Shown here piece by piece: positions 1 to 64,000 of a DNA stretch of 64,000 nt. This stretch comes from Blastocatellia bacterium (GTDB lineage: Bacteria > Acidobacteriota > Blastocatellia > Chloracidobacteriales > Chloracidobacteriaceae): assembly GCA_019695185.1 (NCBI GenBank), contig JAIBAN010000003.1:28501-92500 (forward strand), read 5' to 3'. How positions within the stretch are numbered: the first letter of the stretch is position 1; the number at the start of each line of letters is the position of its first letter. Position numbers and translations under genes: made by a program. The notes under the pieces were generated by a model that was not told where the DNA came from, did not search any database, and saw nothing but the letters and a program-made list of their open reading frames with translations.

Positions 1-1
1 G

Positions 2-1291
2 AAATCAACCAGCACCTATTCGGTGGCGGCCTATGTTCAGGATGAATACAAGGCAAGGTCCAATCTGCTGCTCAAAGCCGGCCTGCGCTACGACCTGAAC
101 CGCATTTTCGCCCAGCCGGACAACGCCGGAAACTTCAGCCCCCGCCTTGGTTTGGCCTGGCAGCCACAGCGGATTCCGCGACTGGCAGTCCGGGCCGGAT
201 ATGGACTGTTTTTCGGCGGTTCGATTGCAGCCAACAATATTTCTTCGAAATTGCTCGAATCCGGGCAAATCGTGGTGCGCGGCATTCCCTTCCCGTTTTC
301 CATCCTGCCGCTGATGCTGCCGAACGAACGTTTTCCGGAGTCGGAAATGCTACCCCAGGGGCTGCCGTTTATTGCCCAACTCGGAAATACCACCAGATTC
401 CAGCCTGACTTGCGGAACAGCTATTCACAACAGGCCAACCTGACCCTGGGCTATGCCCTCACGGACTCGTTGACACTTTCGGCGGCTTACACCTATGTGC
501 GCGGTATCAAACTCCAGTCGGTACGTGACATCAATCCGATTATCCGGTTTGAGCGGGATTTGGTCGTCAGCGCCATTACGGGCCGGGTGGACCCGACCCA
601 GGGAACCGTCTATGAAATCGAATCAGCTTTTGACAGCTACTATCATGCCTTCACTTTGGCACTGGAAAAACGGCTGACCCGGCGGGCCAACTTCCTGGTT
701 CATTACACGCTGTCCAAAACCATTGACAACGCCTCGGATATTTTCGTCGGCACGGTGGAGGTCGGAAACACGCTCCAGCCGGGACAGGAACGCGGGCTTT
801 CCCTCCAGGATGCCCGGCAGCGGCTGACGGCCAGCGGGATTTGGAATCTGGATTACACCAACCATCCGCTGTTGCGTGGATTCCAGATTTCGGCCATTTT
901 CAACGCCCGCACCGGGCCACCTTACAACCTGCTGGCAGGGATTGATTTGGATAACAGTGGTGATACTCCGACTGGGGACCGCCCGCCGGGATTGGGTCGC
1001 AATGTGGGCATTGCCCCCGGTTTTATCGCCCTCGATGTGCGCCTGTCCCGTTTGTGTCACATTGGCGAAAAAGTCCGTCTGGAAGCCCTGGCTGAAGGGT
1101 TCAATATCCTGAATCGAACCAACATCAGTGAATTGAACCGGGTCTTCCCTCCGGCAGTGCCGCTGCCGGGTCAGAATCCGACATTTCCGCTGCCGCCCAA
1201 AGACGGCAGCCGTTATTCGGCTCCGCCCAACCGCTACCGGAATGCCTATGCCCCGCGTCAGTTCCAGTTTGGCGTACGGATTACGTTCTAA
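2..1291 (+). CDS. TonB-dependent receptor, Oar-like, C-terminal part (5' end outside window)
   Basis: An outer-membrane beta-barrel receptor fragment, open from the first bases of the window, so the true start lies upstream; a GTG at 23 is internal. The visible 430 residues show alternating aromatic/polar strands typical of the barrel, with motifs such as SPRLGLAWQP, RAGYGLFFGG, LVHYTLSKTIDN and FNARTGPPYN, and a final aromatic residue (GVRITF) as expected of a protein assembled by BAM. Receptors of this large Oar-like kind, usually with an N-terminal carboxypeptidase-regulatory domain and plug, are abundant in Acidobacteriota. The substrate cannot be told from this part. No clear terminator follows. 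Confidence 0.85.
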   Translation, partial: KSTSTYSVAAYVQDEYKARSNLLLKAGLRYDLNRIFAQPDNAGNFSPRLGLAWQPQRIPRLAVRAGYGLFFGGSIAANNISSKLLESGQIVVRGIPFPFSILPLMLPNERFPESEMLPQGLPFIAQLGNTTRFQPDLRNSYSQQANLTLGYALTDSLTLSAAYTYVRGIKLQSVRDINPIIRFERDLVVSAITGRVDPTQGTVYEIESAFDSYYHAFTLALEKRLTRRANFLVHYTLSKTIDNASDIFVGTVEVGNTLQPGQERGLSLQDARQRLTASGIWNLDYTNHPLLRGFQISAIFNARTGPPYNLLAGIDLDNSGDTPTGDRPPGLGRNVGIAPGFIALDVRLSRLCHIGEKVRLEALAEGFNILNRTNISELNRVFPPAVPLPGQNPTFPLPPKDGSRYSAPPNRYRNAYAPRQFQFGVRITF

Positions 1292-1392
1292 AAGGTCAAA
1301 TTTTTACAATACGGATTTCCTGCGTCTGCATAAACTGAACGCCTCAGACGTGCTCGACCACTTTTGTTTTGAAATCCGAAGGAGTGCAGAAC

Positions 1393-1836
1393 ATGACGCA
1401 ACCCGTAAAACCAATTCCCGACGGCTACCACATGGTTACGCCGTACCTTACCGTTCCCGATGCCGAAGCCACCATTGCTTTCCTGCAAAATGCTTTTGGG
1501 GCTGAGGTTACGTTCCGCATGAATGGCGCGGATGGCACCGCCCAGCATGTTGAACTGCGAATGCGCGACTCCATGCTGATGCTTTCCCAGGCACGGGGTG
1601 AATGGAGTCCCCTGCCAGCCTCGTTTTATCTTTATGTGACGGATGTGGATGCCGTTTACCGGCAGGCACTGACAGCAGGAGCGCAGTCCATTGCCGAGCC
1701 GGTCAATCAGTTTTACGGCGACCGGAGCGGTGGGGTCAAAGACAGTGCCGGAAATTCCTGGTGGATTGCGACCCACGTCGAGGATGTGGACATGGAAGAA
1801 ATGGAGCGACGGGCCCAGGCCGCAGGAAAAGTGTAA
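1393..1836 (+). CDS. VOC-family (PhnB/glyoxalase-like) protein
   Basis: A 147-residue single-domain vicinal-oxygen-chelate protein. It begins HMVTPYLTVPDAEATIAF and continues with VTFRMNGADG, SFYLYVTDVDAVYRQAL and DRSGGVKDSAGNSWW, the usual order of the beta-alpha-beta-beta-beta units in PhnB-like members. The start chosen is the ATG at 1393, preceded by AAGGAG nine bases upstream; a TTG at 1369 would put that ribosome site inside the gene. The conserved metal ligands of glyoxalase I cannot be assigned with confidence, so the substrate is open. It is convergent with the VIT/VWA gene and separated from it by a strong hairpin. Confidence 0.8.
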   Translation: MTQPVKPIPDGYHMVTPYLTVPDAEATIAFLQNAFGAEVTFRMNGADGTAQHVELRMRDSMLMLSQARGEWSPLPASFYLYVTDVDAVYRQALTAGAQSIAEPVNQFYGDRSGGVKDSAGNSWWIATHVEDVDMEEMERRAQAAGKV

Positions 1837-1855
1837 CTGTGAGTGGTAAACGATA

Positions 1856-1898
1856 AATGGTGAATGGAATGGTTGAATCAACCATTCCATTCACCATT
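1856..1898. terminator. 21-bp perfect hairpin between convergent genes
   Basis: Two 21-base arms (1856-1876 and 1878-1898) are exact reverse complements with one base between them. Each arm is built from the word AATGGTGAATGG and variants. It lies between the stop codons of the VOC gene and the VIT/VWA gene, so a bidirectional terminator is likely, although there is no long T-run. Its make-up resembles the other word-repeat elements in the window. Confidence 0.6.
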
Positions 1899-1917
1899 CA
1901 CCAATTTCCAATATTGT

Positions 1918-4506
1918 TTAGAGCATGGGGGCAATGTAGCGAACTGCCTTCAACTCGGCCAAAGCCTCCAGTTTCTCGATGGCAATCCGCCCGACCACCA
2001 GTTTGGCGGTTTTGGTTTCGGCCACCACCTCAAATCCAAGTTTCTTCAAGGCATCCATTGTTTCCGGTGTCAGGTCAGCCAGCCGGACCTGAATTTCAGC
2101 CTTGCCGTTTTTGACGAAACTGGCTTCTTCAGCAGTCGGAGTGGTCACTTTTTTCTTGAGACGTTCGACGATGGCAGCCACCGAAGCGTGAAATTTCGTC
2201 GTTGTGGTTTTGGTTACGTCTTTGGGTTGATTGACCGGGCCATTCGAATCGGTTCCATCCAGCAATACATTGGTTGAGCTTGCCCGTTGTCCGTTGATGG
2301 CCACCGTCTTGGAATCGGTAGCGGATTTTGTGACTGGCTGGACTGCCCCCGCCGAAGCCGGTTTGGCTGGGTCCACTTTTCTCTTTTGACCTGAATGGTG
2401 GGGAGTTGACGGTAATTCTTGGATTTGTCGCTCCGTAACTGTATTGCTCAATTGTGCGTTTCCACCGCTGCCGTTTCCAATCAGGCCAGGCGTCAAGGTT
2501 ATCAGTTGCAATGATTGCCGCCCATTGACTGGTGTTTCTTCATTTTCATCACCGGGAAGAACTTTTTGGCTGACACCTTCAGGAAGCTCGACCGGCACAT
2601 CCACCTTGCGCGGCGTGCCGCCGTCGGTGATGACGAGTTCCTCCACCGCCACAAACGAGGTGAACTGCGTCAGCAACCCGTATTCCAACCCCATCTGCGT
2701 TATCGTTTCCTGCACGTTTCCCTTCATGGCGTGCTGCTGCGCTCCGCCGGGGTCCTGGTTCATGAGGTCGTCAATCCGCGCCCGCGCCCAGAGTTTCGCC
2801 AGTACGTCGTGCTGCGGTTCGCGTTCCGGCAGTCCAAGCTGGATGTCGCGGGTCATTTCCCGCCCGAACATTTTCCCCCGCAGCCGCGCCACTCCTGCGC
2901 CCTTGCCCGTGTAGCGTCCGAAAATCACCACCGGCTTGGCGCTGAAGAGGTCCGGGATTCGCTTCGGATAGACATCCGCCACCGGCAGCCCGCTCCAGTC
3001 CACGCTGATGTCGGTCAGGAGCGGGTTGCGCACCCGTTCGTGAAACCGGCGGGCGGCGGCGGAACCGTCATCCGTCAGGCTCACAAATTCCGCCTCGCCC
3101 CGGCCTGCTTCCGCCATTTTTTCCAGCAGGAAGCGGTTGACCGAACTCCCAATCCCAAAGGAAAACACCCGCGCATTCGGATGTTTCTGAATTTCGCCAA
3201 TGATTTCGAGGTCGTTGCCCACATACCCGTCGGTCATAAAACAGACAATCCGAAGGTGGCCCTGGGCGTCCGAGGGGTCGAGTGCCGCCCGGATGGCCTT
3301 CATCATTTCAGTCCCGCCCCCGCCGCTGCGGGATTTGAGAAACTCCTGGGCTTTGGCCAGATTGGCCGCCGTGGCCGGCACCGGTTGCGGAAAGAGAATA
3401 TGGGTGTCGCCGGCAAAGGTAATCAGGTTGAAGGTATCCTGCGGATAGAGCCCCTCCAGCGCCAGCTTCATGCATTCCTTGGCTTTTTCAATCGGAAAGC
3501 CGTCCATCGAGCCCGACGTGTCGAGCACAAACACCAGTTCCTTGGGGTTCACGTCCGGAGCCCGGACCACCTGCGGCGGTTGCAAAATCATGGTGAAAAA
3601 ACCACCCTGCCCGCCCCGGTGGAGCAGCACCGCATCCTCGATTTTTCCACCCGCCACATCATAGCGAAGGATGAAATCGCGGTTCGGAATGTCGGCCAGG
3701 TCGCGCAACCGCACCGTGGCCTGCCGGGGACTGGCGCTTTCGCTCAGAATCTCATGCGTGGTGGAGCGAATGCCCGTCAGCGGCACCCCGGCGTCAAGCG
3801 TGATTTCCAGCGAAATGTCATGGCCGGCCCGCGTTCCGGCGGCTGCCACCGGCGGCGCAATCCGGCTCGCATCGGGCACCTGGGTCGTGTCCGGCGTCTT
3901 CCGCTGGGCGCTGCTCCCGGTCGGAGTGCCGGGGTTGTAGCGCGGCCCGACCACCATCGGAAACACGAATTCATAGGTGCCCGCTTCATATTTGAGCGTC
4001 TCGACATAGCTGATTTGTATCGAAACCGCCTCGTTCGGCAGGATGTTGGCCACCGCCTGGGTGAAGATGTTGGGCCGCTCCTGGTCCAGCAACGCTGCCG
4101 CCTGCCCCGCGTTTTTGGCCGCTTCATAGATGGCCTGGGCTTCCTCCCGCCGTTTGATTTTGCCCTGCACCACCCGTTCCCCGATGCGCATCGTCATCCG
4201 GTCCACCGCCGCGTTGTGCGGCAGCGGGAAGGTATAAACGGCTTCAATTTTTTCGGCAAAGGGATTGACGAATTCCTGGGTGACGGTCACCCGCGACAGA
4301 AAGCCGCTGATTTCCGCTTTGACATCCGTGTGTTTGAGCGGGCAGGGCCGCACCGCTCCCTTGCCATCGGTACTGAGCAACGCTCCCGAAGCAATCTGGG
4401 GGCCTGCCGCCACTGTGCTGGCTTGGCCCGATTGAGTTTGTACAGCCAATAAAATCGCCCAGGTCAGAAATGACAGGGCAAAAAATGAAAAGACTCCGCG
4501 ACGCAT
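1918..4506 (-). CDS. VIT and von Willebrand A domain protein with a receptor-plug-like insert
   Basis: An 862-residue exported protein. A hydrophobic N-terminal signal (FFALSFLTWAILLAV) is followed by a VIT domain (about 45-170; FVNPFAEKIEAVYTFPLP, IYEAAKNAGQAAAL) and a VWA domain (about 325-490) with a MIDAS motif, FVLDTSGSMDG. VIT-VWA proteins are thought to act in protein binding at the envelope; the role here is unknown. Residues about 655-755 are odd: NGRQSLQLITLTPGL, TVTERQIQELP and INGQRASSTNVLLDGTDSNG read like the plug region of Acidobacteriota TonB-dependent receptors. The last 60 residues form a small alpha/beta unit ending VRYIAPML. The ATG at 4506 is clear. The domain call is firm, the plug resemblance is by eye. 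Confidence 0.85.
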   Translation of the reverse strand: MRRGVFSFFALSFLTWAILLAVQTQSGQASTVAAGPQIASGALLSTDGKGAVRPCPLKHTDVKAEISGFLSRVTVTQEFVNPFAEKIEAVYTFPLPHNAAVDRMTMRIGERVVQGKIKRREEAQAIYEAAKNAGQAAALLDQERPNIFTQAVANILPNEAVSIQISYVETLKYEAGTYEFVFPMVVGPRYNPGTPTGSSAQRKTPDTTQVPDASRIAPPVAAAGTRAGHDISLEITLDAGVPLTGIRSTTHEILSESASPRQATVRLRDLADIPNRDFILRYDVAGGKIEDAVLLHRGGQGGFFTMILQPPQVVRAPDVNPKELVFVLDTSGSMDGFPIEKAKECMKLALEGLYPQDTFNLITFAGDTHILFPQPVPATAANLAKAQEFLKSRSGGGGTEMMKAIRAALDPSDAQGHLRIVCFMTDGYVGNDLEIIGEIQKHPNARVFSFGIGSSVNRFLLEKMAEAGRGEAEFVSLTDDGSAAARRFHERVRNPLLTDISVDWSGLPVADVYPKRIPDLFSAKPVVIFGRYTGKGAGVARLRGKMFGREMTRDIQLGLPEREPQHDVLAKLWARARIDDLMNQDPGGAQQHAMKGNVQETITQMGLEYGLLTQFTSFVAVEELVITDGGTPRKVDVPVELPEGVSQKVLPGDENEETPVNGRQSLQLITLTPGLIGNGSGGNAQLSNTVTERQIQELPSTPHHSGQKRKVDPAKPASAGAVQPVTKSATDSKTVAINGQRASSTNVLLDGTDSNGPVNQPKDVTKTTTTKFHASVAAIVERLKKKVTTPTAEEASFVKNGKAEIQVRLADLTPETMDALKKLGFEVVAETKTAKLVVGRIAIEKLEALAELKAVRYIAPML

Positions 4507-4588
4507 AAATCATTCTCACTTTGGTAGGACTGGATTGCTGGTGTGGTTCCATAGTCGCTACCAAACAAGAATGGTTCCCATAAAAAAA

Positions 4589-4619
4589 GGACTGAGGACT
4601 GAGGACTGGGGACTGAGGA
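4589..4619. repeat. (GGACTGA)n short tandem repeat
   Basis: About four imperfect copies of the 7-bp word GGACTGA lie between two minus-strand genes. The same word, on one strand or the other, recurs at 8531-8586, near 35836 and near 56270. Confidence 0.75.
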
Positions 4620-4639
4620 ATGGCAGGATTCAGATGGGT

Positions 4640-5164
4640 TTATGGTCCATGCACACAAACTTCCATCTTGCGGGGAATGTAATTGGCGGCAATAAACTGG
4701 AAGTCCGGGTCTTGTTCGACCAAGGCAAAAAAGGCTTCCAGGGTTAAGTCATTTCGACGGATAGATTTTCCGGCGACTTCATCCCGGTCTTCGGTGGCGT
4801 TGTAAGTAAACCTACACTCTACGTCTGTCATTCCAGAATATTGTGCTTCGAGTTTTTCATCTTCAAAGAGGTCAACAAATTGGTAATAGATAAGTGTTCG
4901 CCTGAAAATGACCTGCAACTCAGGCAGTGTTCTGTACTCAGGGAAGTATGTTTCAAATCCAAAATCTTCTTCATACCAATTACCCCCCACTTCCAACCTT
5001 GCAAAATCAAGCCGCCGGTTTCCCACCTGAACGGTGCAAAATTTCTTGAAAACCTCCCAAACCGGTTGCAGACTTGTCTGGTCCGGATTGATATTGGCCG
5101 CTTCCAGCATCCGTTCCAGGTACTCACCGGCGGCTTGAGGGTCAGGCAGTTTCGGGTCTTTCAT
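4640..5164 (-). CDS. Hypothetical protein, 174 aa
   Basis: I do not recognise a family. The protein is acidic, soluble and without a signal peptide or membrane segment. It has an N-terminal helical stretch (residues about 10-45, EYLERMLEAANINPDQ) followed by a beta-rich part with many aromatic residues (NWYEEDFGFETYFPEY, TLIYYQFVDLFEDEK). The ATG at 5164 lies two bases after the stop codon of the upstream gene and is preceded by GGAG, so the two are probably co-transcribed and coupled. Confidence 0.55.
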   Translation of the reverse strand: MKDPKLPDPQAAGEYLERMLEAANINPDQTSLQPVWEVFKKFCTVQVGNRRLDFARLEVGGNWYEEDFGFETYFPEYRTLPELQVIFRRTLIYYQFVDLFEDEKLEAQYSGMTDVECRFTYNATEDRDEVAGKSIRRNDLTLEAFFALVEQDPDFQFIAANYIPRKMEVCVHGP

Positions 5165-5166
5165 CC

Positions 5167-6015
5167 CTACTTTTCTCCTACCACTTTGTAAATTTCCTCT
5201 TGGTCAAGTGAAGCAATGATTTCCCTGAGTTTCCCAAGTGACGGGGTAAATGAATCCTCGGCAAACAGCTCAAGAGTCTTGGCACCTTCCTTGAGATAGG
5301 TCAACTCATCATCAATCCGGCCAATATCACTGGTCGAATCAATTCCCTGCGGTAAAAGCGGGTGGGTCACGGCAAAACGGGCTGCGACATAATAGGCCCC
5401 GTCTTTGGTCAACCCTTGGAAACAATAGGTCAGTTCTTCATTATTGAGCGGGTTGAGATACATTTCCTGGCTGTATTGAGTCAGGTAAAAGACCCCTTCC
5501 ACATCCTTGAAATCAACATACCGGGCTTTGCTGATAAATGACTTTCCGGCGTTGTTAAAAGGCAGTTCATAGGTAAGTTGCTGCCTATCGAAAGGGAATG
5601 ATTTCCGCGCCAGCAATTTTCGCATTTGTTGTGCTGAACCATAGGTGGTTGGGTATGTGGTGGCAAAATCAGGCGCGGTCAGGTCGGTCAACGGAATAAA
5701 AGCAATAAAACTGTAGGCCGGAAAATAATACCTCGGCCCGCTGTCGAAGCCCGGCAGTGGGCGTTTGTCCTCCAAACTGAAAACAATATGGGCCGGTGTA
5801 TCAGCCGGAAAACCACCGGCATCAAGCACGGTCGTTCTGGACCTCGGATGTCGTTCAACCATACCATAATCGTTGGGGTCAAACCGGAAGGGTACATCCA
5901 GCACTTTGGCTGGTTTGATGCGGACATGTTCAACTTCCGGCTGAGGCAGGTTGAACCAGGAAGAGAAAAACAGAAGCAGTGCTGCCACAAAAGGCAAAAG
6001 TGAATAGCCCATCAT
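5167..6015 (-). CDS. Hypothetical exported or membrane-anchored protein, 282 aa
   Basis: The first 25 residues form one hydrophobic helix (MMGYSLLPFVAALLLFFSSW), followed by a soluble extracytoplasmic domain rich in Phe, Tyr and Asp with no motif I can name. A TTG at 6021 is possible, but the ATG pair at 6015/6012 gives a cleaner signal. It is the first gene of a two-gene unit with the 174-aa protein. The function is unknown. The C-terminal third (LTYLKEGAKTLELFAED) is predicted helical. Confidence 0.55.
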   Translation of the reverse strand: MMGYSLLPFVAALLLFFSSWFNLPQPEVEHVRIKPAKVLDVPFRFDPNDYGMVERHPRSRTTVLDAGGFPADTPAHIVFSLEDKRPLPGFDSGPRYYFPAYSFIAFIPLTDLTAPDFATTYPTTYGSAQQMRKLLARKSFPFDRQQLTYELPFNNAGKSFISKARYVDFKDVEGVFYLTQYSQEMYLNPLNNEELTYCFQGLTKDGAYYVAARFAVTHPLLPQGIDSTSDIGRIDDELTYLKEGAKTLELFAEDSFTPSLGKLREIIASLDQEEIYKVVGEK

Positions 6016-6123
6016 AGACAAATCTCGCGTTTCATGAGTTTCCCGGCTGTTTTGTCTGCTTGCCCGGAAAAACAGGGTGAGGCATTTTCAGCACCTAAAT
6101 TTATTCAAGGAAGGATACTTGTT

Positions 6124-6831
6124 ATGTTTCGTACTTTTTGGATTGGAATTTTATTGACGGGGTTACTGATTGTCCCCTCAATCGCACAAACCCCAAAAAC
6201 AAAACCTGAAACAATCCCGATGACACAATTGGTGGAGCGTTTTCTTCAGCAACCGGATTATGCGGCTGACCAGACTCTCACATTGAACGGAAAGGCTTCC
6301 CACAAAAAATATGCTCAAAAAGGAAAGAAAATTCGGGAGGTGTTCTACCTGTTGGAGGATGTGGAAAACCTCAAAGATGAGTCTTTTCGGCAATATCCAT
6401 TGATTGCCCTGCGGGGAATTCAGCCAACCCCTGTCTTTCTGGATCCACAAACGAAGGTTTATGCCGATGTCCAGGCAAATGTCCCCGTTTCACCAGTGGA
6501 CATGGCAATGCTGTTGCGAAATCTGCCAGCGGAAGTAAAGCAATCCAATGCCGTCAAGCTTGAATCAGTGACGATTGCTGGTTTGAAGGCCACTCATTAC
6601 CGCGTGGCTTTTCCAGGTGAGAAAGCAGGATTGCATTTTTATGTTTCCGATGACCCAAGTGGGTTGTTGCTGAAGTTTGAGTCAGACCCGGAAACGGGAC
6701 TCCAGGGAAGTTTTGTCTGCTCAAATATTTCGTTTGAGATTCCGGATGAATGGTTCCAGATTCCGAGCGATTACCGAAAAGTTGAGCTGAAAACGCTGAT
6801 GTTGGATGTGAAACAAAAAGCGACCCGGTAA
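6124..6831 (+). CDS. Exported protein of unknown function, LolA-like fold possible
   Basis: A 235-residue protein with a clear signal peptide (FWIGILLTGLLIVPSIAQ) cleaved near AQT. The body alternates short beta strands (VEVFYLLEDV-like, ALRGIQPTPVFLDP, LKATHYRVAFPGEKAGLHFYV), a pattern seen in LolA-fold periplasmic proteins, but no diagnostic motif is present. The ATG at 6124 has AAGGAAGG upstream and is preferred to the longer frame opening at 6034. Its stop is 7 bases from the stop of the convergent next gene. Confidence 0.55.
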   Translation: MFRTFWIGILLTGLLIVPSIAQTPKTKPETIPMTQLVERFLQQPDYAADQTLTLNGKASHKKYAQKGKKIREVFYLLEDVENLKDESFRQYPLIALRGIQPTPVFLDPQTKVYADVQANVPVSPVDMAMLLRNLPAEVKQSNAVKLESVTIAGLKATHYRVAFPGEKAGLHFYVSDDPSGLLLKFESDPETGLQGSFVCSNISFEIPDEWFQIPSDYRKVELKTLMLDVKQKATR

Positions 6832-6838
6832 CCGGATT

Positions 6839-7210
6839 TCAGCCAGTCACCTGCCATTGTTGGCGAAACCGTTCATTCAACTGACAGGCCAAATCGTAAC
6901 TTTCCAAGTTTTCGGCAGTGCGGATTTCCTGCCGATGCTCGAAAACATAGGCAATCAGGTGAACAGTTTCCTCCAGTGACTGAACCTGATACAACGGGCC
7001 AGGGCCGGGAATCAAAATCGGAGGGGTTTCAACCACCCAACACCCCTCCTCCTGCCATCCATAACAAATCCAACCACCTACTTCCAACCCTAGCGATTCG
7101 TCATAGTTTATCTCGCCCAAGACCCGGATTTGTTTTCGATAGGCAGCGGGATTGATTTGGGCGACCAATCCCAGCTTTTGCAAAAAAGGTTCGACCTCAG
7201 CCAGTTCCAT
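6839..7210 (-). CDS. Hypothetical protein, 123 aa
   Basis: A small soluble protein without recognised family. It contains a Gly/Trp-rich beta segment (GLEVGGWICYGWQEEGCW), a proline-glycine turn (ILIPGPGPLYQV) and a C-terminal helix (LNERFRQQWQV). The ATG at 7210 lies 11 bases after thiO, so it is likely the second gene of a thiO transcript. No link to thiamine metabolism can be drawn from the sequence itself. Confidence 0.55.
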   Translation of the reverse strand: MELAEVEPFLQKLGLVAQINPAAYRKQIRVLGEINYDESLGLEVGGWICYGWQEEGCWVVETPPILIPGPGPLYQVQSLEETVHLIAYVFEHRQEIRTAENLESYDLACQLNERFRQQWQVTG

Positions 7211-7221
7211 AGATTGCGTTC

Positions 7222-8346
7222 TTATGCTGAAAACCGCCGGGGGGAAAACGACGCAACCGGTACTGCCGGGTCTTCACCAACAATCAGGGAGGCAATGATT
7301 TCCGCTGTGATGGGCGTCAGCAAAATCCCGTTGCGATAGTGGCCGGTGGCACAGAACAGCCCTTTCAGGTCGGTTTCACCAAGAATCGGCAATTGGTCTT
7401 CCGCCAAAGGGCGCAGCCCCGCCCAGGTCTCGAGCAGTGGCATCTGGGCCAGTCGGGGCACAACTTCAATGGCTCCGTTCAAGAGTGCGGCGACACCTCC
7501 GGCAGTAACGGTTTTCTCATATCCGCCATCTTCGACAGTGGCACCAATCACCAGCCTGCCGTCACGGCGCGGAACCAGATACGCCTGCTCAGTGCGAATG
7601 ACATGGCGGAGCAAGGTTGGCGGCTGCATGTCGAGCGCCAGCATTTGTCCGCGAATGGGGCGCACGCTGGCCTGCGGCAGCCGCAGGAGTTCGCGCGGCA
7701 TCTGGGCTGCCCAGCTTCCTGCGGCATTGACCACCACCGGAGCCGACCAGCGTTCCAGGCCGACCTCAACGCCGGTTACCCGGTCCCGTTCAATGCACAC
7801 CTTGAGATTGGCGGCGTTGCAGTGGATTTCGACTCCGGCTGCATAAACAGCGGCAATCAGTGCTCGTGTCAGACGGCGGTTGTCCACCTGCCAGTCATCC
7901 GGGAGCCAGACGGCTCCGGTGATGCGTTCGGAAAGGTGCGGTTCGCGGCGGCGGGTTTCCTCAGCAGCTATGAATTCGGCCCGTAATCCTGCTTTTTGTT
8001 GCCAGTCCGCAAATTTCCGGAGTGGTTCCGGGTTTTCCGCAAACGTCGGGAGCAAGGTGCCTTCAGTACGCAATTCGACATCAATTCCGGTTTCCTGCTG
8101 GAGGCTGGAGGCAAAATTCCGATACAAAGCCCGGCTGGCCAGACAGAGGTCAAGCATGACGCCTGGTCCAGCAGCCTCAGCCTGGGGCGCGAGCATTCCC
8201 GCTGCTGCCCAGGAGGCCTCGCCGCCCGGCTGGGCATTGCGTTCAAAGAGGGCCACCTTTTGGTTTGCCTGGGCCAGCTTGCGGGCAATCGCCAGCCCAA
8301 TCACGCCGCCGCCAATGATGATGACATCTGTTGTATGAAGTTTCAT
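7222..8346 (-). CDS. thiO: Glycine oxidase ThiO (FAD-dependent)
   Basis: A 374-residue D-amino-acid-oxidase-fold flavoenzyme that oxidises glycine to iminoacetate for the thiazole part of thiamine. The Rossmann FAD motif [17 protein letters not shown] opens the protein, followed by [15 protein letters not shown], typical of Thi[14 protein letters not shown] and the C-terminal [14 protein letters not shown] and [13 protein letters not shown] are the usual DAO landmarks. The start at 8346 is chosen because the FAD motif follows at once; an upstream extension to 8457 adds a non-homologous leader. No other thi genes are present in the window. Confidence 0.88.
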
Positions 8347-8530
8347 AAGGTTTTGGTTTGGTTGAAAATATGGGCTTTGGCAGTTGGAACGGCAACGACT
8401 CCGTTGCAGGTCCGGCCAGACAAAGAGACGTGCAGGATATGGCACAGCCGGAACCAAATCAAATCAGCCGAACGTCTCAGCCAGGTTTTCATGTGCCTTG
8501 GACAGTCCATTACCACGAACATCACAACCT

Positions 8531-8586
8531 CAGTCCTCAGTCCTCAGTCCTCAGTCCTCGGTCTTCAGTCCTCAGTCCTCAGTCCT
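8531..8586. repeat. (CAGTCCT)n tandem repeat, eight copies
   Basis: Eight contiguous 7-bp units, seven of them exactly CAGTCCT and one (8559-8565) reading CGGTCTT. The unit is the reverse complement of a rotation of the GGACTGA word at 4589-4619. Confidence 0.9.
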
Positions 8587-8626
8587 TTACACCGGTTCCG
8601 GGCATTCTCAATTCCGAAAATTCATT

Positions 8627-8632
8627 TATACT
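8627..8632 (+). promoter_or_regulatory. Possible -10 element of mnmA (near-leaderless)
   Basis: TATACT lies eight bases before the mnmA ATG at 8641, which would place transcription start at or next to the start codon. No ribosome-binding sequence is visible and no good -35 box is found. The assignment is tentative. Confidence 0.3.
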
Positions 8633-8640
8633 GTCCGGCT

Positions 8641-9819
8641 ATGGAACACCTGGAAAAAATCGCAGTCGCAATGAGTGGAGGCGTGGACAGCTCGGCAGTC
8701 GCTGCCCTGCTCAAGGAACAAGGTCAGGAAGTCGTCGGGCTTTCCATGCAGTTGTGGAACCAGCGCCGCATCAATGTTGGTCCGGATGGCGAACCGCTGC
8801 CCTCAAAATGCTGTTCGCTGGACGACCTCTATGATGCGCGGACGGTTTCCGCCCATCTGGGAATTCCCTTTTACGTGCTCAATTTCGAAGAGGATTTTGA
8901 GAAACACGTAGTGGCTCCGTTTGTGGCCAGCTACCTCAACGGCAATACGCCCAGCCCCTGTGTGGCCTGCAACAGCCGGCTCAAATTCCGGACGCTGGTC
9001 CGGCTGGCTGAGGAAATCGGAGCCTCCAAGGTGGCCACCGGGCACTATGCCCGTGTGCAGTTCAACGAAACCACCGGACGTTATGAATTGCTCAAAGGGA
9101 AGGACCTCAACAAAGACCAGTCCTATTTTCTGTTTGAACTGACCCAGGACCAACTGGCACGGGCCAGCTTTCCGCTGGGCGAGCTTTCCAAGCCGGAAGT
9201 CCGCGACATTGCCCGCCGCAACGGGTTGCCGACGGCGGAAAAATCGGAAAGCCAGGAAATCTGCTTCATTCCGGACGGCAATTATGCCCGTTTCATCGAA
9301 CGCTACGTGGCCGAAGCCGGAGGCAGCGTCAGTGCAACCCCGCAATCACCGGTGGCCCCGGCGTTGGTCCAGTTGGGTTTGCGCCGGACGGTTCCGCAAG
9401 CCGGAGAAATTGTCCATGTGGATGGCCGGGTGCTCGGCAAACATGACGGAACCCACCGCTACACGATTGGCCAGCGGCGTGGCATTGGGTCGTTTGGTGA
9501 CGGTCAGCCGCTCTATGTGGTTGGTATTGATGCCCTCAAACGGCGGGTTGTTGTGGGAAATGCCGACCATCTGCCAGGCAAACAACTGATTGCCGCACGG
9601 GTCAACTGGATTCAGATTCCGGAACTCACCGAGCCACTGCGGTGCAAGGTCCGGATTCGCTATCGCCACGCGGAAGCTGATGCCGAACTGCATCCGCTCC
9701 CGGATGGAAATGTGCGGGTGGTGTTTGATGAACCACAGCGAGCCATCACGCCCGGTCAGGCCACTGTATTTTATGACGGCGACAAGGTGGTTGGTGGTGG
9801 CTGGATTCTGGCCGACTGA
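8641..9819 (+). CDS. mnmA: tRNA-specific 2-thiouridylase MnmA
   Basis: A 392-residue enzyme that thiolates U34 of tRNA Lys, Glu and Gln. The PP-loop ATP site [15 protein letters not shown] is at the N terminus. The two catalytic cysteines sit in [11 protein letters not shown] (about residue 103) and SQEICFIPD (about residue 200). [14 protein letters not shown] and the C-terminal [12 protein letters not shown] and VVGNADHL are family landmarks, and the length matches the family. The ATG at 8641 is used; the frame is open further upstream but that stretch is repeat-derived. Confidence 0.95.
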
Positions 9820-9820
9820 G

Positions 9821-9872
9821 TTTTGAATTTTGAGTTTTGAGTTGTTTGTTTTGAATTGTTTGTTTTGAATTG
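9821..9872. repeat. T-rich word repeat (TTTTGAG/TTTTGAATTG)
   Basis: Imperfect tandem copies of TTTTGAATT, TTTTGAGTT and TTGTTTGTTTTGAATTG directly follow mnmA. The word is the complement of the AAAACTC repeat at 16033-16064. Confidence 0.65.
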
Positions 9873-9896
9873 AAAGCGCAATACCAGGAGGTTGTT

Positions 9897-10751
9897 ATGC
9901 CCGAATCAGTGCAAACCGTTGCGGAAACTCCGCCTGAAGTTCAGGAAATCATTGACCGGTTGCCTGATACGTCTCAGATCTACAGCGAAGAACCGGAAGC
10001 AACCGGACTTTCGCCCGAAGTCCAGGAAATCATCAACCGGCTGCCTGACACTTCACAAGCGTACAGCGAGGAACCCGAAATGGAGAGTTCACTTCATTAC
10101 CTGCAATTGTTGTTGCTCGTGACCAGTCTTGAATGGTTATGGCGGGAGCAGGAAGACTTTTTTATTGGTGCCAACCTCAGCATTTATTTTAGTGCCAAAC
10201 AACTGAAAACACGTGACGTTCGAGGACCGGATTTCTTTCTGGTCAAAAATACGGAAAAGCGCCCCCGGAAATCATGGGTGGTATGGGAAGAGGGAGGCCA
10301 ATATCCTGATTTGATTATTGAATTACTCTCGGCTTCAACCGCCAAAACCGACCGGGAAACCAAAAAGAAACTGTACCAAAATCGGTTTCGAACCCCGGAA
10401 TATTTCTGGTTTTCACCTGAAACTCTTGAGTTCAAAGGGTTTCACTTGAAAGACGGAGCATACAAACCAATTCGGCCCAATGCACAAGGTCACCTCTGGA
10501 GCCAGGCACTGGATTTGTACCTGGGAGTCCAGGACGGCAAACTGAGGTATTTCACCAGTACCGGCCTGTTGGTTCCAACGCCGGAAGAAGCTGCAATCCA
10601 GGAAATCCACCGGGCACAGGAAGCATTCGCCCAAGCGGAACAGGAAGCCCAACGGGCGCAACAGGAAGCTCAACGGGCACAACAGGAAGCTCAACGGGCC
10701 GAAAAACTTGCTGCTCAACTGCGGGCTCTGGGAATTGAACCTGAAGCCTGA
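9897..10751 (+). CDS. Uma2-family endonuclease-like protein with duplicated N terminus
   Basis: A 284-residue member of the Uma2 (DUF820) family, a PD-(D/E)XK-type nuclease fold common in cyanobacteria and some other phyla; cellular roles are mostly unproven. Core residues are RGPDFFLV and YPDLIIELLSAS followed by KKKLYQ and PEYFWFSPE. The first 60 residues hold a tandem duplication of a unit of about 29 residues containing PEVQEIINRLPDTSQ. The C terminus is a coiled coil built on AQQEAQRAQQEAQRAE and ends LRALGIEPEA, the same tail as the Uma2 protein inside dnaE at 28223-28936. The ATG at 9897 has AGGAGG upstream. Confidence 0.85.
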   Translation: MPESVQTVAETPPEVQEIIDRLPDTSQIYSEEPEATGLSPEVQEIINRLPDTSQAYSEEPEMESSLHYLQLLLLVTSLEWLWREQEDFFIGANLSIYFSAKQLKTRDVRGPDFFLVKNTEKRPRKSWVVWEEGGQYPDLIIELLSASTAKTDRETKKKLYQNRFRTPEYFWFSPETLEFKGFHLKDGAYKPIRPNAQGHLWSQALDLYLGVQDGKLRYFTSTGLLVPTPEEAAIQEIHRAQEAFAQAEQEAQRAQQEAQRAQQEAQRAEKLAAQLRALGIEPEA

Positions 10752-10777
10752 TTTCCGTCAAAAGGCAGGAGACTCAA

Positions 10778-11140
10778 ATGACCGAAAGAACAAAAAAAAC
10801 ACTCAAATCAATTGGTATCAGCCTGCTCTTTTGGCTTTTGTTTTGGGGAGGGAAGGGTTTGTTTTATGACTCCGCCAGCTATTTTTACGTTTTAGCAGCA
10901 ACAGAGTCCATTCCACATGGAACCGGCAGAGCAGCAGTCAATGGCCGTTTATTTGGGTTTCAGGCTACTGAAGTGGCTGATATAAAAAAAGAGCACTGCG
11001 GGTATTGTGGAGGACCTGGAGATGTCCCAAATGCCAAAGTGTACCGGTATGTTTTCAAAACTTCCCGGCAGGAACTGCGATGTTATTTGTGGTTTGACCA
11101 GCAAGACCGACTTTTTTTAATCGGACCCGACTACGAATAA
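10778..11140 (+). CDS. Hypothetical small membrane-anchored protein
   Basis: A 120-residue protein with one N-terminal membrane segment (SIGISLLFWLLFWGGKGLFY) after a Lys-rich start, and a short extracytoplasmic domain. A pair of cysteines in KKEHCGYCGGPGD could bind metal or form a disulfide. It follows the Uma2 gene by 26 bases with AGGAG upstream, so co-transcription is likely. I do not recognise the family. Confidence 0.55.
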   Translation: MTERTKKTLKSIGISLLFWLLFWGGKGLFYDSASYFYVLAATESIPHGTGRAAVNGRLFGFQATEVADIKKEHCGYCGGPGDVPNAKVYRYVFKTSRQELRCYLWFDQQDRLFLIGPDYE

Positions 11141-11155
11141 CCCAAAAACCAAAAC

Positions 11156-12001
11156 TCAAAACGCTTTGAAAATGAACCGCTCGACGGCTTCAGCCAAGCC
11201 TTCCTCAGTGTTTGAGGCCGTTGGGTGAAAACCCATTTCCTGAAGCGGTGGCTCGGCGTTTCCCATCAAAACCCCGTAACCGGCGTAGGTGAGCATTTCC
11301 ACATCATTGAAATTGTCTCCGACTGCCATCACGGCTTCCTGCTCAATTCCATAAAATTCCGCCAGAAACTCAACCGCCGTTCCTTTTGAGGCCAGCGGAT
11401 TGAGCAAATCCAGAATCGTCATATCGTTTTTCGGATACGCAGTCACAAGCAGCCGGGCGGCATCGGGCAGGGTGTCGGTCAGGAGTTGGGCCAATTCAGC
11501 CATCGGAGCGCTTTTTCCGATAAACATGACCTGAATGACTGCCTTGCCGACTTCATCAAAGAGGCTGTCCACATAGCGGACATACTTTTTGTTGATTTCC
11601 AGATAGCGGCGGAGCGGTGCGTTTCCTTCGGAAATGCCGTCAGTCAGAATCAGGCCGTCGCCCTCCGGGTCAATCATTGTGAGGGTGTCAGCTTCGTAGC
11701 GTTTGCCAAACTCGATAAGGGTTTGTGCAACTTCACGTTCCAGTGCGTGATAGGCGTAGATGGATTTCGTTTCGAGGTTTTTAATCAAAGCTCCGTTGTG
11801 GGTGACAATGGGCGTTGAAATCCCCAAGTCCTGGGCCACCGGACGCACGGAATGGAACCGTCGCCCGGTGGCCAGCACCAGGTGGACGCCGTATTCGGTT
11901 TCGGCTCGGGTCAAGGCACGGCGGGTGCGGTCCGTCACTTTTCCATCGGGGGTCAACAGCGTGCCGTCCACATCCATGGCCAGCATTTGAATCGGTTTCA
12001 T
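11156..12001 (-). CDS. HAD-superfamily hydrolase, Cof type
   Basis: A 281-residue phosphatase of the Cof subfamily (HAD IIB), which usually acts on sugar phosphates, flavin mononucleotide or pyridoxal phosphate. Motif I is LAMDVDGTLL with the catalytic Asp pair, motif II TGR in LVLATGRRFHS, motif III includes the conserved Lys (NPLASKGTAVEFL) and motif IV is AVGDNFNDVEML. The cap lies between about residues 85 and 190. The ATG at 12001 is used; a GTG at 12019 would add six residues. It is convergent with the small membrane protein before it. Confidence 0.88.
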   Translation of the reverse strand: MKPIQMLAMDVDGTLLTPDGKVTDRTRRALTRAETEYGVHLVLATGRRFHSVRPVAQDLGISTPIVTHNGALIKNLETKSIYAYHALEREVAQTLIEFGKRYEADTLTMIDPEGDGLILTDGISEGNAPLRRYLEINKKYVRYVDSLFDEVGKAVIQVMFIGKSAPMAELAQLLTDTLPDAARLLVTAYPKNDMTILDLLNPLASKGTAVEFLAEFYGIEQEAVMAVGDNFNDVEMLTYAGYGVLMGNAEPPLQEMGFHPTASNTEEGLAEAVERFIFKAF

Positions 12002-12078
12002 AGACTGCGAATCTACCACTCAAAAAAACGAGCCTGCAACGGCCCCTTCCTGCCGGAAATGAAATTTGCAACTGTTGG

Positions 12079-12107
12079 TTGTGGGCACCAACGGGGCAAC
12101 GTATACT
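12079..12107 (+). promoter_or_regulatory. Candidate sigma-70-type promoter for the transglycosylase gene
   Basis: TTGTGG (12079-12084) and TATACT (12102-12107) are separated by 17 bases. A second -10-like TATAAT lies at 12149-12154, closer to the ATG at 12169. One of the two probably drives the gene. Confidence 0.4.
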
Positions 12108-12168
12108 GCCGGGACATTTGTTTCCCGCATTGTGGCAGACGGGACCAATATAATTATAAAGCTGTGCT

Positions 12169-12807
12169 ATGGCCCGAAGTATTCGACGACAACTCTTTTT
12201 CTTTGTTCTCCTGACGATTGTACTTTCAGGCAGTTATTTCGGTTATACCTACTGGCGGATTCACCGGTATGATGACTTGATTGCACGGGTGGCCAAAACC
12301 TATCGGCTGGACGCCAAACTGGTCCGGTCCGTGGTGTATGAGGAATCCTATTTCGACCCCAGTGCCAAAAGCCGGGTCGGAGCATTGGGACTGATGCAAA
12401 TCACGCCGGTGGTGGTGACAGAGTGGGAACAAACCAGCGGAGACACGGCAGAACCCCGCAAGTTTGTTCAATATTGGGTCAAAAAATACCCCCATGTTGC
12501 ACCCAATAAAAATAACCCATCCTCGGGTGAACTGCTGACCAACCCGGAAATCAATCTTCATATCGGTTGCTGGTATCTGGACCACCTGCGCCAGCGTTTT
12601 ACCGATGAAACCCAAAAACTGCCCATGATGCTGGCCGGATACAATGCTGGCCCCAGTCAGGCCGAGCGGTGGAGGGATGTAGTCCGCTCAAAATCAACTC
12701 TGACCGAAGACGAATATATTCAGCGGATTGATTATCCGGAAACCCAAAATTATGTCCGCCGCATCATGACCCGGTACCGGAAAAAAAATACCGTTTTTGA
12801 TTTTTAA
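12169..12807 (+). CDS. Lytic transglycosylase, SLT (Slt70-like) domain
   Basis: A 212-residue membrane-anchored or secreted murein transglycosylase. One N-terminal hydrophobic helix (LFFFVLLTIVLSGSYFGY) precedes an SLT domain: the catalytic Glu in VYEESYFDPSAKS, then GALGLMQITP, the INLHIGCWYLDHL helix and AGYNAGPSQAERW, all conserved in family 1 transglycosylases. The C-terminal IDYPETQNYVRRIMTRYRK is also typical. Length fits a minimal SLT protein. It cleaves glycan strands of peptidoglycan to 1,6-anhydro ends. Confidence 0.9.
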   Translation: MARSIRRQLFFFVLLTIVLSGSYFGYTYWRIHRYDDLIARVAKTYRLDAKLVRSVVYEESYFDPSAKSRVGALGLMQITPVVVTEWEQTSGDTAEPRKFVQYWVKKYPHVAPNKNNPSSGELLTNPEINLHIGCWYLDHLRQRFTDETQKLPMMLAGYNAGPSQAERWRDVVRSKSTLTEDEYIQRIDYPETQNYVRRIMTRYRKKNTVFDF

Positions 12808-12957
12808 CCAATAAAACCGGGGATTTCGGGTTTTTGCCGATTTCCGGTCCGAATTTTGAGGTTGGCCGATGCCTCCGTGCATTAAAACACACAGCCACAA
12901 TCAATCGTCACGGACGCGACCTTATCAAAACCGAAGACCATCAAAACCCGAAAACAG

Positions 12958-13033
12958 CCGCCTGAAGGCGGAACTCAGAACTGCCGCCTGAAGGCGGAAC
13001 TCAGAACTGCCGCCTGAAGGCGGAACTCAAAAC
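12958..13033. repeat. 26-bp tandem palindromic repeat, three copies
   Basis: Units start at 12958, 12984 and 13010. Each opens with the palindrome CCGCCTGAAGGCGG and continues with an AACTCAGAACTG-type spacer; the third copy changes to AACTCAAAAC. The same unit and the same 26-bp spacing recur at 41531-41694. The array occupies most of the gap before the MEMO-like gene. Confidence 0.92.
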
Positions 13034-13048
13034 CCAAAACTCAACACC

Positions 13049-14329
13049 ATGCCTTCACTTGTGTATCCGCTACCCGCCCGCCCGCGTCTGCGCCACCTCA
13101 ACGTGATTCCGGTTGAGCTGAACGGCGAGCGCCTGATTGCCATCCAGGACCCGCAACAGTTCACTGAGCCCATTGCTGTCTCAGAAGCACTGGGAGTGAT
13201 TCTGCTGTTGTGTGACGGGCTTCATACACCGCAGGCAATTCATCAGCTTTTGGTTTCCCGCCTGGGAGCCAAAATTTCATTGCCTGAAGTACTCGCCCTG
13301 CTGGAAAAACTGGATGAATGGCTCTTGCTTGACAGTGACCGCTTTGCCGCCCATTCCCGCCGTATCAAACAGGAATTCATTTCCGCCCCGGTTCGGCCCG
13401 GTGTTCATGCCGGGGCCAGTTACCCGGCGGAACCCAAGGCCCTGCAAGCGCGGCTTGATGAGATTCTGGCTGCCGCACCTGAAACGGAGATTCCGGAAAA
13501 AAAACTGGTCGGACTGATTGCCCCGCACATTGATTTGCGGGTGGGCGGACGGGCGTATGCCCCGGCCTACCGAACCTTGCATCAAGGTTTGACCGAACGG
13601 CTGGAAACCGGTCAACCACTCACGGTCATCATTCTGGGAACCTCGCATTATGGCGGTGAGGGCCTGTTTATCGGTTCACGCAAAGATTTCGAAACCCCGC
13701 TGGGGCGCATCGGCTGTGATACGGAGTTTTTAGACCGGCTGGAAACCCGCCTGGGAAATTCCATCAGTGCCGATGACACAGCCCATCGGCAGGAACATTC
13801 CATCGAATTTCAGGTCGTCTTTCTGCAACATCTGTTCGGCCCGCAGATTGCCGCCGGACAGTTGAAAATCGTGCCCTTGCTGGTCACCTCGTTTCAGGCC
13901 CTGCTGGATGAAAATTTTCCCCAAAAGAAAGCGGATGAACGTGCTTATCAGGCTTTTGTCGCAGCCCTGCGGACCACATTGACGGACCCGGCCTCCGGCC
14001 AGACCTGCCTGCTGGTGGGAGGAGACTTGGCCCATATTGGCCGCAAATTTGGCGACCCGTTTGATGCAGTTGAAATGCTTGACCAGGTAGCCAAGGCAGA
14101 CGCCGAACTGTTGGAGGTGGTCTGCACCGGCAATGCCTCGGCCCTCCTGGCTCACATCGCGCGGGACCAGGATGCCCGCAAAGTCTGCGGCTTTCCTCCC
14201 ATGCTGACCCTGCTGGATGTTTTGGATACATTTGGGAACTGCGAAGGCCGCATGCTCCATTATGAGCAATGGCACGAGGAAGCCACTTCATCCGCCGTGA
14301 CCTATGCCAGTTGGGCATTCTTTGCCTGA
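13049..14329 (+). CDS. MEMO1-family (AmmeMemoRadiSam system protein B) with N-terminal winged-helix-like domain
   Basis: A 426-residue protein. Residues about 115-420 form the MEMO fold, related to class III extradiol dioxygenases: RPGVHAGASYP, LIAPHIDLRVGG, ILGTSHYG, RQEHSIEFQVVFLQ and VGGDLAHIGRKFG carry the conserved His and acidic residues. Residues 1-105 form a separate alpha/beta unit that resembles a PqqD-like peptide-binding domain, but this is a guess from pattern. In other bacteria MEMO proteins are encoded with AmmA and a radical SAM enzyme; neither is in this window. The function is not established. Confidence 0.82.
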   Translation: MPSLVYPLPARPRLRHLNVIPVELNGERLIAIQDPQQFTEPIAVSEALGVILLLCDGLHTPQAIHQLLVSRLGAKISLPEVLALLEKLDEWLLLDSDRFAAHSRRIKQEFISAPVRPGVHAGASYPAEPKALQARLDEILAAAPETEIPEKKLVGLIAPHIDLRVGGRAYAPAYRTLHQGLTERLETGQPLTVIILGTSHYGGEGLFIGSRKDFETPLGRIGCDTEFLDRLETRLGNSISADDTAHRQEHSIEFQVVFLQHLFGPQIAAGQLKIVPLLVTSFQALLDENFPQKKADERAYQAFVAALRTTLTDPASGQTCLLVGGDLAHIGRKFGDPFDAVEMLDQVAKADAELLEVVCTGNASALLAHIARDQDARKVCGFPPMLTLLDVLDTFGNCEGRMLHYEQWHEEATSSAVTYASWAFFA

Positions 14330-14506
14330 CCCAAGAGAAAATGAAACTTCACCAACCTGATTGCGTGCAAAGAAACATCACCGCAACGTACAACCAACAC
14401 GACTTCTGCACAGTTCATGGTTGCCTGCGGTTTACCAAGCGCGATATGCTTGGCGGTCACTTTTGGGCATGCCTGAACAGCCGGTTTCGACCATTAGGCC
14501 AGGGTT

Positions 14507-15286
14507 GTGCCGCATACCTCGATACAGTTTGAGAAACTTGTGAAATCATCGTCGTTACCACTTCGTCAGATTAATCTCTCCCGCGACCCGTTTCGCAACC
14601 GGCGGCTGTTTTGGCTGTGCTGGATGGTGGGCACTCTCATTTTCGGCGGCGGCATCCTGCGTGGTTATGAAAATTTGAGCCAGGAACGTCAGCTTCTGAC
14701 CCAAAACAAATCCCGCAATGAACGCGAAGAACGAAAACTGGGCGAACTGCGCAGCAAAGCCACCGCTATCCCAGCTCAGGCACTTTTGACCCCTGACCAG
14801 GAAGACACCATGCGCTCTGCTGTCACGATAACCCAGAAACGCAGTTTTTCCTGGTCGCGGCTGATGACGCAACTTGAACATTCCCTGGCGAAAGAGGTGC
14901 GGGTGAAATCCATCGCCTTTCAAAAAGGTGGAAGTCGGGTTGAGTCAACCGAGGTCACCCCGGAAGCCCCCCTGCCGCTGGTTTTAACGGTGCGGGCCAA
15001 CAAAACCGAAGCCGTGACAGAGTTTCTGCGCGCGCTCGACAAACAGAATGTGTTCCGGCTGGAACTCAAGTCGCAAAGCAAATCACAGGAACAAGGCGGT
15101 AATGGTGAGTATGAATTTGAATTGATGGGGTCATACAATCCACAGGCAGCGGACCTCAAACCTCCGGTTAATGAAGAAAAACTGGCCAATGTCACCCCTG
15201 CTGCCAACCGGCCTGGGGTACCACCCGTCAAGTCCAACGGCAAATCAGCCCCACCGGCTAAACAGAAAGCACGAAAATCCTCATGA
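14507..15286 (+). CDS. PilN-like fimbrial assembly protein
   Basis: About 255 residues, a bitopic inner-membrane protein. The N terminus reads QINLSRDPFRNRR, close to the INLLP-type cytoplasmic motif by which PilN binds PilM; one membrane helix follows (LFWLCWMVGTLIFGGGIL), then a coiled coil and a ferredoxin-like periplasmic domain (LVLTVRANKTEAVTEFLRALD). The start is uncertain: GTG at 14507 or GTG at 14540, neither with a strong ribosome site. It overlaps the next gene by ATGA. The tail is Pro/Lys-rich. No pilM gene precedes it. Confidence 0.75.
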   Translation: MPHTSIQFEKLVKSSSLPLRQINLSRDPFRNRRLFWLCWMVGTLIFGGGILRGYENLSQERQLLTQNKSRNEREERKLGELRSKATAIPAQALLTPDQEDTMRSAVTITQKRSFSWSRLMTQLEHSLAKEVRVKSIAFQKGGSRVESTEVTPEAPLPLVLTVRANKTEAVTEFLRALDKQNVFRLELKSQSKSQEQGGNGEYEFELMGSYNPQAADLKPPVNEEKLANVTPAANRPGVPPVKSNGKSAPPAKQKARKSS

Positions 15287-15975
15287 AAAAGCTGCTTGCC
15301 AAACTTCCTCAAGCCAGTCAGTTTGATGCCCGGAAGACCTCGTTCCTGCGCCTTCAGGAGTATGCCGGGATTGGCATTCTGCTCATTCTTGGTGGCATTG
15401 CCGGTTATAGCCTTACGCTCTCCGCACCGGTTCATTCCGAAGTGTTGACCCTGGACAAAAAGTATAAAGAAACACACGCCGAAACTGACAAACTGCAAAA
15501 TGAAATCAAAAAGCGCGAATATGAAACCCAAAAGGTCGGAGAAGCACTAAAAAAACTCAAGACTTTTGAGGAAGATTACCTGCGCGAGCGACGGGCCGGA
15601 CAGTTGGCTTTGCTGGATGAACTCAACGAATTGGGTCGCAAAACATCCGTGCAGATGTCAAACGAAATCACCATGAGTGAAGCCCAAGAGCCGCTACCTG
15701 AACTCGGAAAACAGAAGGGGGCTGACAAAATTTCGGCCAATGAGAAAGAGAAATTCGTTGTCTTTCCGACGGTCAGTGTCAAATTTGACATCAGCGGGCC
15801 TTACGCCAACGTGCGCAAGTTCATCAAAGAGCTGGAACGTAGCAAACAGTTTATTATTCTTGAATTGCTGGAGGTGTCGCAGGAGACCGGCAATGCCTTC
15901 AAATTGGGCGGTGCCCCGACCGACATGGTGCATGTTGATTTGACATTGACGGCTTTTTATCGGCGGGAAAAATGA
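15283..15975 (+). CDS. PilO-like type IV pilus inner-membrane protein
   Basis: A 230-residue bitopic protein with one membrane helix (YAGIGILLILGGIAGYSLTL), a long coiled coil (YKETHAETDKLQNEIKKRE to LKKLKTFEEDYL) and a C-terminal ferredoxin-like domain (VSVKFDISGPYANVRKFIKEL, LTLTAFYRRE), which is the PilO layout. It starts with an ATGA overlap onto the PilN-like gene and is therefore translationally coupled. It probably pairs with PilN and aligns the pilus machinery across the periplasm. Confidence 0.8.
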   Translation: MKKLLAKLPQASQFDARKTSFLRLQEYAGIGILLILGGIAGYSLTLSAPVHSEVLTLDKKYKETHAETDKLQNEIKKREYETQKVGEALKKLKTFEEDYLRERRAGQLALLDELNELGRKTSVQMSNEITMSEAQEPLPELGKQKGADKISANEKEKFVVFPTVSVKFDISGPYANVRKFIKELERSKQFIILELLEVSQETGNAFKLGGAPTDMVHVDLTLTAFYRREK

Positions 15976-16032
15976 AGCTGGAGTTTTGAGTTCACTTCTG
16001 TTTTTCCCAAGGAGTGCTGTTTCAATCCCTTT

Positions 16033-16064
16033 AACTCAAAACTCAAAACTCAAAGCTCAAAACT
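16033..16064. repeat. (AAAACTC)n tandem repeat
   Basis: About four copies of AACTCAA/AAAACTC lie between the PilO-like and PilP-like genes. A partial inverted partner, GGAGTTTTGAGTTC, follows the pilO stop at about 15979. Confidence 0.75.
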
Positions 16065-16080
16065 TCAACATAGGTGTTTT

Positions 16081-17187
16081 ATGGGTATTGTTTTGGATCA
16101 AAAAACGAAGGGTATTCTGGTCGGCGGCTTGTTTCTGGGCTCCTTGTCACTGTTCCTCTATAGCCTTTGGGGCGGCACAGACTCACCCACTGCGGCTCCC
16201 ACCGCCGCCCCCCGAAAAGACCTGATTCCGGCCTCCAAACTCGACGAACAGGCAGCCAGAGGTGAATTTCCCACCGCTCCGGTAAAGACTGTTCAACCGG
16301 GCGTTCCCAAAGACAGCGTGATTGGTCAAATGGTTGAACTGCGCTTTCCACAATCCCGTGATACGGCCCTGAATGCCGACATGCGCAATCTGTTTGCCTA
16401 TCCGCCGCCGCCGCTGCCCAAACCCGGAAAAGCACCTGACCCTCCCACCATTTCGCTGCAATACTCCTCGCCCACCAGTATTTTTGCCCGCACCGACCAG
16501 CCGTTTGAACTGACGGTTCGCGGGGCACAATTTCGGGAGGGGATGCAGATTTTCTTTGACGGGGCGCAACTTGCCAGCCGATTGGTAAATGAAAACGAAC
16601 TGCACGCCACCATTCAGCCGGGCATGTTTTCCAGTGCCCATTCCGCTCGGATTGAAGTCAAAGACCCCAGTAATCCGGTCAAATTTTTCTCAAACCAGTT
16701 GAACTTTCAGATTCAGGAGCCGCCCAAACCCGGCGCGCAGTATATCGGATGGGTCGGTGACAAAGGCGGGCGCAATCCCAAAGCGTTGTTGCTGGTTCAG
16801 GGCCGTTCCGGTGAAGAACGGCAACTGATACCCATTGGCGAAGTCATTGAAATGCGGTTCAAAATTACAGCCATCAACCCGGAAAAAGTTCATCTGGTGG
16901 ACACGTTGCTGAGCGGGGTCGGTTATGATTTGCCGTTGCAGGGATTAAACGGTTCCACCGGGGTCACACCGCCAATGGCTGCCAGCGCCAATTCATCCCA
17001 GCCCTATGTCAATTATGAAACCGCCGGGGAAGCCCCCCCGGAACGGGGACGGCCTTTTGTACAGGCGAACGGGCAGGAAATCAGAGGGCAGCGAATTGAC
17101 AATCAGGGCCGGGCTCTGACCCGCGAAGAGATTTTGCGGAACCAGGAAGAAGTTCGGAAATCAAAGACCTCCCGTGTCAATCAATAA
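16081..17187 (+). CDS. PilP/GspC-like protein with an IPT/TIG-like domain
   Basis: A 368-residue protein with one N-terminal membrane helix (KGILVGGLFLGSLSLFLYSLW) and a Pro/Ala-rich linker. Residues about 120-210 read as an immunoglobulin-like IPT/TIG domain (SPTSIFARTDQPFELTVRG, MQIFFDGAQLASRLV). Residues about 215-285 (YIGWVGDKGG, QLIPIGEVIEMRFKITAI, VHLVDTLL) match the pattern of the beta-rich homology region of PilP and GspC, which contacts the secretin. The added Ig-like domain is unusual. It sits directly after the PilN- and PilO-like genes. The role is inferred from order and topology. Confidence 0.65.
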   Translation: MGIVLDQKTKGILVGGLFLGSLSLFLYSLWGGTDSPTAAPTAAPRKDLIPASKLDEQAARGEFPTAPVKTVQPGVPKDSVIGQMVELRFPQSRDTALNADMRNLFAYPPPPLPKPGKAPDPPTISLQYSSPTSIFARTDQPFELTVRGAQFREGMQIFFDGAQLASRLVNENELHATIQPGMFSSAHSARIEVKDPSNPVKFFSNQLNFQIQEPPKPGAQYIGWVGDKGGRNPKALLLVQGRSGEERQLIPIGEVIEMRFKITAINPEKVHLVDTLLSGVGYDLPLQGLNGSTGVTPPMAASANSSQPYVNYETAGEAPPERGRPFVQANGQEIRGQRIDNQGRALTREEILRNQEEVRKSKTSRVNQ

Positions 17188-17227
17188 CGTTTCTTTGGTA
17201 CGTTTCCCCACTTGGTTGAGGTGATTT

Positions 17228-18007
17228 ATGAAACAACCTGTGCCACATCGGACAAGCAAAAAAAGATGGCGGGAATACCTGTCTCAAAAGGGTTATGCCT
17301 TGTTGGGACTGATTATCTCGTTGGCAATTTTCGCCATTTTCGTCACGATGACGGCCCAGGACCAGCAGGCACGGGTGCAGCGGGCGTTGGAAGCCGAGTT
17401 TCTGCATCGCGGAAACGCCGTTGCCGAAGGAATTGCCCGTTACAACAACGGTGGCAGGCTGGGGCCACTCAACCCAGGCGGTTTGTTTGTCACCAAACTT
17501 GAAGACCTCAAAAAAGGGGTGGACATCAACGGTAAGCTGTTCCATTTCATTCGTCCGTCGGCCTTGCAGGACCCCATGTTTCATAGTGAAGAATGGGAAC
17601 CGGTGCGCGTCGGAGACCCTCGGATTCGCCAATATTTGCAGGAATATGCAGCCTATTATCGCCAGCCTATCCCGGTCAGCTATCAGGCCCTGACAAATTC
17701 GGTTGATTTTGAGGATGAAGACGATGACGACGATGATGACGACGATGATGACGATGATGGGGGAACCAACCAGACCGGAAGTCAGGGAGCCGGTGTTGGA
17801 ACCAGTACCTTTGGGGGAACCGGAACCGGGTCACAGCAACAACTGCTTCCCATTGTCGGGGTGATTAGCAAATCGAAGAAACTGGCATTTGCCCAGCAAT
17901 TGGGACGTGACAAAAAATATAACGAAATGTTGTTTTTGTATTTGCCGCCGCCCATGATTGTCCCCGAAGCCACCCTTCCCAACGGGAACGGCGAACAGAA
18001 GAACTGA
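17228..18007 (+). CDS. Type IV pilin/pseudopilin-like protein with a poly-Asp tract
   Basis: A 259-residue protein with a class III signal: a long basic leader (KKRWREYLSQKG) followed by YALLGLIISLAIFAIFV. The usual Glu at mature position 5 is replaced by Gly, as in some minor or GspK-like pseudopilins. Residues about 160-176 form an uninterrupted acidic run (FEDEDDD followed by ten more Asp) and then a Gly/Thr/Gln-rich low-complexity segment. The acidic tract could bind calcium. GAGGTGA precedes the ATG at 17228. It ends the pilN-O-P-like unit and is convergent with pcm. Confidence 0.7.
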   Translation: MKQPVPHRTSKKRWREYLSQKGYALLGLIISLAIFAIFVTMTAQDQQARVQRALEAEFLHRGNAVAEGIARYNNGGRLGPLNPGGLFVTKLEDLKKGVDINGKLFHFIRPSALQDPMFHSEEWEPVRVGDPRIRQYLQEYAAYYRQPIPVSYQALTNSVDFEDEDDDDDDDDDDDDDGGTNQTGSQGAGVGTSTFGGTGTGSQQQLLPIVGVISKSKKLAFAQQLGRDKKYNEMLFLYLPPPMIVPEATLPNGNGEQKN

Positions 18008-18105
18008 CAAGGCAACCGGGTGACAGGGTGACAATCCTTCTCTTGGTTGTCTTGTTTACTTGACTGCCTTCAAACCATTCAAACCCTTCAGACAGGGTCA
18101 CCCGG

Positions 18106-18810
18106 TCACCCCTTCAGTTCGGAAAAACCGTGCCGGCCAATCAGAGGAACAAACTTGACGGAACCGTGCATTTCCTGACGAAAACCTGATTCGGTTCGGG
18201 AAATGCGAATCAGGTGCTGTTCTTTATCATCCCCAACCGGCAGAACCAAATGTCCTCCCACAGCAAGCTGGTCCACCAGCGGTTGCGGCACCTCAGGCCC
18301 GGCGGCGGCGGCCAGAATCCCGTCATAGGGGGCAAATTGGCTCCATCCCCCCGTTCCATCAAAATTCTTCACAGTCGTATTGTGAAATCCCAAAGTTCGC
18401 ATCCGTGTCTGAGCCAATCGGGCCAGGGCCGGAATCCGTTCAATGGAAAAGACCTTGCCGGCCAACAAGGCCAAAACCGCTGTTTGATAACCGGAACCGG
18501 CACCAATTTCCAGAACCCGGCAGCCGGGTTTCAGTTCCAGCAACTCGGTCATCCGGGCCACAATATAAGGTTGTGAAATCGTCTGCCCGGCAGCAATCGG
18601 AAGGGCATGGTCGCCGTAGCTTTCCGACCGCAACGCCTCATCCACAAAAAACTCACGCGGAACCGTGCCGATGGCCTCCAGCACTGTTTCGTCACGGATT
18701 CCTTTTTCGCGCAATTGTTCGACCAAACGCTGCCGCAAACGGATGTAGCGAATGTCGGAAACGTATTCAGGATTGTCAGGCACATTGAGTGCTGATTTTG
18801 GGGGAGCCAT
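18106..18810 (-). CDS. pcm: Protein-L-isoaspartate O-methyltransferase
   Basis: A 234-residue SAM-dependent enzyme that methylates isoaspartyl residues for repair of damaged proteins. The substrate-side motifs VPREFFVDEALRSESYGDHALPI and GQTISQPYIVARM, cut here for length, are followed by the SAM motif VLEIGAGSGYQTAVLA and by GGHLVLPVG near the C terminus. Length and order match the family. The start at 18810 follows directly from the conserved N-terminal helix. Confidence 0.94.
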   Translation of the reverse strand: MAPPKSALNVPDNPEYVSDIRYIRLRQRLVEQLREKGIRDETVLEAIGTVPREFFVDEALRSESYGDHALPIAAGQTISQPYIVARMTELLELKPGCRVLEIGAGSGYQTAVLALLAGKVFSIERIPALARLAQTRMRTLGFHNTTVKNFDGTGGWSQFAPYDGILAAAAGPEVPQPLVDQLAVGGHLVLPVGDDKEQHLIRISRTESGFRQEMHGSVKFVPLIGRHGFSELKG

Positions 18811-18828
18811 AAGTCTCTTTGTCTGGGG

Positions 18829-18977
18829 AGTCTTGAGGGTCTGGGAAGGCTTGGGAGTCTGAAGAAGTGAACCGTAACAGGTAAATAGTAACAGGATTGT
18901 TTCTTGTCACTTGTCACCTGTCACTTGTTTTTGACTCCCAAGACTCCCTAAACCCTCAAGACTCCCAAGACTGTTTT
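18829..18977. repeat. Inverted word-repeat region between pcm and the cNMP-binding gene
   Basis: Words GGGAGTCTTGAGGG and GGCTTGGGAGTCTG at 18836-18863 face their complements CAAGACTCC and CCCTCAAGACTCCC at 18936-18972. Between them lie period-8 repeats of TTGTCACT (about 18903-18928). No gene is visible in this stretch. Confidence 0.7.
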
Positions 18978-19643
18978 TTACCTTTCAAACCAATCATCCA
19001 ATGACTTCTCGGCCCTCAGGTAGCCATCCAATGCCGCCACCATATCACCATGACTGGAAAGCAGTTCGTGGGCGGTGGCTGAGGCGCGGTCCACCAAAGC
19101 CGCCTTCTCGGATGAATTGGTCAGGAATCCGTCGCTCAGACCGCTCAAATTGTCGCGGATGGAGCACAAAAAGCGGAACGTCCGGATAAAGGCATCCCAG
19201 GTACGAATACTCGGCAGTTCCCGCGAAGCCTGGGCAATGCCTTTCAGAAGTTCACCCATCGAGGTTTGAATGACCGTGTAGTTTTTGTTGGCTGAGATAA
19301 TCAGGACACAGTGTTTGCCAATTTGACTGATGATGGTATTAAAGATCATTGGCGTAATCGAAGGGTCGCCGCTGTCAAACAGTTGTTTGACCAGAACCGC
19401 CGAATATTCCGTCACCACAGTATTGTCTTCAAGCGCATAGACCGTGGCGGTCCGGCGCGGACTTTGACCTTCCAGGGTGAAAATTGCCGTCTCGCCCAAA
19501 ATCATTTTGGGGAGGACTTGACCGATGATACCTTTTTCCGTTCGGACGCCAAGTTTTCCCTGGTCCACAATGGCGATATTGCGGGCCGGGTCACCCGCCT
19601 CCCAAAGCAGCGCATCTTTTGATAGCATCAGCTTACGATTCAT
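18978..19643 (-). CDS. Cyclic nucleotide-binding domain protein
   Basis: A 221-residue soluble protein. The first 120 residues fit a CRP-type beta-roll: LLWEAGDPARNIAIVDQGKLGV, GQVLPKMILGETAIFTLEG and RRTATVYALEDNTVV, where GET and the downstream Arg are the usual phosphate-binding positions. There is no helix-turn-helix; the rest is helical (DNLSGLSDGFLTNSS and on), so it is not a CRP-like transcription factor. The ATG at 19643 is preceded by GGAGGT; a longer frame to 19796 lacks a ribosome site. It is divergent from an adenylate cyclase gene, which makes a ligand-receptor pair plausible. Confidence 0.75.
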   Translation of the reverse strand: MNRKLMLSKDALLWEAGDPARNIAIVDQGKLGVRTEKGIIGQVLPKMILGETAIFTLEGQSPRRTATVYALEDNTVVTEYSAVLVKQLFDSGDPSITPMIFNTIISQIGKHCVLIISANKNYTVIQTSMGELLKGIAQASRELPSIRTWDAFIRTFRFLCSIRDNLSGLSDGFLTNSSEKAALVDRASATAHELLSSHGDMVAALDGYLRAEKSLDDWFER

Positions 19644-19877
19644 GCCGAAACCTCCATGAGATTTTTTAGGGCAAGAGTGGCTTGGATATCGCCGAAATGC
19701 GGTGTCCGGCGTAGCGAAACGCACTGTTTGCAATGTATGGTGTGTGAAGCTTGTGTGGGCGCACGGTTGAACGCAATGCGTGTTTCCTGGTAACAATATA
19801 TCCGCTCAAGTTTCTTGTGCAAGCACAAGGACGGACAGCGTTTTTTTCCCAAATTCGGCTGAGGAAAGTCCGCACCC

Positions 19878-21491
19878 ATGGCCTACCTGATCCTCAATCC
19901 CGGCGCAACCGACAATAAAATCTTTGACCTCAAACCGGGTCGCAATCTCATCGGACGCTCTGAGGGCAACGATATTGTGATCCTGCACGCCAGCCTTTCC
20001 CGCCGCCATGCCTGTATTGAAGTGATGGGCGACCAATGTACGGTGGTTGACCTCGGAAGCAGCAACGGAACCTTTGTCAACGATGCGCCGGTTAGCCAGC
20101 CCCGTATGCTCCAGGATAAGGATTCAGTCCGGTGCGGCGATGTGACATTTGTTTTTGTGCAGGGCTTGATGAGCTTCGTTCAGGGGCACACCATTGTCAA
20201 ACAAATTGCCCCTGAGGCCACCCGTGTCATGATGAAAGACCTGATTGCCGAAGGGCAACAGGCACTTGCCGGGGCGCTTAAACTCAAAAACCGGGAATCT
20301 GACAAACGGGCGACCGACAAGCTTCACATCCTGCTCAAAGTGACGGAAATCCTTTCCTCCCCCGAAGATATCGAGCGCCTGCTGCAAAAAACCCTCGAAC
20401 TGCTGTTTGACATTATGAATGTTGACCGGGCCGCGATTCTGATGGTCAACCCCGTTTCCGGAGAACCGGAACTGAAAGCCATGAAAACCGGGCAGCGGTT
20501 GAGTGAAAAACCCTACAGTCGCAACATTATTGACCATGTGCTCAAACAGGGGGTGGGGGTGCTGTCCTCCGATGCCCGGCTGGACCCGCGTTTTTCCAAG
20601 GCCGAATCCATTGTGTCGCAATCCATCCAGGCCCTGATGTGTGTTCCGCTCAAACCCCGTGACAAAGTGATTGGCGTGCTGTATGTGGATAACCTCTCGA
20701 TGGCAAACCTGTTTTCCGAAGAAGACCTGGAATTCCTGACCGGGTTTGCCAATCAGGCAGCAATTTCGATTGAAAACTCACAGCTCTATAAGCAAATCGA
20801 AGATGAGGCGGTTTTACGCAACAACTTTCTGCGTTTTTTTCCGCCCACGGTGATTCAGGAAATTTCCCACGCCAAAGATATCTTTCTGGGAGCAATTGAA
20901 ACGGAAATCACGGCCCTCTTTTCCGACATCAGCGGTTTTACCGAAATGTCTTCCAAAATGGAGCCACGGGCCATTGTTGACCTCTTAAATGCCTACTTCC
21001 CGCCAATGGCCGAAGTCGTTTTTCACCAGGGAGGAACCCTCGAAAAATATATCGGCGACGCCTTGCTGGCCGTCTGGGGTGCGCCCATCCGGAACGATGA
21101 CGACGCTGACCGGGCGGTCTGGGCCGCCATTCACATGCAACACCTGCTCGGCAAGTTTAACGAGGAATGGGCCAAACCACGGAACCTGCACCTCCAGATT
21201 CACATTGGGCTCAACACAGGCAAAGTGGCGGCTGGGAATATCGGTTCGAAAGATTATATTCAATATGCCACAATCGGAGACACCACCAATGTGGCCAGCC
21301 GGATTTGCAGCGCCGCCGAATCAGGGGAAATTTTAATTGCTGAAAGCACGTTTCAGCGGCTGGTGGACAAATCGCTGCCGCTGGAACCGTTACCGCCGGT
21401 TTCCGTCAAGGGCAAGGACAAGCCGCTCTCCCTGTATCGGATTGATTGGAAAAAACTGGATAAAATTGACCTTTCAACCACCATGATGTGA
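19878..21491 (+). CDS. FHA-GAF-class III adenylate/guanylate cyclase
   Basis: A 537-residue soluble signalling enzyme. An FHA domain (1-90; RNLIGRSEGNDIVI, LSRRHACIEV, DLGSSNGTFVND) should bind phosphothreonine peptides. A GAF domain (about 145-310; ERLLQKTLELLFDIMNVDRA, LMCVPLKPRDKVIGVLYVDN) is a likely ligand sensor. The catalytic domain (about 345-520) has both metal-binding Asp residues (LFSDISGFTEM and EKYIGDALLAVWG) and the transition-state Asn/Arg (TTNVASRICSAAE), so it should be active. Substrate choice between ATP and GTP is not settled here. It is divergent from the cNMP-binding protein gene. Confidence 0.92.
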   Translation: MAYLILNPGATDNKIFDLKPGRNLIGRSEGNDIVILHASLSRRHACIEVMGDQCTVVDLGSSNGTFVNDAPVSQPRMLQDKDSVRCGDVTFVFVQGLMSFVQGHTIVKQIAPEATRVMMKDLIAEGQQALAGALKLKNRESDKRATDKLHILLKVTEILSSPEDIERLLQKTLELLFDIMNVDRAAILMVNPVSGEPELKAMKTGQRLSEKPYSRNIIDHVLKQGVGVLSSDARLDPRFSKAESIVSQSIQALMCVPLKPRDKVIGVLYVDNLSMANLFSEEDLEFLTGFANQAAISIENSQLYKQIEDEAVLRNNFLRFFPPTVIQEISHAKDIFLGAIETEITALFSDISGFTEMSSKMEPRAIVDLLNAYFPPMAEVVFHQGGTLEKYIGDALLAVWGAPIRNDDDADRAVWAAIHMQHLLGKFNEEWAKPRNLHLQIHIGLNTGKVAAGNIGSKDYIQYATIGDTTNVASRICSAAESGEILIAESTFQRLVDKSLPLEPLPPVSVKGKDKPLSLYRIDWKKLDKIDLSTTMM

Positions 21492-21502
21492 AGGTTGGGT
21501 CT

Positions 21503-21558
21503 GGGTTCAGGGTTCAAGGTTCAGGGTTCAGGGTTCAGGGTTCAGGGTTCAGGGTTCA
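21503..21558. repeat. (GGGTTCA)n tandem repeat, eight copies
   Basis: Eight contiguous 7-bp units begin 11 bases after the cyclase stop; one reads AGGTTCA. The complementary array (TGAACCC words) lies at 21646-21705, so the two can pair as a long imperfect hairpin. Confidence 0.92.
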
Positions 21559-21645
21559 GGGTTTTCGAATACTGAATGTTCGGGATTTTGATCTGGTCCG
21601 TAAATTCTCAATTCTCAACCTCCAACGAAAACCCACCCTCAACGC

Positions 21646-21705
21646 CTGAACCCTGAACTCTGAACCCCAGCCCCCAGACCCTGAACCCGGAACCCGGAAC
21701 CCGGA
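21646..21705. repeat. Complementary (TGAACCC)n array
   Basis: Degenerate copies of CTGAACCC and GGAACCC run up to six bases before the next start codon. Together with the array at 21503-21558 they form inverted arms around an 87-base spacer. Confidence 0.8.
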
Positions 21706-21710
21706 AAGTT

Positions 21711-23600
21711 ATGACCTCACCGCTCCGCTGGAAAACACGTTACAAATCCAAACGGGTTACGGCTGAAACCGCCGTGGCCGGAATCAGGCGCGGGCAACGG
21801 GTTTTTATCGGGTCCGGAGCGGCTGAACCGCAGTTGCTGGTCATGGCACTGGTCAAACGGGGATTTGAGCTGGCTGATACGGAAATCATTCATTTGCAGA
21901 CGCTGGGCATCGCACCTTACACGGATTCCTCGTTTACCAATGTTTTCCGCCACAATGCGCTCTTCATCGGCCCCAACGTCCGCAGCGCCGTTTTTGAAGG
22001 TCGAGCTGATTACACACCGATTTTTCTTTCTGAAATTCCCCGCTTGTTTCGTTCGCGCCGCCTGCCCCTGGATGTGGCCTTGATTCAGGTCAGCCCGCCG
22101 GACGCGCATGGGTTTTGCAGCCTGGGGGTTTCGGTGGATATTGTCAAAGCAGCGGTTGAAAGTGCCCCGGTTATCATTGCCGAAGTCAACCCCAACATGC
22201 CACGCACCTTTGGCGACAGTTTTCTGCATGTGGACCGATTGACCCACCTGGTTGAAACCACTATGCCTCTGTTGGAATCGGTTCCGGCAGAAACCGACGA
22301 GGTTTCCCAGCAAATCGGCATCAATGTGGCCAAACTGGTGGATAACGGAGCCACCCTCCAGGTCGGCGGGGGGCGAATTCCCAATGCCGTCCTGCAAGCC
22401 CTGGGTGACCGGCGGGACCTGGGCATTCATACCGAGTTTTTTTCCGATGGCCTGCTCGACCTGATTGAATCCGGTGCCGTGACCGGGGCGCGCAAGGAAT
22501 TCCTGCCAGGGAAAATTGTGACCAGTTTTTGCAAAGGAACCAACCGGCTCTATCGCTTCGTCCATGACAATCCGCTGGTTGAGTTTCATCCTTCGGATTT
22601 GGTCAATGACCCGTTTCGGATTGCCCAAAATCCGAAAATGGTAGCCATCAATTCGGCCATCGAAGTGGATTTGACCGGTCAGGTCTGTGCCGACAGCATT
22701 GGATTCCGGTTTTACAGCGGGATTGGCGGGCAGGTGGATTTTATGCGCGGAGCGGCACGCTCCCCTGGCGGAAAGCCTGTGATTGTGCTCCCCTCCGCAA
22801 CCAAAGACGGACAGATTTCGCGGATTGTGGCCCAGCTTCACGAAGGGGCCGGGGTTGTCACCACCCGTGGCGATGTGCATTTTGTCGTGACGGAATATGG
22901 AATTGCCGATTTATGGGGAAAATCCGTGCGGGACCGCGCCCTCGCGCTGATTTCGATTGCTCATCCCAAGTTTCGGGCGGAACTGTTGGAGGCCGCCAAA
23001 CGCCAGCATCTGGTTTACCAGGACCAACTGCTGCCCCCTCCCTTTATTTCTCCGGCTGACTGGTCCGCTCATGTGACTTTGCCCGACGGAACTCCGGTTT
23101 ACCTGCGACCGATTCGTCCGACTGATGAAACCATGATGAAGGATTTGTTCTATTCCCTTTCGGAACAAACGATTTATCAGCGGTTTTTCCGCCCCATCAA
23201 AGCCATGCCGCACCCGACCCTGCAAAAACTGGTCAACCTCGACTATCGGAAAGAAGTTGCCATTGTGGGAACGGTTTGTGATACGCCGGAATGTCGGTTT
23301 GAACCGGACGGCGAGCGAATTATTGCTGTTGGACGCTATGTGGTTGACCCGGAAACCAAACTGGCAGACATGGCTTTTGTGGTGCAGGATGCCTTTCAGG
23401 GCCGGGGGCTGGGAACCATTCTGCTCCAGCATTTGGCCAAAATCGCTCAAGTCCAAGGAGTGGCCGGTGTTTCGGCTGACATTCTGGCAGCCAACAAACC
23501 CATGCTGCATGTCTTTCACAAACTGGGATACAAAATGGAAACAACTCTTTCCGGCGGGGTTTATCACGTTGAGTTTCATTTGAACGGAACGCGGAATTGA
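21711..23600 (+). CDS. Acetyl-CoA hydrolase/CoA-transferase fused to a GNAT acetyltransferase
   Basis: A 629-residue two-domain protein. Residues 1-430 are a family I CoA-transferase/acetyl-CoA hydrolase of the Cat1/AbfT type; the likely catalytic Glu is in AINSAIEVDLTGQV, with IGGQVDFMRGAARSPGGKP and EYGIADLWGKS following. Residues about 445-625 are a GNAT domain (PVYLRPIRPTDETMMKDLF, AFVVQDAFQGRGLGTILLQHL), whose QGRGLG loop should bind acetyl-CoA. The fusion resembles the way GNAT domains are joined to acyl-CoA synthetases in protein acetylation, but which protein is the target is unknown. The thioesterase gene follows by 51 bases. Confidence 0.85.
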   Translation: MTSPLRWKTRYKSKRVTAETAVAGIRRGQRVFIGSGAAEPQLLVMALVKRGFELADTEIIHLQTLGIAPYTDSSFTNVFRHNALFIGPNVRSAVFEGRADYTPIFLSEIPRLFRSRRLPLDVALIQVSPPDAHGFCSLGVSVDIVKAAVESAPVIIAEVNPNMPRTFGDSFLHVDRLTHLVETTMPLLESVPAETDEVSQQIGINVAKLVDNGATLQVGGGRIPNAVLQALGDRRDLGIHTEFFSDGLLDLIESGAVTGARKEFLPGKIVTSFCKGTNRLYRFVHDNPLVEFHPSDLVNDPFRIAQNPKMVAINSAIEVDLTGQVCADSIGFRFYSGIGGQVDFMRGAARSPGGKPVIVLPSATKDGQISRIVAQLHEGAGVVTTRGDVHFVVTEYGIADLWGKSVRDRALALISIAHPKFRAELLEAAKRQHLVYQDQLLPPPFISPADWSAHVTLPDGTPVYLRPIRPTDETMMKDLFYSLSEQTIYQRFFRPIKAMPHPTLQKLVNLDYRKEVAIVGTVCDTPECRFEPDGERIIAVGRYVVDPETKLADMAFVVQDAFQGRGLGTILLQHLAKIAQVQGVAGVSADILAANKPMLHVFHKLGYKMETTLSGGVYHVEFHLNGTRN

Positions 23601-23651
23601 AGCCGGTCTGTTTCAAAGCCTGAATTTTTTCCCAATGAAAGGAATCTTTCA

Positions 23652-24092
23652 GTGACCACATCGTTTTCAAAAACGTTTTTTGCCCGCTGGGGCGATATGG
23701 ATTTCAACGCACATTTTCGTAATACAGCCTTTTTGGACACGGCAGGAGACGTTCGGATGCTCTATTTTGCCGAACATGGCTTTCCCATGAGCGAGTTTGA
23801 GCGCCTCAGAATCGGCCCGGTGATTTTACGGGATGAGCTTGATTATTTTCGGGAAATCCGCCTGCTTGAATCTTTTACGGTCACCATGGTGATGGCCGGA
23901 CTCACCCCTGACGCAGGCCGTTTTTTCCTGCGCAACGAATTTTTTCGTCCTGACGGAAAGCGGATTGCCCAGGTCACCAGCCACGGAGGCTGGCTTGATT
24001 TGACCACCCGCAAACTGACCGCACCGCCGGAAAAACTGGCCAGCCTGCTTCATTCCCTGGAAAAAACCTCGGACTTCCGCACCCTGGAGTAA
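23652..24092 (+). CDS. Hotdog-fold acyl-CoA thioesterase (4HBT type)
   Basis: A 146-residue single hotdog domain. The N-terminal SKTFFARWGDMDFNAHFRNT holds the Asp and the Asn-His of the 4-hydroxybenzoyl-CoA thioesterase active-site loop (DMDFNAH). The central helix is FLDTAGDVRMLYFAEHGF. It starts at GTG 23652 with AAAGGA upstream. It follows the CoA-transferase/GNAT gene on the same strand and may act on the same acyl-CoA pool. Confidence 0.82.
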   Translation: MTTSFSKTFFARWGDMDFNAHFRNTAFLDTAGDVRMLYFAEHGFPMSEFERLRIGPVILRDELDYFREIRLLESFTVTMVMAGLTPDAGRFFLRNEFFRPDGKRIAQVTSHGGWLDLTTRKLTAPPEKLASLLHSLEKTSDFRTLE

Positions 24093-24203
24093 CCCAGCAC
24101 TCCCAACTGGAGCGGAGTCAGCGTTACGCCTTCCGGCGTGATGTTTGATAAATTCTTGAAAAATAAAGAAAAAAGCTCACCCCTGAAGGCGCAACTCTGA
24201 CTT

Positions 24204-25160
24204 TTAGGTGGTACGCAGTTCGTGGGCAACTTCGCGGGCGGTTTGGCGGGCTTTTTCAATATCTTCGGGTGCATAGGAAATTGCCCCGACCACGGCGTGG
24301 CCGCCGCCGCCGTAGCGTTCACAAATGTTAGCCAGATTATGGGTCCGGTCCTGACCGTTCCAGGGGTTGTACCCGATGGAAACCTTTGAACGCAGTTTTC
24401 CACGGCTGACCCCGACGCTGTAACGGGCCTGTGGAAACAGACAGTAGGCAATGAATTTATTGTAGCCTTCGATGTCATGCTCGCTGACATCAAAAAGCAC
24501 CACGCCGTTGGAGCACTCTCCGGCATTGCGGATGATGTCCACCGCCTGATTGTGCCGCTCAAGGAGCGGTTGAAACACCGCCTGTACCCGCGCATCACCG
24601 GCAACTTCCGCCAGGGAGTGGTCTTGCAGCAGCGTGATGATGTGGTGAAGCAGCGCCGCATCCCGGCCCGATTCAATCACCAGCGCAATCTGGGTGGCTG
24701 GGGATTTGAGACTGATGGCATTTTCCGCCGTTTCATATTGCGCCCCGTCAATCAAATCGGCCCAGGCAATCATGTCCGCCAGTTCAGGCATGGGGCAATT
24801 GAACTTTTCCCGTGCAATGTCGGCAATAAACTTGGTACAGGATTTATAATACGGGTCGTAAAACTTGCGCCCACTGTGGTCGGCCCGGAAATGCCCCTCA
24901 TCTTCCGGACACAGGAACGCGCTTTGATGGTGGTCAAACCACCAGGTCAGATTTTCGTGGCTGTTGTATTTGAAATCCACAATGGCATGGATGTCGGCGT
25001 CAAACACATCGTCGTCGAACATCTTGCCCGGCTTGTGGGTCAGGCCGTGATAGGTAAATTCGGCCTGGGCATCAAACGCCTGACGATAAAAGCGGGAAAA
25101 AACGGCTGCCGAGCACGCCCCGTCAAAACAGTTATCGTGATAAAGAACTTTGACTTTCAT
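24204..25160 (-). CDS. DHH-family phosphoesterase
   Basis: A 318-residue metal-dependent phosphoesterase. Motif I is LYHDNCFDGACSAAVF, motif II is a short VDF strand, motif III is WWFDHHQ (the DHH signature) and the DHHA1-like C terminus has RYGGGGHAVVGAI. The family includes NrnA/NrnB oligoribonucleases and cyclic-dinucleotide phosphodiesterases; which one applies is not clear. It is the last gene of the minus-strand block that begins with dnaE, 61 bases after thrC. Confidence 0.85.
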   Translation of the reverse strand: MKVKVLYHDNCFDGACSAAVFSRFYRQAFDAQAEFTYHGLTHKPGKMFDDDVFDADIHAIVDFKYNSHENLTWWFDHHQSAFLCPEDEGHFRADHSGRKFYDPYYKSCTKFIADIAREKFNCPMPELADMIAWADLIDGAQYETAENAISLKSPATQIALVIESGRDAALLHHIITLLQDHSLAEVAGDARVQAVFQPLLERHNQAVDIIRNAGECSNGVVLFDVSEHDIEGYNKFIAYCLFPQARYSVGVSRGKLRSKVSIGYNPWNGQDRTHNLANICERYGGGGHAVVGAISYAPEDIEKARQTAREVAHELRTT

Positions 25161-25221
25161 AGCTGTGTGAGAGAGCTTCCAGTGTATCCGGTTTTAGTCG
25201 AAATTTTGCGAACCGCACAAT

Positions 25222-26400
25222 TTACACCATTCCCGCATAGCTCTCCAAATATTTAACGCCGGCCCCGGTGTTGAAGATAACCACTGTTTCCTCCGGCTGG
25301 ACCAGTCCTGCCGCCCGTAATTCCCTGAGGGCCGGCAGACAGGCGGCTCCCTCCGGTGCAACAAAGAGACCTTCCAGGGCTCCGATTTCACGTGTTGCGG
25401 CCAACAGCTCCGCATCCGTGACGGCAATGGCCCGGCCTTGCGAGGCATAGAGCGCATCCAGAATCAGCGTATCCGCCAATGGTCGCGGCACGCGCAACCC
25501 TGACGCGGTGGTGGCGGCATTCAAAAATTCATCAGCCCGGCGCTCGCCTTTTTCAAACGCCCGGACAATCGGCGCGCACCCGGCAGCCTGGACCGAAATC
25601 ATGCGCGGACGTTTGGAATCAATCCAGCCCATGGCTTCCATTTCGTCGAAGGCTTTCCACATGCCGATGAGTCCGGTTCCGCCGCCGGTTGGATACAAAA
25701 TGACATCCGGCAGGGTCCAGTCGAGCTGTTCGGCGAGTTCGTAACCCAGGGTTTTTTTGCCTTCAACCCGGTACGGCTCTTTGAGTGTGGACATCTCAAA
25801 CCAGCCTTCGGCCTCCTTGCGGGCGGCAATCATTTTGCCGCAGTCGGTAATCAGTCCGTCCACCAGCGTCACAAATGCGCCGGTCTGTTCGCATTCGATG
25901 ACGTTGGCCTTGGGTGTGTCCTGGGGAATGAAAATATGCGCTTCCATTCCGGCCCGCGCAGCATAGGCGGCCATCGCCCCGCCTGCATTTCCGGCGGAAG
26001 GAACGGCCAGCTTCCTGATACCAAGCTCTTTGGCCATCGAAACGGCGGTGGTCATGCCCCGTGCCTTGAAGCTCTGCGTCGGGTTGACCGACTCGTCTTT
26101 GATGAAAAGCCGTTCCAGTCCGACTTTGGCCGCCAGCCGGGGAACCGGCAGCAGCGGTGTGTCGCCTTCCCCCAATGTCACGATGTTTTCGTCATGCACC
26201 ACGGGCAGCACTTCCCGAAACCGCCAGAGCCCGCCGCGTCGGGTTCGGAGGGATTCTTTGGTGAGTGTCTCGCTCGCCCGTTTCAAATCGTAGCGGGGAA
26301 AGAGCGGCTTGCCGCATGCAGTGCAAAGATTGTGAATTTTTCCGGCTTCGTACTGCGCCGGACAGGCGGTGCATTCAAGATGAGTAAGAGTGGTTGACAT
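25222..26400 (-). CDS. thrC: Threonine synthase
   Basis: A 392-residue PLP enzyme converting O-phosphohomoserine to threonine. A Cys-rich N-terminal ribbon ([19 protein letters not shown], then [13 protein letters not shown]) is typical of the group with a zinc-ribbon start. The PLP lysine is in [11 protein letters not shown], the phosphate loop in [18 protein letters not shown] and a second Gly-rich loop in [15 protein letters not shown]. The ATG at 26400 is used. It lies 23 bases after the GNAT gene in the same direction. Confidence 0.92.
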
Positions 26401-26423
26401 GGATATACGTGAAAGACTGAGGT

Positions 26424-26888
26424 TCAAAAATCCCGGAGCCGGGCTTGGCGAAAGTCGTCAGCCGCAACAAATCCGAAACGTTGATAAAGTGACAGGGATT
26501 CATCGCTGGGCGAAACCAGCAGCAGTTCAAAATCTTCCGTCCGAGCCCAGGAGCAAACCGTTTCGAGCAACTGCTTTCCAACGCCCTGGTTACGCCGGGC
26601 AGGAACTGTATAAAAATTCGTCAGGTACCCCATCCGGTCCGCAAGCCGACATGGACGCGGAACCAACGGGATTTGGCAGACAAAGACATGGGCCACAATG
26701 TCGGCTCCGTCCTTTGCCACCCAGAAGGTCCAGGTTCCGGCTTCCGCAGCTTGATGCAAAAATGCAAGGCAGGCGGTGCAAAATTCGGATTGACTGACGG
26801 TTGGTGTTTCCCCACCCTCAGCCCGAAAATCCCAGCGAAGCGCTGCCAGTTGGGGAAAATCATCCGCTGTTGCACGACAGAAATTCAT
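26424..26888 (-). CDS. GNAT-family N-acetyltransferase
   Basis: A 154-residue single GNAT domain: MNFCRATADDFPQLAALRW at the N terminus, the acetyl-CoA loop in FYTVPARRNQGVGKQLLE and the C-terminal LYQRFGFVAADDFR. Substrate unknown. It starts 15 bases after the C part of dnaE and 23 bases before thrC, so it is probably in one transcript with both. Confidence 0.87.
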   Translation of the reverse strand: MNFCRATADDFPQLAALRWDFRAEGGETPTVSQSEFCTACLAFLHQAAEAGTWTFWVAKDGADIVAHVFVCQIPLVPRPCRLADRMGYLTNFYTVPARRNQGVGKQLLETVCSWARTEDFELLLVSPSDESLSLYQRFGFVAADDFRQARLRDF

Positions 26889-26903
26889 GACTCACTTGAG
26901 CAA

Positions 26904-28223
26904 CTATTGAAACGCCACTTCACAGCCGGTGCAAATCTGGCGGATTTCGGTGACCAGTTCCGGGCTGGCTTTCACCCGGACAAAACTGTTGGGGCGTACC
27001 ACCGCAATCGCCCCGGATGAAAGCTGGACTTCAAAGGTCACAGCGCATTCGCCCCGATGCCGGTCAAAGAGTCCATAAAGTCTATCCACCCGTTGCTCAT
27101 TCAATTGACCTGCCGGGAAGTACAGCTTCATGGCGGCGGCGGAACGTTCCCGCAGCCCGGCGAGCGGCACCACTTCGTCAGCAATGATTTTCGAGGGACC
27201 GTCTTCCGTAAATTCCAATTTTCCGGTCACCAGCACGGCCTGCGTATCGGAAACCCGTCCGTTGAGTTTTTTGAAGGTTTCCGGCCAGGCAATGACTTCG
27301 ATGGAACCCAGTTCGTCTTCCAGGGCAAAAACACAAAACCGGTCGCCTTTTTTGGTGGTTTTGACCACGTATCCCACCACCATGCCTCCCATTTTGACAA
27401 TCGTGCCGGGTGCATTGGAGGCCAGCGTTTCAAACGAAGCCGAGGCGAATTGATTGAGCAGTTCGCGGTATTCGGCCAGCGGGTGTCCCGTGATATAAAA
27501 CCCCACCGTGGCTTTTTCACCCGCCAGTTGTTCTGCCGGAGTCCAGTCGGCGACCTGCGGAAGCGCCGTTTCCTCGCTCGGCATGGTGGCTTCAAAAGCA
27601 CCAAAAAGCGAAACCTGCCCGCTTTGCCGGTCGCGTTGGGCGCGGGCTCCGTTTTCAATGGCACCGTCAATGGCGGCAAATTTCTGCGCCCGTGTGCCGG
27701 GAAGCGTATCCATTCCCCCTGATTTGATGAGGCTTTCCAGCACCCGCCGATTGAGCGACCGGCTGTCCACCCGTTCCGTCAGATTGTGGAGCGAGGTAAA
27801 CGGCCCCTCCTTTTCGCGGGCTGCCACAATGGCATCCACGGCAGCTTCGCCAATGCCCTTGATGGCCATCAAACCAAAACGGATTTTGTCGCTTGTCGAA
27901 GTAAACGTGTGGTAGCTGACATTCACATCCGGCGGCAGAATCTCGATTCCGGCGGCGCGGGCCCGTTCGATGTATTTGGCCACCTTGTCGGTGTTGTTCA
28001 ATTCGTTGGAAAGCACCGCCGCCCAGAAATGCGCCGGGTAATGGGCTTTCAGATAGGCCGTATGATAGGCCAGCACGCCGTAACAAACCGAGTGGCTGTT
28101 AGCCGTCAACACGCCGTTCGCAAGGTAGTTGTGGTGGGGTGCCGCCATTGTCATGTTGTAGGTCTTTTCCACCCCAACCGGCGTCACCCGTTTGATTTTG
28201 ACTTTTTCAAGGTGCATACGCAT
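26904..28223 (-). CDS. dnaE: DNA polymerase III alpha subunit, C part, with C-intein at its start
   Basis: A 439-residue protein. Residues 1-42 are the C-half of a split intein (block F-like TYNMTMAAPHHNYLANG, ending LTAN); the splice junction is Asn42/Ser43. Residues 43-439 are the rest of DnaE: SHSVCYGVLAYHTAYLKAHY, a helix-hairpin-helix (IKGIGEAAVDAIVAARE), an OB fold (about 255-330; IVKMGGMVVGYVVKTTKKGD) and the C-terminal tau-binding region. Its ATG shares one base with the stop codon of the Uma2 gene (TAATG), so translation is coupled. With the N part at 28965-32891 it supplies one complete DnaE sequence only if trans-spliced. Confidence 0.93.
   Translation of the reverse strand: MRMHLEKVKIKRVTPVGVEKTYNMTMAAPHHNYLANGVLTANSHSVCYGVLAYHTAYLKAHYPAHFWAAVLSNELNNTDKVAKYIERARAAGIEILPPDVNVSYHTFTSTSDKIRFGLMAIKGIGEAAVDAIVAAREKEGPFTSLHNLTERVDSRSLNRRVLESLIKSGGMDTLPGTRAQKFAAIDGAIENGARAQRDRQSGQVSLFGAFEATMPSEETALPQVADWTPAEQLAGEKATVGFYITGHPLAEYRELLNQFASASFETLASNAPGTIVKMGGMVVGYVVKTTKKGDRFCVFALEDELGSIEVIAWPETFKKLNGRVSDTQAVLVTGKLEFTEDGPSKIIADEVVPLAGLRERSAAAMKLYFPAGQLNEQRVDRLYGLFDRHRGECAVTFEVQLSSGAIAVVRPNSFVRVKASPELVTEIRQICTGCEVAFQ
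28098..28223 (-). other. C-intein (42 aa) of split dnaE intein
   Basis: Basic 42-residue segment starting MRMHLEKVKIKRV and ending NGVLTAN, followed by Ser+1 of the C-extein (SHSVCYG). The penultimate residue is Ala rather than the usual His, as in several cyanobacterial split DnaE inteins. Length is close to the 35-40 residues of known DnaE C-inteins. Confidence 0.93.
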
Positions 28224-28936
28224 TACATCTGTTCCGGGTCAATTCCCAAAGCCCGCAGTTTTTCCTTCAGGCGCTCATTTTCCTGTTGCGCGGCTTCCTT
28301 TGCCTGTCGTTCAACTTCGGCACGTTCACGCTCGGCTTCAACTTGTGCCAAGGCAATTTGGTGTTGAGCTTCAAGTTCCTGATAGGTCAAAAAACACCTT
28401 CCATCAGGCCGGTGAATGATAAGGGTTTCCGGAGTCCGTTCAAACCGGATGCCCAAACGCGGGCTGACCCAATCAGCCATCACCGGAATTTTTACCAATC
28501 GTTCAGTTTCCCGCAGCCAGCCCCAAATTGTGTTGGTGTCCGGGTCATAAATGTAATACTCTGCTACCCCGTGGCGCTCATAAAATGCTTCCTTGTCAAT
28601 CATTTCACGAACTGTGTTCCCAGGAGAGAGAATCTCAAACACCACCTGCGGAGCAACGCCCTCTTCTTCCCATTGTTTATAGGAACCACGATGTCCTTTG
28701 GGCCGGCCAAGTGCAACCAGCACATCCGGTGCCACCCATGTTTTAACTTGCCCGCGCACCGGATACCACAACAAGTCACCCGCCACAAAGTCATGGGGCA
28801 ACAGAGCGTCGAGCCCTTCTTTGATTGTCACAATCCATTCGAATTGTTTGGTGTTGTCGGCCATCGGTACCCCATCGCTTTCCGGATAGTATTCCGCCTC
28901 ATCAATGATTGGTGGAGATTGCGTCAATGCACCCAT
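28223..28936 (-). CDS. Uma2-family endonuclease-like protein between the split intein halves
   Basis: A 237-residue Uma2 (DUF820, PD-(D/E)XK-type) protein. Core residues: KTWVAPDVLVALGRPKG, PQVVFEILSPGN, IDKEAFYERHGVAEYYIYDP. The C terminus is a charged coiled coil ending EKLRALGIDPEQM, matching the tail of the Uma2 protein at 9897-10751. The ATG at 28936 has a GAGG-type site and lies 28 bases after the N-intein stop codon; its TAA overlaps the ATG of dnaE-C. It occupies the position where many inteins carry a homing endonuclease domain. Whether it cuts the intein-free dnaE allele is unknown. Confidence 0.88.
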   Translation of the reverse strand: MGALTQSPPIIDEAEYYPESDGVPMADNTKQFEWIVTIKEGLDALLPHDFVAGDLLWYPVRGQVKTWVAPDVLVALGRPKGHRGSYKQWEEEGVAPQVVFEILSPGNTVREMIDKEAFYERHGVAEYYIYDPDTNTIWGWLRETERLVKIPVMADWVSPRLGIRFERTPETLIIHRPDGRCFLTYQELEAQHQIALAQVEAERERAEVERQAKEAAQQENERLKEKLRALGIDPEQM

Positions 28937-28964
28937 AACTGCCTCACTTTTGATGATTGCCTGG

Positions 28965-29321
28965 TTAAACCGCCGCCCCAGCCTGTGCAGGCTGTGCGCT
29001 CTTTCCCGCCAGCGTGGTTTCACCTTCTGCTGCAATCTGCAAATCCAAACCTTTTTCCAGAATTTCCCACAACGGGAGAAATCCCTGTTCCGTGTAAAAC
29101 TTGTGGTCAAGGGTGCAACGGAGCGTCCGCCCGTCTTCCAGTTCGATTTCGACCACTTCCTTTTCGCCTGTTTCAAAAGCTTCAACGATGTCGTTGACGA
29201 AAATCTGTGAGCCGTCAAAGCTGAAGGTTTTGGTGGTGGCGACTTCCCGGCTGGCAATCTGGGACAGTGTCACCTGCGCGCCGGTTTCGGCATCGGTAAT
29301 CGGTGTGTCTCCGGTCAAGCA
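28965..29321 (-). other. N-intein (118 aa) of split dnaE intein
   Basis: Starts with Cys1 in NK/CLTGDTPITD (block A) and has block B in GRTLRCTLDHKFYT with the T-x-x-H motif. It is acidic (GEKEVVEIELEDG), matching a basic C-intein, and ends in a low-complexity Ala/Gln tail after LEKGLDLQIAAEG. Length and layout resemble cyanobacterial DnaE N-inteins. The insertion point is between Lys and Ser of the FNKSHS motif. Confidence 0.93.
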
Positions 29322-32300
29322 CTTATTAAAGGCATAATCCGCAAAGCCTTCGAGCGATTGCCAGAGCTTTTCCAGCTTGTCGCGGTCATGCCCGCGTTCC
29401 TCGGCCTGCTTGAAGAACTTGGCTTTGTGGGCGTCCAGTTCCTCGCGCTTTTTCTTGCCCATCGCGCGGCGCACAAGGTCGGCTTCACCAAGCGAATAGC
29501 CGGCCAGCCGCTGGAAGATGGCCATGATTTGTTCCTGATACGTACAGTTGTGAAGTACGATGTTATTGCCAACGAAATTGTGGATGCCTTCGACTGTAAT
29601 GTCGTAAACCAATTCAATGCCCGCTGGTTTGATTGAGGTAATCTTCTCCCAACGAATATTAAGGTTGTTTCTGGTGTGTTGAAGCAGTAAAGCTTCAGCC
29701 ACGGAACGCACAACCTGGACTGCGATTCGTGGAATTTGCTTGTTTTTGGGTCGAAAATGTTGCGGATTGAGTCCGTAAGCCCGTCCTAATCCTTTCAATG
29801 AGCCAACCCAGACTTTTGACAGTTCCTCAAAAAAGACTTGGCGCGAGACGGAGTCTTTTGATTCGACGCTTCCCAGCGGCGGAGCCGGTACAGATTTTGA
29901 GACCAAATGCGGGACGATCAAGTCCATAAATCGTGAAAGATCATAGACACTCACTTGGTAGGCAGCCGTTTCACCTTCTCGCCGATCACTTTGATAATGG
30001 GAAGTATAAATGACTGAGCAAATCCCCAAACGGAGCAACAGCGTTTGGACATCCAGGGCCAACTGTTTGGAAATGGTTTTATAGTGGTAGATTTTTTTTC
30101 CAAGATGTCCGTCACAATCCCATAACGAAGCCAGAAAGAAGGCAATACAGCGGGAATTTAACCCAAAGACGAAACCCGGAATAAATTTATTCTCAGATCG
30201 GCACCCTCCCTTTTGAAACTTCATTCCCAATTCACGTAGCCAAGCCAGCACTGAGTTTGGTTCGTGATAAAACTTTTTCTCTGTTCCGACCACACCAACT
30301 CGTGTCACACCGCGAAGCTGCTGAAGCATTCTGGCTTCAACCCGCTCAAACGCCTGCAAACAACGCTGATATTCTTTGATGAGCGCTTCGTCTTTGGATA
30401 TGAAATCACAACAGGCTGTCGAACTTAACGAACCATCCGCGATTAAGTAAGCCAGGACCCGAAGCTTTCGAAGATCATATTCTTGCTCATTGGCGACCAG
30501 AATTTGACGCGGTGTAGCAATAAAATCCCCAGGCTGCAACTCTTTCACCGATTGCCAGCCGGTTTCCGTGAGAACTTGGTGGTCATCTGTGAGTTTGACT
30601 GAGGTGCCATTGTGTAACTGCACCTCGACCACCTCACGCAAGCCGTTTGCGAAGAAGTGGGTAACTCGTGCACGACTCGGCTTTAACTCTGAATCAACCC
30701 CTTGTATGTAAAAAGCCCCTACCTTGTCTTTGAGTTCATCAATTCGATACCGATTTCCGGTAATTGCATCGAAAACTACGGTTTCCCCGGTCACACACAC
30801 ACCAAATGTGTTTCCCAGAATGTCTTTTAATTCAGGAAAATCAAACTTAACCTTTCGTCTGCCATGACGCCGTTCAATGTAATCATCCACCATTCCTGAA
30901 TCGAGCGGGCCGGGCCGATAGAGCGCATTCAAGGCAATAATGTCATCCAAACCATCAGGCTTGAGCCGCCGGGTGATTTCCTTGATGCCGTCGCCTTCAA
31001 ACTGAAAGATGGCTTCCGTTTCGCCGTCGGCAAAGAGTTTGAGCGCCGCCGGGTCGTTGAACGATACGGCGGAGAGGTCCGGAGCCTGTCCTGTTTCGCG
31101 GCGGATGTTGGTCAGACAGTCCTCGATGATGGTGAGCGTCGTCAGGCCCAGGAAGTCCATCTTGAGCATTCCGGCTTTTTCGAGGTCGTTCATGTTGTAC
31201 TGCGTCGCCAGCACCTCGATTTCCCCGCCCCGCTCCTTGTCCTTGGCCTTGGTTTTGAAGACCGGCACCAGTTCATGGACGGGTTTCGGCGAAATCACGA
31301 CTCCGGCGGCGTGAATCGAGGAATGCCGCGAACAGCCCTCCAGCCGTTGCGCCAGTTCAATCATTTCCTTGAAGCGGGGGTCTGAATCGTGGGCCTGCTT
31401 GAGTTCCGGAACGGTCTTGAGGGCCTCGGCAATCGGAACGTTGCGCCCGCGTTGCGGCGGCGGAATCATCTTGGCGATTTTTTCAACTTCCTTGTACTCG
31501 ATTTCGAGCACCCGCCCCACGTCCTTGATGGCTGCCCGCGAAGCCATCGTCCCAAAGGTGGCGATTTGCGAAACGTTTTCCCGCCCGTAGAAATTCCCCA
31601 CGTAATCAATCACTTTGCCGCGCCCGCGCACACAAAAGTCCACGTCAATATCGGGCATTGAGACGCGTTCCGGATTGAGGAACCGTTCAAAGAGCAAATC
31701 AAACTGAATCGGATCCACATCGGTGATTTTCATGGCATAGGCGACACAGCTCCCCGCAGCGGAACCCCGCCCTGGCCCAACGGGAATGCCGTTTTCCTTT
31801 GCGTAGCGGATGAAATCCCACACAATCAGAAAATAGCCGGGAAAGCCCATCTTCTTGATGGTGTCAATTTCCAGGTTGAGCCGTTCGGAATAGGTTTCAA
31901 GGGGATATTTGAGCGCCCCGGCCTCGGCCAGCGGACGCAACTGGACCATCCGCTCCTCCAGCCCCGCACGGGCCACTTTTTCAAAAAAGCTGTCGAGGGT
32001 TTCCCCTTCCGGCACCGGATAGGCGGGCAAATGGTTTTTGGCCTTGGGAAACTCAAACTGGCACATTTCAGCAATCCGCATGGTGTTGCGGAGCGCCTCC
32101 ATGTTCTGATTTTCAAACAGATGCCACATCACTTCGGCGGATTTCACGTAATGCCCCGGACTATAGTGCATCGAAGCCTGATTGATAGTTCGTCCGGTTT
32201 GCAGGCACAACAGCGCTTGATGTGCCCGAAAATCGTCTTTCGTCAAAAAATGGGCGTCGTTGGTGACCACGAGCGGAACGTTCAACTTGCGGGCGATGTC

Positions 32301-32891
32301 AGTCAACCCGGCATTTACTTTGGATTGCTGTTCCTCGAACCCGTCGTGACACTGAAGCTCCAGAAAATAATTTCCCTGCCCGAAAATTTCGTTGTACTCG
32401 CCAACTTCACAAAGTGCCTGTTCCGCTTTTTCCCGCAGGATGAGCGACGAGGGCACGCCCGACATACAGGCCGAAAGCGCCACCAGCCCTTCGCTGTGCT
32501 CGGAAAGCAACTCCTTGTCCATCCGGGGTTTGTAGTAATAGCCCTGGGTGTAGGCCAAGGAACTGAGCTTGACGAGGTTTTCATAGCCCTTCTGGCTTTT
32601 GGCCAGCAGAATCAGGTGGTTTGAACCCTTTTCGCCTTCGGTGTTGGTGCCCCGGTCATGGCGCGAACCACGTGCCACATAGGCTTCCATCCCGACAATC
32701 GGACGGACCCCGGCCTTTTTCATGGCGTTATAAAACTGCATGGCACCAAACATGTTGCCGTGGTCGGTGGCAGCCATGGCGGTAAATCCAAGCTGGGCCG
32801 CATAGTCAGCCAAGGCGTCGTGCTGGATGGCTCCGTCAAGCAGGCTGTAATCCGTATGAAGATGCAAGTGGACAAATTCTTTGCGTGACAT
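28965..32891 (-). CDS. dnaE: DNA polymerase III alpha subunit, N part, with one full intein and an N-intein
   Basis: A 1308-residue precursor. The PHP domain (1-270) keeps metal-binding motifs HLHLHTDYSLLDG and ATDHGNMFG. The polymerase active site has PDIDVDFC (about 411) and LKMDFLGL (about 577), the catalytic aspartates. After NTFGV a 417-residue intein (699-1115) interrupts the gene; the extein resumes CTYQEQIMAIFQRLAGYSLG and RRAMGKKKREE. At residue 1191, after DYAFNK, a second intein begins and the protein ends inside it at residue 1308. The rest of DnaE is encoded at 26904-28223. Removal of both inteins leaves 773 residues, to be joined to 397 more. This is the only dnaE in the window. 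Confidence 0.95.
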   Translation of the reverse strand: MSRKEFVHLHLHTDYSLLDGAIQHDALADYAAQLGFTAMAATDHGNMFGAMQFYNAMKKAGVRPIVGMEAYVARGSRHDRGTNTEGEKGSNHLILLAKSQKGYENLVKLSSLAYTQGYYYKPRMDKELLSEHSEGLVALSACMSGVPSSLILREKAEQALCEVGEYNEIFGQGNYFLELQCHDGFEEQQSKVNAGLTDIARKLNVPLVVTNDAHFLTKDDFRAHQALLCLQTGRTINQASMHYSPGHYVKSAEVMWHLFENQNMEALRNTMRIAEMCQFEFPKAKNHLPAYPVPEGETLDSFFEKVARAGLEERMVQLRPLAEAGALKYPLETYSERLNLEIDTIKKMGFPGYFLIVWDFIRYAKENGIPVGPGRGSAAGSCVAYAMKITDVDPIQFDLLFERFLNPERVSMPDIDVDFCVRGRGKVIDYVGNFYGRENVSQIATFGTMASRAAIKDVGRVLEIEYKEVEKIAKMIPPPQRGRNVPIAEALKTVPELKQAHDSDPRFKEMIELAQRLEGCSRHSSIHAAGVVISPKPVHELVPVFKTKAKDKERGGEIEVLATQYNMNDLEKAGMLKMDFLGLTTLTIIEDCLTNIRRETGQAPDLSAVSFNDPAALKLFADGETEAIFQFEGDGIKEITRRLKPDGLDDIIALNALYRPGPLDSGMVDDYIERRHGRRKVKFDFPELKDILGNTFGVCVTGETVVFDAITGNRYRIDELKDKVGAFYIQGVDSELKPSRARVTHFFANGLREVVEVQLHNGTSVKLTDDHQVLTETGWQSVKELQPGDFIATPRQILVANEQEYDLRKLRVLAYLIADGSLSSTACCDFISKDEALIKEYQRCLQAFERVEARMLQQLRGVTRVGVVGTEKKFYHEPNSVLAWLRELGMKFQKGGCRSENKFIPGFVFGLNSRCIAFFLASLWDCDGHLGKKIYHYKTISKQLALDVQTLLLRLGICSVIYTSHYQSDRREGETAAYQVSVYDLSRFMDLIVPHLVSKSVPAPPLGSVESKDSVSRQVFFEELSKVWVGSLKGLGRAYGLNPQHFRPKNKQIPRIAVQVVRSVAEALLLQHTRNNLNIRWEKITSIKPAGIELVYDITVEGIHNFVGNNIVLHNCTYQEQIMAIFQRLAGYSLGEADLVRRAMGKKKREELDAHKAKFFKQAEERGHDRDKLEKLWQSLEGFADYAFNKCLTGDTPITDAETGAQVTLSQIASREVATTKTFSFDGSQIFVNDIVEAFETGEKEVVEIELEDGRTLRCTLDHKFYTEQGFLPLWEILEKGLDLQIAAEGETTLAGKSAQPAQAGAAV
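29547..30797 (-). mobile_element. Full-length LAGLIDADG intein in dnaE (417 aa)
   Basis: Contiguous intein with Cys1 at 30797-30795 and terminal Asn at 29549-29547, followed by Cys+1. Block A is CVTGETVVFD, block B NGTSVKLTDDHQVLT, and the end is VYDITVEGIHNFVGNN then IVLHN, the usual His-Asn. Two dodecapeptide-like motifs, LAYLIADG (intein residues 115-122) and FLASLWDCDG (221-230), mark a DOD homing endonuclease; both keep an acidic residue. Base composition is visibly more AT-rich than the flanking extein, a sign of transfer. It splits the conserved FGV/CTYQEQ segment near the polymerase finger region. Confidence 0.95.
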
Positions 32892-33093
32892 GGTTTTGTG
32901 AGAGTGGGTTTATTTCGTGGTCTTACCTTGTGAACCCGTCACTGTACCGCAGGCAATTCCGGAATCCAACCGCCGAAAGCAGAAAGCAGGAAAAACCCGT
33001 TGCATTCCACAGGCAGGAACTTACGGTGTGAGAAACTGCTTTTTGGGGAAAAACGAAACCAGCAGGCAGGTGGCGAAGGTGAAAGAAAGGAAG

Positions 33094-33121
33094 AAAGGCA
33101 GGCTGGTGGCAGCCTGCCTTT
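33094..33121 (-). terminator. Rho-independent terminator
   Basis: A 12-bp stem (AAAGGCAGGCTG / CAGCCTGCCTTT) with a GTGG loop lies just after the stop of the 33131-33991 gene. Pyrimidine-rich sequence follows on the minus strand, and a T-run (TTTTTTT) follows on the plus strand, so it may work both ways. Confidence 0.8.
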
Positions 33122-33130
33122 CTAATTTTT

Positions 33131-33991
33131 TTAGTTGCCGGTCGTGACCCGATAGGATTTGGGGTCAATCGCCTGGCCAAACTCAAATTTGTCCAAGTTC
33201 ATCTGCCAGTCCAACTGCTGACTGCCGCTGGTTCCATTGATGATAATCTCAAGTTTATACGTGTGCGGCAGCATCAAGCCGCCCTCTTCCTTAAAGTCTG
33301 AAAAATCCTCAATCAGCCGGTTCCGTTGTTCCCGTTGTTGGGACGAGTTTTCGGGCGTTGTTCCCATCTGCGCAGAAATCAGAATTTCATACTCAGTGCG
33401 GACATGCCGGAAGGTTTCCGTGTCAAAGAACAGCTTGATCTTAAACGCACTTAATTTTTTCGGGAAATAATTGAGCACATGCAGTTCGCGCCCGTTGATT
33501 TTTTTGGTTCCGCCATATTGGATTTTGGCCTGACGTTTGTCGGCATACAACAGCCCCCAATTGGCGGAAAGGGCTCCACCAATCAGGCTTTCGCCAAACA
33601 CTTCATTATTGGCATAAATAAAATCGGAAAGTGGCGGGCGACGGGCATTGAGGCCCGCAGCCGCTGTGAATTTTTCGCCGTCAAAACCCATTTTTTCATG
33701 AGGGTATTGCGGGGTATCAAAAATCATAGCCAGTAAATTTTTATTTTCTTCGGAAGCCAGTACGGTTTTACCGTTTATTGTGGCGGAATTGCCGACCCGC
33801 AGAAAAAACTGTGATTGCCCGTTGATGATGCGGCTGGCCTTGCGGTTTTCGGCTTTGCCGAGTGATTCAAGATGTTTGGCAATAATTTCTTCCGGTTTCG
33901 GTTTTTCTCCAGCCGAAACCGAGGTGACGGTTACCAGCATGAGCAACATTGCCCATACCACGAGCTTGGTTCTTTTCAAGAGGGGGGACAT
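33131..33991 (-). CDS. Exported protein of unknown function
   Basis: A 286-residue protein with a signal peptide (LVVWAMLLMLVTVTSVSAG) cleaved near SAG. The mature part starts PEEIIAKHLESLGKAE and continues as a beta-rich domain, a pattern common among LolA-like outer-membrane lipoprotein-sorting relatives in Acidobacteriota, with KLFFDTETFRHVRTEYEI and DFSDFKEEGGLMLPHTYKL near the end. No catalytic motif is visible. The ATG at 33991 has AAGGAA upstream and gives a proper signal peptide; the frame extends to 34057 without one. Confidence 0.65.
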   Translation of the reverse strand: MSPLLKRTKLVVWAMLLMLVTVTSVSAGEKPKPEEIIAKHLESLGKAENRKASRIINGQSQFFLRVGNSATINGKTVLASEENKNLLAMIFDTPQYPHEKMGFDGEKFTAAAGLNARRPPLSDFIYANNEVFGESLIGGALSANWGLLYADKRQAKIQYGGTKKINGRELHVLNYFPKKLSAFKIKLFFDTETFRHVRTEYEILISAQMGTTPENSSQQREQRNRLIEDFSDFKEEGGLMLPHTYKLEIIINGTSGSQQLDWQMNLDKFEFGQAIDPKSYRVTTGN

Positions 33992-34116
33992 AAATTTTGG
34001 GTTCCTTGATGAAAGTGGGTGCATTGGGAGTGTGCGGGAAAGAGCCCTTCGATTCAAGTTTCACCCTGACAAGTTGCTTTTTCAAAACCCCCTCGAAGTC
34101 TGGGGCATCACAAATC

Positions 34117-34148
34117 TGACAGAGTGACAGAGTGACAGGGTGACAAAA
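34117..34148. repeat. Period-8 repeat (TGACAGAG)n
   Basis: Four contiguous 8-base units: TGACAGAG twice, then TGACAGGG and TGACAAAA. Similar TGACAGGGTGACA words occur at about 18020. Confidence 0.85.
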
Positions 34149-34161
34149 TTTTCTTGACGCT

Positions 34162-34224
34162 CAAGACTCCCAAGACTCCCAAGACTCCCAAGACTCCCAA
34201 GACTCTCAAGACTCCCAAGACTGT
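34162..34224. repeat. 9-bp tandem repeat (CAAGACTCC), seven copies
   Basis: Seven contiguous units, five exact, one ending in CT and the last diverging to CAAGACTGT. The same word occurs at 18936-18972 after pcm. Confidence 0.93.
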
Positions 34225-34340
34225 TTGAGAAGCAGCAGGGTGAAATGGTACAAATGCGCCTCTCACGGACCTGATTGCCGGACGTGACAACTTCACCCAA
34301 AACTTCTGTTCTTCACTGACACTTCACTCAATAAAACCCT

Positions 34341-35834
34341 ATGAACATTCACATTCTCTCGGACATTCAACAGACGGCAGCCGATGTGCTTATCGTCCCG
34401 GTTTTCGAATTTGAGGCCGCCACCAGCGACGGCTTGAAAGCATTTGATGAAGCGGTTTCCGGAGCGCTCTCCGACGTGCTCGGAACGGACGAAATGCACG
34501 GCACGGCAGGCGACCTTGTGTTTTTGCACTCGGCTGGCACATTGGCGGCCAAACGACTGCTGCTGGTCGGGGTTGGTGAAGAATCCGCTTTTTCAACCCG
34601 GCGGATGCGTCAACGGGTCGGGCAAGCCGCCCGCGTGGCCGCCCGGAAAGGCGTGACCTCACTCGCTGTTGCAATGCGGGGCAACCTGCCGGCAGATGCG
34701 GCTGCCTCGGCAATTGTTGAAGGCGTCATGCTGGGATTGTTTGACCCGGCCATCTACCGCAAAAAGGATGAAAATGCCAAACAGGTTGAATCCTTAACCA
34801 TCTGCGTGAACGCCGAAGCAGTTGAGGCGGCGGAACGGGGAGCCAGCCAGGGTCGAATTCTTGCGGAAGGCACGAATTTTTCCCGCACCCTTTCAGTCGA
34901 GCCAAGCAATAAAATCACTCCCACCACGCTGGCTGAAAATGCCCAGCGGATGTGTGAAGCCAACGGACTTTCGATTTCCGTGCTGGGTCCGGAAGAAATG
35001 CGGGCCAAGGGGATGGGGGCGTTGCTGGGCGTCGGCCAGGGAAGTGACGAGCCACCCCGGTTGATTGTCATGCATTACAAACCGGAAAATCCTACTTCGG
35101 ACAAGCGGTTGGCGTTTGTCGGCAAAGGCATCACCTTTGACACGGGCGGCATTTGCATCAAGGGCCGCGAAAACATGTGGGAAATGAAATACGACATGTC
35201 CGGCGGGGCAGCAGTGGTCGGAGCCATGCAGGCCATCAGCCAGTTGAAGCCGGGAGTTGAGGTCTTTGGTGTGGTGGCTGCTGCCGAAAACATGCCTTCC
35301 GGAAAATCCTACAAACCCGGTGATGTGCTGCATTCTTACGACGGGCAAACCATCGAGGTGATTGACACCGATGCCGAAGGCCGCCTGGTGCTGTCGGATG
35401 CCATCGCCTATGCCCGCCAGGACCTGCAAGCAACCCACATTGTTGATTTGGCAACCTTAACCGGCGCGGTGATGATTGCGCTTGGCACCGAACGGGCCGG
35501 ATTGATGGGAACTGACCGTGACCTGATTGCCGCCGTTCAGGCCGCCGGAGACATTGCCGGTGAACGCTATTGGGAACTGCCGCTCGACCCGGACTACCGG
35601 GAACAAATCAAGAGCGACATTGCCGACATCAAAAATCTGGGCGGACGGTTTGCCGGCTCCATTACCGCCGGATATTTTCTGCGCGAATTTGCCCATGACA
35701 CACCGTTTGTTCACCTCGATATTGCCGGGACCGCCTGGCTGGAAGACGAAGCCGCCGAAATGGCCAAAGGCGCGTCCGGGTTTGGCGTTCGAACCATTGC
35801 CCATGTCGCATTGAACATGGCGGCACAGGCTTAG
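34341..35834 (+). CDS. pepA: Leucyl aminopeptidase (M17)
   Basis: A 497-residue cytosolic di-metal aminopeptidase. Metal and active-site residues sit in FVGKGITFDTGGICIKGREN, MKYDMSGGAAVVG and the family signature DTDAEGRLVLSDAIAYA (usually NTDAEGRL; the Asn is Asp here). The N-terminal domain (1-165) is the variable regulatory part. Length is normal. It follows a repeat-rich gap and is followed by a hairpin at 35854-35907. Confidence 0.93.
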   Translation: MNIHILSDIQQTAADVLIVPVFEFEAATSDGLKAFDEAVSGALSDVLGTDEMHGTAGDLVFLHSAGTLAAKRLLLVGVGEESAFSTRRMRQRVGQAARVAARKGVTSLAVAMRGNLPADAAASAIVEGVMLGLFDPAIYRKKDENAKQVESLTICVNAEAVEAAERGASQGRILAEGTNFSRTLSVEPSNKITPTTLAENAQRMCEANGLSISVLGPEEMRAKGMGALLGVGQGSDEPPRLIVMHYKPENPTSDKRLAFVGKGITFDTGGICIKGRENMWEMKYDMSGGAAVVGAMQAISQLKPGVEVFGVVAAAENMPSGKSYKPGDVLHSYDGQTIEVIDTDAEGRLVLSDAIAYARQDLQATHIVDLATLTGAVMIALGTERAGLMGTDRDLIAAVQAAGDIAGERYWELPLDPDYREQIKSDIADIKNLGGRFAGSITAGYFLREFAHDTPFVHLDIAGTAWLEDEAAEMAKGASGFGVRTIAHVALNMAAQA

Positions 35835-35853
35835 AACTGAGGACTGGGGACTG

Positions 35854-35907
35854 AGGGCCGCAGGACGAGATTGTTTGGACAAAACATATCGGTTTCCGTG
35901 CGGCCCT
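35854..35907 (+). terminator. Possible terminator after pepA
   Basis: AGGGCCGCA (35854-35862) pairs with TGCGGCCCT (35899-35907) around a 36-base loop, followed by TGGTCTTTT. It sits between pepA and the next gene in the same direction. The long loop makes it less certain. Confidence 0.45.
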
Positions 35908-35934
35908 TGGTCTTTTACACGGTAAGGATTTGTT

Positions 35935-38283
35935 ATGTCTCTGTTTCGTGTTTTTTTGCTTGTCCTGCTGGTGGCAGGAACCAGCGTGCTGGCTCAGGCC
36001 CAGGATTTTGAAATCAACCGCTACGATGTGACGGCAGCACTCCATCAGGCAACCAACACCGCCGACCTGAATGTAACGCTCGACCTGACCAATCAATCGT
36101 CACAAAATCTGCCGGCCCGAACCCTGACCCTCCGGATTAACAAAAATGCGAAAGTCTCCGCTGCCACACTTAACGGAACCACCATCGCTTTCAAACAGGA
36201 GGATGACCCCCGCATTTCCACTTTAAGCGTTGTGACAATCACCTTGGCCACTCCCGTCGCTGCCGGAGCCAAGTTGGAAGCCAAACTGCAATATTCTCTT
36301 GCCGTTAAAGAAAGCAATCAATACACCGCCATCACTCCGGGCGACACGCTGATTTTCCCGGAAAGTTTTTGGGTTCCGGCAGTTCATACGCCGCTGCAAC
36401 CACATGGTGCTGACACAGCTCCTTATACCCTCAATGTAACCAGCGACGAAGGCGACATCATTTCCGATGGAACCCGGAAAGCAACCGGCAACACCATCAC
36501 TTTTGACAGTCCGCTGGCCGGCCAACCCTGGCTGCTGGTGTGCCCGCTGGCCAAAGCCGCCACACGCACGGTCACGGTCAGCGGGGCGACCGCCACCCTT
36601 TCGGTTGCCACGCAACCCGGTGTCCCCGGAGCCGAAGCGCAAACCCAGCGACTGTTGGACGAAATGGAAAAAATCGTGGGGTTCTACGGGCAAACCTTCG
36701 GTTATCTGCCAGCCAGCCAGTTTTCCGTGGTTTCCACCCCGCGCAATGTCAACTATGTTGCGCCCACCACGCTGGTCATTGCCGAATCAGCCTTCCGGCG
36801 GGAGGCAATTGATGCGGAAACAATGGAATTTCTGGTTCGGGGAACGGCACGGGCCTGGCTGGGAGGCAAATTCCGCCTGCGGGGCAACGGATTGGGAATT
36901 TTGCAGGATGCCCTGCCCAGCTATTTGACCGCGCTCTATCTGGAATCTCGGTTTGGAGCCGATGCCGCGCGCCAGTTCTGGAGCCGCCGCGTCCGGGCCT
37001 ATGCCCCGCTCGCGTTGGGTCGGAACGATGCCATGCTCATCAATCAACGGGTTCTGGACCCGGATTATTTCACCAGCACCTTGAACAAAGGAGCCCTTAC
37101 TTTCCGCTTGCTGGAACGGCAAATGGGGCGTCCGGCTCTGCTTGAAATCATCAAAAAACTGCTTGCCGGAACTGGTCCGGAACTGACCACCACCATGTTT
37201 CGGAGCCTCCTCACGAGCACCGACCAGAAAGCCGATGGCCCGGTGGCCCGGCTGCTCAAACAATGGTGGGATGAAATCAACGAGCCGGATTTCATCATTG
37301 GTCTGCCGCAGAAGAAGGAAGGTGGTGGCTGGGTCTGCGCCCTGCGGAATTTTGGCACCGGAGATGCCATCGTGCCGGTTTTGGCCTTTACCGATAAGGG
37401 TGAAAAACTGACCGCAGAGGCAACCGTGCCGTCACGGGGATTCAGTACGGTTGAATTCAAAACCGAGGCAACCCTGGTGCGGGTTGAAGTGGACCCCGAC
37501 AAGCTCTATCCGCAAACCCGATACGACTTTGACAAAAGCTCCACCCAATTTGACAACGACTCCCGTCCGCCCCGGTCGTTCCCGTTCACCCTCTTTCGGG
37601 AAGCAAACACGCTGTTTGAGCAAAAGGACTTTGCCGGAGTCGAAACCAAACTGAAAGATGCCTTGGAGCAGGACCCTGATTATGCCTCCAGCCGCATCTT
37701 GCTGGCCCGTGCGTTGGCGGCCCAGGGTAAAACTGATGCCGCCCAGGCGGAAATGCAAAAAGCCATGAAGGTTATCCCGCCGCCAGTGTATGTGTTGGGC
37801 TGGAGCGCCATTGTTCAGGCCGACCTGGCCATGGCCAAAAAAGATGCCAAAGCGGCGGTGGCAGCGTATCGGCGGGCAGGACTCATCGACGCCGAAATCG
37901 CCTGCAATCTGGCTGCCCGCAAAGGATTGCAGGAAAGCGAAGCCGCCGCACAGCAATCCAGTCAGCCGGACGAAACCATCAAAAGCTTTATTGCCCAGCT
38001 TGACAAAGCCATTAAAACCGGAACGACTGCCGCCCTTGAACCACTGGTCCTCAAAGCCGACCTGCCTCAGTTTGTGAAAGGCATCGTCGTTTCCAAGCCC
38101 GACAACTGGACCACCCAAATTGTGCGGTCCGACGTACTCGACAGCCAGCAGGTCGCCGTTGATGTCAAAATGGATGTCATCACGGCTGACAAAAAGGAGC
38201 AGAAAGGTACAGCCGTTTTTGTCCTGCGCAAGGTGGGCGCAAGCTGGACGCTGGCCCGAATTGACTTGTTTACGGTTCAATAA
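35935..38283 (+). CDS. Exported M1-peptidase-like protein lacking the zinc site, with TPR-like C part
   Basis: A 782-residue protein with a signal peptide (VFLLVLLVAGTSVLAQAQ). Residues 20-190 resemble the beta-sandwich of M1 aminopeptidases and residues about 220-450 the catalytic domain. Where an M1 enzyme has HELAHQWWG and a downstream NEGFATY, this protein reads VRGTARAWLGG (about 299-309) and LQDALPSYL (about 324-332), so the zinc ligands are absent and it should not hydrolyse peptides. Residues about 555-680 look like TPR repeats (REANTLFEQKDFAGVETKL, ALAAQGKTDAAQAEMQKAM). An intact M1 peptidase lies at 43800-45734. The role is unknown, perhaps binding or scaffolding. Confidence 0.72.
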   Translation: MSLFRVFLLVLLVAGTSVLAQAQDFEINRYDVTAALHQATNTADLNVTLDLTNQSSQNLPARTLTLRINKNAKVSAATLNGTTIAFKQEDDPRISTLSVVTITLATPVAAGAKLEAKLQYSLAVKESNQYTAITPGDTLIFPESFWVPAVHTPLQPHGADTAPYTLNVTSDEGDIISDGTRKATGNTITFDSPLAGQPWLLVCPLAKAATRTVTVSGATATLSVATQPGVPGAEAQTQRLLDEMEKIVGFYGQTFGYLPASQFSVVSTPRNVNYVAPTTLVIAESAFRREAIDAETMEFLVRGTARAWLGGKFRLRGNGLGILQDALPSYLTALYLESRFGADAARQFWSRRVRAYAPLALGRNDAMLINQRVLDPDYFTSTLNKGALTFRLLERQMGRPALLEIIKKLLAGTGPELTTTMFRSLLTSTDQKADGPVARLLKQWWDEINEPDFIIGLPQKKEGGGWVCALRNFGTGDAIVPVLAFTDKGEKLTAEATVPSRGFSTVEFKTEATLVRVEVDPDKLYPQTRYDFDKSSTQFDNDSRPPRSFPFTLFREANTLFEQKDFAGVETKLKDALEQDPDYASSRILLARALAAQGKTDAAQAEMQKAMKVIPPPVYVLGWSAIVQADLAMAKKDAKAAVAAYRRAGLIDAEIACNLAARKGLQESEAAAQQSSQPDETIKSFIAQLDKAIKTGTTAALEPLVLKADLPQFVKGIVVSKPDNWTTQIVRSDVLDSQQVAVDVKMDVITADKKEQKGTAVFVLRKVGASWTLARIDLFTVQ

Positions 38284-38311
38284 ATCTGGAGCAACTGAGC
38301 GGGAAAAACGA

Positions 38312-38338
38312 AAGGGCCGGGAATCATTCCCGGCCCTT
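38312..38338. terminator. Bidirectional rho-independent terminator
   Basis: AAGGGCCGGGAAT and ATTCCCGGCCCTT are exact complements around one base. On the minus strand TTTCGTTTTT follows; on the plus strand GTCCTTTTC. It lies between convergent genes. Confidence 0.85.
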
Positions 38339-38345
38339 GTCCTTT

Positions 38346-38858
38346 TCAGGGGATGGGAAAAATCATGCAGGTACTGGTCGAATGGGCATACAACTTTCCA
38401 GTTGCATCCACCAGCGAGGCTTCTGCCAGTGCCACCCGGTTTCCCAGATTCAGAATGGTCCCGGTACAGGAAAGTTTCCCTGTTTCCGGAGTAATCGGGC
38501 GAATGAAATTGACCTTGAGTTCAATGGTTGTCAGTCCGGTTCCCGCCGGCAATTGGGCATGAATCGTGCAGGCCATGGCCGAATCAAGGACCGTGGTCAA
38601 AATCCCCCCATGCACCACACCGGCTGGGTTGCAGTGGTATTCCGCCGGTGAAAAGGTAAAGGTAATCCGGTGGTCCGGTTCGATATGCGCAATATCCATG
38701 CCAACCAGTTGGAGGGCCGGCGGAGGCGGGAGCTTTCCGGCTTCCACAGCCCGAAAATACTCAATGCCGCTTAATTCTTTCATTGCGGCGGCATTGATTT
38801 TGGGGTCGCTCCAGGTATGTGTGCGGAACCGGTTGTGCTCTAAAACGGATGGCTGCAT
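38346..38858 (-). CDS. PaaI-type hotdog thioesterase
   Basis: A 170-residue protein with a hotdog domain in residues about 45-165. The signature HCNPAGVVHGGILTTVLDSA holds the conserved HGG and the acidic residue of the PaaI active site; LTTIELKVNFIRPI is the usual next strand. The ATG at 38858 has GGAG four bases upstream; a GTG at 38870 overlaps that site and is less likely. The acyl-CoA substrate is not known. Confidence 0.87.
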   Translation of the reverse strand: MQPSVLEHNRFRTHTWSDPKINAAAMKELSGIEYFRAVEAGKLPPPPALQLVGMDIAHIEPDHRITFTFSPAEYHCNPAGVVHGGILTTVLDSAMACTIHAQLPAGTGLTTIELKVNFIRPITPETGKLSCTGTILNLGNRVALAEASLVDATGKLYAHSTSTCMIFPIP

Positions 38859-38887
38859 GTCTCCAAGCACCTTTCTTTCTCAGGGAA

Positions 38888-39616
38888 TCAACGGGACAAT
38901 GATTCCGCCAAAGCACGTAGCAAGCTGGCACCGTCTCCCTGCCAGGCGCTGCCATGCATACAGGCCAGCGTTTCCGGTCCCGCCAAAGCAAATTTTTCCA
39001 GCATCGGCGTGGTGTTCCGGCTCTGGGAAAAGTAATCCAGCCGTTTGCGAAATGCCTCGCTGGGACCCAGGATATCGGCGGTGGTCAGGGCCGGACTCTC
39101 AGCCCCGCCCTGGGTAAACAGGTCCCCGCAGAACAGGGTGCGGGTGGATTCCTCCATCAGATACCCGCTTTCCCATCCGTGCGGCAGATGCGGCGCGTCA
39201 AACCAGCGCACCTGATGGGTTCCCAAGGACAGAATTTCCCCATCCGCCAGAGCACGGGGCGAACGGTCGGCCAAATCATTGATTGAAGTCAGTGCCGCGA
39301 TACGGCTGCACAGGGGAACTGCCTGAGGAGCCACGGCCAGCCATTCATTGAGGGAACCGCATTCATCCGCTTCAACATGCGCGAAGGAAATATAGCGCAC
39401 CTGCTCCACGGGTATCACACGGGCTACGGCTTCGCGCACCAGGGAAAACATTTTGCGGGGACCGGTATGAAACAGCAGTGGTTCTTCATCCACAATCAGA
39501 TACTGATTAAATGAAAATCCACCGCCGCCCGGCAGCGCAACCGGAGTGTTGATGCGATAGAGACCGGCGGCCACTTCCGCAATATTAGTTCCTGATTGTG
39601 TGTTGGTGATGACCAT
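38888..39616 (-). CDS. Metallo-beta-lactamase-fold protein, ODP (flavodiiron-like) type
   Basis: A 242-residue MBL-fold protein. The motif AHVEADECGSLNEW matches the H-x-E-x-D iron-binding motif of the oxygen-binding diiron (ODP) subgroup rather than the HxHxDH of hydrolases. Other ligands may be His in FDAPHLPHGWESG, Asp in LFCGDLFTQGG and His in LACMHGSAW. There is no flavodoxin domain, so it would need a separate electron donor. It may reduce O2 or NO or sense oxygen. The ATG at 39616 has GAGGGA upstream. Confidence 0.78.
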   Translation of the reverse strand: MVITNTQSGTNIAEVAAGLYRINTPVALPGGGGFSFNQYLIVDEEPLLFHTGPRKMFSLVREAVARVIPVEQVRYISFAHVEADECGSLNEWLAVAPQAVPLCSRIAALTSINDLADRSPRALADGEILSLGTHQVRWFDAPHLPHGWESGYLMEESTRTLFCGDLFTQGGAESPALTTADILGPSEAFRKRLDYFSQSRNTTPMLEKFALAGPETLACMHGSAWQGDGASLLRALAESLSR

Positions 39617-39718
39617 AGGCTCCCTCAATTCATTGAATCACTGTACCCAACCGGCAAACCCGGTGCCGATACCCTTCCGGCAAAAGATGGTATCAGCACC
39701 TTGGTTGCAAAGGGCCGG

Positions 39719-40162
39719 TTATGACGGTCCGGCACCGGCGGCTTTAGTCCAACGTTGCAGGAAACCTCTCATTTTGACAAGCCGTTCCTCCACGTTCGGC
39801 ACTTTCCGGACCAACCGTTCGAGATGGCCCAGATATTCGGGCTCGGCAAACATTTCGCGCAATTCGGCCAGGAAAGGTTCGATTTTGGCAAAGACCACGA
39901 CATGCTCGGTGTTGGCTTCCAGAAACAGTTTCTCGTCAATTCCCCCATTGTTGACCAGCGAAGCCGCCATGTCCCAATAGGAAACCACCATCCGGAACCG
40001 GGCGCTGGGGCCTTCTCCGCTCAACATCATGGCAGCAATTTCCTGCGCACTGCCGGGATTGAATTCGCCCAGGTACCAAGCCCGTGCCGCCCGCAGTTCA
40101 TCATCGCGGCGGAGTTCATAAAGTTTCAAAATCGCCAGTACATCTTGCTGTTTCCCGCTCAT
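39719..40162 (-). CDS. Hypothetical protein, 147 aa, all-helical
   Basis: A soluble, predicted all-helical protein: AILKLYELRRDDELRAARAW, LGEFNPGSAQEIAAMM, VVSYWDMAASLVNNGG, then EPFLAELREMFAEPEYLGHL. I do not recognise a family with confidence. The ATG at 40162 is preceded by AAAGGA. It lies between the ODP protein and a flavin-oxidase-like gene on the same strand. Confidence 0.6.
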   Translation of the reverse strand: MSGKQQDVLAILKLYELRRDDELRAARAWYLGEFNPGSAQEIAAMMLSGEGPSARFRMVVSYWDMAASLVNNGGIDEKLFLEANTEHVVVFAKIEPFLAELREMFAEPEYLGHLERLVRKVPNVEERLVKMRGFLQRWTKAAGAGPS

Positions 40163-40186
40163 TTGTATTGTTCCTTTCAGTTCAAG

Positions 40187-40693
40187 TCAGGTTTCATCAA
40201 AGGTTGACCAGCCATCACTGGTCAGGGCTCCCATCGAAACCGGTTTGACCGTGTCAAACGTGATTTCGCGGACGTAATCCAAGCGCCCCCACAACAGTTC
40301 ATACCCTTTGAGCCATTTCGCCATCCGGACCCGGCGCTGCCAGCGGGCTTTTTCGGCCTCGGTGGCGAGTCGCCGCTCCCCTACGGTTCCCAGCAGCCGG
40401 ACTGCCGGTGGCGCGGCAAACTTCCCCCGCCACAATGCGGTCAGCCACAACCAGCGGCTGGAATTAACCGCCATGACGCAAACCCGTTTCCGGGTTTTGA
40501 AGTTGTGCGGCATGTGGGTGGTAAATATTTCAAAGTAGAGCCCTTTGCCGGGCTCGGTCAGAATCAGGGAACCAATGGGAGTAATGTGAGGGGTTCCGTC
40601 ATCAGTGACGGAAGCAATTGAAAAATGCAGTGAGGACTGGAAAGCCTCCCGGAAGAGGCGTTGCAATTGCGGCCACCTTGCTTCAAGGTCCAT
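40187..40693 (-). CDS. Pyridoxamine 5'-phosphate oxidase-like flavin-binding protein
   Basis: A 168-residue split-barrel protein: LHFSIASVTDDGTPHITPIGS and GLYFEIFTTHMPHNFKTRKR, cut here for length, are typical of PNPOx-like proteins that bind FMN, F420 or heme. The real cofactor and substrate are not known. The ATG at 40693 with GGAGGA upstream is preferred; a frame extending to 40747 would translate the word repeat just upstream. Confidence 0.75.
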   Translation of the reverse strand: MDLEARWPQLQRLFREAFQSSLHFSIASVTDDGTPHITPIGSLILTEPGKGLYFEIFTTHMPHNFKTRKRVCVMAVNSSRWLWLTALWRGKFAAPPAVRLLGTVGERRLATEAEKARWQRRVRMAKWLKGYELLWGRLDYVREITFDTVKPVSMGALTSDGWSTFDET

Positions 40694-40701
40694 GCGTCCT
40701 C

Positions 40702-40813
40702 CAATTGCCATTTTCCCATTTGCGATTTGCGATTTCCCATTTGCCATTTGATAAAGACATTAGCTGCGGTTCACTCTGAAAAATGGCAAATCGCAAATGG
40801 GCAATGGCAAATG
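40702..40813. repeat. Inverted word repeat (ATTTGCGATTTGCC / GGCAAATCGCAAAT)
   Basis: Words CCATTTGCGATTTGCGATTT and CCATTTGCCATTTG at 40714-40750 face AATGGCAAATCGCAAATGGG and CAATGGCAAATG at 40780-40813. The spacer is about 30 bases. It separates two minus-strand genes and may act as a terminator or processing site. Confidence 0.85.
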
Positions 40814-40816
40814 AAT

Positions 40817-41515
40817 TTATTTTGCAATGGTTGCCAGTCCGCCCCAGCGGAATTCACGTTCGAACAAATCCTGTTCCAGGGCACATTCCGAACAGAAATG
40901 TCCGGTTTCGCTGGGGTCGTGAATCTCATTGTCGCAATGTGGCGTGGAGCAAAGGGCCAAGCGAAACCCACCCGGCCCTTTTCCTGCTGAAGCCGGAATC
41001 AAAAATCCTTCTGCATCCTGCCACAACTGGACAGCCAGCGGAATTTCCGGTGAATTCAGACCCACCCCCATGGCCTGCATGACTTCATAGGGCGGAACGT
41101 TTCCCTGGCGTGGATGACGAAAAAGGGTTTTGACAATGCCCAAGGCGGCGGTCTTCCCGTTTCGTTCAAACCGTTGTTCCAGAAAAATCCATTTTTCATC
41201 CCAGCAGAGGACTTTGGTCTTGAGCTGGTAGGTTTCAAAAGGATTGAGTGAACGCTTGTATTGAGTCAGCACCGAACCGACCAAAGGCCGCCAGCCTTGT
41301 TGTCGGACGACCCGCCCCAAGCCGGTGCGGACAATCAAATCAATCCGTCCCAGGTCCATGAGGGTCAAATACCGCCCGTTGTTCATATGGGCGTTGATGT
41401 CGAGGTCGTTGGGGAGGACCCGAAACGTAACAGCGGATTCTCCGAGCGGGTCAAGTTTTTCCCGGCTCAGGAGCGCTGTTGTCACCACCAGCAGCATGCG
41501 CAGAAAGAGATTCAT
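40817..41515 (-). CDS. Acyl-CoA thioesterase-like protein (hotdog) with C-terminal Cys cluster
   Basis: A 232-residue protein with a hydrophobic N-terminal segment (MNLFLRMLLVVTTALLS) and a hotdog domain of the THEM6/4HBT type: FRVLPNDLDINAHMNNGRYL holds the Asp and Asn-His-type loop, followed by YKRSLNPFETYQLKTKVLCW. The last 45 residues carry four to five cysteines (ALCSTPHCDNEIHDP, GHFCSECALEQD) that could form a zinc ribbon, which is unusual for this family. It is separated by the 26-bp palindrome cluster from the gene upstream. Confidence 0.75.
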   Translation of the reverse strand: MNLFLRMLLVVTTALLSREKLDPLGESAVTFRVLPNDLDINAHMNNGRYLTLMDLGRIDLIVRTGLGRVVRQQGWRPLVGSVLTQYKRSLNPFETYQLKTKVLCWDEKWIFLEQRFERNGKTAALGIVKTLFRHPRQGNVPPYEVMQAMGVGLNSPEIPLAVQLWQDAEGFLIPASAGKGPGGFRLALCSTPHCDNEIHDPSETGHFCSECALEQDLFEREFRWGGLATIAK

Positions 41516-41530
41516 GACAGCAACCTCCCA

Positions 41531-41694
41531 GTTCTGAGTTCCGCCTTCAGGCGGCGGTTTGGCGTTCCACGTTTACGCGGCTTCTTTCAGGGAAAAACCG
41601 GGAAAAAGTCACTGCGTCGCGTACATGCAGCATCCCAAACCGCCGCCTGAAGGCGGAACTCCAAACCGCCGCCTGAAGGCGGAATTCAGAACTT
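41531..41694. repeat. Second locus of the 26-bp palindromic repeat, in inverted arrangement
   Basis: One unit in reverse (palindrome at 41541-41554) and two forward units (palindromes at 41643-41656 and 41669-41682, again 26 bp apart). Their inner edges GGCGGTTTGG and CCAAACCGCC are also complementary. Together they enclose 88 bases and look like a small MITE- or REP-type element. Confidence 0.85.
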
Positions 41695-42042
41695 TTATTC
41701 AAACCGCAACCCTTTGGCCAAACCTTTGAAATTGACCCGGACAATCCGGCGGGTGCCGTCCTGGTTGGTAAATTCCAGCGTGTCGCCTTCCGCCGGGTTT
41801 TTCAGGCTTTCCAAATGGTAATCGGCTTTGGCAATTTCTTTCCGGCCATCCAGAATGACAAGCTTGCCTTCCTGGCTTTCATCAAATTCAGCCACATAGG
41901 TTCCCGGCACCAGACTCTGACCTTGCAGCACACAGGGACGGGGAACCACAATCACCCGTTTTTCCTTGCGGGCCAGGGCTGGGACCCACAAACCGGCGAC
42001 GATGACCAGCAGAATTGCAAAATGTTTGATGAATTTCGACAT
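41695..42042 (-). CDS. Small exported protein of unknown function
   Basis: A 115-residue protein with a signal peptide (FAILLVIVAGLWVPALA). The mature part is a small beta-rich domain: VLQGQSLVPGTYVAEFDES, GKLVILDGRKEIAKADYHL and TLEFTNQDGTRRIVRVNFKG. Similar short proteins with a PAGTY-like turn occur in Acidobacteriota, function unknown. A TetR-type operator at 42152-42163 lies about 110 bases upstream, suggesting control by the neighbouring regulator. Confidence 0.6.
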   Translation of the reverse strand: MSKFIKHFAILLVIVAGLWVPALARKEKRVIVVPRPCVLQGQSLVPGTYVAEFDESQEGKLVILDGRKEIAKADYHLESLKNPAEGDTLEFTNQDGTRRIVRVNFKGLAKGLRFE

Positions 42043-42151
42043 AACTGTGCTCCTTCCATAATGAACATGAACTCACGTTCACGTCAATTCAATTTTTCAC
42101 CAGATGATCGCCTTCCCGGTCAATCATATTGTTTCTTGCGTCTTTAATCAA

Positions 42152-42163
42152 CCGAACGTTCGT
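42152..42163. promoter_or_regulatory. Palindromic operator CCGAACGTTCGT
   Basis: Same 12-bp palindrome, in reverse complement, as at 42817-42828 before the TetR gene. It lies between the TetR gene and the small exported protein gene downstream. A partial copy, GAACGTTTGG, is at about 42185. Confidence 0.75.
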
Positions 42164-42203
42164 GCTATTTTTTAATCAAAAAAATGAACGTTTGGATTGA
42201 TTC

Positions 42204-42797
42204 CTACCGTTTTCGAGATCGTTCCACCAATTGTTCAAACATGGTTCGGGATTGCTCTTCTGCTTTGGGGTCGTTGAGCAGTTTTTTATAGTAATGATGA
42301 CTCAGAAAAATTGACTGAAACTCGCGGGCAAACAGCTCATAGTCCAAATCAGAGCGGAAATGCCCTTCGTCGCTGGCGATTTTCGCCGCCATCGCAATTG
42401 TGCCAAGCCAGTCTTTCTGGGCCCCGACCAAGTAGTCACGTACTTGCCCCGGCTGGTCATCAAATTCCGTCGCGGCTGTTACAAAAAGGCAGCCGCCCGG
42501 TAAAAAATCCGCGCCAGTCCAGGCTAAAACGTTTTCAAAGAGCGAGCGAACGCGGGGTTCGCCTCGTGGTTTTCTGAGCGCCGGAGCCACCACCATTTCC
42601 ACATAGCGCTCCGTCGCCACCTGCAACACCTGTAATTGCAGATTTTCTTTGGAACTGAAATGGGCAAAGAGTCCGCTTTTGGAAAGCCCCACGTTTTTGG
42701 CCAGTTCCCCAATGCTCAAACCACCGAGGCCCAGTGTGCTGGCCATCGCCAGCGCCTGTTTCAAAATAATACTGCGGGTGTCTTCGCCTTTGGTCAT
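42204..42797 (-). CDS. TetR-family transcriptional regulator
   Basis: A 197-residue repressor. The N-terminal DNA-binding domain has a helix-turn-helix in LSIGELAKNVGLSKSGLFAH followed by FSSKENLQLQVL, as in TetR proteins. The ligand domain (60-197) contains GGCLFVTAATEFDDQPG, close to the TetR_C subgroup whose members often control fatty-acid or efflux genes. The start at 42797 is 20 bases downstream of an ACGAACGTTCGG palindrome, and a second copy precedes the next gene, so it probably represses itself and the downstream small exported protein gene. Confidence 0.92.
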   Translation of the reverse strand: MTKGEDTRSIILKQALAMASTLGLGGLSIGELAKNVGLSKSGLFAHFSSKENLQLQVLQVATERYVEMVVAPALRKPRGEPRVRSLFENVLAWTGADFLPGGCLFVTAATEFDDQPGQVRDYLVGAQKDWLGTIAMAAKIASDEGHFRSDLDYELFAREFQSIFLSHHYYKKLLNDPKAEEQSRTMFEQLVERSRKR

Positions 42798-42816
42798 ACA
42801 GTGACAATAAAATAGT

Positions 42817-42828
42817 ACGAACGTTCGG
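42817..42828. promoter_or_regulatory. Palindromic operator ACGAACGTTCGG
   Basis: Lies 20 bases before the TetR start codon and next to the AATAAAATAGTACG stretch that could be the promoter. The identical palindrome recurs at 42152-42163 in reverse complement. Confidence 0.8.
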
Positions 42829-42846
42829 TTTTGTCAATCATTATTT

Positions 42847-43800
42847 TTACGATTTTTCCGGTGGTAAACCGGCATCAGATCCGTTGTCCAAAACACCTTT
42901 TATATTGCGTTGGAGCCCACGGTGCTTGGTCCGTTTGATGGGTGAACCGGCAAACCGGGCGGCAAACCGTTCCGGGCTTTCCGCCAGCAGTTCCCTCAGA
43001 TTTGGAGTCACCAGTCCCGGACGGGGCTCAAACCGGGTTTCATCAGTTGTTTTGGAAAAACGCGACCAGGGACAGACATCCTGGCATATATCGCAGCCGA
43101 AAATCCATCCGGCGGTTTCCAGTTCCGCCGTTTCACTTTTTGATTCGATGGTGGAAAACGATATGCAGCGCCGGGCGTCTACGACATAAGGTGCGACAAT
43201 GGCACCTGTCGGACAGGCATCCAGACAGGCCGTGCAGGTTCCACAATGGTCCGGTACCAGCCTGGTTTCCGGCTCCAGGTCCAGATTGAGCAGCAGTTCC
43301 CCCAAAAAAACCCAGGAACCGAACTCTCTGGTAATGACATTGCTGTGTTTGCCAATCCAGCCAATACCGCCCTGAACCGCCCAGACTTTATCCATGGCCG
43401 GTTGGGCATCCACACAGATTTTTCCGTTTGCGGCGGGATGTTCCTGCCGAATCCAATCCAGAAGCAAGGTCAATTTTTCCGTGAGCACATCATGATAGTC
43501 GTCCCCCCAGGCGTAACGGGAAATTTTTCCGGCCTCCAGCCCGTTTTCATGTTGGTGCGGCGTGAAATAATTCAGTGCCACCACCAGTACCGACTTTGCC
43601 TCCGGAAAAACCAGCCGGGGGTCGGTGCGTTTTTCAAAGGTCCGTTCCATCCACCCCATGGTAGCCTGATACCCCAGGTCCAGCCATTGGCGCAGGCGGG
43701 CGCGGGCATCGGTCAATTCCGCAACAGCGGCAATTCCGACCTTGGAAAATCCCAGATGCAGCGCCTGTTCTTTGATTCTGAGCGTAAATTCCCGTTCCAT
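42847..43800 (-). CDS. queG: Epoxyqueuosine reductase QueG
   Basis: A 317-residue cobalamin and iron-sulfur enzyme catalysing the last step of queuosine synthesis in tRNA. Two 4Fe-4S motifs: CGTCTACLDACPTGAI and CDICQDVCPW, plus a Cys at ARRCISF. QGGIGWIGKHSNVI and GSWVFLGELLLNL are conserved. The length is slightly shorter than forms with a HEAT tail, as in many bacteria. The ATG shares a base with the stop of the M1 peptidase gene (TAATG), so the two are translationally coupled. Confidence 0.93.
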   Translation of the reverse strand: MEREFTLRIKEQALHLGFSKVGIAAVAELTDARARLRQWLDLGYQATMGWMERTFEKRTDPRLVFPEAKSVLVVALNYFTPHQHENGLEAGKISRYAWGDDYHDVLTEKLTLLLDWIRQEHPAANGKICVDAQPAMDKVWAVQGGIGWIGKHSNVITREFGSWVFLGELLLNLDLEPETRLVPDHCGTCTACLDACPTGAIVAPYVVDARRCISFSTIESKSETAELETAGWIFGCDICQDVCPWSRFSKTTDETRFEPRPGLVTPNLRELLAESPERFAARFAGSPIKRTKHRGLQRNIKGVLDNGSDAGLPPEKS

Positions 43801-45734
43801 TACACAAAAACCGCCAGCGATTGCAAAACCTGCTGCCAGAAAAACACAATCCGCGAAGAAAGACTGACCGGCCCGCGCACGGACGGGGCAAAGGTAAAGC
43901 TGTTGTTGAAGCGGTTCACATCCAACAGCAGTTTGTCTTCCGGGTCAATGCACACCGAAACCAAATCAGTCGCGCGCTCCATCCGGAAGACTTTGAGGGT
44001 GTCTTTTCCATCCCAGGTTTCACGGGTTCGGGTTCCGTCGGCAAACCGGAATTCAATCTCCACCGGCATGGTTGCCTCATATTTGCGCACGACCAGAACC
44101 TCGATTGAGAATGTTTTTCCAGGCACAGAGGTGGCTGACTCAATGGCATAGTCAAGCACTTTGGTGGAACGGAAATACTGGTCAAAAAACCAGTCGAGGT
44201 TTTGCCCCGACACCTCATTGGCAACGTCAAAGAAATCCTGCGAGGCTGGGTGGCGAAACCGCCAGCGTTCAAAATAAGTCCGCAGAATTCTGGTCATAAC
44301 GGCTTCGCCCAGGTAATTTTCCAGCATTCTGAGCGTCAATGCCGGACGACTGTATGAGTTAAACCCATAACTGAGATGGTTTTTGTACTTCCAGGCCGGC
44401 GTCACAACCGGATCCTTTTCAATCATCCCCTGTGAGATTTCCGTGCGGTACAAATCCCACGGGCGTACCTGCACCGGCAGCCGAAAGAGTGGAATCCCGG
44501 CGTAGCGGGCCCAGACTGCATCCTGTTTGTGGTAGTACGCCGCCACGACTTTGTTTTCACAAAAAGTGTTGATTCCTTCATCCAGCCAGGATTCTTCAAA
44601 TTCATTTGAAGCCACCATGCCATACCAGTATTGATGGCCAAATTCGTGGATGGTCACAACTTCGGGTGCGCCAGGCTGCACCCCTTCGTCCGCTTCAACC
44701 CGATAGAGCGTGCCACAGGTAATCAGAGTCGGATATTCCATTCCGCCCGAACCATCCGCATTGTAAGCCGGGTCCACTGCCGTCAGGGTTGGGTACGGGT
44801 AGGGTCCGTAATTTTTCCCGAAATAGGAAAGTGAATGCTTCATGGCCTGCATGTGGCGGTCTTTTTGGGCCAAATGTTCCGGTTGAAGCAGCAACGTCAG
44901 TTTGACATCCGGCAGACCCGCTTCATGGAAACTATCCGTGCAAACCAGAAAATCCGGGGAGGCAGTCCAGGCAAAATCATGCACGTCGGCTTGTACAAAC
45001 CGATAGGCAGCCCGGCCATTCGGTTCCGAGGTTTTGGCCTGCAACACCCCGGTCGCACCGATTTTGTATTCCTGCGGAACCACACAAGTTACGTCATATT
45101 CCCCAAAATCGGCATAAAATTCGCTGTCGGCATGAAACTGATGACAGTTCCAACCCGCAGCCTGTCGGCGGCGCATGCCTGCCGGTTCATAAACACCCAG
45201 CTTGGGAAACCACTGTGCGACAAAAAAATAATTGCCCGCATAACCGGTTCGGGCAAAAATTTTGGGAAGCCGGACCAGAAACTCCAGCTTGAGCGTGATG
45301 GACTGCTGCGGCCCGACCGGACGGGAAAGCGGTACCCGCAGAACGGTTCGGTCATTCTGGTTTGAATCATCCGGGTGAATGAACTCACTGCGCGGCTTCA
45401 GGTCTTCCCCGTCAACCGTTTGCAACGATATCAGGTCAATCCAGCCAAACCCGCCTTCCTTAAAGGTATCTCCTCGGAGCCTGCCGCCGGATTCAACCAT
45501 AAAGGTACTTTTCCGGTCCCGAAAGGCATTCAAATACAAATGGAACTGCAACTCCGACACAGCTTCTCCCCCTGGATTGCGCCATGTCACAGTTTCGCTT
45601 CCTCGAATTTCTTTTTTAACCGGGTCCAATTCCGCCCGGATGGTATAGGCCGTCACCCGGTCAGAAAGCGGTTCCGCCTGGGCGGAAATCGGCAGCAGGA
45701 GCAAAACCAGGAATGGCAGGAGCAGCTTGGCCAT
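43800..45734 (-). CDS. M1-family metallopeptidase, exported
   Basis: A 644-residue protein with a signal peptide (KLLLPFLVLLLLPISAQA). The zinc site is intact: VVTIHEFGHQYWYGMVASN with the third ligand Glu in SWLDEGINTFCENK. The substrate-side motif is DGSGGMEYPTLITCG, equivalent to GxMEN. The N-terminal beta sandwich (25-250) and C-terminal domain follow the M1 order. It probably trims peptides in the periplasm or outside. The ATG at 45734 gives the signal peptide; a longer frame to 45866 does not. Confidence 0.92.
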   Translation of the reverse strand: MAKLLLPFLVLLLLPISAQAEPLSDRVTAYTIRAELDPVKKEIRGSETVTWRNPGGEAVSELQFHLYLNAFRDRKSTFMVESGGRLRGDTFKEGGFGWIDLISLQTVDGEDLKPRSEFIHPDDSNQNDRTVLRVPLSRPVGPQQSITLKLEFLVRLPKIFARTGYAGNYFFVAQWFPKLGVYEPAGMRRRQAAGWNCHQFHADSEFYADFGEYDVTCVVPQEYKIGATGVLQAKTSEPNGRAAYRFVQADVHDFAWTASPDFLVCTDSFHEAGLPDVKLTLLLQPEHLAQKDRHMQAMKHSLSYFGKNYGPYPYPTLTAVDPAYNADGSGGMEYPTLITCGTLYRVEADEGVQPGAPEVVTIHEFGHQYWYGMVASNEFEESWLDEGINTFCENKVVAAYYHKQDAVWARYAGIPLFRLPVQVRPWDLYRTEISQGMIEKDPVVTPAWKYKNHLSYGFNSYSRPALTLRMLENYLGEAVMTRILRTYFERWRFRHPASQDFFDVANEVSGQNLDWFFDQYFRSTKVLDYAIESATSVPGKTFSIEVLVVRKYEATMPVEIEFRFADGTRTRETWDGKDTLKVFRMERATDLVSVCIDPEDKLLLDVNRFNNSFTFAPSVRGPVSLSSRIVFFWQQVLQSLAVFV

Positions 45735-45823
45735 TGAAAGCCCCACAAGTACGAAAGGCGAAAAGGAATTCAATCCTTCCCGCCTTTGGTTCAAATCAAA
45801 CAGTTCACAAACAATGAACAACT

Positions 45824-47056
45824 TTATTTCGGTCCCTTTTCTTTCGGATAGTTTGGACCAAGGCACCCGGCATCACCTTCGCACAGACGTTCAACAATGA
45901 TTTCATAGAGGTAATTTGACTCATCCCGAACGACAGGCTCAACCCGGTCTTCATAGGTTTTGAACCCGTGATCAAATTCCTTTTTGAGCAAATCATAGAG
46001 ATTGCGCCCTTTGCGCCCTTCGATGACTTTCTTTTCGTTGTAAATCTTGATGTCGCTGACAATTGTCCGGGCCACCCGCTGGGCTGTCTTGTGAGATTGT
46101 TCCGAGCCTTTGAATTGAGACGGGTCAATCTTGTTTGCCGGAGGTGGAGCCACGGGAGGCATGGCAAAACCTGGCGGAGGTGTAAAGGACGAAAGCGGCA
46201 TGGTTGACATCAAATCCGGCGCGCCCCCCTGCTTGATGGGTTCAGGCGAACCGAAAGCAATTGGTTCCGGTTCCGGTTCCGGTGCCTTCTTAGGTTCAGG
46301 AACTGACATGGGGTCAAACACCATCTGAGGCGGGGCAGCCTGTTTGGCAGCTTCAACGGCCCGGCGGGCGGCCTCTTCCTCAGCCCGTTTGCGGGCCGCA
46401 GCTTCTTCAGCCTGCTTGCGGGCGGCAGCTTCCTGTTCGGCTTTCTTGCGAGCAGCGTCTTCCTCGGCCCGCTTGCGGGCCGCAGCTTCTTCAGCCTGTT
46501 TCCGAGCCGCAGCTTCTTCAGCCTGCTTGCGGGCAGCCGCTTCCTGTTCAGCTTTCTTGCGAGCAGCCTCTTCCTCAGCCCGTTTGCGGGCCGCAGCTTC
46601 TTCGGCCTGTTTCCGAGCCGCAGCTTCTTCGGCCTGTTTCCGGGCCGCAGCCTCCTGTTCGGCTTTCTTGCGGGCAGCTTCTTCCTCAGCTCGTTTGCGA
46701 GAAGCAGCTTCCTCTTCGGCCTTCTTCTTAGCCGCAGCTTCCTGCTCGGCCTTCTTGCGGGCTGCATCTTCTTCCGCTTTCTTGCGGGACGCGGCCTCTT
46801 CAGCCTGCTTGCGAGTAGCGGCTTCTTCTTCCGCTTTCCTGCGGGCCGCAGCTTCTTCCGCCTGCCGCCGCGCATCATCCTCGGCCTGTCGTCGTGCAGC
46901 CGCTCCAGAGTCATCTGAAGCCTGGCTAATGCCAAGACCAATATCGGCGTCCTTCTTCGGGCGTAACAAGTAAACAATCCCCGCCAAAATCACCGCCCCA
47001 CCGACCAGACTGAAAACAGTCAAAGTATCCATCAATAAAATGTGAGTTGAAAGCAT
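45824..47056 (-). CDS. TolA-like protein: membrane anchor and long Ala/Glu/Lys/Arg repeat coiled coil
   Basis: About 410 residues. One membrane helix (TVFSLVGGAVILAGIVYLL) is followed by 170 residues of near-periodic repeats on the pattern AARKQAEEAAARKRAEEEAA, then a Pro/Glu-rich linker (KKAPEPEPEPIAFGS, TPPPGFAMPPVAPPP) and a conserved-looking C-terminal domain (ARTIVSDIKIYNEKKVIEGR, KEFDHGFKTYEDRV). The DNA of the repeat is itself a set of tandem 24-bp units. The layout resembles TolA, but the C domain is not clearly TolA. The start could be 47056 or 47032. A similar end domain appears in some polar or gliding proteins, but this is not certain. Confidence 0.65.
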   Translation of the reverse strand: MLSTHILLMDTLTVFSLVGGAVILAGIVYLLRPKKDADIGLGISQASDDSGAAARRQAEDDARRQAEEAAARRKAEEEAATRKQAEEAASRKKAEEDAARKKAEQEAAAKKKAEEEAASRKRAEEEAARKKAEQEAAARKQAEEAAARKQAEEAAARKRAEEEAARKKAEQEAAARKQAEEAAARKQAEEAAARKRAEEDAARKKAEQEAAARKQAEEAAARKRAEEEAARRAVEAAKQAAPPQMVFDPMSVPEPKKAPEPEPEPIAFGSPEPIKQGGAPDLMSTMPLSSFTPPPGFAMPPVAPPPANKIDPSQFKGSEQSHKTAQRVARTIVSDIKIYNEKKVIEGRKGRNLYDLLKKEFDHGFKTYEDRVEPVVRDESNYLYEIIVERLCEGDAGCLGPNYPKEKGPK

Positions 47057-47382
47057 TGTCAGCAACACTCCTCGCTATCTGAGAGTTTGTGTATCTTCGG
47101 TAAAATATGTGAACACCGGTTTTTGCGAGCAATACGCCAATCGGACCAAACCCCTCGCTTGCAAGGTAAGCAACACGAACATCCCCACGTGACGTGTGTG
47201 CAGCGTGAATACTCGGAAACTCAGTTGGAAACGAAGCAAACCGGAACTGGAAGCAGGTGAGAGCGATGCGCTACCTGAGTGTTACGAACGCACACTCCTT
47301 GTTTCCCTAGCTTGTTCAATTTTCGACCAAAAAGCAATAAAAAATTGCCCGAAAGCAGCCTTGGAGTTCGCTTTCACAGGTT
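47057..47382. other. Intergenic region without recognised features
   Basis: A 326-base gap upstream of the TolA-like gene and downstream of yqeY. Short open frames are present but show no coding pattern or ribosome sites. The promoter of the TolA-like gene should lie at about 47060-47120. Confidence 0.4.
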
Positions 47383-47832
47383 TCAGCCCCCAAGTTTACT
47401 GCGAACCAGTCCATTGACTGTTTTTCCGTCCACATTCTGTCCCGCCAGCTTGGCCATGACGGTTTTCATGACAATTCCTATATCTTTGGAAGTCGAAGCT
47501 TTGGTTTCGGAAATGGCGGCTTCAACCGCAGCCAGCAACGTGGCTTCGTCAACCGCTTTGGGAAGATAGGCTTCCAGAATGACAATTTCACCAAGTTCTT
47601 TTTCAGCCAGTTCCAGCCGTCCTCCTTTGGTAAACGCATCGGCGGATTCCCGCCGCTGCTTTACCAACCGATTGAGGAGGGTCATCATCCCCTGGTCATC
47701 CAGTTGTTTCTGGTCTTCGATTTCCTGTCGCTGCATGGCTGCTTTGACCATCCGTAAAGTTTCGAGGCGACCGGCCTCACGAGCTTTCATGGCCGCTGTT
47801 AAGTCAGCCAAAAGTGTTTCTCTGATAGACAT
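47383..47832 (-). CDS. yqeY: GatB/YqeY domain protein
   Basis: A 149-residue all-helical protein of the YqeY family, related to the tail of the GatB amidotransferase subunit: LADLTAAMKAREAGRLETLR, RLVKQRRESADAFTKGGR, ILEAYLPKAVDEATLLAAV and the C-terminal NVDGKTVNGLVRSKL. It is implicated in tRNA-dependent processes, but the exact role is not settled. The ATG at 47832 has AAGGAG at good spacing; GTG 47838 is less likely. Confidence 0.92.
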   Translation of the reverse strand: MSIRETLLADLTAAMKAREAGRLETLRMVKAAMQRQEIEDQKQLDDQGMMTLLNRLVKQRRESADAFTKGGRLELAEKELGEIVILEAYLPKAVDEATLLAAVEAAISETKASTSKDIGIVMKTVMAKLAGQNVDGKTVNGLVRSKLGG

Positions 47833-47846
47833 ATTCACTCCTTCAA

Positions 47847-47937
47847 GGGTTTGGGGTTTGGGATTTGGGGTTTTCGAATACCGAAATTTTAAAAGGCTGA
47901 CTCAGGATTCAAAACTCAAAACTCAAAACTTAAAACC
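47847..47937. repeat. Word repeats GGGGTTT and AAAACTC
   Basis: Period-7 words GGGTTTG/GGGATTT at 47847-47870 and AAAACTC words at 47910-47935 sit between larB and yqeY. The sequence GGGGTTTTCGAATAC at about 47868 also occurs at 21559-21573. Confidence 0.65.
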
Positions 47938-47956
47938 CCCGTCCTGGACCCTGCTT

Positions 47957-48703
47957 TTACAAACGATTAATGAGAGAGGCTACATAACCAGCCCCAAATC
48001 CATTGTCAATATTGACGACGCTGACATTTGACGAACAACTGTTGAGCATCCCCAGCAAAGCGGCCAAACCGCCAAAAGCGGCTCCATAGCCAACGCTGGT
48101 TGGTACGGCAATCACCGGCACCCCCACCAGTCCGCCCACAACGGAGGGCAGCGCCCCTTCCATTCCGGCCACGCAAATAATGACACGCGCCTGCTGCAAA
48201 ACGGAGCGGGCAGCCAGCAACCGATGCAACCCGGCCACCCCAACGTCCGTCAGTCGCTCAACCCGGTTTCCCATCACCTCGCAGGTAAGGGCAGCTTCCT
48301 CGGACACGGGAATGTCAGAAGTTCCCGCACAGACAGTCACAATCACGCCTTTCCCCTGTTCCGTGGCATCCCGCCGGACGGTAATGGCACGGGCGGCTTC
48401 GTGATACACCGCTTCCGGAACCAGGGCTGAAAGTTCGGCATACACTTCGGCAGAAGTTCGGGTAATCAGCAAATTCGGACTTCGTTCCAACAAAGCGCGG
48501 GCAATCGTGATGATTTGCCCGGTGGTTTTGGAAGCCCCGAAAATCACTTCGGGAAATCCCTGCCGGGCGGCTCTGGCATGGTCCACCCTGGCCACGCCCA
48601 AGTCCTGTGCCGGCCACCCTTCCAGCCGGGCCATGACTTCAGCCAGTTCCCGGTTCCCCTGTTGAAACTCGCGTAACAGTGTTTCCAATTCCATCCGATT
48701 CAT
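47957..48703 (-). CDS. larB: Pyridinium-3,5-biscarboxylic acid mononucleotide synthase LarB
   Basis: A 248-residue protein of the AIR-carboxylase (PurE-like) fold. It carboxylates and hydrolyses NaAD in the synthesis of the nickel-pincer cofactor of lactate racemase. Landmarks: [58 protein letters not shown] and [20 protein letters not shown]. The ATG at 48703 is followed by [10 protein letters not shown]. LarC and LarE are not encoded in this window. Confidence 0.9.
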
Positions 48704-48791
48704 TGGTTTGCTCCCTGTTGGTGAAAAAGCTGTTATCCTAGCGGCCAGGTTGACTTCCAACAACCGATTTTCACCTGATTCAACGGTTTTC

Positions 48792-49721
48792 ATGATACTC
48801 AAAATTTTTCTCCGCAGCTTCCAGGATGCAGCCCGCCATTGGCGTTGGGCCCTGATTTGGACGGTCCCGAATTTTCTGCTGGCTCTGTGTCTGTTCCTTC
48901 CCTTTGGCTGGTTCCTTCGTCAGGTTAATGGACATTCACTGATGGCGGAACGGCTGGAACAACCAGGATTGGACCTCTTGTGGTTGATGGGAGCCATCCA
49001 CCAGGATATTGCCTTCCAAAAACTGGGCACGTTTGTTTCCCTGACCTTTTTGGGGTTTGTCACTTTATATCTGCTCTTTGTCATTTTTCTTACCGGTGGA
49101 ACGATTGCGCTTTTTCACCCAGGGGAACCAAAAGCTGTGCCTCGTCCGGGATTTTGGCGTGGCTGTCTGCATCATTACCCGACTCTGTTTCGAGCCACAG
49201 CTTTGATGGGCGTGGTGTATGGCCTCCTTTTTCTGGTGGGACTGGTTTTGACCGGGAAATACCTGTCTTTGGCCGAAACAGCCGCAACGGAAACAACCGT
49301 CAACCAAGTCAAAATCTTACTGACTGTGTTTCTGGCCATCGGGGTGGGGGCCGTTACCTGCCTTTCCGATTACCTCAAAGTAGGACTGGTTTTGACCAAC
49401 CGACGGCAGGTGTTGCAGCAATTGGCCGAAACCCTGGTTTTCTTCAAACAGCGGGGAGGAACCGCCCTGTTGCTATTTTCAATGACCAGTTTGACCGCTT
49501 TCCTGCTTTTTGGCGTCACGACCTGGCTGGCAACCGCCGTTCCCCAATCCAACTGGGTCGGAGTGGCAGGCGCGTTTCTGGTTCAACAAGCGGCGCTCTT
49601 TGGACGCAATTGGGTTCGTTTGGCATGTTATGCCGGTGAAGCTCACCTGCTGGCTCCAATGATTTCTTCATCCGAGCAGGAACCAGATGAATCATCCAGC
49701 TTTGCTTCGCAAAATTCCTGA
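48792..49721 (+). CDS. Integral membrane protein of unknown function
   Basis: A 309-residue protein with about six membrane segments: [99 protein letters not shown] and a last weaker one near residues 265-285. I do not recognise a family. The ATG at 48792 begins directly with [13 protein letters not shown]; the frame is open upstream but overlaps the larB promoter area. It is divergent from larB. Confidence 0.65.
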
Positions 49722-49819
49722 GTTTGGAGTACACTTTTCGACTGTCACATTTCAGCAAAAACTGCCAGACCTGTTCGTCATCAAGGTTCCCCGACATTTT
49801 TTCGCAGGAGGGGTATGTA

Positions 49820-50422
49820 ATGCGAAACCATTTCAGATCAAGGTTGGGGGTAGTTGGAATTTTTTTCTCTTTGCTTTTTTTGTGGAATTCTGCCTCCAGT
49901 CCGCTTGAAGCTGGGCCGGTTCTTCAGGATACACCCGACCCTGAAGCCTCAGAAACGCAAATCCGTAAATTCATCCAGGAACTCAGGGAAAAAAACGAGA
50001 ACGTGCGGGTTGATGCCAGCACCAATCTGGCTACGATTGGAAAACCGGCGGTTCCTTTTTTGATTGAAGCGTTGAAAGAAAAAGAAATCCGGGCAGTCGT
50101 CACGTTCATCCTGGGCCGGATTGGACCCAATGCCAAAGCCGCCGTTCCGGCCTTGATTGAAGAAATCAAGGATGAGGACAAAAATGTCCGGGCCCGCGCA
50201 GTGGAAGCGCTGGGGAAAATCGGACCGGAAACCATGCCGACCCTGCTGGCAGCCCTCAAAGACAAGGAACCGATTGTCCGGGTGCGGGCAGTGCAGGCAC
50301 TGGGCAGGTTGGGACCAGCGGCTGTAAAAGCAACCTCTGCAATTGTTGATGTCATGCAGGACCCGGATGAGTCGGTTCGCTCAGAAGCCGCTCTGGCTTT
50401 GAAAAAAATCAATCAGGAATAG
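49820..50422 (+). CDS. Exported HEAT-repeat protein
   Basis: A 200-residue protein with a signal peptide (VVGIFFSLLFLWNSASS) and four HEAT/PBS-lyase-type helical repeats on the pattern VRVDASTNLATIGKPAVPFL, IRAVVTFILGRIGPNAKAAV, VRARAVEALGKIGPETMPTL and VRVRAVQALGRLGPAAVKAT. These usually make a binding surface; no catalytic residues are present. AGGAGG precedes the ATG at 49820. The stop codon overlaps the start of a GGGTTCA repeat. Confidence 0.8.
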   Translation: MRNHFRSRLGVVGIFFSLLFLWNSASSPLEAGPVLQDTPDPEASETQIRKFIQELREKNENVRVDASTNLATIGKPAVPFLIEALKEKEIRAVVTFILGRIGPNAKAAVPALIEEIKDEDKNVRARAVEALGKIGPETMPTLLAALKDKEPIVRVRAVQALGRLGPAAVKATSAIVDVMQDPDESVRSEAALALKKINQE

Positions 50423-50535
50423 GGTTCAGGGTTCAGGGTTCAGGGTCTTTTGAATGGACAATTGACAATGCAAGCCCTATCCAGAGCTTCACATTTCCTG
50501 ATATTTGAAAACCCTGAACCCTGAACCCTGAACCC
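50422..50535. repeat. GGGTTCA repeat and its complement flanking a short spacer
   Basis: Three GGGTTCA units (50422-50442) and their complement as TGAACCC words (50512-50535) surround about 70 bases before selB. The layout mirrors 21503-21705. Confidence 0.85.
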
Positions 50536-50541
50536 AAATTC

Positions 50542-52500
50542 ATGAAAAACATCATCATCGGTACCGCCGGCCATATTGACCACGGCAAAACCTCTCTCGT
50601 GAGAGCGCTTACCGGGACCGACACGGACCGCCTCAAAGAGGAAAAACAGCGCGGCATCACGATTGACATCGGGTTTGCCCACCTTGACCTGGATGATTTC
50701 CGCTTCGGTTTTGTGGATGTTCCCGGCCATGAACGGTTTGTCAAAAACATGCTGGCCGGAGCCCACGGCATTGACCTCGTCATGCTGGTGATTGCCGCTG
50801 ACGAAGCAGTCATGCCGCAAACCCGCGAACATCTGGATATTTGCCGCCTGCTGCATGTGCCAAGCGGGCTGACGGTGCTCACCAAAATTGACATGGTGGA
50901 TGCTGAATGGCAGGAATTGGCGACTTCCGAAGTGGAAACCTTTTTGAAAGGTTCGTTTTTGGAAGGCAAACCGATTGTTCCTGTCAGTACGCGCACGGGC
51001 GAAGGGATTGAAACCCTTAAACAGACATTGGTGAAACTGGCACAGACCATTTCCATCCGCCCTGCCAGTCATCCGCCCCGGCTTCCGATTGACCGGGTTT
51101 TCTCGGTCAAAGGATTCGGAACCGTGGTGACCGGCACGCTGATTGCGGGCAGCCTCCAGGTAGGCGACGAAATTGATATTCACCCAACCGGACAACGAAC
51201 CAAAGTACGCGGAATTGAAGTTCATGGCCAATCGTCGGAATCCGCCTCCGTCGGGCAACGGACTGCGGTCAACCTCCAGGGGGTTGATATTGACCAAGTG
51301 GAACGGGGCCACGTCCTGACTCCCGCCGGGCGGTTTGCCCCGACTCAAATGCTGGATGTCAAACTGGAGCTGCTGGCTTCTGCGGCGAAACCCTTGAAAA
51401 ACCGGGCCCGTGTCCGGCTTCATCATGGAACCAGCGAGGTCATGGCGCGGGTTGGGCTGCTGGGCGTGACTTCCGAATCCGAAACCGGGCTGCGGGAATT
51501 GGCCCCCGGTCAGCATGGGTATGCCCAACTGCGGCTGGAAAGTCCGATTCTGGCTCTGGCTGGCGACCGCTTTATCATTCGCCAGTATTCACCACAAATC
51601 ACAATTGGCGGAGGAACCATTCTGGATGTTTTTCCCCGCCGCCATCGAAACCATGAACTGGGACTGCTCTCATTTCTGATGCGGCTGGCCACTGGCTCCA
51701 CCACCGAACGAGTGGCGGCCTTTATTGAAGAAGCCGGACCGGGCGGCGTGACCCTGTCCGATTTGGATGCCCGCACCGGTGAGTCGGACGCCACGCTGGC
51801 TCACAGCTTGGAGCAACTCCGGCAGGCGCAAAAAATTTACCTGCTCGAAGCCAACACCGGACGCCGTTTGACCAAAGCCGAGTCCCACAAAGGCACCCGA
51901 ATTTGCTGGAAACACCACATTGACGGGCTGAAAACCAAACTCCTGGAACGGGTTACCCGCTTTCACAAACAAAAACCGCTCCAAGCCGGAATGCCCCGCG
52001 AAGAAGCCAGGGAACAGATTTGCACCCGCTTTGCCGGGGAAGTGTTCCGGCTTGTGGTTGAGACTCTGACCGAAGAGAAACAACTGGTGGCGGAAGGTGA
52101 GTTGTTGCGATTGGCCAACTATCAGGTCCAGGTTTCGGGGGCCGAAGCCGCCATCAAGGAAAAACTGGAACAGACGTTTCGCAATGCCGGATTGCAGGGG
52201 CTCTCCATGCAGGAAGCCTTCGAAACCCTGAAGCTGAAAGAAACCCAGGCCAAGCCGGTTTATTTTCTGCTCTGCAACCAAAAAACCCTGGTCCGGATTG
52301 GCGATTTTACTTTTCACACAACCAATATCCAAAAACTCATCGCGGATGTACGGGCGCAAAAAGCCACCCAGCCAACGCTCGACATTGCCTTTTTCAAAGA
52401 CCGGCATGGCCTTTCACGCAAATATGCGATTCCATTGCTGGAATATCTGGATGCCGAGCGGATTACCCGGCGGGTGGGAAATGTGCGGGAAATCCTCTAA
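50542..52500 (+). CDS. selB: Selenocysteine-specific elongation factor SelB
   Basis: A 652-residue GTPase that delivers Sec-tRNA to UGA codons with a SECIS element. The G domain has [19 protein letters not shown] (G1), the [10 protein letters not shown] switch [12 protein letters not shown] (G3) and TKIDM (G4); [20 protein letters not shown] leads into the beta-barrel domains. Residues about 380-652 carry the winged-helix repeats that bind SECIS RNA. Length is normal. No ribosome site is visible because a word repeat runs up to the ATG. No selA, selC or selD is in the window. Confidence 0.95.
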
Positions 52501-52641
52501 CCGGCCCGGTTTCAAGATGCGCCATGCCACTTTTTTTCGTGTATTAAGACACCCTGCTCCAATCACTGGTCGCAACCGTAACCTTATGAGTGAATTAAAA
52601 AGTCAAAAACCATAATTGAGGGGACTCCTGTCAGATTTTCT

Positions 52642-53943
52642 ATGAAACTGATTTTTTTTCTGCTGCTTATGCTTGGCGGCTGGGCTCCTCAGACACCGGC
52701 ACAAACGACACCGGTCCCGCCAGCAACGCAATCACCGACCCCGCCGGGAAAAATTTTTGTGACGCTTGAAGATGCAGTGAAAGAGCCGGAAGCAGTGGGG
52801 TACCTCCGCCTGAATGACCCACGGCTTCAGACATTTCCACCGGAAATTTTTTCCTTTCCCAACTTGCAAAGCCTTGCCATCAATCAGAGTCGGATTGCGT
52901 TGTTGCCACCGGAAATCGGCAAACTGCAAAAATTGACCGGGTTGCAAATTTGTGGAGGCAGATTGACAAACCTACCCAAAGAAATTGGGAATCTGACCAA
53001 CCTCCAGTTGCTGGACCTGGCCGGCAACCGACTGACGGAACTTCCGCCGGAAATCGGGAAGCTTGCCAACCTGCGTGATTTGAATCTGGGCGGCAACCAG
53101 TTACAGGCTCTGCCTGCCGCCATCGGCCATTTGACCCAATTGCAGGTGCTGCAATGCAATGACAATCAGATACTGAAACTGCCACCGGAAATCGGAAAAC
53201 TGACGGGGCTGCTCATTTTGGATGCAAGCTGCAACCGACTCCCCGCCCTGCCCCCGGAGGTGGGAAACTTAACCCGCCTGCAAGTGCTGGATGTTCACAC
53301 CAACCTCTTGAGCGAGTTCCCCAAGACGCTCATTCACCTGGACAATCTGCTTTCCCTGCATGCCGGATTTAATGTTTTCTCCAAATTGCCGTTGGAAATT
53401 GCTGATTTGCCGAAACTCCAAACCGTGATTCTGGATACATCAGGCATTGCGGAAGCCGAAGTTGACCTCCTCCGGGCAAAATTCCGCCCCCAAACCCTGT
53501 TTGCAACCACCCAGGAACCCTATGAAAACGGACGAACCAGCGGAGTGGGAGTGGAAACCCGTGCAGTTCGCCCTCCCATGCTGCGCATGGAAAAACCCTC
53601 CACCCCAATTCCGGCATCCCCCGAAGCCAAAAAAGAGAGTCCGGCCAGCGATGGTCCAGGCCAGCTTCCGGCTTTGAAACCGCGTCCTGTCATTCTCAGT
53701 CAGGTCAAGCCTAAATACTCCGAAACTGCCCGCCAAAATTATATCCAGGGAAAAGTGATGCTTTCGGCTGAATTTCGCAGCGACGGAAAAATCAACAAAC
53801 TCAGGCTGCTGAAAAGCCTGGGATTTGGATTGGACGAAGCCGCCTTGTGGGCCGCCTTGCAAATCAGGTTCAAACCAGCCACGATTGAAGGTGAACCGGT
53901 CAGCACCAGGGCTAAAATTGAATTTACCTTTAATCTGATTTAA
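52642..53943 (+). CDS. Exported leucine-rich repeat protein with C-terminal TonB domain
   Basis: A 433-residue protein. A signal peptide (LIFFLLLMLGGWAPQTPA) is followed by about nine 23-residue leucine-rich repeats (residues 60-285; consensus LPPEIGKLTGLLILDASCNR) of the bacterial LRR type. A Pro-rich linker (about 300-340) leads to a TonB C-terminal domain (about 345-433): VKPKYSETARQNYIQGKVML, LKSLGFGLDEAALWAALQIR and FKPATIEGEPVS, matching the YP..A....G.V and LD.AA..A....F.PA pattern. A TonB end joined to LRRs is uncommon. The N-terminal helix may be an uncleaved anchor, as in TonB. Confidence 0.8.
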   Translation: MKLIFFLLLMLGGWAPQTPAQTTPVPPATQSPTPPGKIFVTLEDAVKEPEAVGYLRLNDPRLQTFPPEIFSFPNLQSLAINQSRIALLPPEIGKLQKLTGLQICGGRLTNLPKEIGNLTNLQLLDLAGNRLTELPPEIGKLANLRDLNLGGNQLQALPAAIGHLTQLQVLQCNDNQILKLPPEIGKLTGLLILDASCNRLPALPPEVGNLTRLQVLDVHTNLLSEFPKTLIHLDNLLSLHAGFNVFSKLPLEIADLPKLQTVILDTSGIAEAEVDLLRAKFRPQTLFATTQEPYENGRTSGVGVETRAVRPPMLRMEKPSTPIPASPEAKKESPASDGPGQLPALKPRPVILSQVKPKYSETARQNYIQGKVMLSAEFRSDGKINKLRLLKSLGFGLDEAALWAALQIRFKPATIEGEPVSTRAKIEFTFNLI

Positions 53944-53956
53944 CGGAAGGACAGGT

Positions 53957-54409
53957 TTGTCTGTGCAGGAAGTTGTTTTGGTTTGCGATGGTTCGAGTCT
54001 CAAAAACGGCTCGGACAACTCTCCCGCCGCCGCCGCCGCCTTGTTGGAATGGAACGGCCAACGGAAGATTTTTGGCGAATACCTGGGTGTCGGAACAAAC
54101 CAGCAGGCGGAAATCGTAGCTGCCTGTATTGGCCTGGAACACCTTAAACGCCCGTGCCGGGTCACCGTGATTTCCGATTCACAGTATGTCGTAAAAACCA
54201 TGAAGGGCGAATTTCGCCGCAAGGCCAACCATGAATTCTGGTCCCGGCTTGACAAAGCTGCCCAGCCTCATCGGGTGACCTGGACCTGGACGCGCGGCCA
54301 TGCCGGACACCCCCTCCAGGAAGCCTGTGACAAAGCTGCCCGGCGGACGGCTGAAACCGGCCAACCGGACCCTGACTATTTTGCCACCTTGCTCGCTGAT
54401 TTGAAGTAA
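53957..54409 (+). CDS. rnhA: Ribonuclease HI-like protein
   Basis: A 150-residue RNase H fold protein that would cleave RNA in RNA-DNA hybrids. The four catalytic acids fit: Asp in VLVCDGSSLKNG, Glu in GTNQQAEIVAA, Asp in VTVISDSQYVV and Asp in ACDKAAR. The His-loop motif TWTRGHAGHP is also present. The start is a TTG at 53957 or a GTG at 53963, both after AAGGA; no ATG fits. It follows the LRR-TonB gene by 13 bases. Confidence 0.9.
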   Translation: MSVQEVVLVCDGSSLKNGSDNSPAAAAALLEWNGQRKIFGEYLGVGTNQQAEIVAACIGLEHLKRPCRVTVISDSQYVVKTMKGEFRRKANHEFWSRLDKAAQPHRVTWTWTRGHAGHPLQEACDKAARRTAETGQPDPDYFATLLADLK

Positions 54410-54420
54410 ACCTGTTTTCC

Positions 54421-55005
54421 ATGAAGCATTTCCACTTTCGCCTCGTCATGTTTCTGCTTGGGTTGTGCAGTCTGTTGAGCTGTAGCTATGCCCCCTTTCG
54501 AGTCCAACCCAAGGTCACTCTTCCAGCCGAACGATTTACCCAGTCGGCCACCATGGGTTCCATTCGAGTGTCGGCGCTGGCGCTCCGGGATGAAGACGAG
54601 TGTTATCGGCGGTTTGACGGAAACCTCTTTTTATTCAATGTTTTCCCGATTCAGATTCAATTTGAGAACCAAGGGGCCAGCCCCAGCCAGTTGAATCGGT
54701 TGCGGTTTATGTTGCGGGACGCCACCGGACGCGAACTGCCACCGGTTTCAGCCAAAAAGGTGCTGGACCGGCAAATCAGATTTTACGGGTACCGGGCCTA
54801 TTCCGCCCAAGGATTCAAGGATGTGCAGGCAACCTATCGGGGCTATTCTTTCCCTGAAAAAATGACAATTGAAGCCGGAGCTGCGCAGCAAGGCATTGTC
54901 TTTTTTGATCTTCCCGGTGGTGTGCGACAGGTTTCCAATGCCTTTACCCTTGAAATCTCCGGTTGGGACAAAACCAAAGGGCCGCTCCGGATTCAGTTGC
55001 CCTAA
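54421..55005 (+). CDS. Putative lipoprotein of unknown function
   Basis: A 194-residue protein with a lipoprotein signal (FLLGLCSLLSCSYAP; lipobox LLSC, Cys about residue 21). The mature part is a single beta-rich domain (LFNVFPIQIQFENQGASP, LRFMLRDATGRELPPV, MTIEAGAAQQGIVFFDLP). It lacks a named family motif. It is next to rnhA on the same strand, 11 bases away. Confidence 0.65.
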   Translation: MKHFHFRLVMFLLGLCSLLSCSYAPFRVQPKVTLPAERFTQSATMGSIRVSALALRDEDECYRRFDGNLFLFNVFPIQIQFENQGASPSQLNRLRFMLRDATGRELPPVSAKKVLDRQIRFYGYRAYSAQGFKDVQATYRGYSFPEKMTIEAGAAQQGIVFFDLPGGVRQVSNAFTLEISGWDKTKGPLRIQLP

Positions 55006-55041
55006 CCGCCCCTATTTTTTCCGAAGGCTGTGATTGTATCT

Positions 55042-56256
55042 ATGGGATTTTTCAAACGATTGATGGGAAAACCAGACCAGGATGATTTTGCCAAGATGAT
55101 GATGGACGCCTTGCGCCGGGCCGGGGAAACCCGTTCCATCGAGTATGACCCTGATGATTTCAAGTTGCGCATCAATGGAGAAAACGGGCAACAACTTTGG
55201 CTGGGCAATGCTTTTCATGAATACAACACAGCCCCCCGCGAAAATCGCAATGCGGTCATCAACCGCTATGTCGGGGTGCAGGTGCAGGAACTGCCGGATA
55301 TTCCGACCACATTTGCCGCAGCCAAAACCAACCTGTTACCCCGAGTCAGGGACCGCGCCTATTACAGTCTTAACAAGCTCCGGTTTTCCATTAAAAAAGA
55401 GGATGCTTTTGACTGCTATTTCCTGCCCTTGGCTGACCATCTGGCTGTAGGACTTGTCTATGACCTGCCCAATTCCATCATGGAACCGCCGCAGGAGACC
55501 TACGCTGCCTGGAATACTCCGTTTGAGGAAGTGATGGAAGCCGCCCGCGACAATCTGTGGAATATCAGTCCTGCCCGATTTGAACAGGTCATTCCCGGTG
55601 TATATGTTTCCCAATGGCACGACAATTACGATGCAACCCGGTTGTATCTCCATGACTTGGTTTGGCACCTGGAGGTACGCGGAGACCACGTTGCGGCGGT
55701 ACCCAATCGGGACACGCTGATTGTCACGGGCTCGGAAAACGACGAAGGATTATTGCTGCTTTCCCTCATGCTCGAAAAAATGGAGGAAGACCCGCGCCCC
55801 ATTAGCAATATTCCCGTGATTTTGCAGGGCAAGACCTGGGTCACCTATGAACCGCCGCAGTCGCATCCGGTCTTTCAGCAGTTTCGCGGGTTGCGAGTCC
55901 GTGAGGAAAACAAACTATATAATGAGCAGAAACCCCTGCTCGAAGCCTGGTTGCAAAAAAAAGGCGAAGAGATGTTTGTGGCAAAATTCAATGCCATGAA
56001 GAAAAAGGATACAGGTGAATTTTTCAGCTATGCCACCTGGACCGATGGCGTTCCAACCCTGTTGCCCAAAGCTGACGAGGTGATTTTTGTTGACCCTGAC
56101 CGGGGCGTGCTGGGAAAAGTTCCCTTTGAACGGGTCCTGGCAGTCATGCACAACCAGATGCCGATAGAACCCTTTGCCCCAGTCCGGTACCGGGTTGAAA
56201 CCTTCCCGACCCCTGCCCAATTAAATGAATTGGGACTGAATCAGATTGCCTCCTGA
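55042..56256 (+). CDS. DUF1444-like protein of unknown function
   Basis: A 404-residue soluble protein. The pattern SIEYDPDDFKLRINGENGQQ, WLGNAFHEYNTAP and NLLPRVRDRAYYSLNKLRF, followed by LADHLAVGLVYDLPNSIM, resembles DUF1444 (YtpQ-like) proteins, but the match is by eye. No catalytic motif is visible. The ATG at 55042 is used; a GTG at 55030 is possible, and the GAAGG site is equally placed for it. Confidence 0.6.
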   Translation: MGFFKRLMGKPDQDDFAKMMMDALRRAGETRSIEYDPDDFKLRINGENGQQLWLGNAFHEYNTAPRENRNAVINRYVGVQVQELPDIPTTFAAAKTNLLPRVRDRAYYSLNKLRFSIKKEDAFDCYFLPLADHLAVGLVYDLPNSIMEPPQETYAAWNTPFEEVMEAARDNLWNISPARFEQVIPGVYVSQWHDNYDATRLYLHDLVWHLEVRGDHVAAVPNRDTLIVTGSENDEGLLLLSLMLEKMEEDPRPISNIPVILQGKTWVTYEPPQSHPVFQQFRGLRVREENKLYNEQKPLLEAWLQKKGEEMFVAKFNAMKKKDTGEFFSYATWTDGVPTLLPKADEVIFVDPDRGVLGKVPFERVLAVMHNQMPIEPFAPVRYRVETFPTPAQLNELGLNQIAS

Positions 56257-56267
56257 CGTAAAAACAG

Positions 56268-56382
56268 AACTGAGGACTGAGCCTGTTTTCATTGCTGCTG
56301 GTCAACGGCTGGGTTCTGAAGACTAAACCGTTCTCAGTTTTGAGTTCAGGCAGGCTCCTCATTCAAAACTCAAAACTCCCAA
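56268..56382. repeat. GGACTGA and AAAACTC words in inverted arrangement
   Basis: ACTGAGGACTGAG at 56271-56283 and the pair TTTTGAGTTCAGGCAGG / CATTCAAAACTCAAAACTC at 56337-56378 sit between two genes. These are the same words as in the other arrays. Confidence 0.65.
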
Positions 56383-56394
56383 AGCAGGTCAACC

Positions 56395-57240
56395 TTGAAG
56401 CCACATTCCAATTTTATCCTTCCACCACCGCGCAAAAGCCTGGGACAGCATTTCCTGCATGACCCGGTTGTATTGCAACGAATTGTAAGCTATGCCCAGC
56501 TTGACCGGTCCACCCTGGCATTTGAAATCGGTCCTGGACGGGGCGCGCTCACGCAAAAACTGCTGGATGCAGCCGGCGGTGTTGTGGCGGTGGAAATTGA
56601 CCGGACGCTGGCAACCTATCTCCGCGAACATTTTGCGCCTACCGGGTTGGTTGTGCATGAAGGTGACATTACCCGCTGCGACATCGGCGGACTGATTCAG
56701 GTCGGACGCGAAACTTTCGGATTGCCTAATGGACCGGTGCGGGTTGTGGCCAATCTCCCCTATAACCTGTCTTCGCCGATTCTGGAAAAATTGATTGAAG
56801 AGCGTCACCTTTTCACTGATTTGACCGTTATGCTCCAGCGCGAAGTCGTGGAGCGGGTGTCAAGTCCGCCGGGAAGCAAGACGTATGGCTATTTCTCAGT
56901 CTTTGTTCAGGCTTTTTGCCTTCCCCAACATTTGTTTGACGTTTCGCCTCAGGCATTTTCGCCTCCACCAAAGGTGTGGTCTTCGGTCATGAAACTCACC
57001 CCGCGCCCGACCCCGCTGCTGCCTGCCGAAGTGGAACCAACCTTTCTTGAAGTTATCAGCGCGGCCTTCCGCGAACGCAGAAAAATGCTGGGCAAGGTCC
57101 TGCTCAGCGTGGCCCCTCGCCCTGTTCTCCTCGAAGCCTTTGCCAAGGTTGGAATTTCACCGCAACAACGGGCCGAAACCCTTTCGGTTGAAGAATTTGT
57201 GCAGCTTGCGACGGAAATCCGGCAAGGGCTGGAACAATGA
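56395..57240 (+). CDS. rsmA: 16S rRNA dimethyladenosine transferase RsmA/KsgA
   Basis: A 281-residue enzyme that dimethylates two adjacent adenines in helix 45 of 16S rRNA. The N-terminal RKSLGQHFLHDP is diagnostic; SAM binding is in FEIGPGRGALTQKLLDA, and the catalytic NLPYN motif in VVANLPYNLSSPIL. The C-terminal helical domain includes FRERRKMLGKVL. The start is a TTG at 56395, as no ATG precedes RKSLGQ in this frame. Length is normal. Confidence 0.95.
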   Translation: MKPHSNFILPPPRKSLGQHFLHDPVVLQRIVSYAQLDRSTLAFEIGPGRGALTQKLLDAAGGVVAVEIDRTLATYLREHFAPTGLVVHEGDITRCDIGGLIQVGRETFGLPNGPVRVVANLPYNLSSPILEKLIEERHLFTDLTVMLQREVVERVSSPPGSKTYGYFSVFVQAFCLPQHLFDVSPQAFSPPPKVWSSVMKLTPRPTPLLPAEVEPTFLEVISAAFRERRKMLGKVLLSVAPRPVLLEAFAKVGISPQQRAETLSVEEFVQLATEIRQGLEQ

Positions 57241-57338
57241 CCCCGAATAAAAGAACACTGGAAACCCTTTTCTGGCATTGTTTCTTCGGACTTTGCTACA
57301 CTGACATCCGAATCTGAATTCTTTCCCTGCAAAACGTC

Positions 57339-59663
57339 ATGGCCTTTTCTTTTCCCAAGCTTTTCAAGTATCTGTCTTTATTTTTGATAGTCGGAATGGT
57401 CGTTTACCTGGTAGCTTATCTGGTTGGCCGGACCAATCCCAAAGGTAACAAGCCTGCTTTCATCACGTCCAAACTCAATCCCAACATTTCCGGACTCCAG
57501 CGAAATTTCCGCTACACACATAATTCGGACAATGTTGACCGGTTGATTCTGACCGCCGATTTGGACCGGGCCACAATGACAGGTGAACATGAACTGGAAG
57601 GCGTCAAACTCGAATCCTTTGACCCGAAAGGTGCCCCGAGCGGCGTTTTAACCTCAAAAGAGGCAAATTATGACGGCAAGGAAAAATCGGTTTTCAAAAA
57701 AGAGGTGGTGATTACACTTCCCAACGGGCTCGTCGTGCGCACCGAGGAAATGAACTACAATCAGGTCACCAACATTGCCACCACCGAAGCTCTGGTTTCT
57801 TTCGAACGAAACAATGTCAGTGGGACCTGTGTCGGAATGGTGCTGGAATCGAATACAGGTCGGCTGGTTATGACCAAAGATGTCAAAGTGACAGTGCTCC
57901 CCAAAGATGCAAAAGCCAAAGCTGATCAACCGGCAGACAAACCTGATGAGACAAAGGGGAAAAAAGCAAAGAAAAAAGAGGCTGCCCAACCAGCCAGCGA
58001 ATCTCCCCAAGAAGGCCAACCGGCACTTATCACAGGCAACCATGCCGAATATTACAAAGATGAGCAACGCATCATTCTGACTGGCAGGGCAACCCTGACC
58101 CGCGGTGGCGACGAACTCCGGGCCGACCAAATGACAGCTTTTCTGGATGACCAGCAACGCTTACAGAAACTGGAGGCACGCGACCATTCCTTCCTAAAAT
58201 CCGAAGGTAAACAAGGGCAGGTTGAAGCCAAAGACATGGATTTCACCTTTTTGCCCACTGGTGAAGTTGAAAAAGCGATTGCCAGCGGCAACCCAATCAT
58301 GAAAACCACTGGCGACCAACCAGCCCGCGAGGTCGCCGGAGACAAACTGGATGTCTCCTTTGTCAAAACTCCAGCCGGTAACCTGTTGCAGGAAGTAGTG
58401 GTCACCGGCAATGCCCGGGTGAAGCTGTTTGCCCCGCCGGTTACACCGCAAACTCCCCAACCGGTTGAAAAGGAACTGACCGCTCAAACCGTCCAGGTCA
58501 AGTTTTCCCCTGATGGGCGGTTTGCCCAAACCTCACATGCCGAAGGTAACGCCCAACTGACCGTCACCCCTCTGGTGGTTGAACCCAAAGCTGACCGCAA
58601 ACAGGTACGGGCACCACAAATGGATGCGGTTTTTTACGAGACGGACAACCAGATTCGAACCTTTACTGCGCTGGGAGGGGTCAGAATTGATCTCACCCCC
58701 CTCGAAGCAAAAACCCAACGCCAAGTCCGTACCACTCAAAGCGAGCGGGCAACCGCCAATTTTGATGCCCACAGCCAGGACGTGACAGAGGTCGTTCAGG
58801 AAGGAAAATTCACCTACGCCGAAGGCGTGAAAAATGCGACCGCTGACCGGGCGACCTACCTTCAAGTCAAGGAAACAGTTTTTCTCAGAGGACATCGTCC
58901 CACGGTTTGGGATGACCGTTCCCGTACCCAGGCTGACGAACTTGATCTTTCCAGTGCTACATCGGAAAATTTTGCCCGTGGCAATGTCCGCACCACCTAC
59001 TACAGTCCAGCCACAGCAGGCAACGCCACTCCGTTTGGAAAAACCAAGACTCCCATCTTCGTCACCTCGGCTGAAGGCCAAGCCAATTCAAAAACCGGCC
59101 AAGCGGTTTTCCGTGGTGATGCACGTGCCTGGCAGGATGACAATTTTGTCAGAGGCGACAAACTGGAACTGCTCCAGGCTGACAAAAAAATGATTGCGAC
59201 GGGTCATGTTTCGTCGGCCCTTTACCAGGTGGAAAGGGAAGACGCTAAAAAGCAGAAACAGGTCGTCCCCATTTTTGGCACGGCAGAGAAACTGACCTAT
59301 TCAGATGTCGAACGACGGGCGATTTATGAAAAGAACGCCCGGCTGGTTCAAGGAGACGATACTCTTGTCGGACAAACAGTTGAGATTTTTCTCCAGAAAC
59401 AATCCAGTCAGGTTGAACGGATGTATGCCACCGGCAGCGTGGTGGTGACGCAACCACAACGCAAAGCAACCGGTGACCGGGCCGAATACACAGCCTCCGA
59501 TGACCGTTTCGTAATCCTTGGAAATGTTGCGCGGGTTGAAGATACCGAACGAGGAACGACAACAGGGCCACGATTGACTTTCATTAGGTCGGATGGTAGT
59601 GTTTTGGCTGTCGATCAACGACGCACGCAACGAATTCGCACCAAACACAACGTTGAAAATTAG
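57339..59663 (+). CDS. Large LptC/LptA (OstA)-like LPS transport protein
   Basis: A 774-residue membrane-anchored protein. One N-terminal helix ([19 protein letters not shown]) and then repeated beta-jellyroll-like segments with OstA-type phrases: [58 protein letters not shown] and [17 protein letters not shown]. LptC and LptA are each under 250 residues in proteobacteria, so this protein seems to combine or multiply them. It lies directly before lptB, which supports a role in moving lipopolysaccharide across the periplasm. A lysine-rich linker is at residues about 200-225. Confidence 0.75.
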
Positions 59664-59683
59664 GGGGCGCACGGAGGGAAACA

Positions 59684-60505
59684 GTGTTGCGCACTCAGCG
59701 GAAATTTTTGTCCGATTCCATCCTCACGGTTGAACCTGCCGCCGTACCAGAAACCACCCTACCGGTTGCAACACCTGCCTCAACGGAGAGCCTCCGCGCA
59801 GAACATTTGCACAAATCGTATCGGGGTCGGGAGGTGGTGCGCGATGTCTCGATTCATATTCAACGAGGCGAAGTGGTTGGCCTTCTGGGCCCGAATGGAG
59901 CAGGAAAAACCACGACATTTTATATGATTGTGGGCCTTGAAAAGCCCGATGCGGGTCAGATTCATCTGGGTTCGCAGACAATTACAACTTTGCCCATGTA
60001 CATTCGGGCGCGAAATGGCATTAGTTATTTGCCACAAGAGCCCTCGATCTTTCGCAAACTAACCGTTGAAAAAAATATTTTGGCCATTCTGGAAACTTTG
60101 GGGTTATCCTCCCGTGAACGATCACAACGGCTGGAAACGTTGCTACATGAACTGGACGTAGCTCATGTGCGAAACACACCCGGTTATGCACTTTCCGGGG
60201 GCGAGCGGCGGCGAGTTGAAATTGCCCGATGCTTGGTTATTGAGCCCCAGTTTGTGCTGCTTGATGAGCCTTTTGCCGGCATTGACCCTAAAGCCGTAGT
60301 TGAAATCCAAACCATTATTTCCCGTTTAAAAGCGCGTCAAATCGGGGTTTTGATTACAGACCATAATGTCCGGGAAACGCTTGCCATTACTGACCGTGCC
60401 TACATTATCAGCGAAGGAAAAATTTTCCGGACCGGAACCTCCGATGTGCTGACATCTGATGAAGAAGTAAGGAAAATTTACTTGGGAGAAAATTTCCGCA
60501 TGTAG
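59684..60505 (+). CDS. lptB: LPS export ABC transporter ATP-binding protein LptB
   Basis: A 273-residue ABC ATPase. A 35-residue leader of unknown role precedes the domain: Walker [22 protein letters not shown]-loop YLPQEPSIF, signature [16 protein letters not shown], Walker [17 protein letters not shown] and the H-loop [10 protein letters not shown]. The sequence around [17 protein letters not shown] and HNVRETL is LptB-specific. Start is a GTG at 59684 with GGAGGG upstream. The order lptC/A-lptB-rpoN-hpf is the classical one. Confidence 0.95.
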
Positions 60506-60554
60506 GTCTCGACTCCGTTCAATTGCTTCTTTTGTTGTCAAAACGATTTGGGCT

Positions 60555-62126
60555 ATGTCAATAAAACCGATTCTTGCTCCTCGAAATGAACAACGCCTCG
60601 GACTGGTGCTTACCCCTCAGATGCGGCAACGCATTGAAATGTTAAGCATGACAACCGTTGAAATTGAAGAATTGATGACGACAGAACTGGTTTCAAACCC
60701 GGTTTTGGAAGAACTCCCCCCCAATGAAAACACTGAAGGATTAACTGTGACCGATGAGGTCCTGGCCTATGGGGACGCAGCTATCATGCCATCTCCTGAA
60801 GCTCCGGAATTTGAATCCTTTCCAGCCCAAGAGGTACCCTCAGGCAGTTCATCTGAGTTTTCCGAAAGAAACACCGAATTTCCTTCAACCACCAATGAAG
60901 AAGGGGAATCAGGCCCCCCCGAAACAGATCTCAATCCTGACCCCTTTCAGGAAATTGATTTTGGCGCAGCCTTCGAAAACTACCTTGATCCAGGATATAA
61001 AACGCAGGAATACGAGGAGCGCGACCAGCCTTCCTTTGAAAACATGCTGACCCGCCGCCCTTCACTGCTGGAACATCTTCAGTGGCAACTAAATTTGACT
61101 CGCACTGCCACCGAGGTTCGAGCCGCGGCTGAAGCCATCATTGCCAGTCTTGATGATAAAGGTTATCTCGTTGATTCCCTTGAAGAAATTGCAGCAATTG
61201 GGCCCTGGGAACTGGCAACCGTGGAAAGAGCTCGAAATCTAGTACAAAACCTAGATCCGGTCGGGGTTGGCTCCTACAACGTGATTGAATGTTTCCTCGT
61301 TCAGCTTAAACAAAAAGGGTTGGAACATTCCTTGGCCGCAACCCTGGTACGGGATCATTTCAACCGTTTACAACAATACCGGTGGCCTGACTTAGCCAAA
61401 GAACTGAATGTTTCCATTGAAGGCATCGCCAGGGAAGTTGAGGTGATTCTCAAACTGGAGCCTTATCCTGGCCGACAGTTTACCAGTGAAGAAATTCATG
61501 CTATTCAGCCCGAAATTTTCATTGAAAAAATCGAAGGGGAGTACTTCATCCACTTCAATGATGAAGGGATGCCGCAATTAAGGATAAACTCCCAATACCG
61601 GCGGCTGCTCGAATCCAATCAGTCCTCAAAAGAAGAGCGGGAATATGTGCGTGAATGCTTCCGCTCGGCAGTTGATTTTCTCAAAAATATTGAGCATCGC
61701 CGGCAAACCATTTATCGTGTTTGCCAAGCTATTGTGGAACGCCAGCGGGCATTCCTCGATCATGGAATTGAACATCTCAAGCCCATGATGCTCAAGGATT
61801 TAGCTGAGTTGATCGGAATTCACCTTTCAACCGTCAGCCGGGTAGTCAACCGAAAATATGCACATACTCCCCAAGGTGTGATTGAATTGCGTCGGTTTTT
61901 TACCGACGGAATGACCAATGAACAAGGGGAAGAAGTTTCAACCCAGTTATTAAAACTCCAAATCAAAAAAATGATTGAAGAAGAGGATCCGCACCATCCT
62001 TTGACAGATGACGAAATTATGAAACGGATGGCCAAACAAGGGGTCAAACTCTCACGCCGAACAGTGGCTAAATACCGTGACCAAATGTCGATTGCTGGAT
62101 CCAGGGAACGCCGAATTTTGATTTGA
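60555..62126 (+). CDS. rpoN: RNA polymerase sigma-54 factor RpoN
   Basis: A 523-residue sigma-54. Region I is the Gln/Leu-rich start LGLVLTPQMRQRIEMLSMTT; the acidic linker covers about 60-150. The core-binding region includes EHLQWQLNLT and SLDDKGYLVDSLEEI. The C-terminal HTH and RpoN box are present, the latter as SRRTVAKYRDQ (usually ARRTVAKYRE; Ser replaces Ala). The ATG at 60555 starts right at the region. It pairs with lptB and hpf as in many Gram-negatives. Composition is slightly more AT-rich than the rest of the window. Confidence 0.95.
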   Translation: MSIKPILAPRNEQRLGLVLTPQMRQRIEMLSMTTVEIEELMTTELVSNPVLEELPPNENTEGLTVTDEVLAYGDAAIMPSPEAPEFESFPAQEVPSGSSSEFSERNTEFPSTTNEEGESGPPETDLNPDPFQEIDFGAAFENYLDPGYKTQEYEERDQPSFENMLTRRPSLLEHLQWQLNLTRTATEVRAAAEAIIASLDDKGYLVDSLEEIAAIGPWELATVERARNLVQNLDPVGVGSYNVIECFLVQLKQKGLEHSLAATLVRDHFNRLQQYRWPDLAKELNVSIEGIAREVEVILKLEPYPGRQFTSEEIHAIQPEIFIEKIEGEYFIHFNDEGMPQLRINSQYRRLLESNQSSKEEREYVRECFRSAVDFLKNIEHRRQTIYRVCQAIVERQRAFLDHGIEHLKPMMLKDLAELIGIHLSTVSRVVNRKYAHTPQGVIELRRFFTDGMTNEQGEEVSTQLLKLQIKKMIEEEDPHHPLTDDEIMKRMAKQGVKLSRRTVAKYRDQMSIAGSRERRILI

Positions 62127-62158
62127 TTACAATTTATCCCAATGATGGAGCTGCTCAC

Positions 62159-62695
62159 ATGAAAGTTGAATTTACCGGACGCCACTTTAGCGTTACCCCC
62201 GCGATCAAAAAACATGCGAAGGAACAGCTAAAAAAGATCGAAAAGGTACTGGAGTCCAAAGAAATTTCCACCGCTAATTTTATTTTGTCTGTTGAGAAGT
62301 ATCGTCACCAGGCAGAACTCCTCATTTCATGGCGGGACCAATCACTCAGTTGTTCTGCAACAACAACTGATATGTATGTAGCCATTGACCAAGTAGTGGA
62401 AAAAATGGCCAGGCAAGCTTTGAAACTCAAAGACAAACAGACGACCAAAGCCCGAAAAGCAAGAGGTGAGGTCAAACAAAAGGTGGCTGAGGAGACCACC
62501 TCTGAACCCGCTGCAAAAACCCCTCGAATCATCAAGCCTCGTAATTATGAGGTACGCCCCATGTCCCCTGAAGAAGCTGCCTTTAATTTGGGAACTAGCG
62601 AAGATCAGTTTTTTGTTTTTCGTGATGCCCAAACCGGAAAAGTAGGAATTATCTATAAACGGAAGGATGGGAATTACGGGTTGATTATTCCTTAA
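62159..62695 (+). CDS. hpf: Long-form ribosome hibernation promoting factor
   Basis: A 178-residue protein. The N-terminal S30AE domain (FTGRHFSVTPAIKKHAKEQL, ELLISWRDQSLSCSATTTDM) binds the 30S subunit, and after a Lys-rich linker the C-terminal dimerisation domain (YEVRPMSPEEAAFNLG, FFVFRDAQTGKVGIIYKRKD) makes 100S ribosomes. The start at 62159 has TGGAG upstream and 33 bases separate it from rpoN. A strong hairpin follows. Confidence 0.93.
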   Translation: MKVEFTGRHFSVTPAIKKHAKEQLKKIEKVLESKEISTANFILSVEKYRHQAELLISWRDQSLSCSATTTDMYVAIDQVVEKMARQALKLKDKQTTKARKARGEVKQKVAEETTSEPAAKTPRIIKPRNYEVRPMSPEEAAFNLGTSEDQFFVFRDAQTGKVGIIYKRKDGNYGLIIP

Positions 62696-62712
62696 TCGGC
62701 TTACCAAAAAAT

Positions 62713-62760
62713 AAAAGTTAAGGGCCAGTCAATTTTGCAAATGACTGGCCCTTAACTTTT
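62713..62760. terminator. 19-bp perfect hairpin, terminator after hpf
   Basis: Arms 62713-62731 and 62742-62760 are exact complements (AAAAGTTAAGGGCCAGTCA) around a 10-base loop, with T- and A-rich ends on both sides. It ends the hpf transcript and could also back up the rRNA terminator on the other strand. Confidence 0.9.
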
Positions 62761-62774
62761 CCAAAAATATTCAG

Positions 62775-62816
62775 AAAAAAAACGAAGAGGCGGAAACGAT
62801 TTCTCGCTTCCGCCTC
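62775..62816 (-). terminator. Rho-independent terminator of the rRNA operon
   Basis: On the minus strand GAGGCGGAA (62816-62808) pairs with TTCCGCCTC (62795-62787), followed by TTCG and an eight-base T-run at 62782-62775. It lies just after the 5S gene. Confidence 0.92.
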
Positions 62817-62820
62817 ATAG

Positions 62821-62938
<118 letters not shown>

Positions 62939-62989
62939 AACCGGTAAAAAATGAATAAACGTTTGATAACTTGTAATCAGTAAATTTTA

Positions 62990-64000
<1,011 letters not shown>

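What the first reader, a model, noticed from the sequence alone, without database searches (positions are those of the whole stretch)
26904..32891. dnaE fractured by a split intein with a Uma2 nuclease gene between the halves
Seen directly: DnaE stops inside an intein that starts with Cys1 after DYAFNK (29321). The next gene on the same strand is a Uma2 (PD-(D/E)XK-type) protein. The gene after it starts with a 42-residue C-intein ending LTAN and continues SHSVCYG, the exact DnaE continuation. Known cyanobacterial DnaE split inteins have unlinked halves, and fractured genes with a free-standing endonuclease between split halves were described from environmental, phage-like sequences with a different nuclease family. 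Inference: the Uma2 protein acts as, or replaced, the homing endonuclease of this intein. A link between Uma2 and inteins is, to my knowledge, not described.
Basis: partly seen in the sequence, partly recalled or inferred. Interest (0 to 1): 0.95.

Follow-up and report, generated by a model that had tools for sequence, protein, structure and literature searches.

The report
Split DNA polymerase gene harbours nuclease
In this bacterium, probably an acidobacterium, the only gene found for the main DNA-copying enzyme is cut in two by a split intein whose protein halves are predicted to be stitched back together, and the gap holds a gene for a likely DNA-cutting protein (Uma2) where related bacteria keep a quite different, homing-type nuclease gene; other relatives carry the same intein in one piece or with its halves far apart, so together they show stages by which a split gene may arise.

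Summary
dnaE is interrupted after FADYAFNK by a 118-aa N-intein, then a Uma2 gene, then a 42-aa C-intein that runs into SHSVCYG; no second dnaE was found. The same intein at the same DnaE position was seen in 15 of 162 genomes of the class. Five of these have a free-standing LAGLIDADG endonuclease gene between the halves, one keeps only remnants of it, seven have the halves far apart, the nearest relative has one continuous mini-intein, and the window alone has Uma2. So Uma2 occupies the homing-endonuclease slot; the full LAGLIDADG gene was not found in this genome. That Uma2 acts as a homing endonuclease is not supported: it is a single case; of the Uma2 genes listed for this genome (15) and its nearest relative (50), no other lies within 15 kb of a detected intein; and its nearest paralogue sits as a lone extra gene between two genes that adjoin in a relative. 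I read it as a predicted nuclease gene that probably moved as a single gene into a gap that trans-splicing makes harmless. The wider find is a series of states of one split replicative-polymerase gene outside cyanobacteria; the open literature searched showed no report of it.

The parts
28965..32891 (-). dnaE-N: DnaE residues up to FADYAFNK, with a continuous intein inside, ending in the 118-aa N-half of the split intein
   Evidence: ORF; PHP, DNA_pol3_alpha, finger and intein domains
29547..30797 (-). intein 1: continuous 417-aa intein with LAGLIDADG_3 domain (residues 699-1115 of DnaE-N)
   Evidence: PF14890 5e-30, PF14528 1.2e-14; coordinates
28968..29321 (-). N-half of split intein 2, 118 aa, Cys1 at 29321-29319
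   Evidence: TIGR01445 stretch 1191-1267; PDB DnaE inteins; N-intein relatives in 15 of 18 genomes tried
28223..28936 (-). Uma2-family gene, 237 aa, predicted PD-(D/E)XK-type nuclease, in the slot between the dnaE halves
   Evidence: PF05685 9.1e-15; alignment A1; model pLDDT 82.6 with Uma2/DUF820-type PDB matches
28942..28945 (-). GAGG, Shine-Dalgarno-like, five bases before the Uma2 ATG
   Evidence: read from the sequence
28221..28225 (-). TAATG: Uma2 stop and dnaE-C start share one base
   Evidence: read from the sequence
28098..28223 (-). C-half of split intein 2, 42 aa, ending LTAN before Ser+1
   Evidence: C-intein conserved in 15 genomes and in 38 further C-half proteins
26904..28097 (-). 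DnaE C-terminal extein, from SHSVCYG
   Evidence: DnaE profiles and HHH_6 / OB-fold domains

Best explanation
The only dnaE found in this genome is encoded as two pieces by a split intein, with a Uma2 gene (a predicted nuclease) filling the gap where related bacteria carry a free-standing LAGLIDADG endonuclease gene, and the two DnaE pieces are predicted to be joined by protein trans-splicing. Shown by sequence: the split intein, its presence at the same DnaE position in 15 genomes, the LAGLIDADG gene in the gap of five of them, no full copy of that gene found in this genome, and Uma2 in the gap here. Inferred: an intein with its LAGLIDADG gene entered this site, the gene was lost in the window's family, and a Uma2 gene later moved in as a single gene. 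Because the halves would splice as proteins, whatever lies between them should cost little, so the gap is a permissive landing site. Uma2 is probably a passenger (a mobile or defence-type nuclease gene), not the engine of this intein. The continuous intein upstream must splice as well, so mature DnaE likely needs one cis and one trans splice.
For: No second dnaE by PF07733 or by the C-half. Same intein at the same site in 15 of 162 genomes of the class, N-half confirmed in the same 15. LAGLIDADG gene between the halves in G155, G161, G127, G130, G131, full-length in those 5 of 22 genomes tested and in no other of the 22, G000 included; predicted LAGLIDADG fold. Remnant of that gene in G156 (0 of 500 shuffles as good). 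Both dnaE halves intact and conserved against G009 (N-extein 88%, C-extein 74%). Uma2 genes abundant (15 here, 50 listed in G009) and, as listed, not otherwise within 15 kb of inteins. Single-gene mobility: the nearest paralogue (C122, 69%) lies between two genes that adjoin directly in G009, its stop overlapping the next start (TGATG), and a G009 copy lies where this genome has a different small gene.
Against: Splicing was not tested; no read data. No significant remnant of the LAGLIDADG gene in the window (161 of 2000 and 93 of 500 shuffles as good), so its former presence in this lineage is inferred from relatives. That the occupant of a homing-endonuclease slot is itself a nuclease is an odd coincidence for a mere passenger. 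The loss of the LAGLIDADG gene and the arrival of Uma2 cannot be dated: only one genome of the genus is held.
Confidence: 0.62

Rival explanations
1. Uma2 is the working homing endonuclease of this split intein: a PD-(D/E)XK-type nuclease that took over from the LAGLIDADG enzyme, cuts intein-free dnaE and so spreads the cassette.
For: It stands in the very slot of the endonuclease gene, same strand, stop overlapping the dnaE-C start as the LAGLIDADG gene's does. Its candidate active-site residues D71, E101, K115 (my assignment) are present in a conserved alignment and its model matches Uma2/DUF820 structures. A PD-(D/E)XK homing endonuclease, I-Ssp6803I, is known from an intron (cited in PMC3943268, passages read).
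Against: One case only. Of the listed Uma2 genes of G000 (15) and G009 (50) no other is within 15 kb of a detected intein. The intein of the window's family is less alike than the flanking N-extein (16 to 22 points in 4 pairs), as in plain descent. No paper found links Uma2 with inteins or homing.
Confidence: 0.2
2. Uma2 in the gap has become part of dnaE expression: overlapping stop and start couple dnaE-C translation to Uma2, so the gene is kept as a translational link or has a separate role in repair or defence.
For: TAATG overlap and a Shine-Dalgarno-like GAGG before Uma2; the gene looks intact, with saturated synonymous change against relatives (dN about 0.28-0.36).
Against: Stop-start overlap occurs in 3 of 31 placed copies and is common in operons generally (second part recalled); relatives make dnaE-C with no gene before it (G156) or from a distant locus.
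Confidence: 0.12
3. The arrangement is an assembly error.
For: Draft genome of 222 contigs; reads were not available.
Against: Both halves open and conserved; the split or fused intein is shared by 14 other genomes; the nearest Uma2 in the genome is only 69% identical, so no repeat collapse is likely; the contig is 166 kb long.
Confidence: 0.03

Closest known systems
Cyanobacterial split DnaE inteins (Ssp, Npu)
   Same: Split intein in the replicative polymerase DnaE, N-half about 100 aa and C-half about 40 aa; the N-intein's best PDB matches are DnaE inteins; unlinked halves also occur in seven relatives.
   Different: Insertion at FNK|SHS, not AEY|CFN (cyanobacterial site recalled); other phylum; linked halves with a gene between them in the window and five relatives.
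Fractured genes (Dassa et al. 2009: split inteins with a free-standing endonuclease gene between the halves; recalled, paper not held)
   Same: Same gene order: N-half, nuclease gene, C-half.
   Different: Described, as I recall, from environmental phage-like sequences with another nuclease family; here chromosomal dnaE with a LAGLIDADG gene in relatives and Uma2 in the window.
Uma2 / DUF820 (PF05685) genes
   Same: The window protein is a member by profile and predicted fold.
   Different: Position inside a split-intein gene; no such case among the 29 copies of the subfamily placed other than the window itself.
I-Ssp6803I, PD-(D/E)XK homing endonuclease of an intron
   Same: Restriction-type nuclease beside a splicing element.
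   Different: Intron, not intein; homing shown there, not here; kinship with Uma2 was not tested.

Membership tests
Split intein | N-half with Cys1 and block B Thr..His, C-half with terminal Asn before Cys/Ser/Thr, on separate ORFs (motifs recalled) | tested here: met
   CLTGDT, TLDH, LTAN|S on two ORFs; penultimate residue is Ala, as in all 15 relatives' C-inteins
Split intein | Trans-splicing activity | not testable with these tools
   Inferred from the lack of a second dnaE
Cyanobacterial split DnaE intein (same allele) | Insertion at AEY|CFN | tested here: not met
   Insertion at FNK|SHS in the window and 14 relatives; cyanobacterial site recalled
Fractured gene with free-standing endonuclease | Endonuclease gene between split-intein halves | tested here: met
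   LAGLIDADG gene in 5 relatives; in the window the gene is Uma2, a predicted nuclease whose activity is untested
Uma2 (PF05685) | Profile match over cut-off and fold | tested here: met
   55 bits against 27; 8 PDB chains at E <= 0.001, all Uma2-like or restriction-like nucleases by title or fold, TM 0.34-0.42 by query
Homing endonuclease (for the Uma2 protein) | Cuts the intein-free allele; element spreads | tested here: inconclusive
   Cutting not testable; no second case and no sign of horizontal movement in the window's family
LAGLIDADG endonuclease (for the relatives' gene) | LAGLIDADG profile and fold | tested here: met
   PF14528 1.8e-13 and 1.5e-9; model pLDDT 87.8, top PDB matches bI3 maturase 2ab5 and I-AniI 3eh8

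The most novel reading that the evidence does not exclude
Uma2 proteins are an unrecognised class of single-gene mobile nucleases able to take over the homing-endonuclease post of a split intein: here a Uma2 enzyme displaced a LAGLIDADG enzyme and now drives, or rides on, the dnaE cassette, within a family that shows how a split replicative polymerase gene is made and unmade (nuclease between the halves, nuclease deleted, halves rejoined, halves scattered).
Probability: 0.2. Interest if true: 0.92.

Novelty: new variant of a known kind. Interest (0 to 1): 0.74.

Why it matters
How an essential gene comes to be split and its halves scattered, as in cyanobacterial dnaE, has to my knowledge lacked intermediates. 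Here one class of bacteria shows several states at one residue of DnaE: a nuclease gene between the halves, that gene deleted, another nuclease gene in its place, a continuous intein, and halves far apart. The route becomes testable by comparison and by splicing assays, new natural split inteins come to hand for protein engineering, and the large, little-understood Uma2 family gets a concrete case of single-gene movement.

Tried and rejected
Remnant of the LAGLIDADG gene in the window: protein-level score reached in 161 of 2000 shuffles and 93 of 500, nucleotide scores in 195, 85 and 279 of 500: not shown. In G009: protein level 75 of 500; nucleotide level 1 of 500 against two references and 158 of 500 against the third, partly because the N-intein tail itself is alike: suggestive at most.

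Movement of the intein with its LAGLIDADG gene rests on an identity contrast only; the AU test did not reject family f9 as one clade in the intein tree (p 0.086), nor window plus G009 (p 0.454). Some pairs show little or no excess over the N-extein: G155-G130 67 against 66, G127-G130 87 against 87.

A second Uma2-in-slot case: a Uma2 protein (P0006) and a DnaE-C protein (P0204) both list a longest contig of 2216 bases, from different listed sources; their sequences look to me to belong to different lineages. I treat it as coincidence; unresolved.

Inteins beside viral relatives of the LAGLIDADG gene: of 222 loci 80 were kept; no hit at E 1 with my narrow intein models, positive control found. 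Distant inteins would be missed.

Direct repeats around the Uma2 gene: none in 28100-29060; two weak inverted pairs. Stop-start overlap as a mark of Uma2 insertion: 3 of 31 placed copies (window, 28 subfamily relatives, 2 further own copies; 11 other own loci were not placed by my query): too few. dN/dS: synonymous sites saturated or the method failed in most pairs; one ratio, 0.07, is not trusted. G056 matched from C-intein residue 4 but has an 1182-aa DnaE frame and no N-intein hit: counted as intein-free.

Errors of mine: one search used wrongly oriented loci and was replaced; two rows (G157, G158) lost 48 N-terminal residues. My note says 30 kb for the Uma2-intein distance; the nearest other Uma2 of this genome is about 18.6 kb from an intein, so the report says 15 kb. 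The statement in that note that the window copy 'keeps' the 37 invariant columns is empty, since it is one of the 52 rows. Pfam was run on a LAGLIDADG protein cut five residues short; later calls used the full gene.
Full report
What is there. On the minus strand, dnaE-N (28965-32891, 1308 aa) ends 118 residues into an intein that begins with Cys after FADYAFNK. 28 bases after its stop a Uma2 gene begins (ATG at 28936, GAGG five bases before it). Its stop shares a base with the start of dnaE-C (TAATG), which opens with 42 residues of C-intein and goes on with SHSVCYG. Domain calls agree for each part, and the best PDB relatives of the N-intein are DnaE inteins. PF07733 and dnaE-C each match once in the 8.33-Mb genome (99.73% complete), so no spare dnaE was found. 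DnaE-N also holds a continuous 417-aa LAGLIDADG intein (29547-30797).

Same site elsewhere. A class-wide search with dnaE-C (162 genomes, 149 with a match; the table is cut at its weak end) showed 15 with the C-intein in front. The N-intein query matched all 18 genomes then tried, but only those same 15 at 52% identity or more; the other three (G008, G154, G157) gave weak or extein-only matches. In a draw of 396 genomes of the phylum the N-intein passed E 1e-15 in 7, all of this class. In the 5.8-billion-protein set, 39 of 61 hits to C-intein plus DnaE start are separate C-half proteins, the window's own among them; those with an organism name are Acidobacteria or Acidobacteriota, Chloracidobacterium or Pyrinomonadaceae. 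The genome itself is unnamed; I take it as Acidobacteriota from these relatives.

What fills the gap. In G155, G161, G127, G130 and G131 it is a stand-alone gene of 268-270 aa whose start overlaps the N-intein end out of frame and whose stop overlaps the dnaE-C start. It is a LAGLIDADG protein by profile and predicted fold (bI3 maturase, I-AniI). It has 53 relatives at 52-93% identity among 67 hits; nine of these show the same longest-contig length as a C-half protein. More distant relatives are common in viral contigs (222 loci, 80 kept). G156 has lost the middle of the gene: about 18 first codons remain (0 of 500 shuffles as good) and a few last bases before dnaE-C. G009 has no stop and no gene: one 1702-aa frame with a mini-intein. 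G001 to G007 have the halves apart: 1.4 Mb along the contig in G001 and G006, 0.7 Mb in G007, separate contigs in the other four. The window alone has Uma2. A full-length LAGLIDADG gene was found in exactly the five of 22 genomes named above; G000 had no match, and seven matches elsewhere (in G006, G008, G130, G155, G156 twice, G161) are partial and weak.

Order of events. In a tree of the dnaE-C extein (33 rows: the 15 with the intein and 18 without; 116 further matched genomes were not included) the window pairs with G009 (99/96) inside a family with the seven unlinked genomes (100/100); presence and absence of the intein need four changes. In a tree of the 15 alone the pair has 91/93. Since the two other families show only split forms, the continuous form of G009 is more likely a re-joined split intein than the ancestor; this is inference. 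In the intein tree neither the window nor G009 has a supported partner. Movement: between families f9 and f6 the intein is 65-75% identical (nine pairs) while the C-extein is 40-43% and the 400 residues before the site 63-66% (three pairs); in six pairs that look vertical the intein lies 8 to 22 points below the N-extein. So copies with the LAGLIDADG gene seem to have moved between families, and the window's family looks vertical. Against this, the AU test on the intein tree did not reject one f9 clade (p 0.086), and one f9-f6 pair has 67 against 66. Intein-free f9 genomes G157, G158 and G159 read R|AHS at the site; with Ala at +1 an intein there should not splice (general knowledge).

Uma2. 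The alignment of 52 relatives has 37 invariant columns, and the candidate active-site residues D71, E101 and K115 (my assignment) are present in the window copy. The model has a confident core (mean pLDDT 82.6) and its eight PDB matches at E 0.001 or less are Uma2/DUF820-type or restriction-like proteins, TM 0.34-0.42 by query. The family is abundant: 15 genes in this genome, 50 listed in G009, which looks like a cap. Inteins by TIGR01445: six hits in each genome. Among the genes listed only the dnaE copy lies within 15 kb of one. The nearest paralogue (C122, 69%) sits between a deformylase-like and a SUMF1-like gene (my labels) that adjoin directly in G009, and its stop overlaps the next start (TGATG). 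Another copy in G009 sits where this genome has a different small gene. So this subfamily comes and goes as single genes at gene junctions, in the two places compared. Stop-start overlap with the next gene was seen in 3 of 31 placed copies. Gene neighbourhoods of eight relatives, read as ORFs only, were ordinary.

How it works, most likely. Two proteins, DnaE-N and DnaE-C, are made from one operon-like string; the intein halves pair and join them (predicted). With splicing at the protein level the DNA between the halves is free space. The LAGLIDADG gene, probably the original engine of spread, was lost in this family and a Uma2 gene took the space (inferred). Whether Uma2 cuts the intein-free site is open; its place and its fold are all that speak for it.

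Literature. Searches: Uma2 with intein (2 papers), Uma2 with homing endonuclease (1), split intein with DnaE and Acidobacteria or Chloracidobacterium (2), Chloracidobacterium with intein (2), and wider split-intein or Uma2 queries. Nothing in the listings, abstract starts and passages seen reports this arrangement; only open-licence PMC text was searched. Passages were read of PMC9403480, PMC6390638, PMC10448857 and PMC3943268; of PMC3229294 and PMC3653736 only reference-list passages. Dassa 2009 and Caspi 2003 were not held and are recalled.

Noticed in passing
window 29547-30797 (-): A second, continuous LAGLIDADG intein in the same DnaE-N; a similar one is in L002 (G161) and G009 but not in L003 or L004, so it has its own history.
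   Followed up: partly
L038 (G009): The nearest relative has the same intein as one continuous mini-intein without an endonuclease, probably a re-joined split intein.
   Followed up: partly
L106-L112 with L010-L016 (G001-G007): Seven genomes of one genus have dnaE-N and dnaE-C far apart or on different contigs, a parallel to cyanobacterial dnaE.
   Followed up: partly
G157, G158, G159 (loci L020, L021, L025): Intein-free relatives read R|AHS at the insertion site: Ala in place of the Ser+1 that splicing needs, possibly a resistant site.
   Followed up: no
window 10089-10526 (+): Another Uma2 gene in the window (G000:C7:38589-39026), a distant paralogue of the one in dnaE.
   Followed up: partly
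G000 C122:28955-29599 (L113) against G009 C3 (L221): A Uma2 gene inserted precisely between two genes that adjoin directly in the relative, its stop overlapping the next start: an empty-site pair for studying Uma2 mobility.
   Followed up: partly
G000 C7:143090-143314, C81:82823-83044, C15:37124-37264, C11:109279-109515: Four further intein N-terminal regions in this genome outside dnaE.
   Followed up: no
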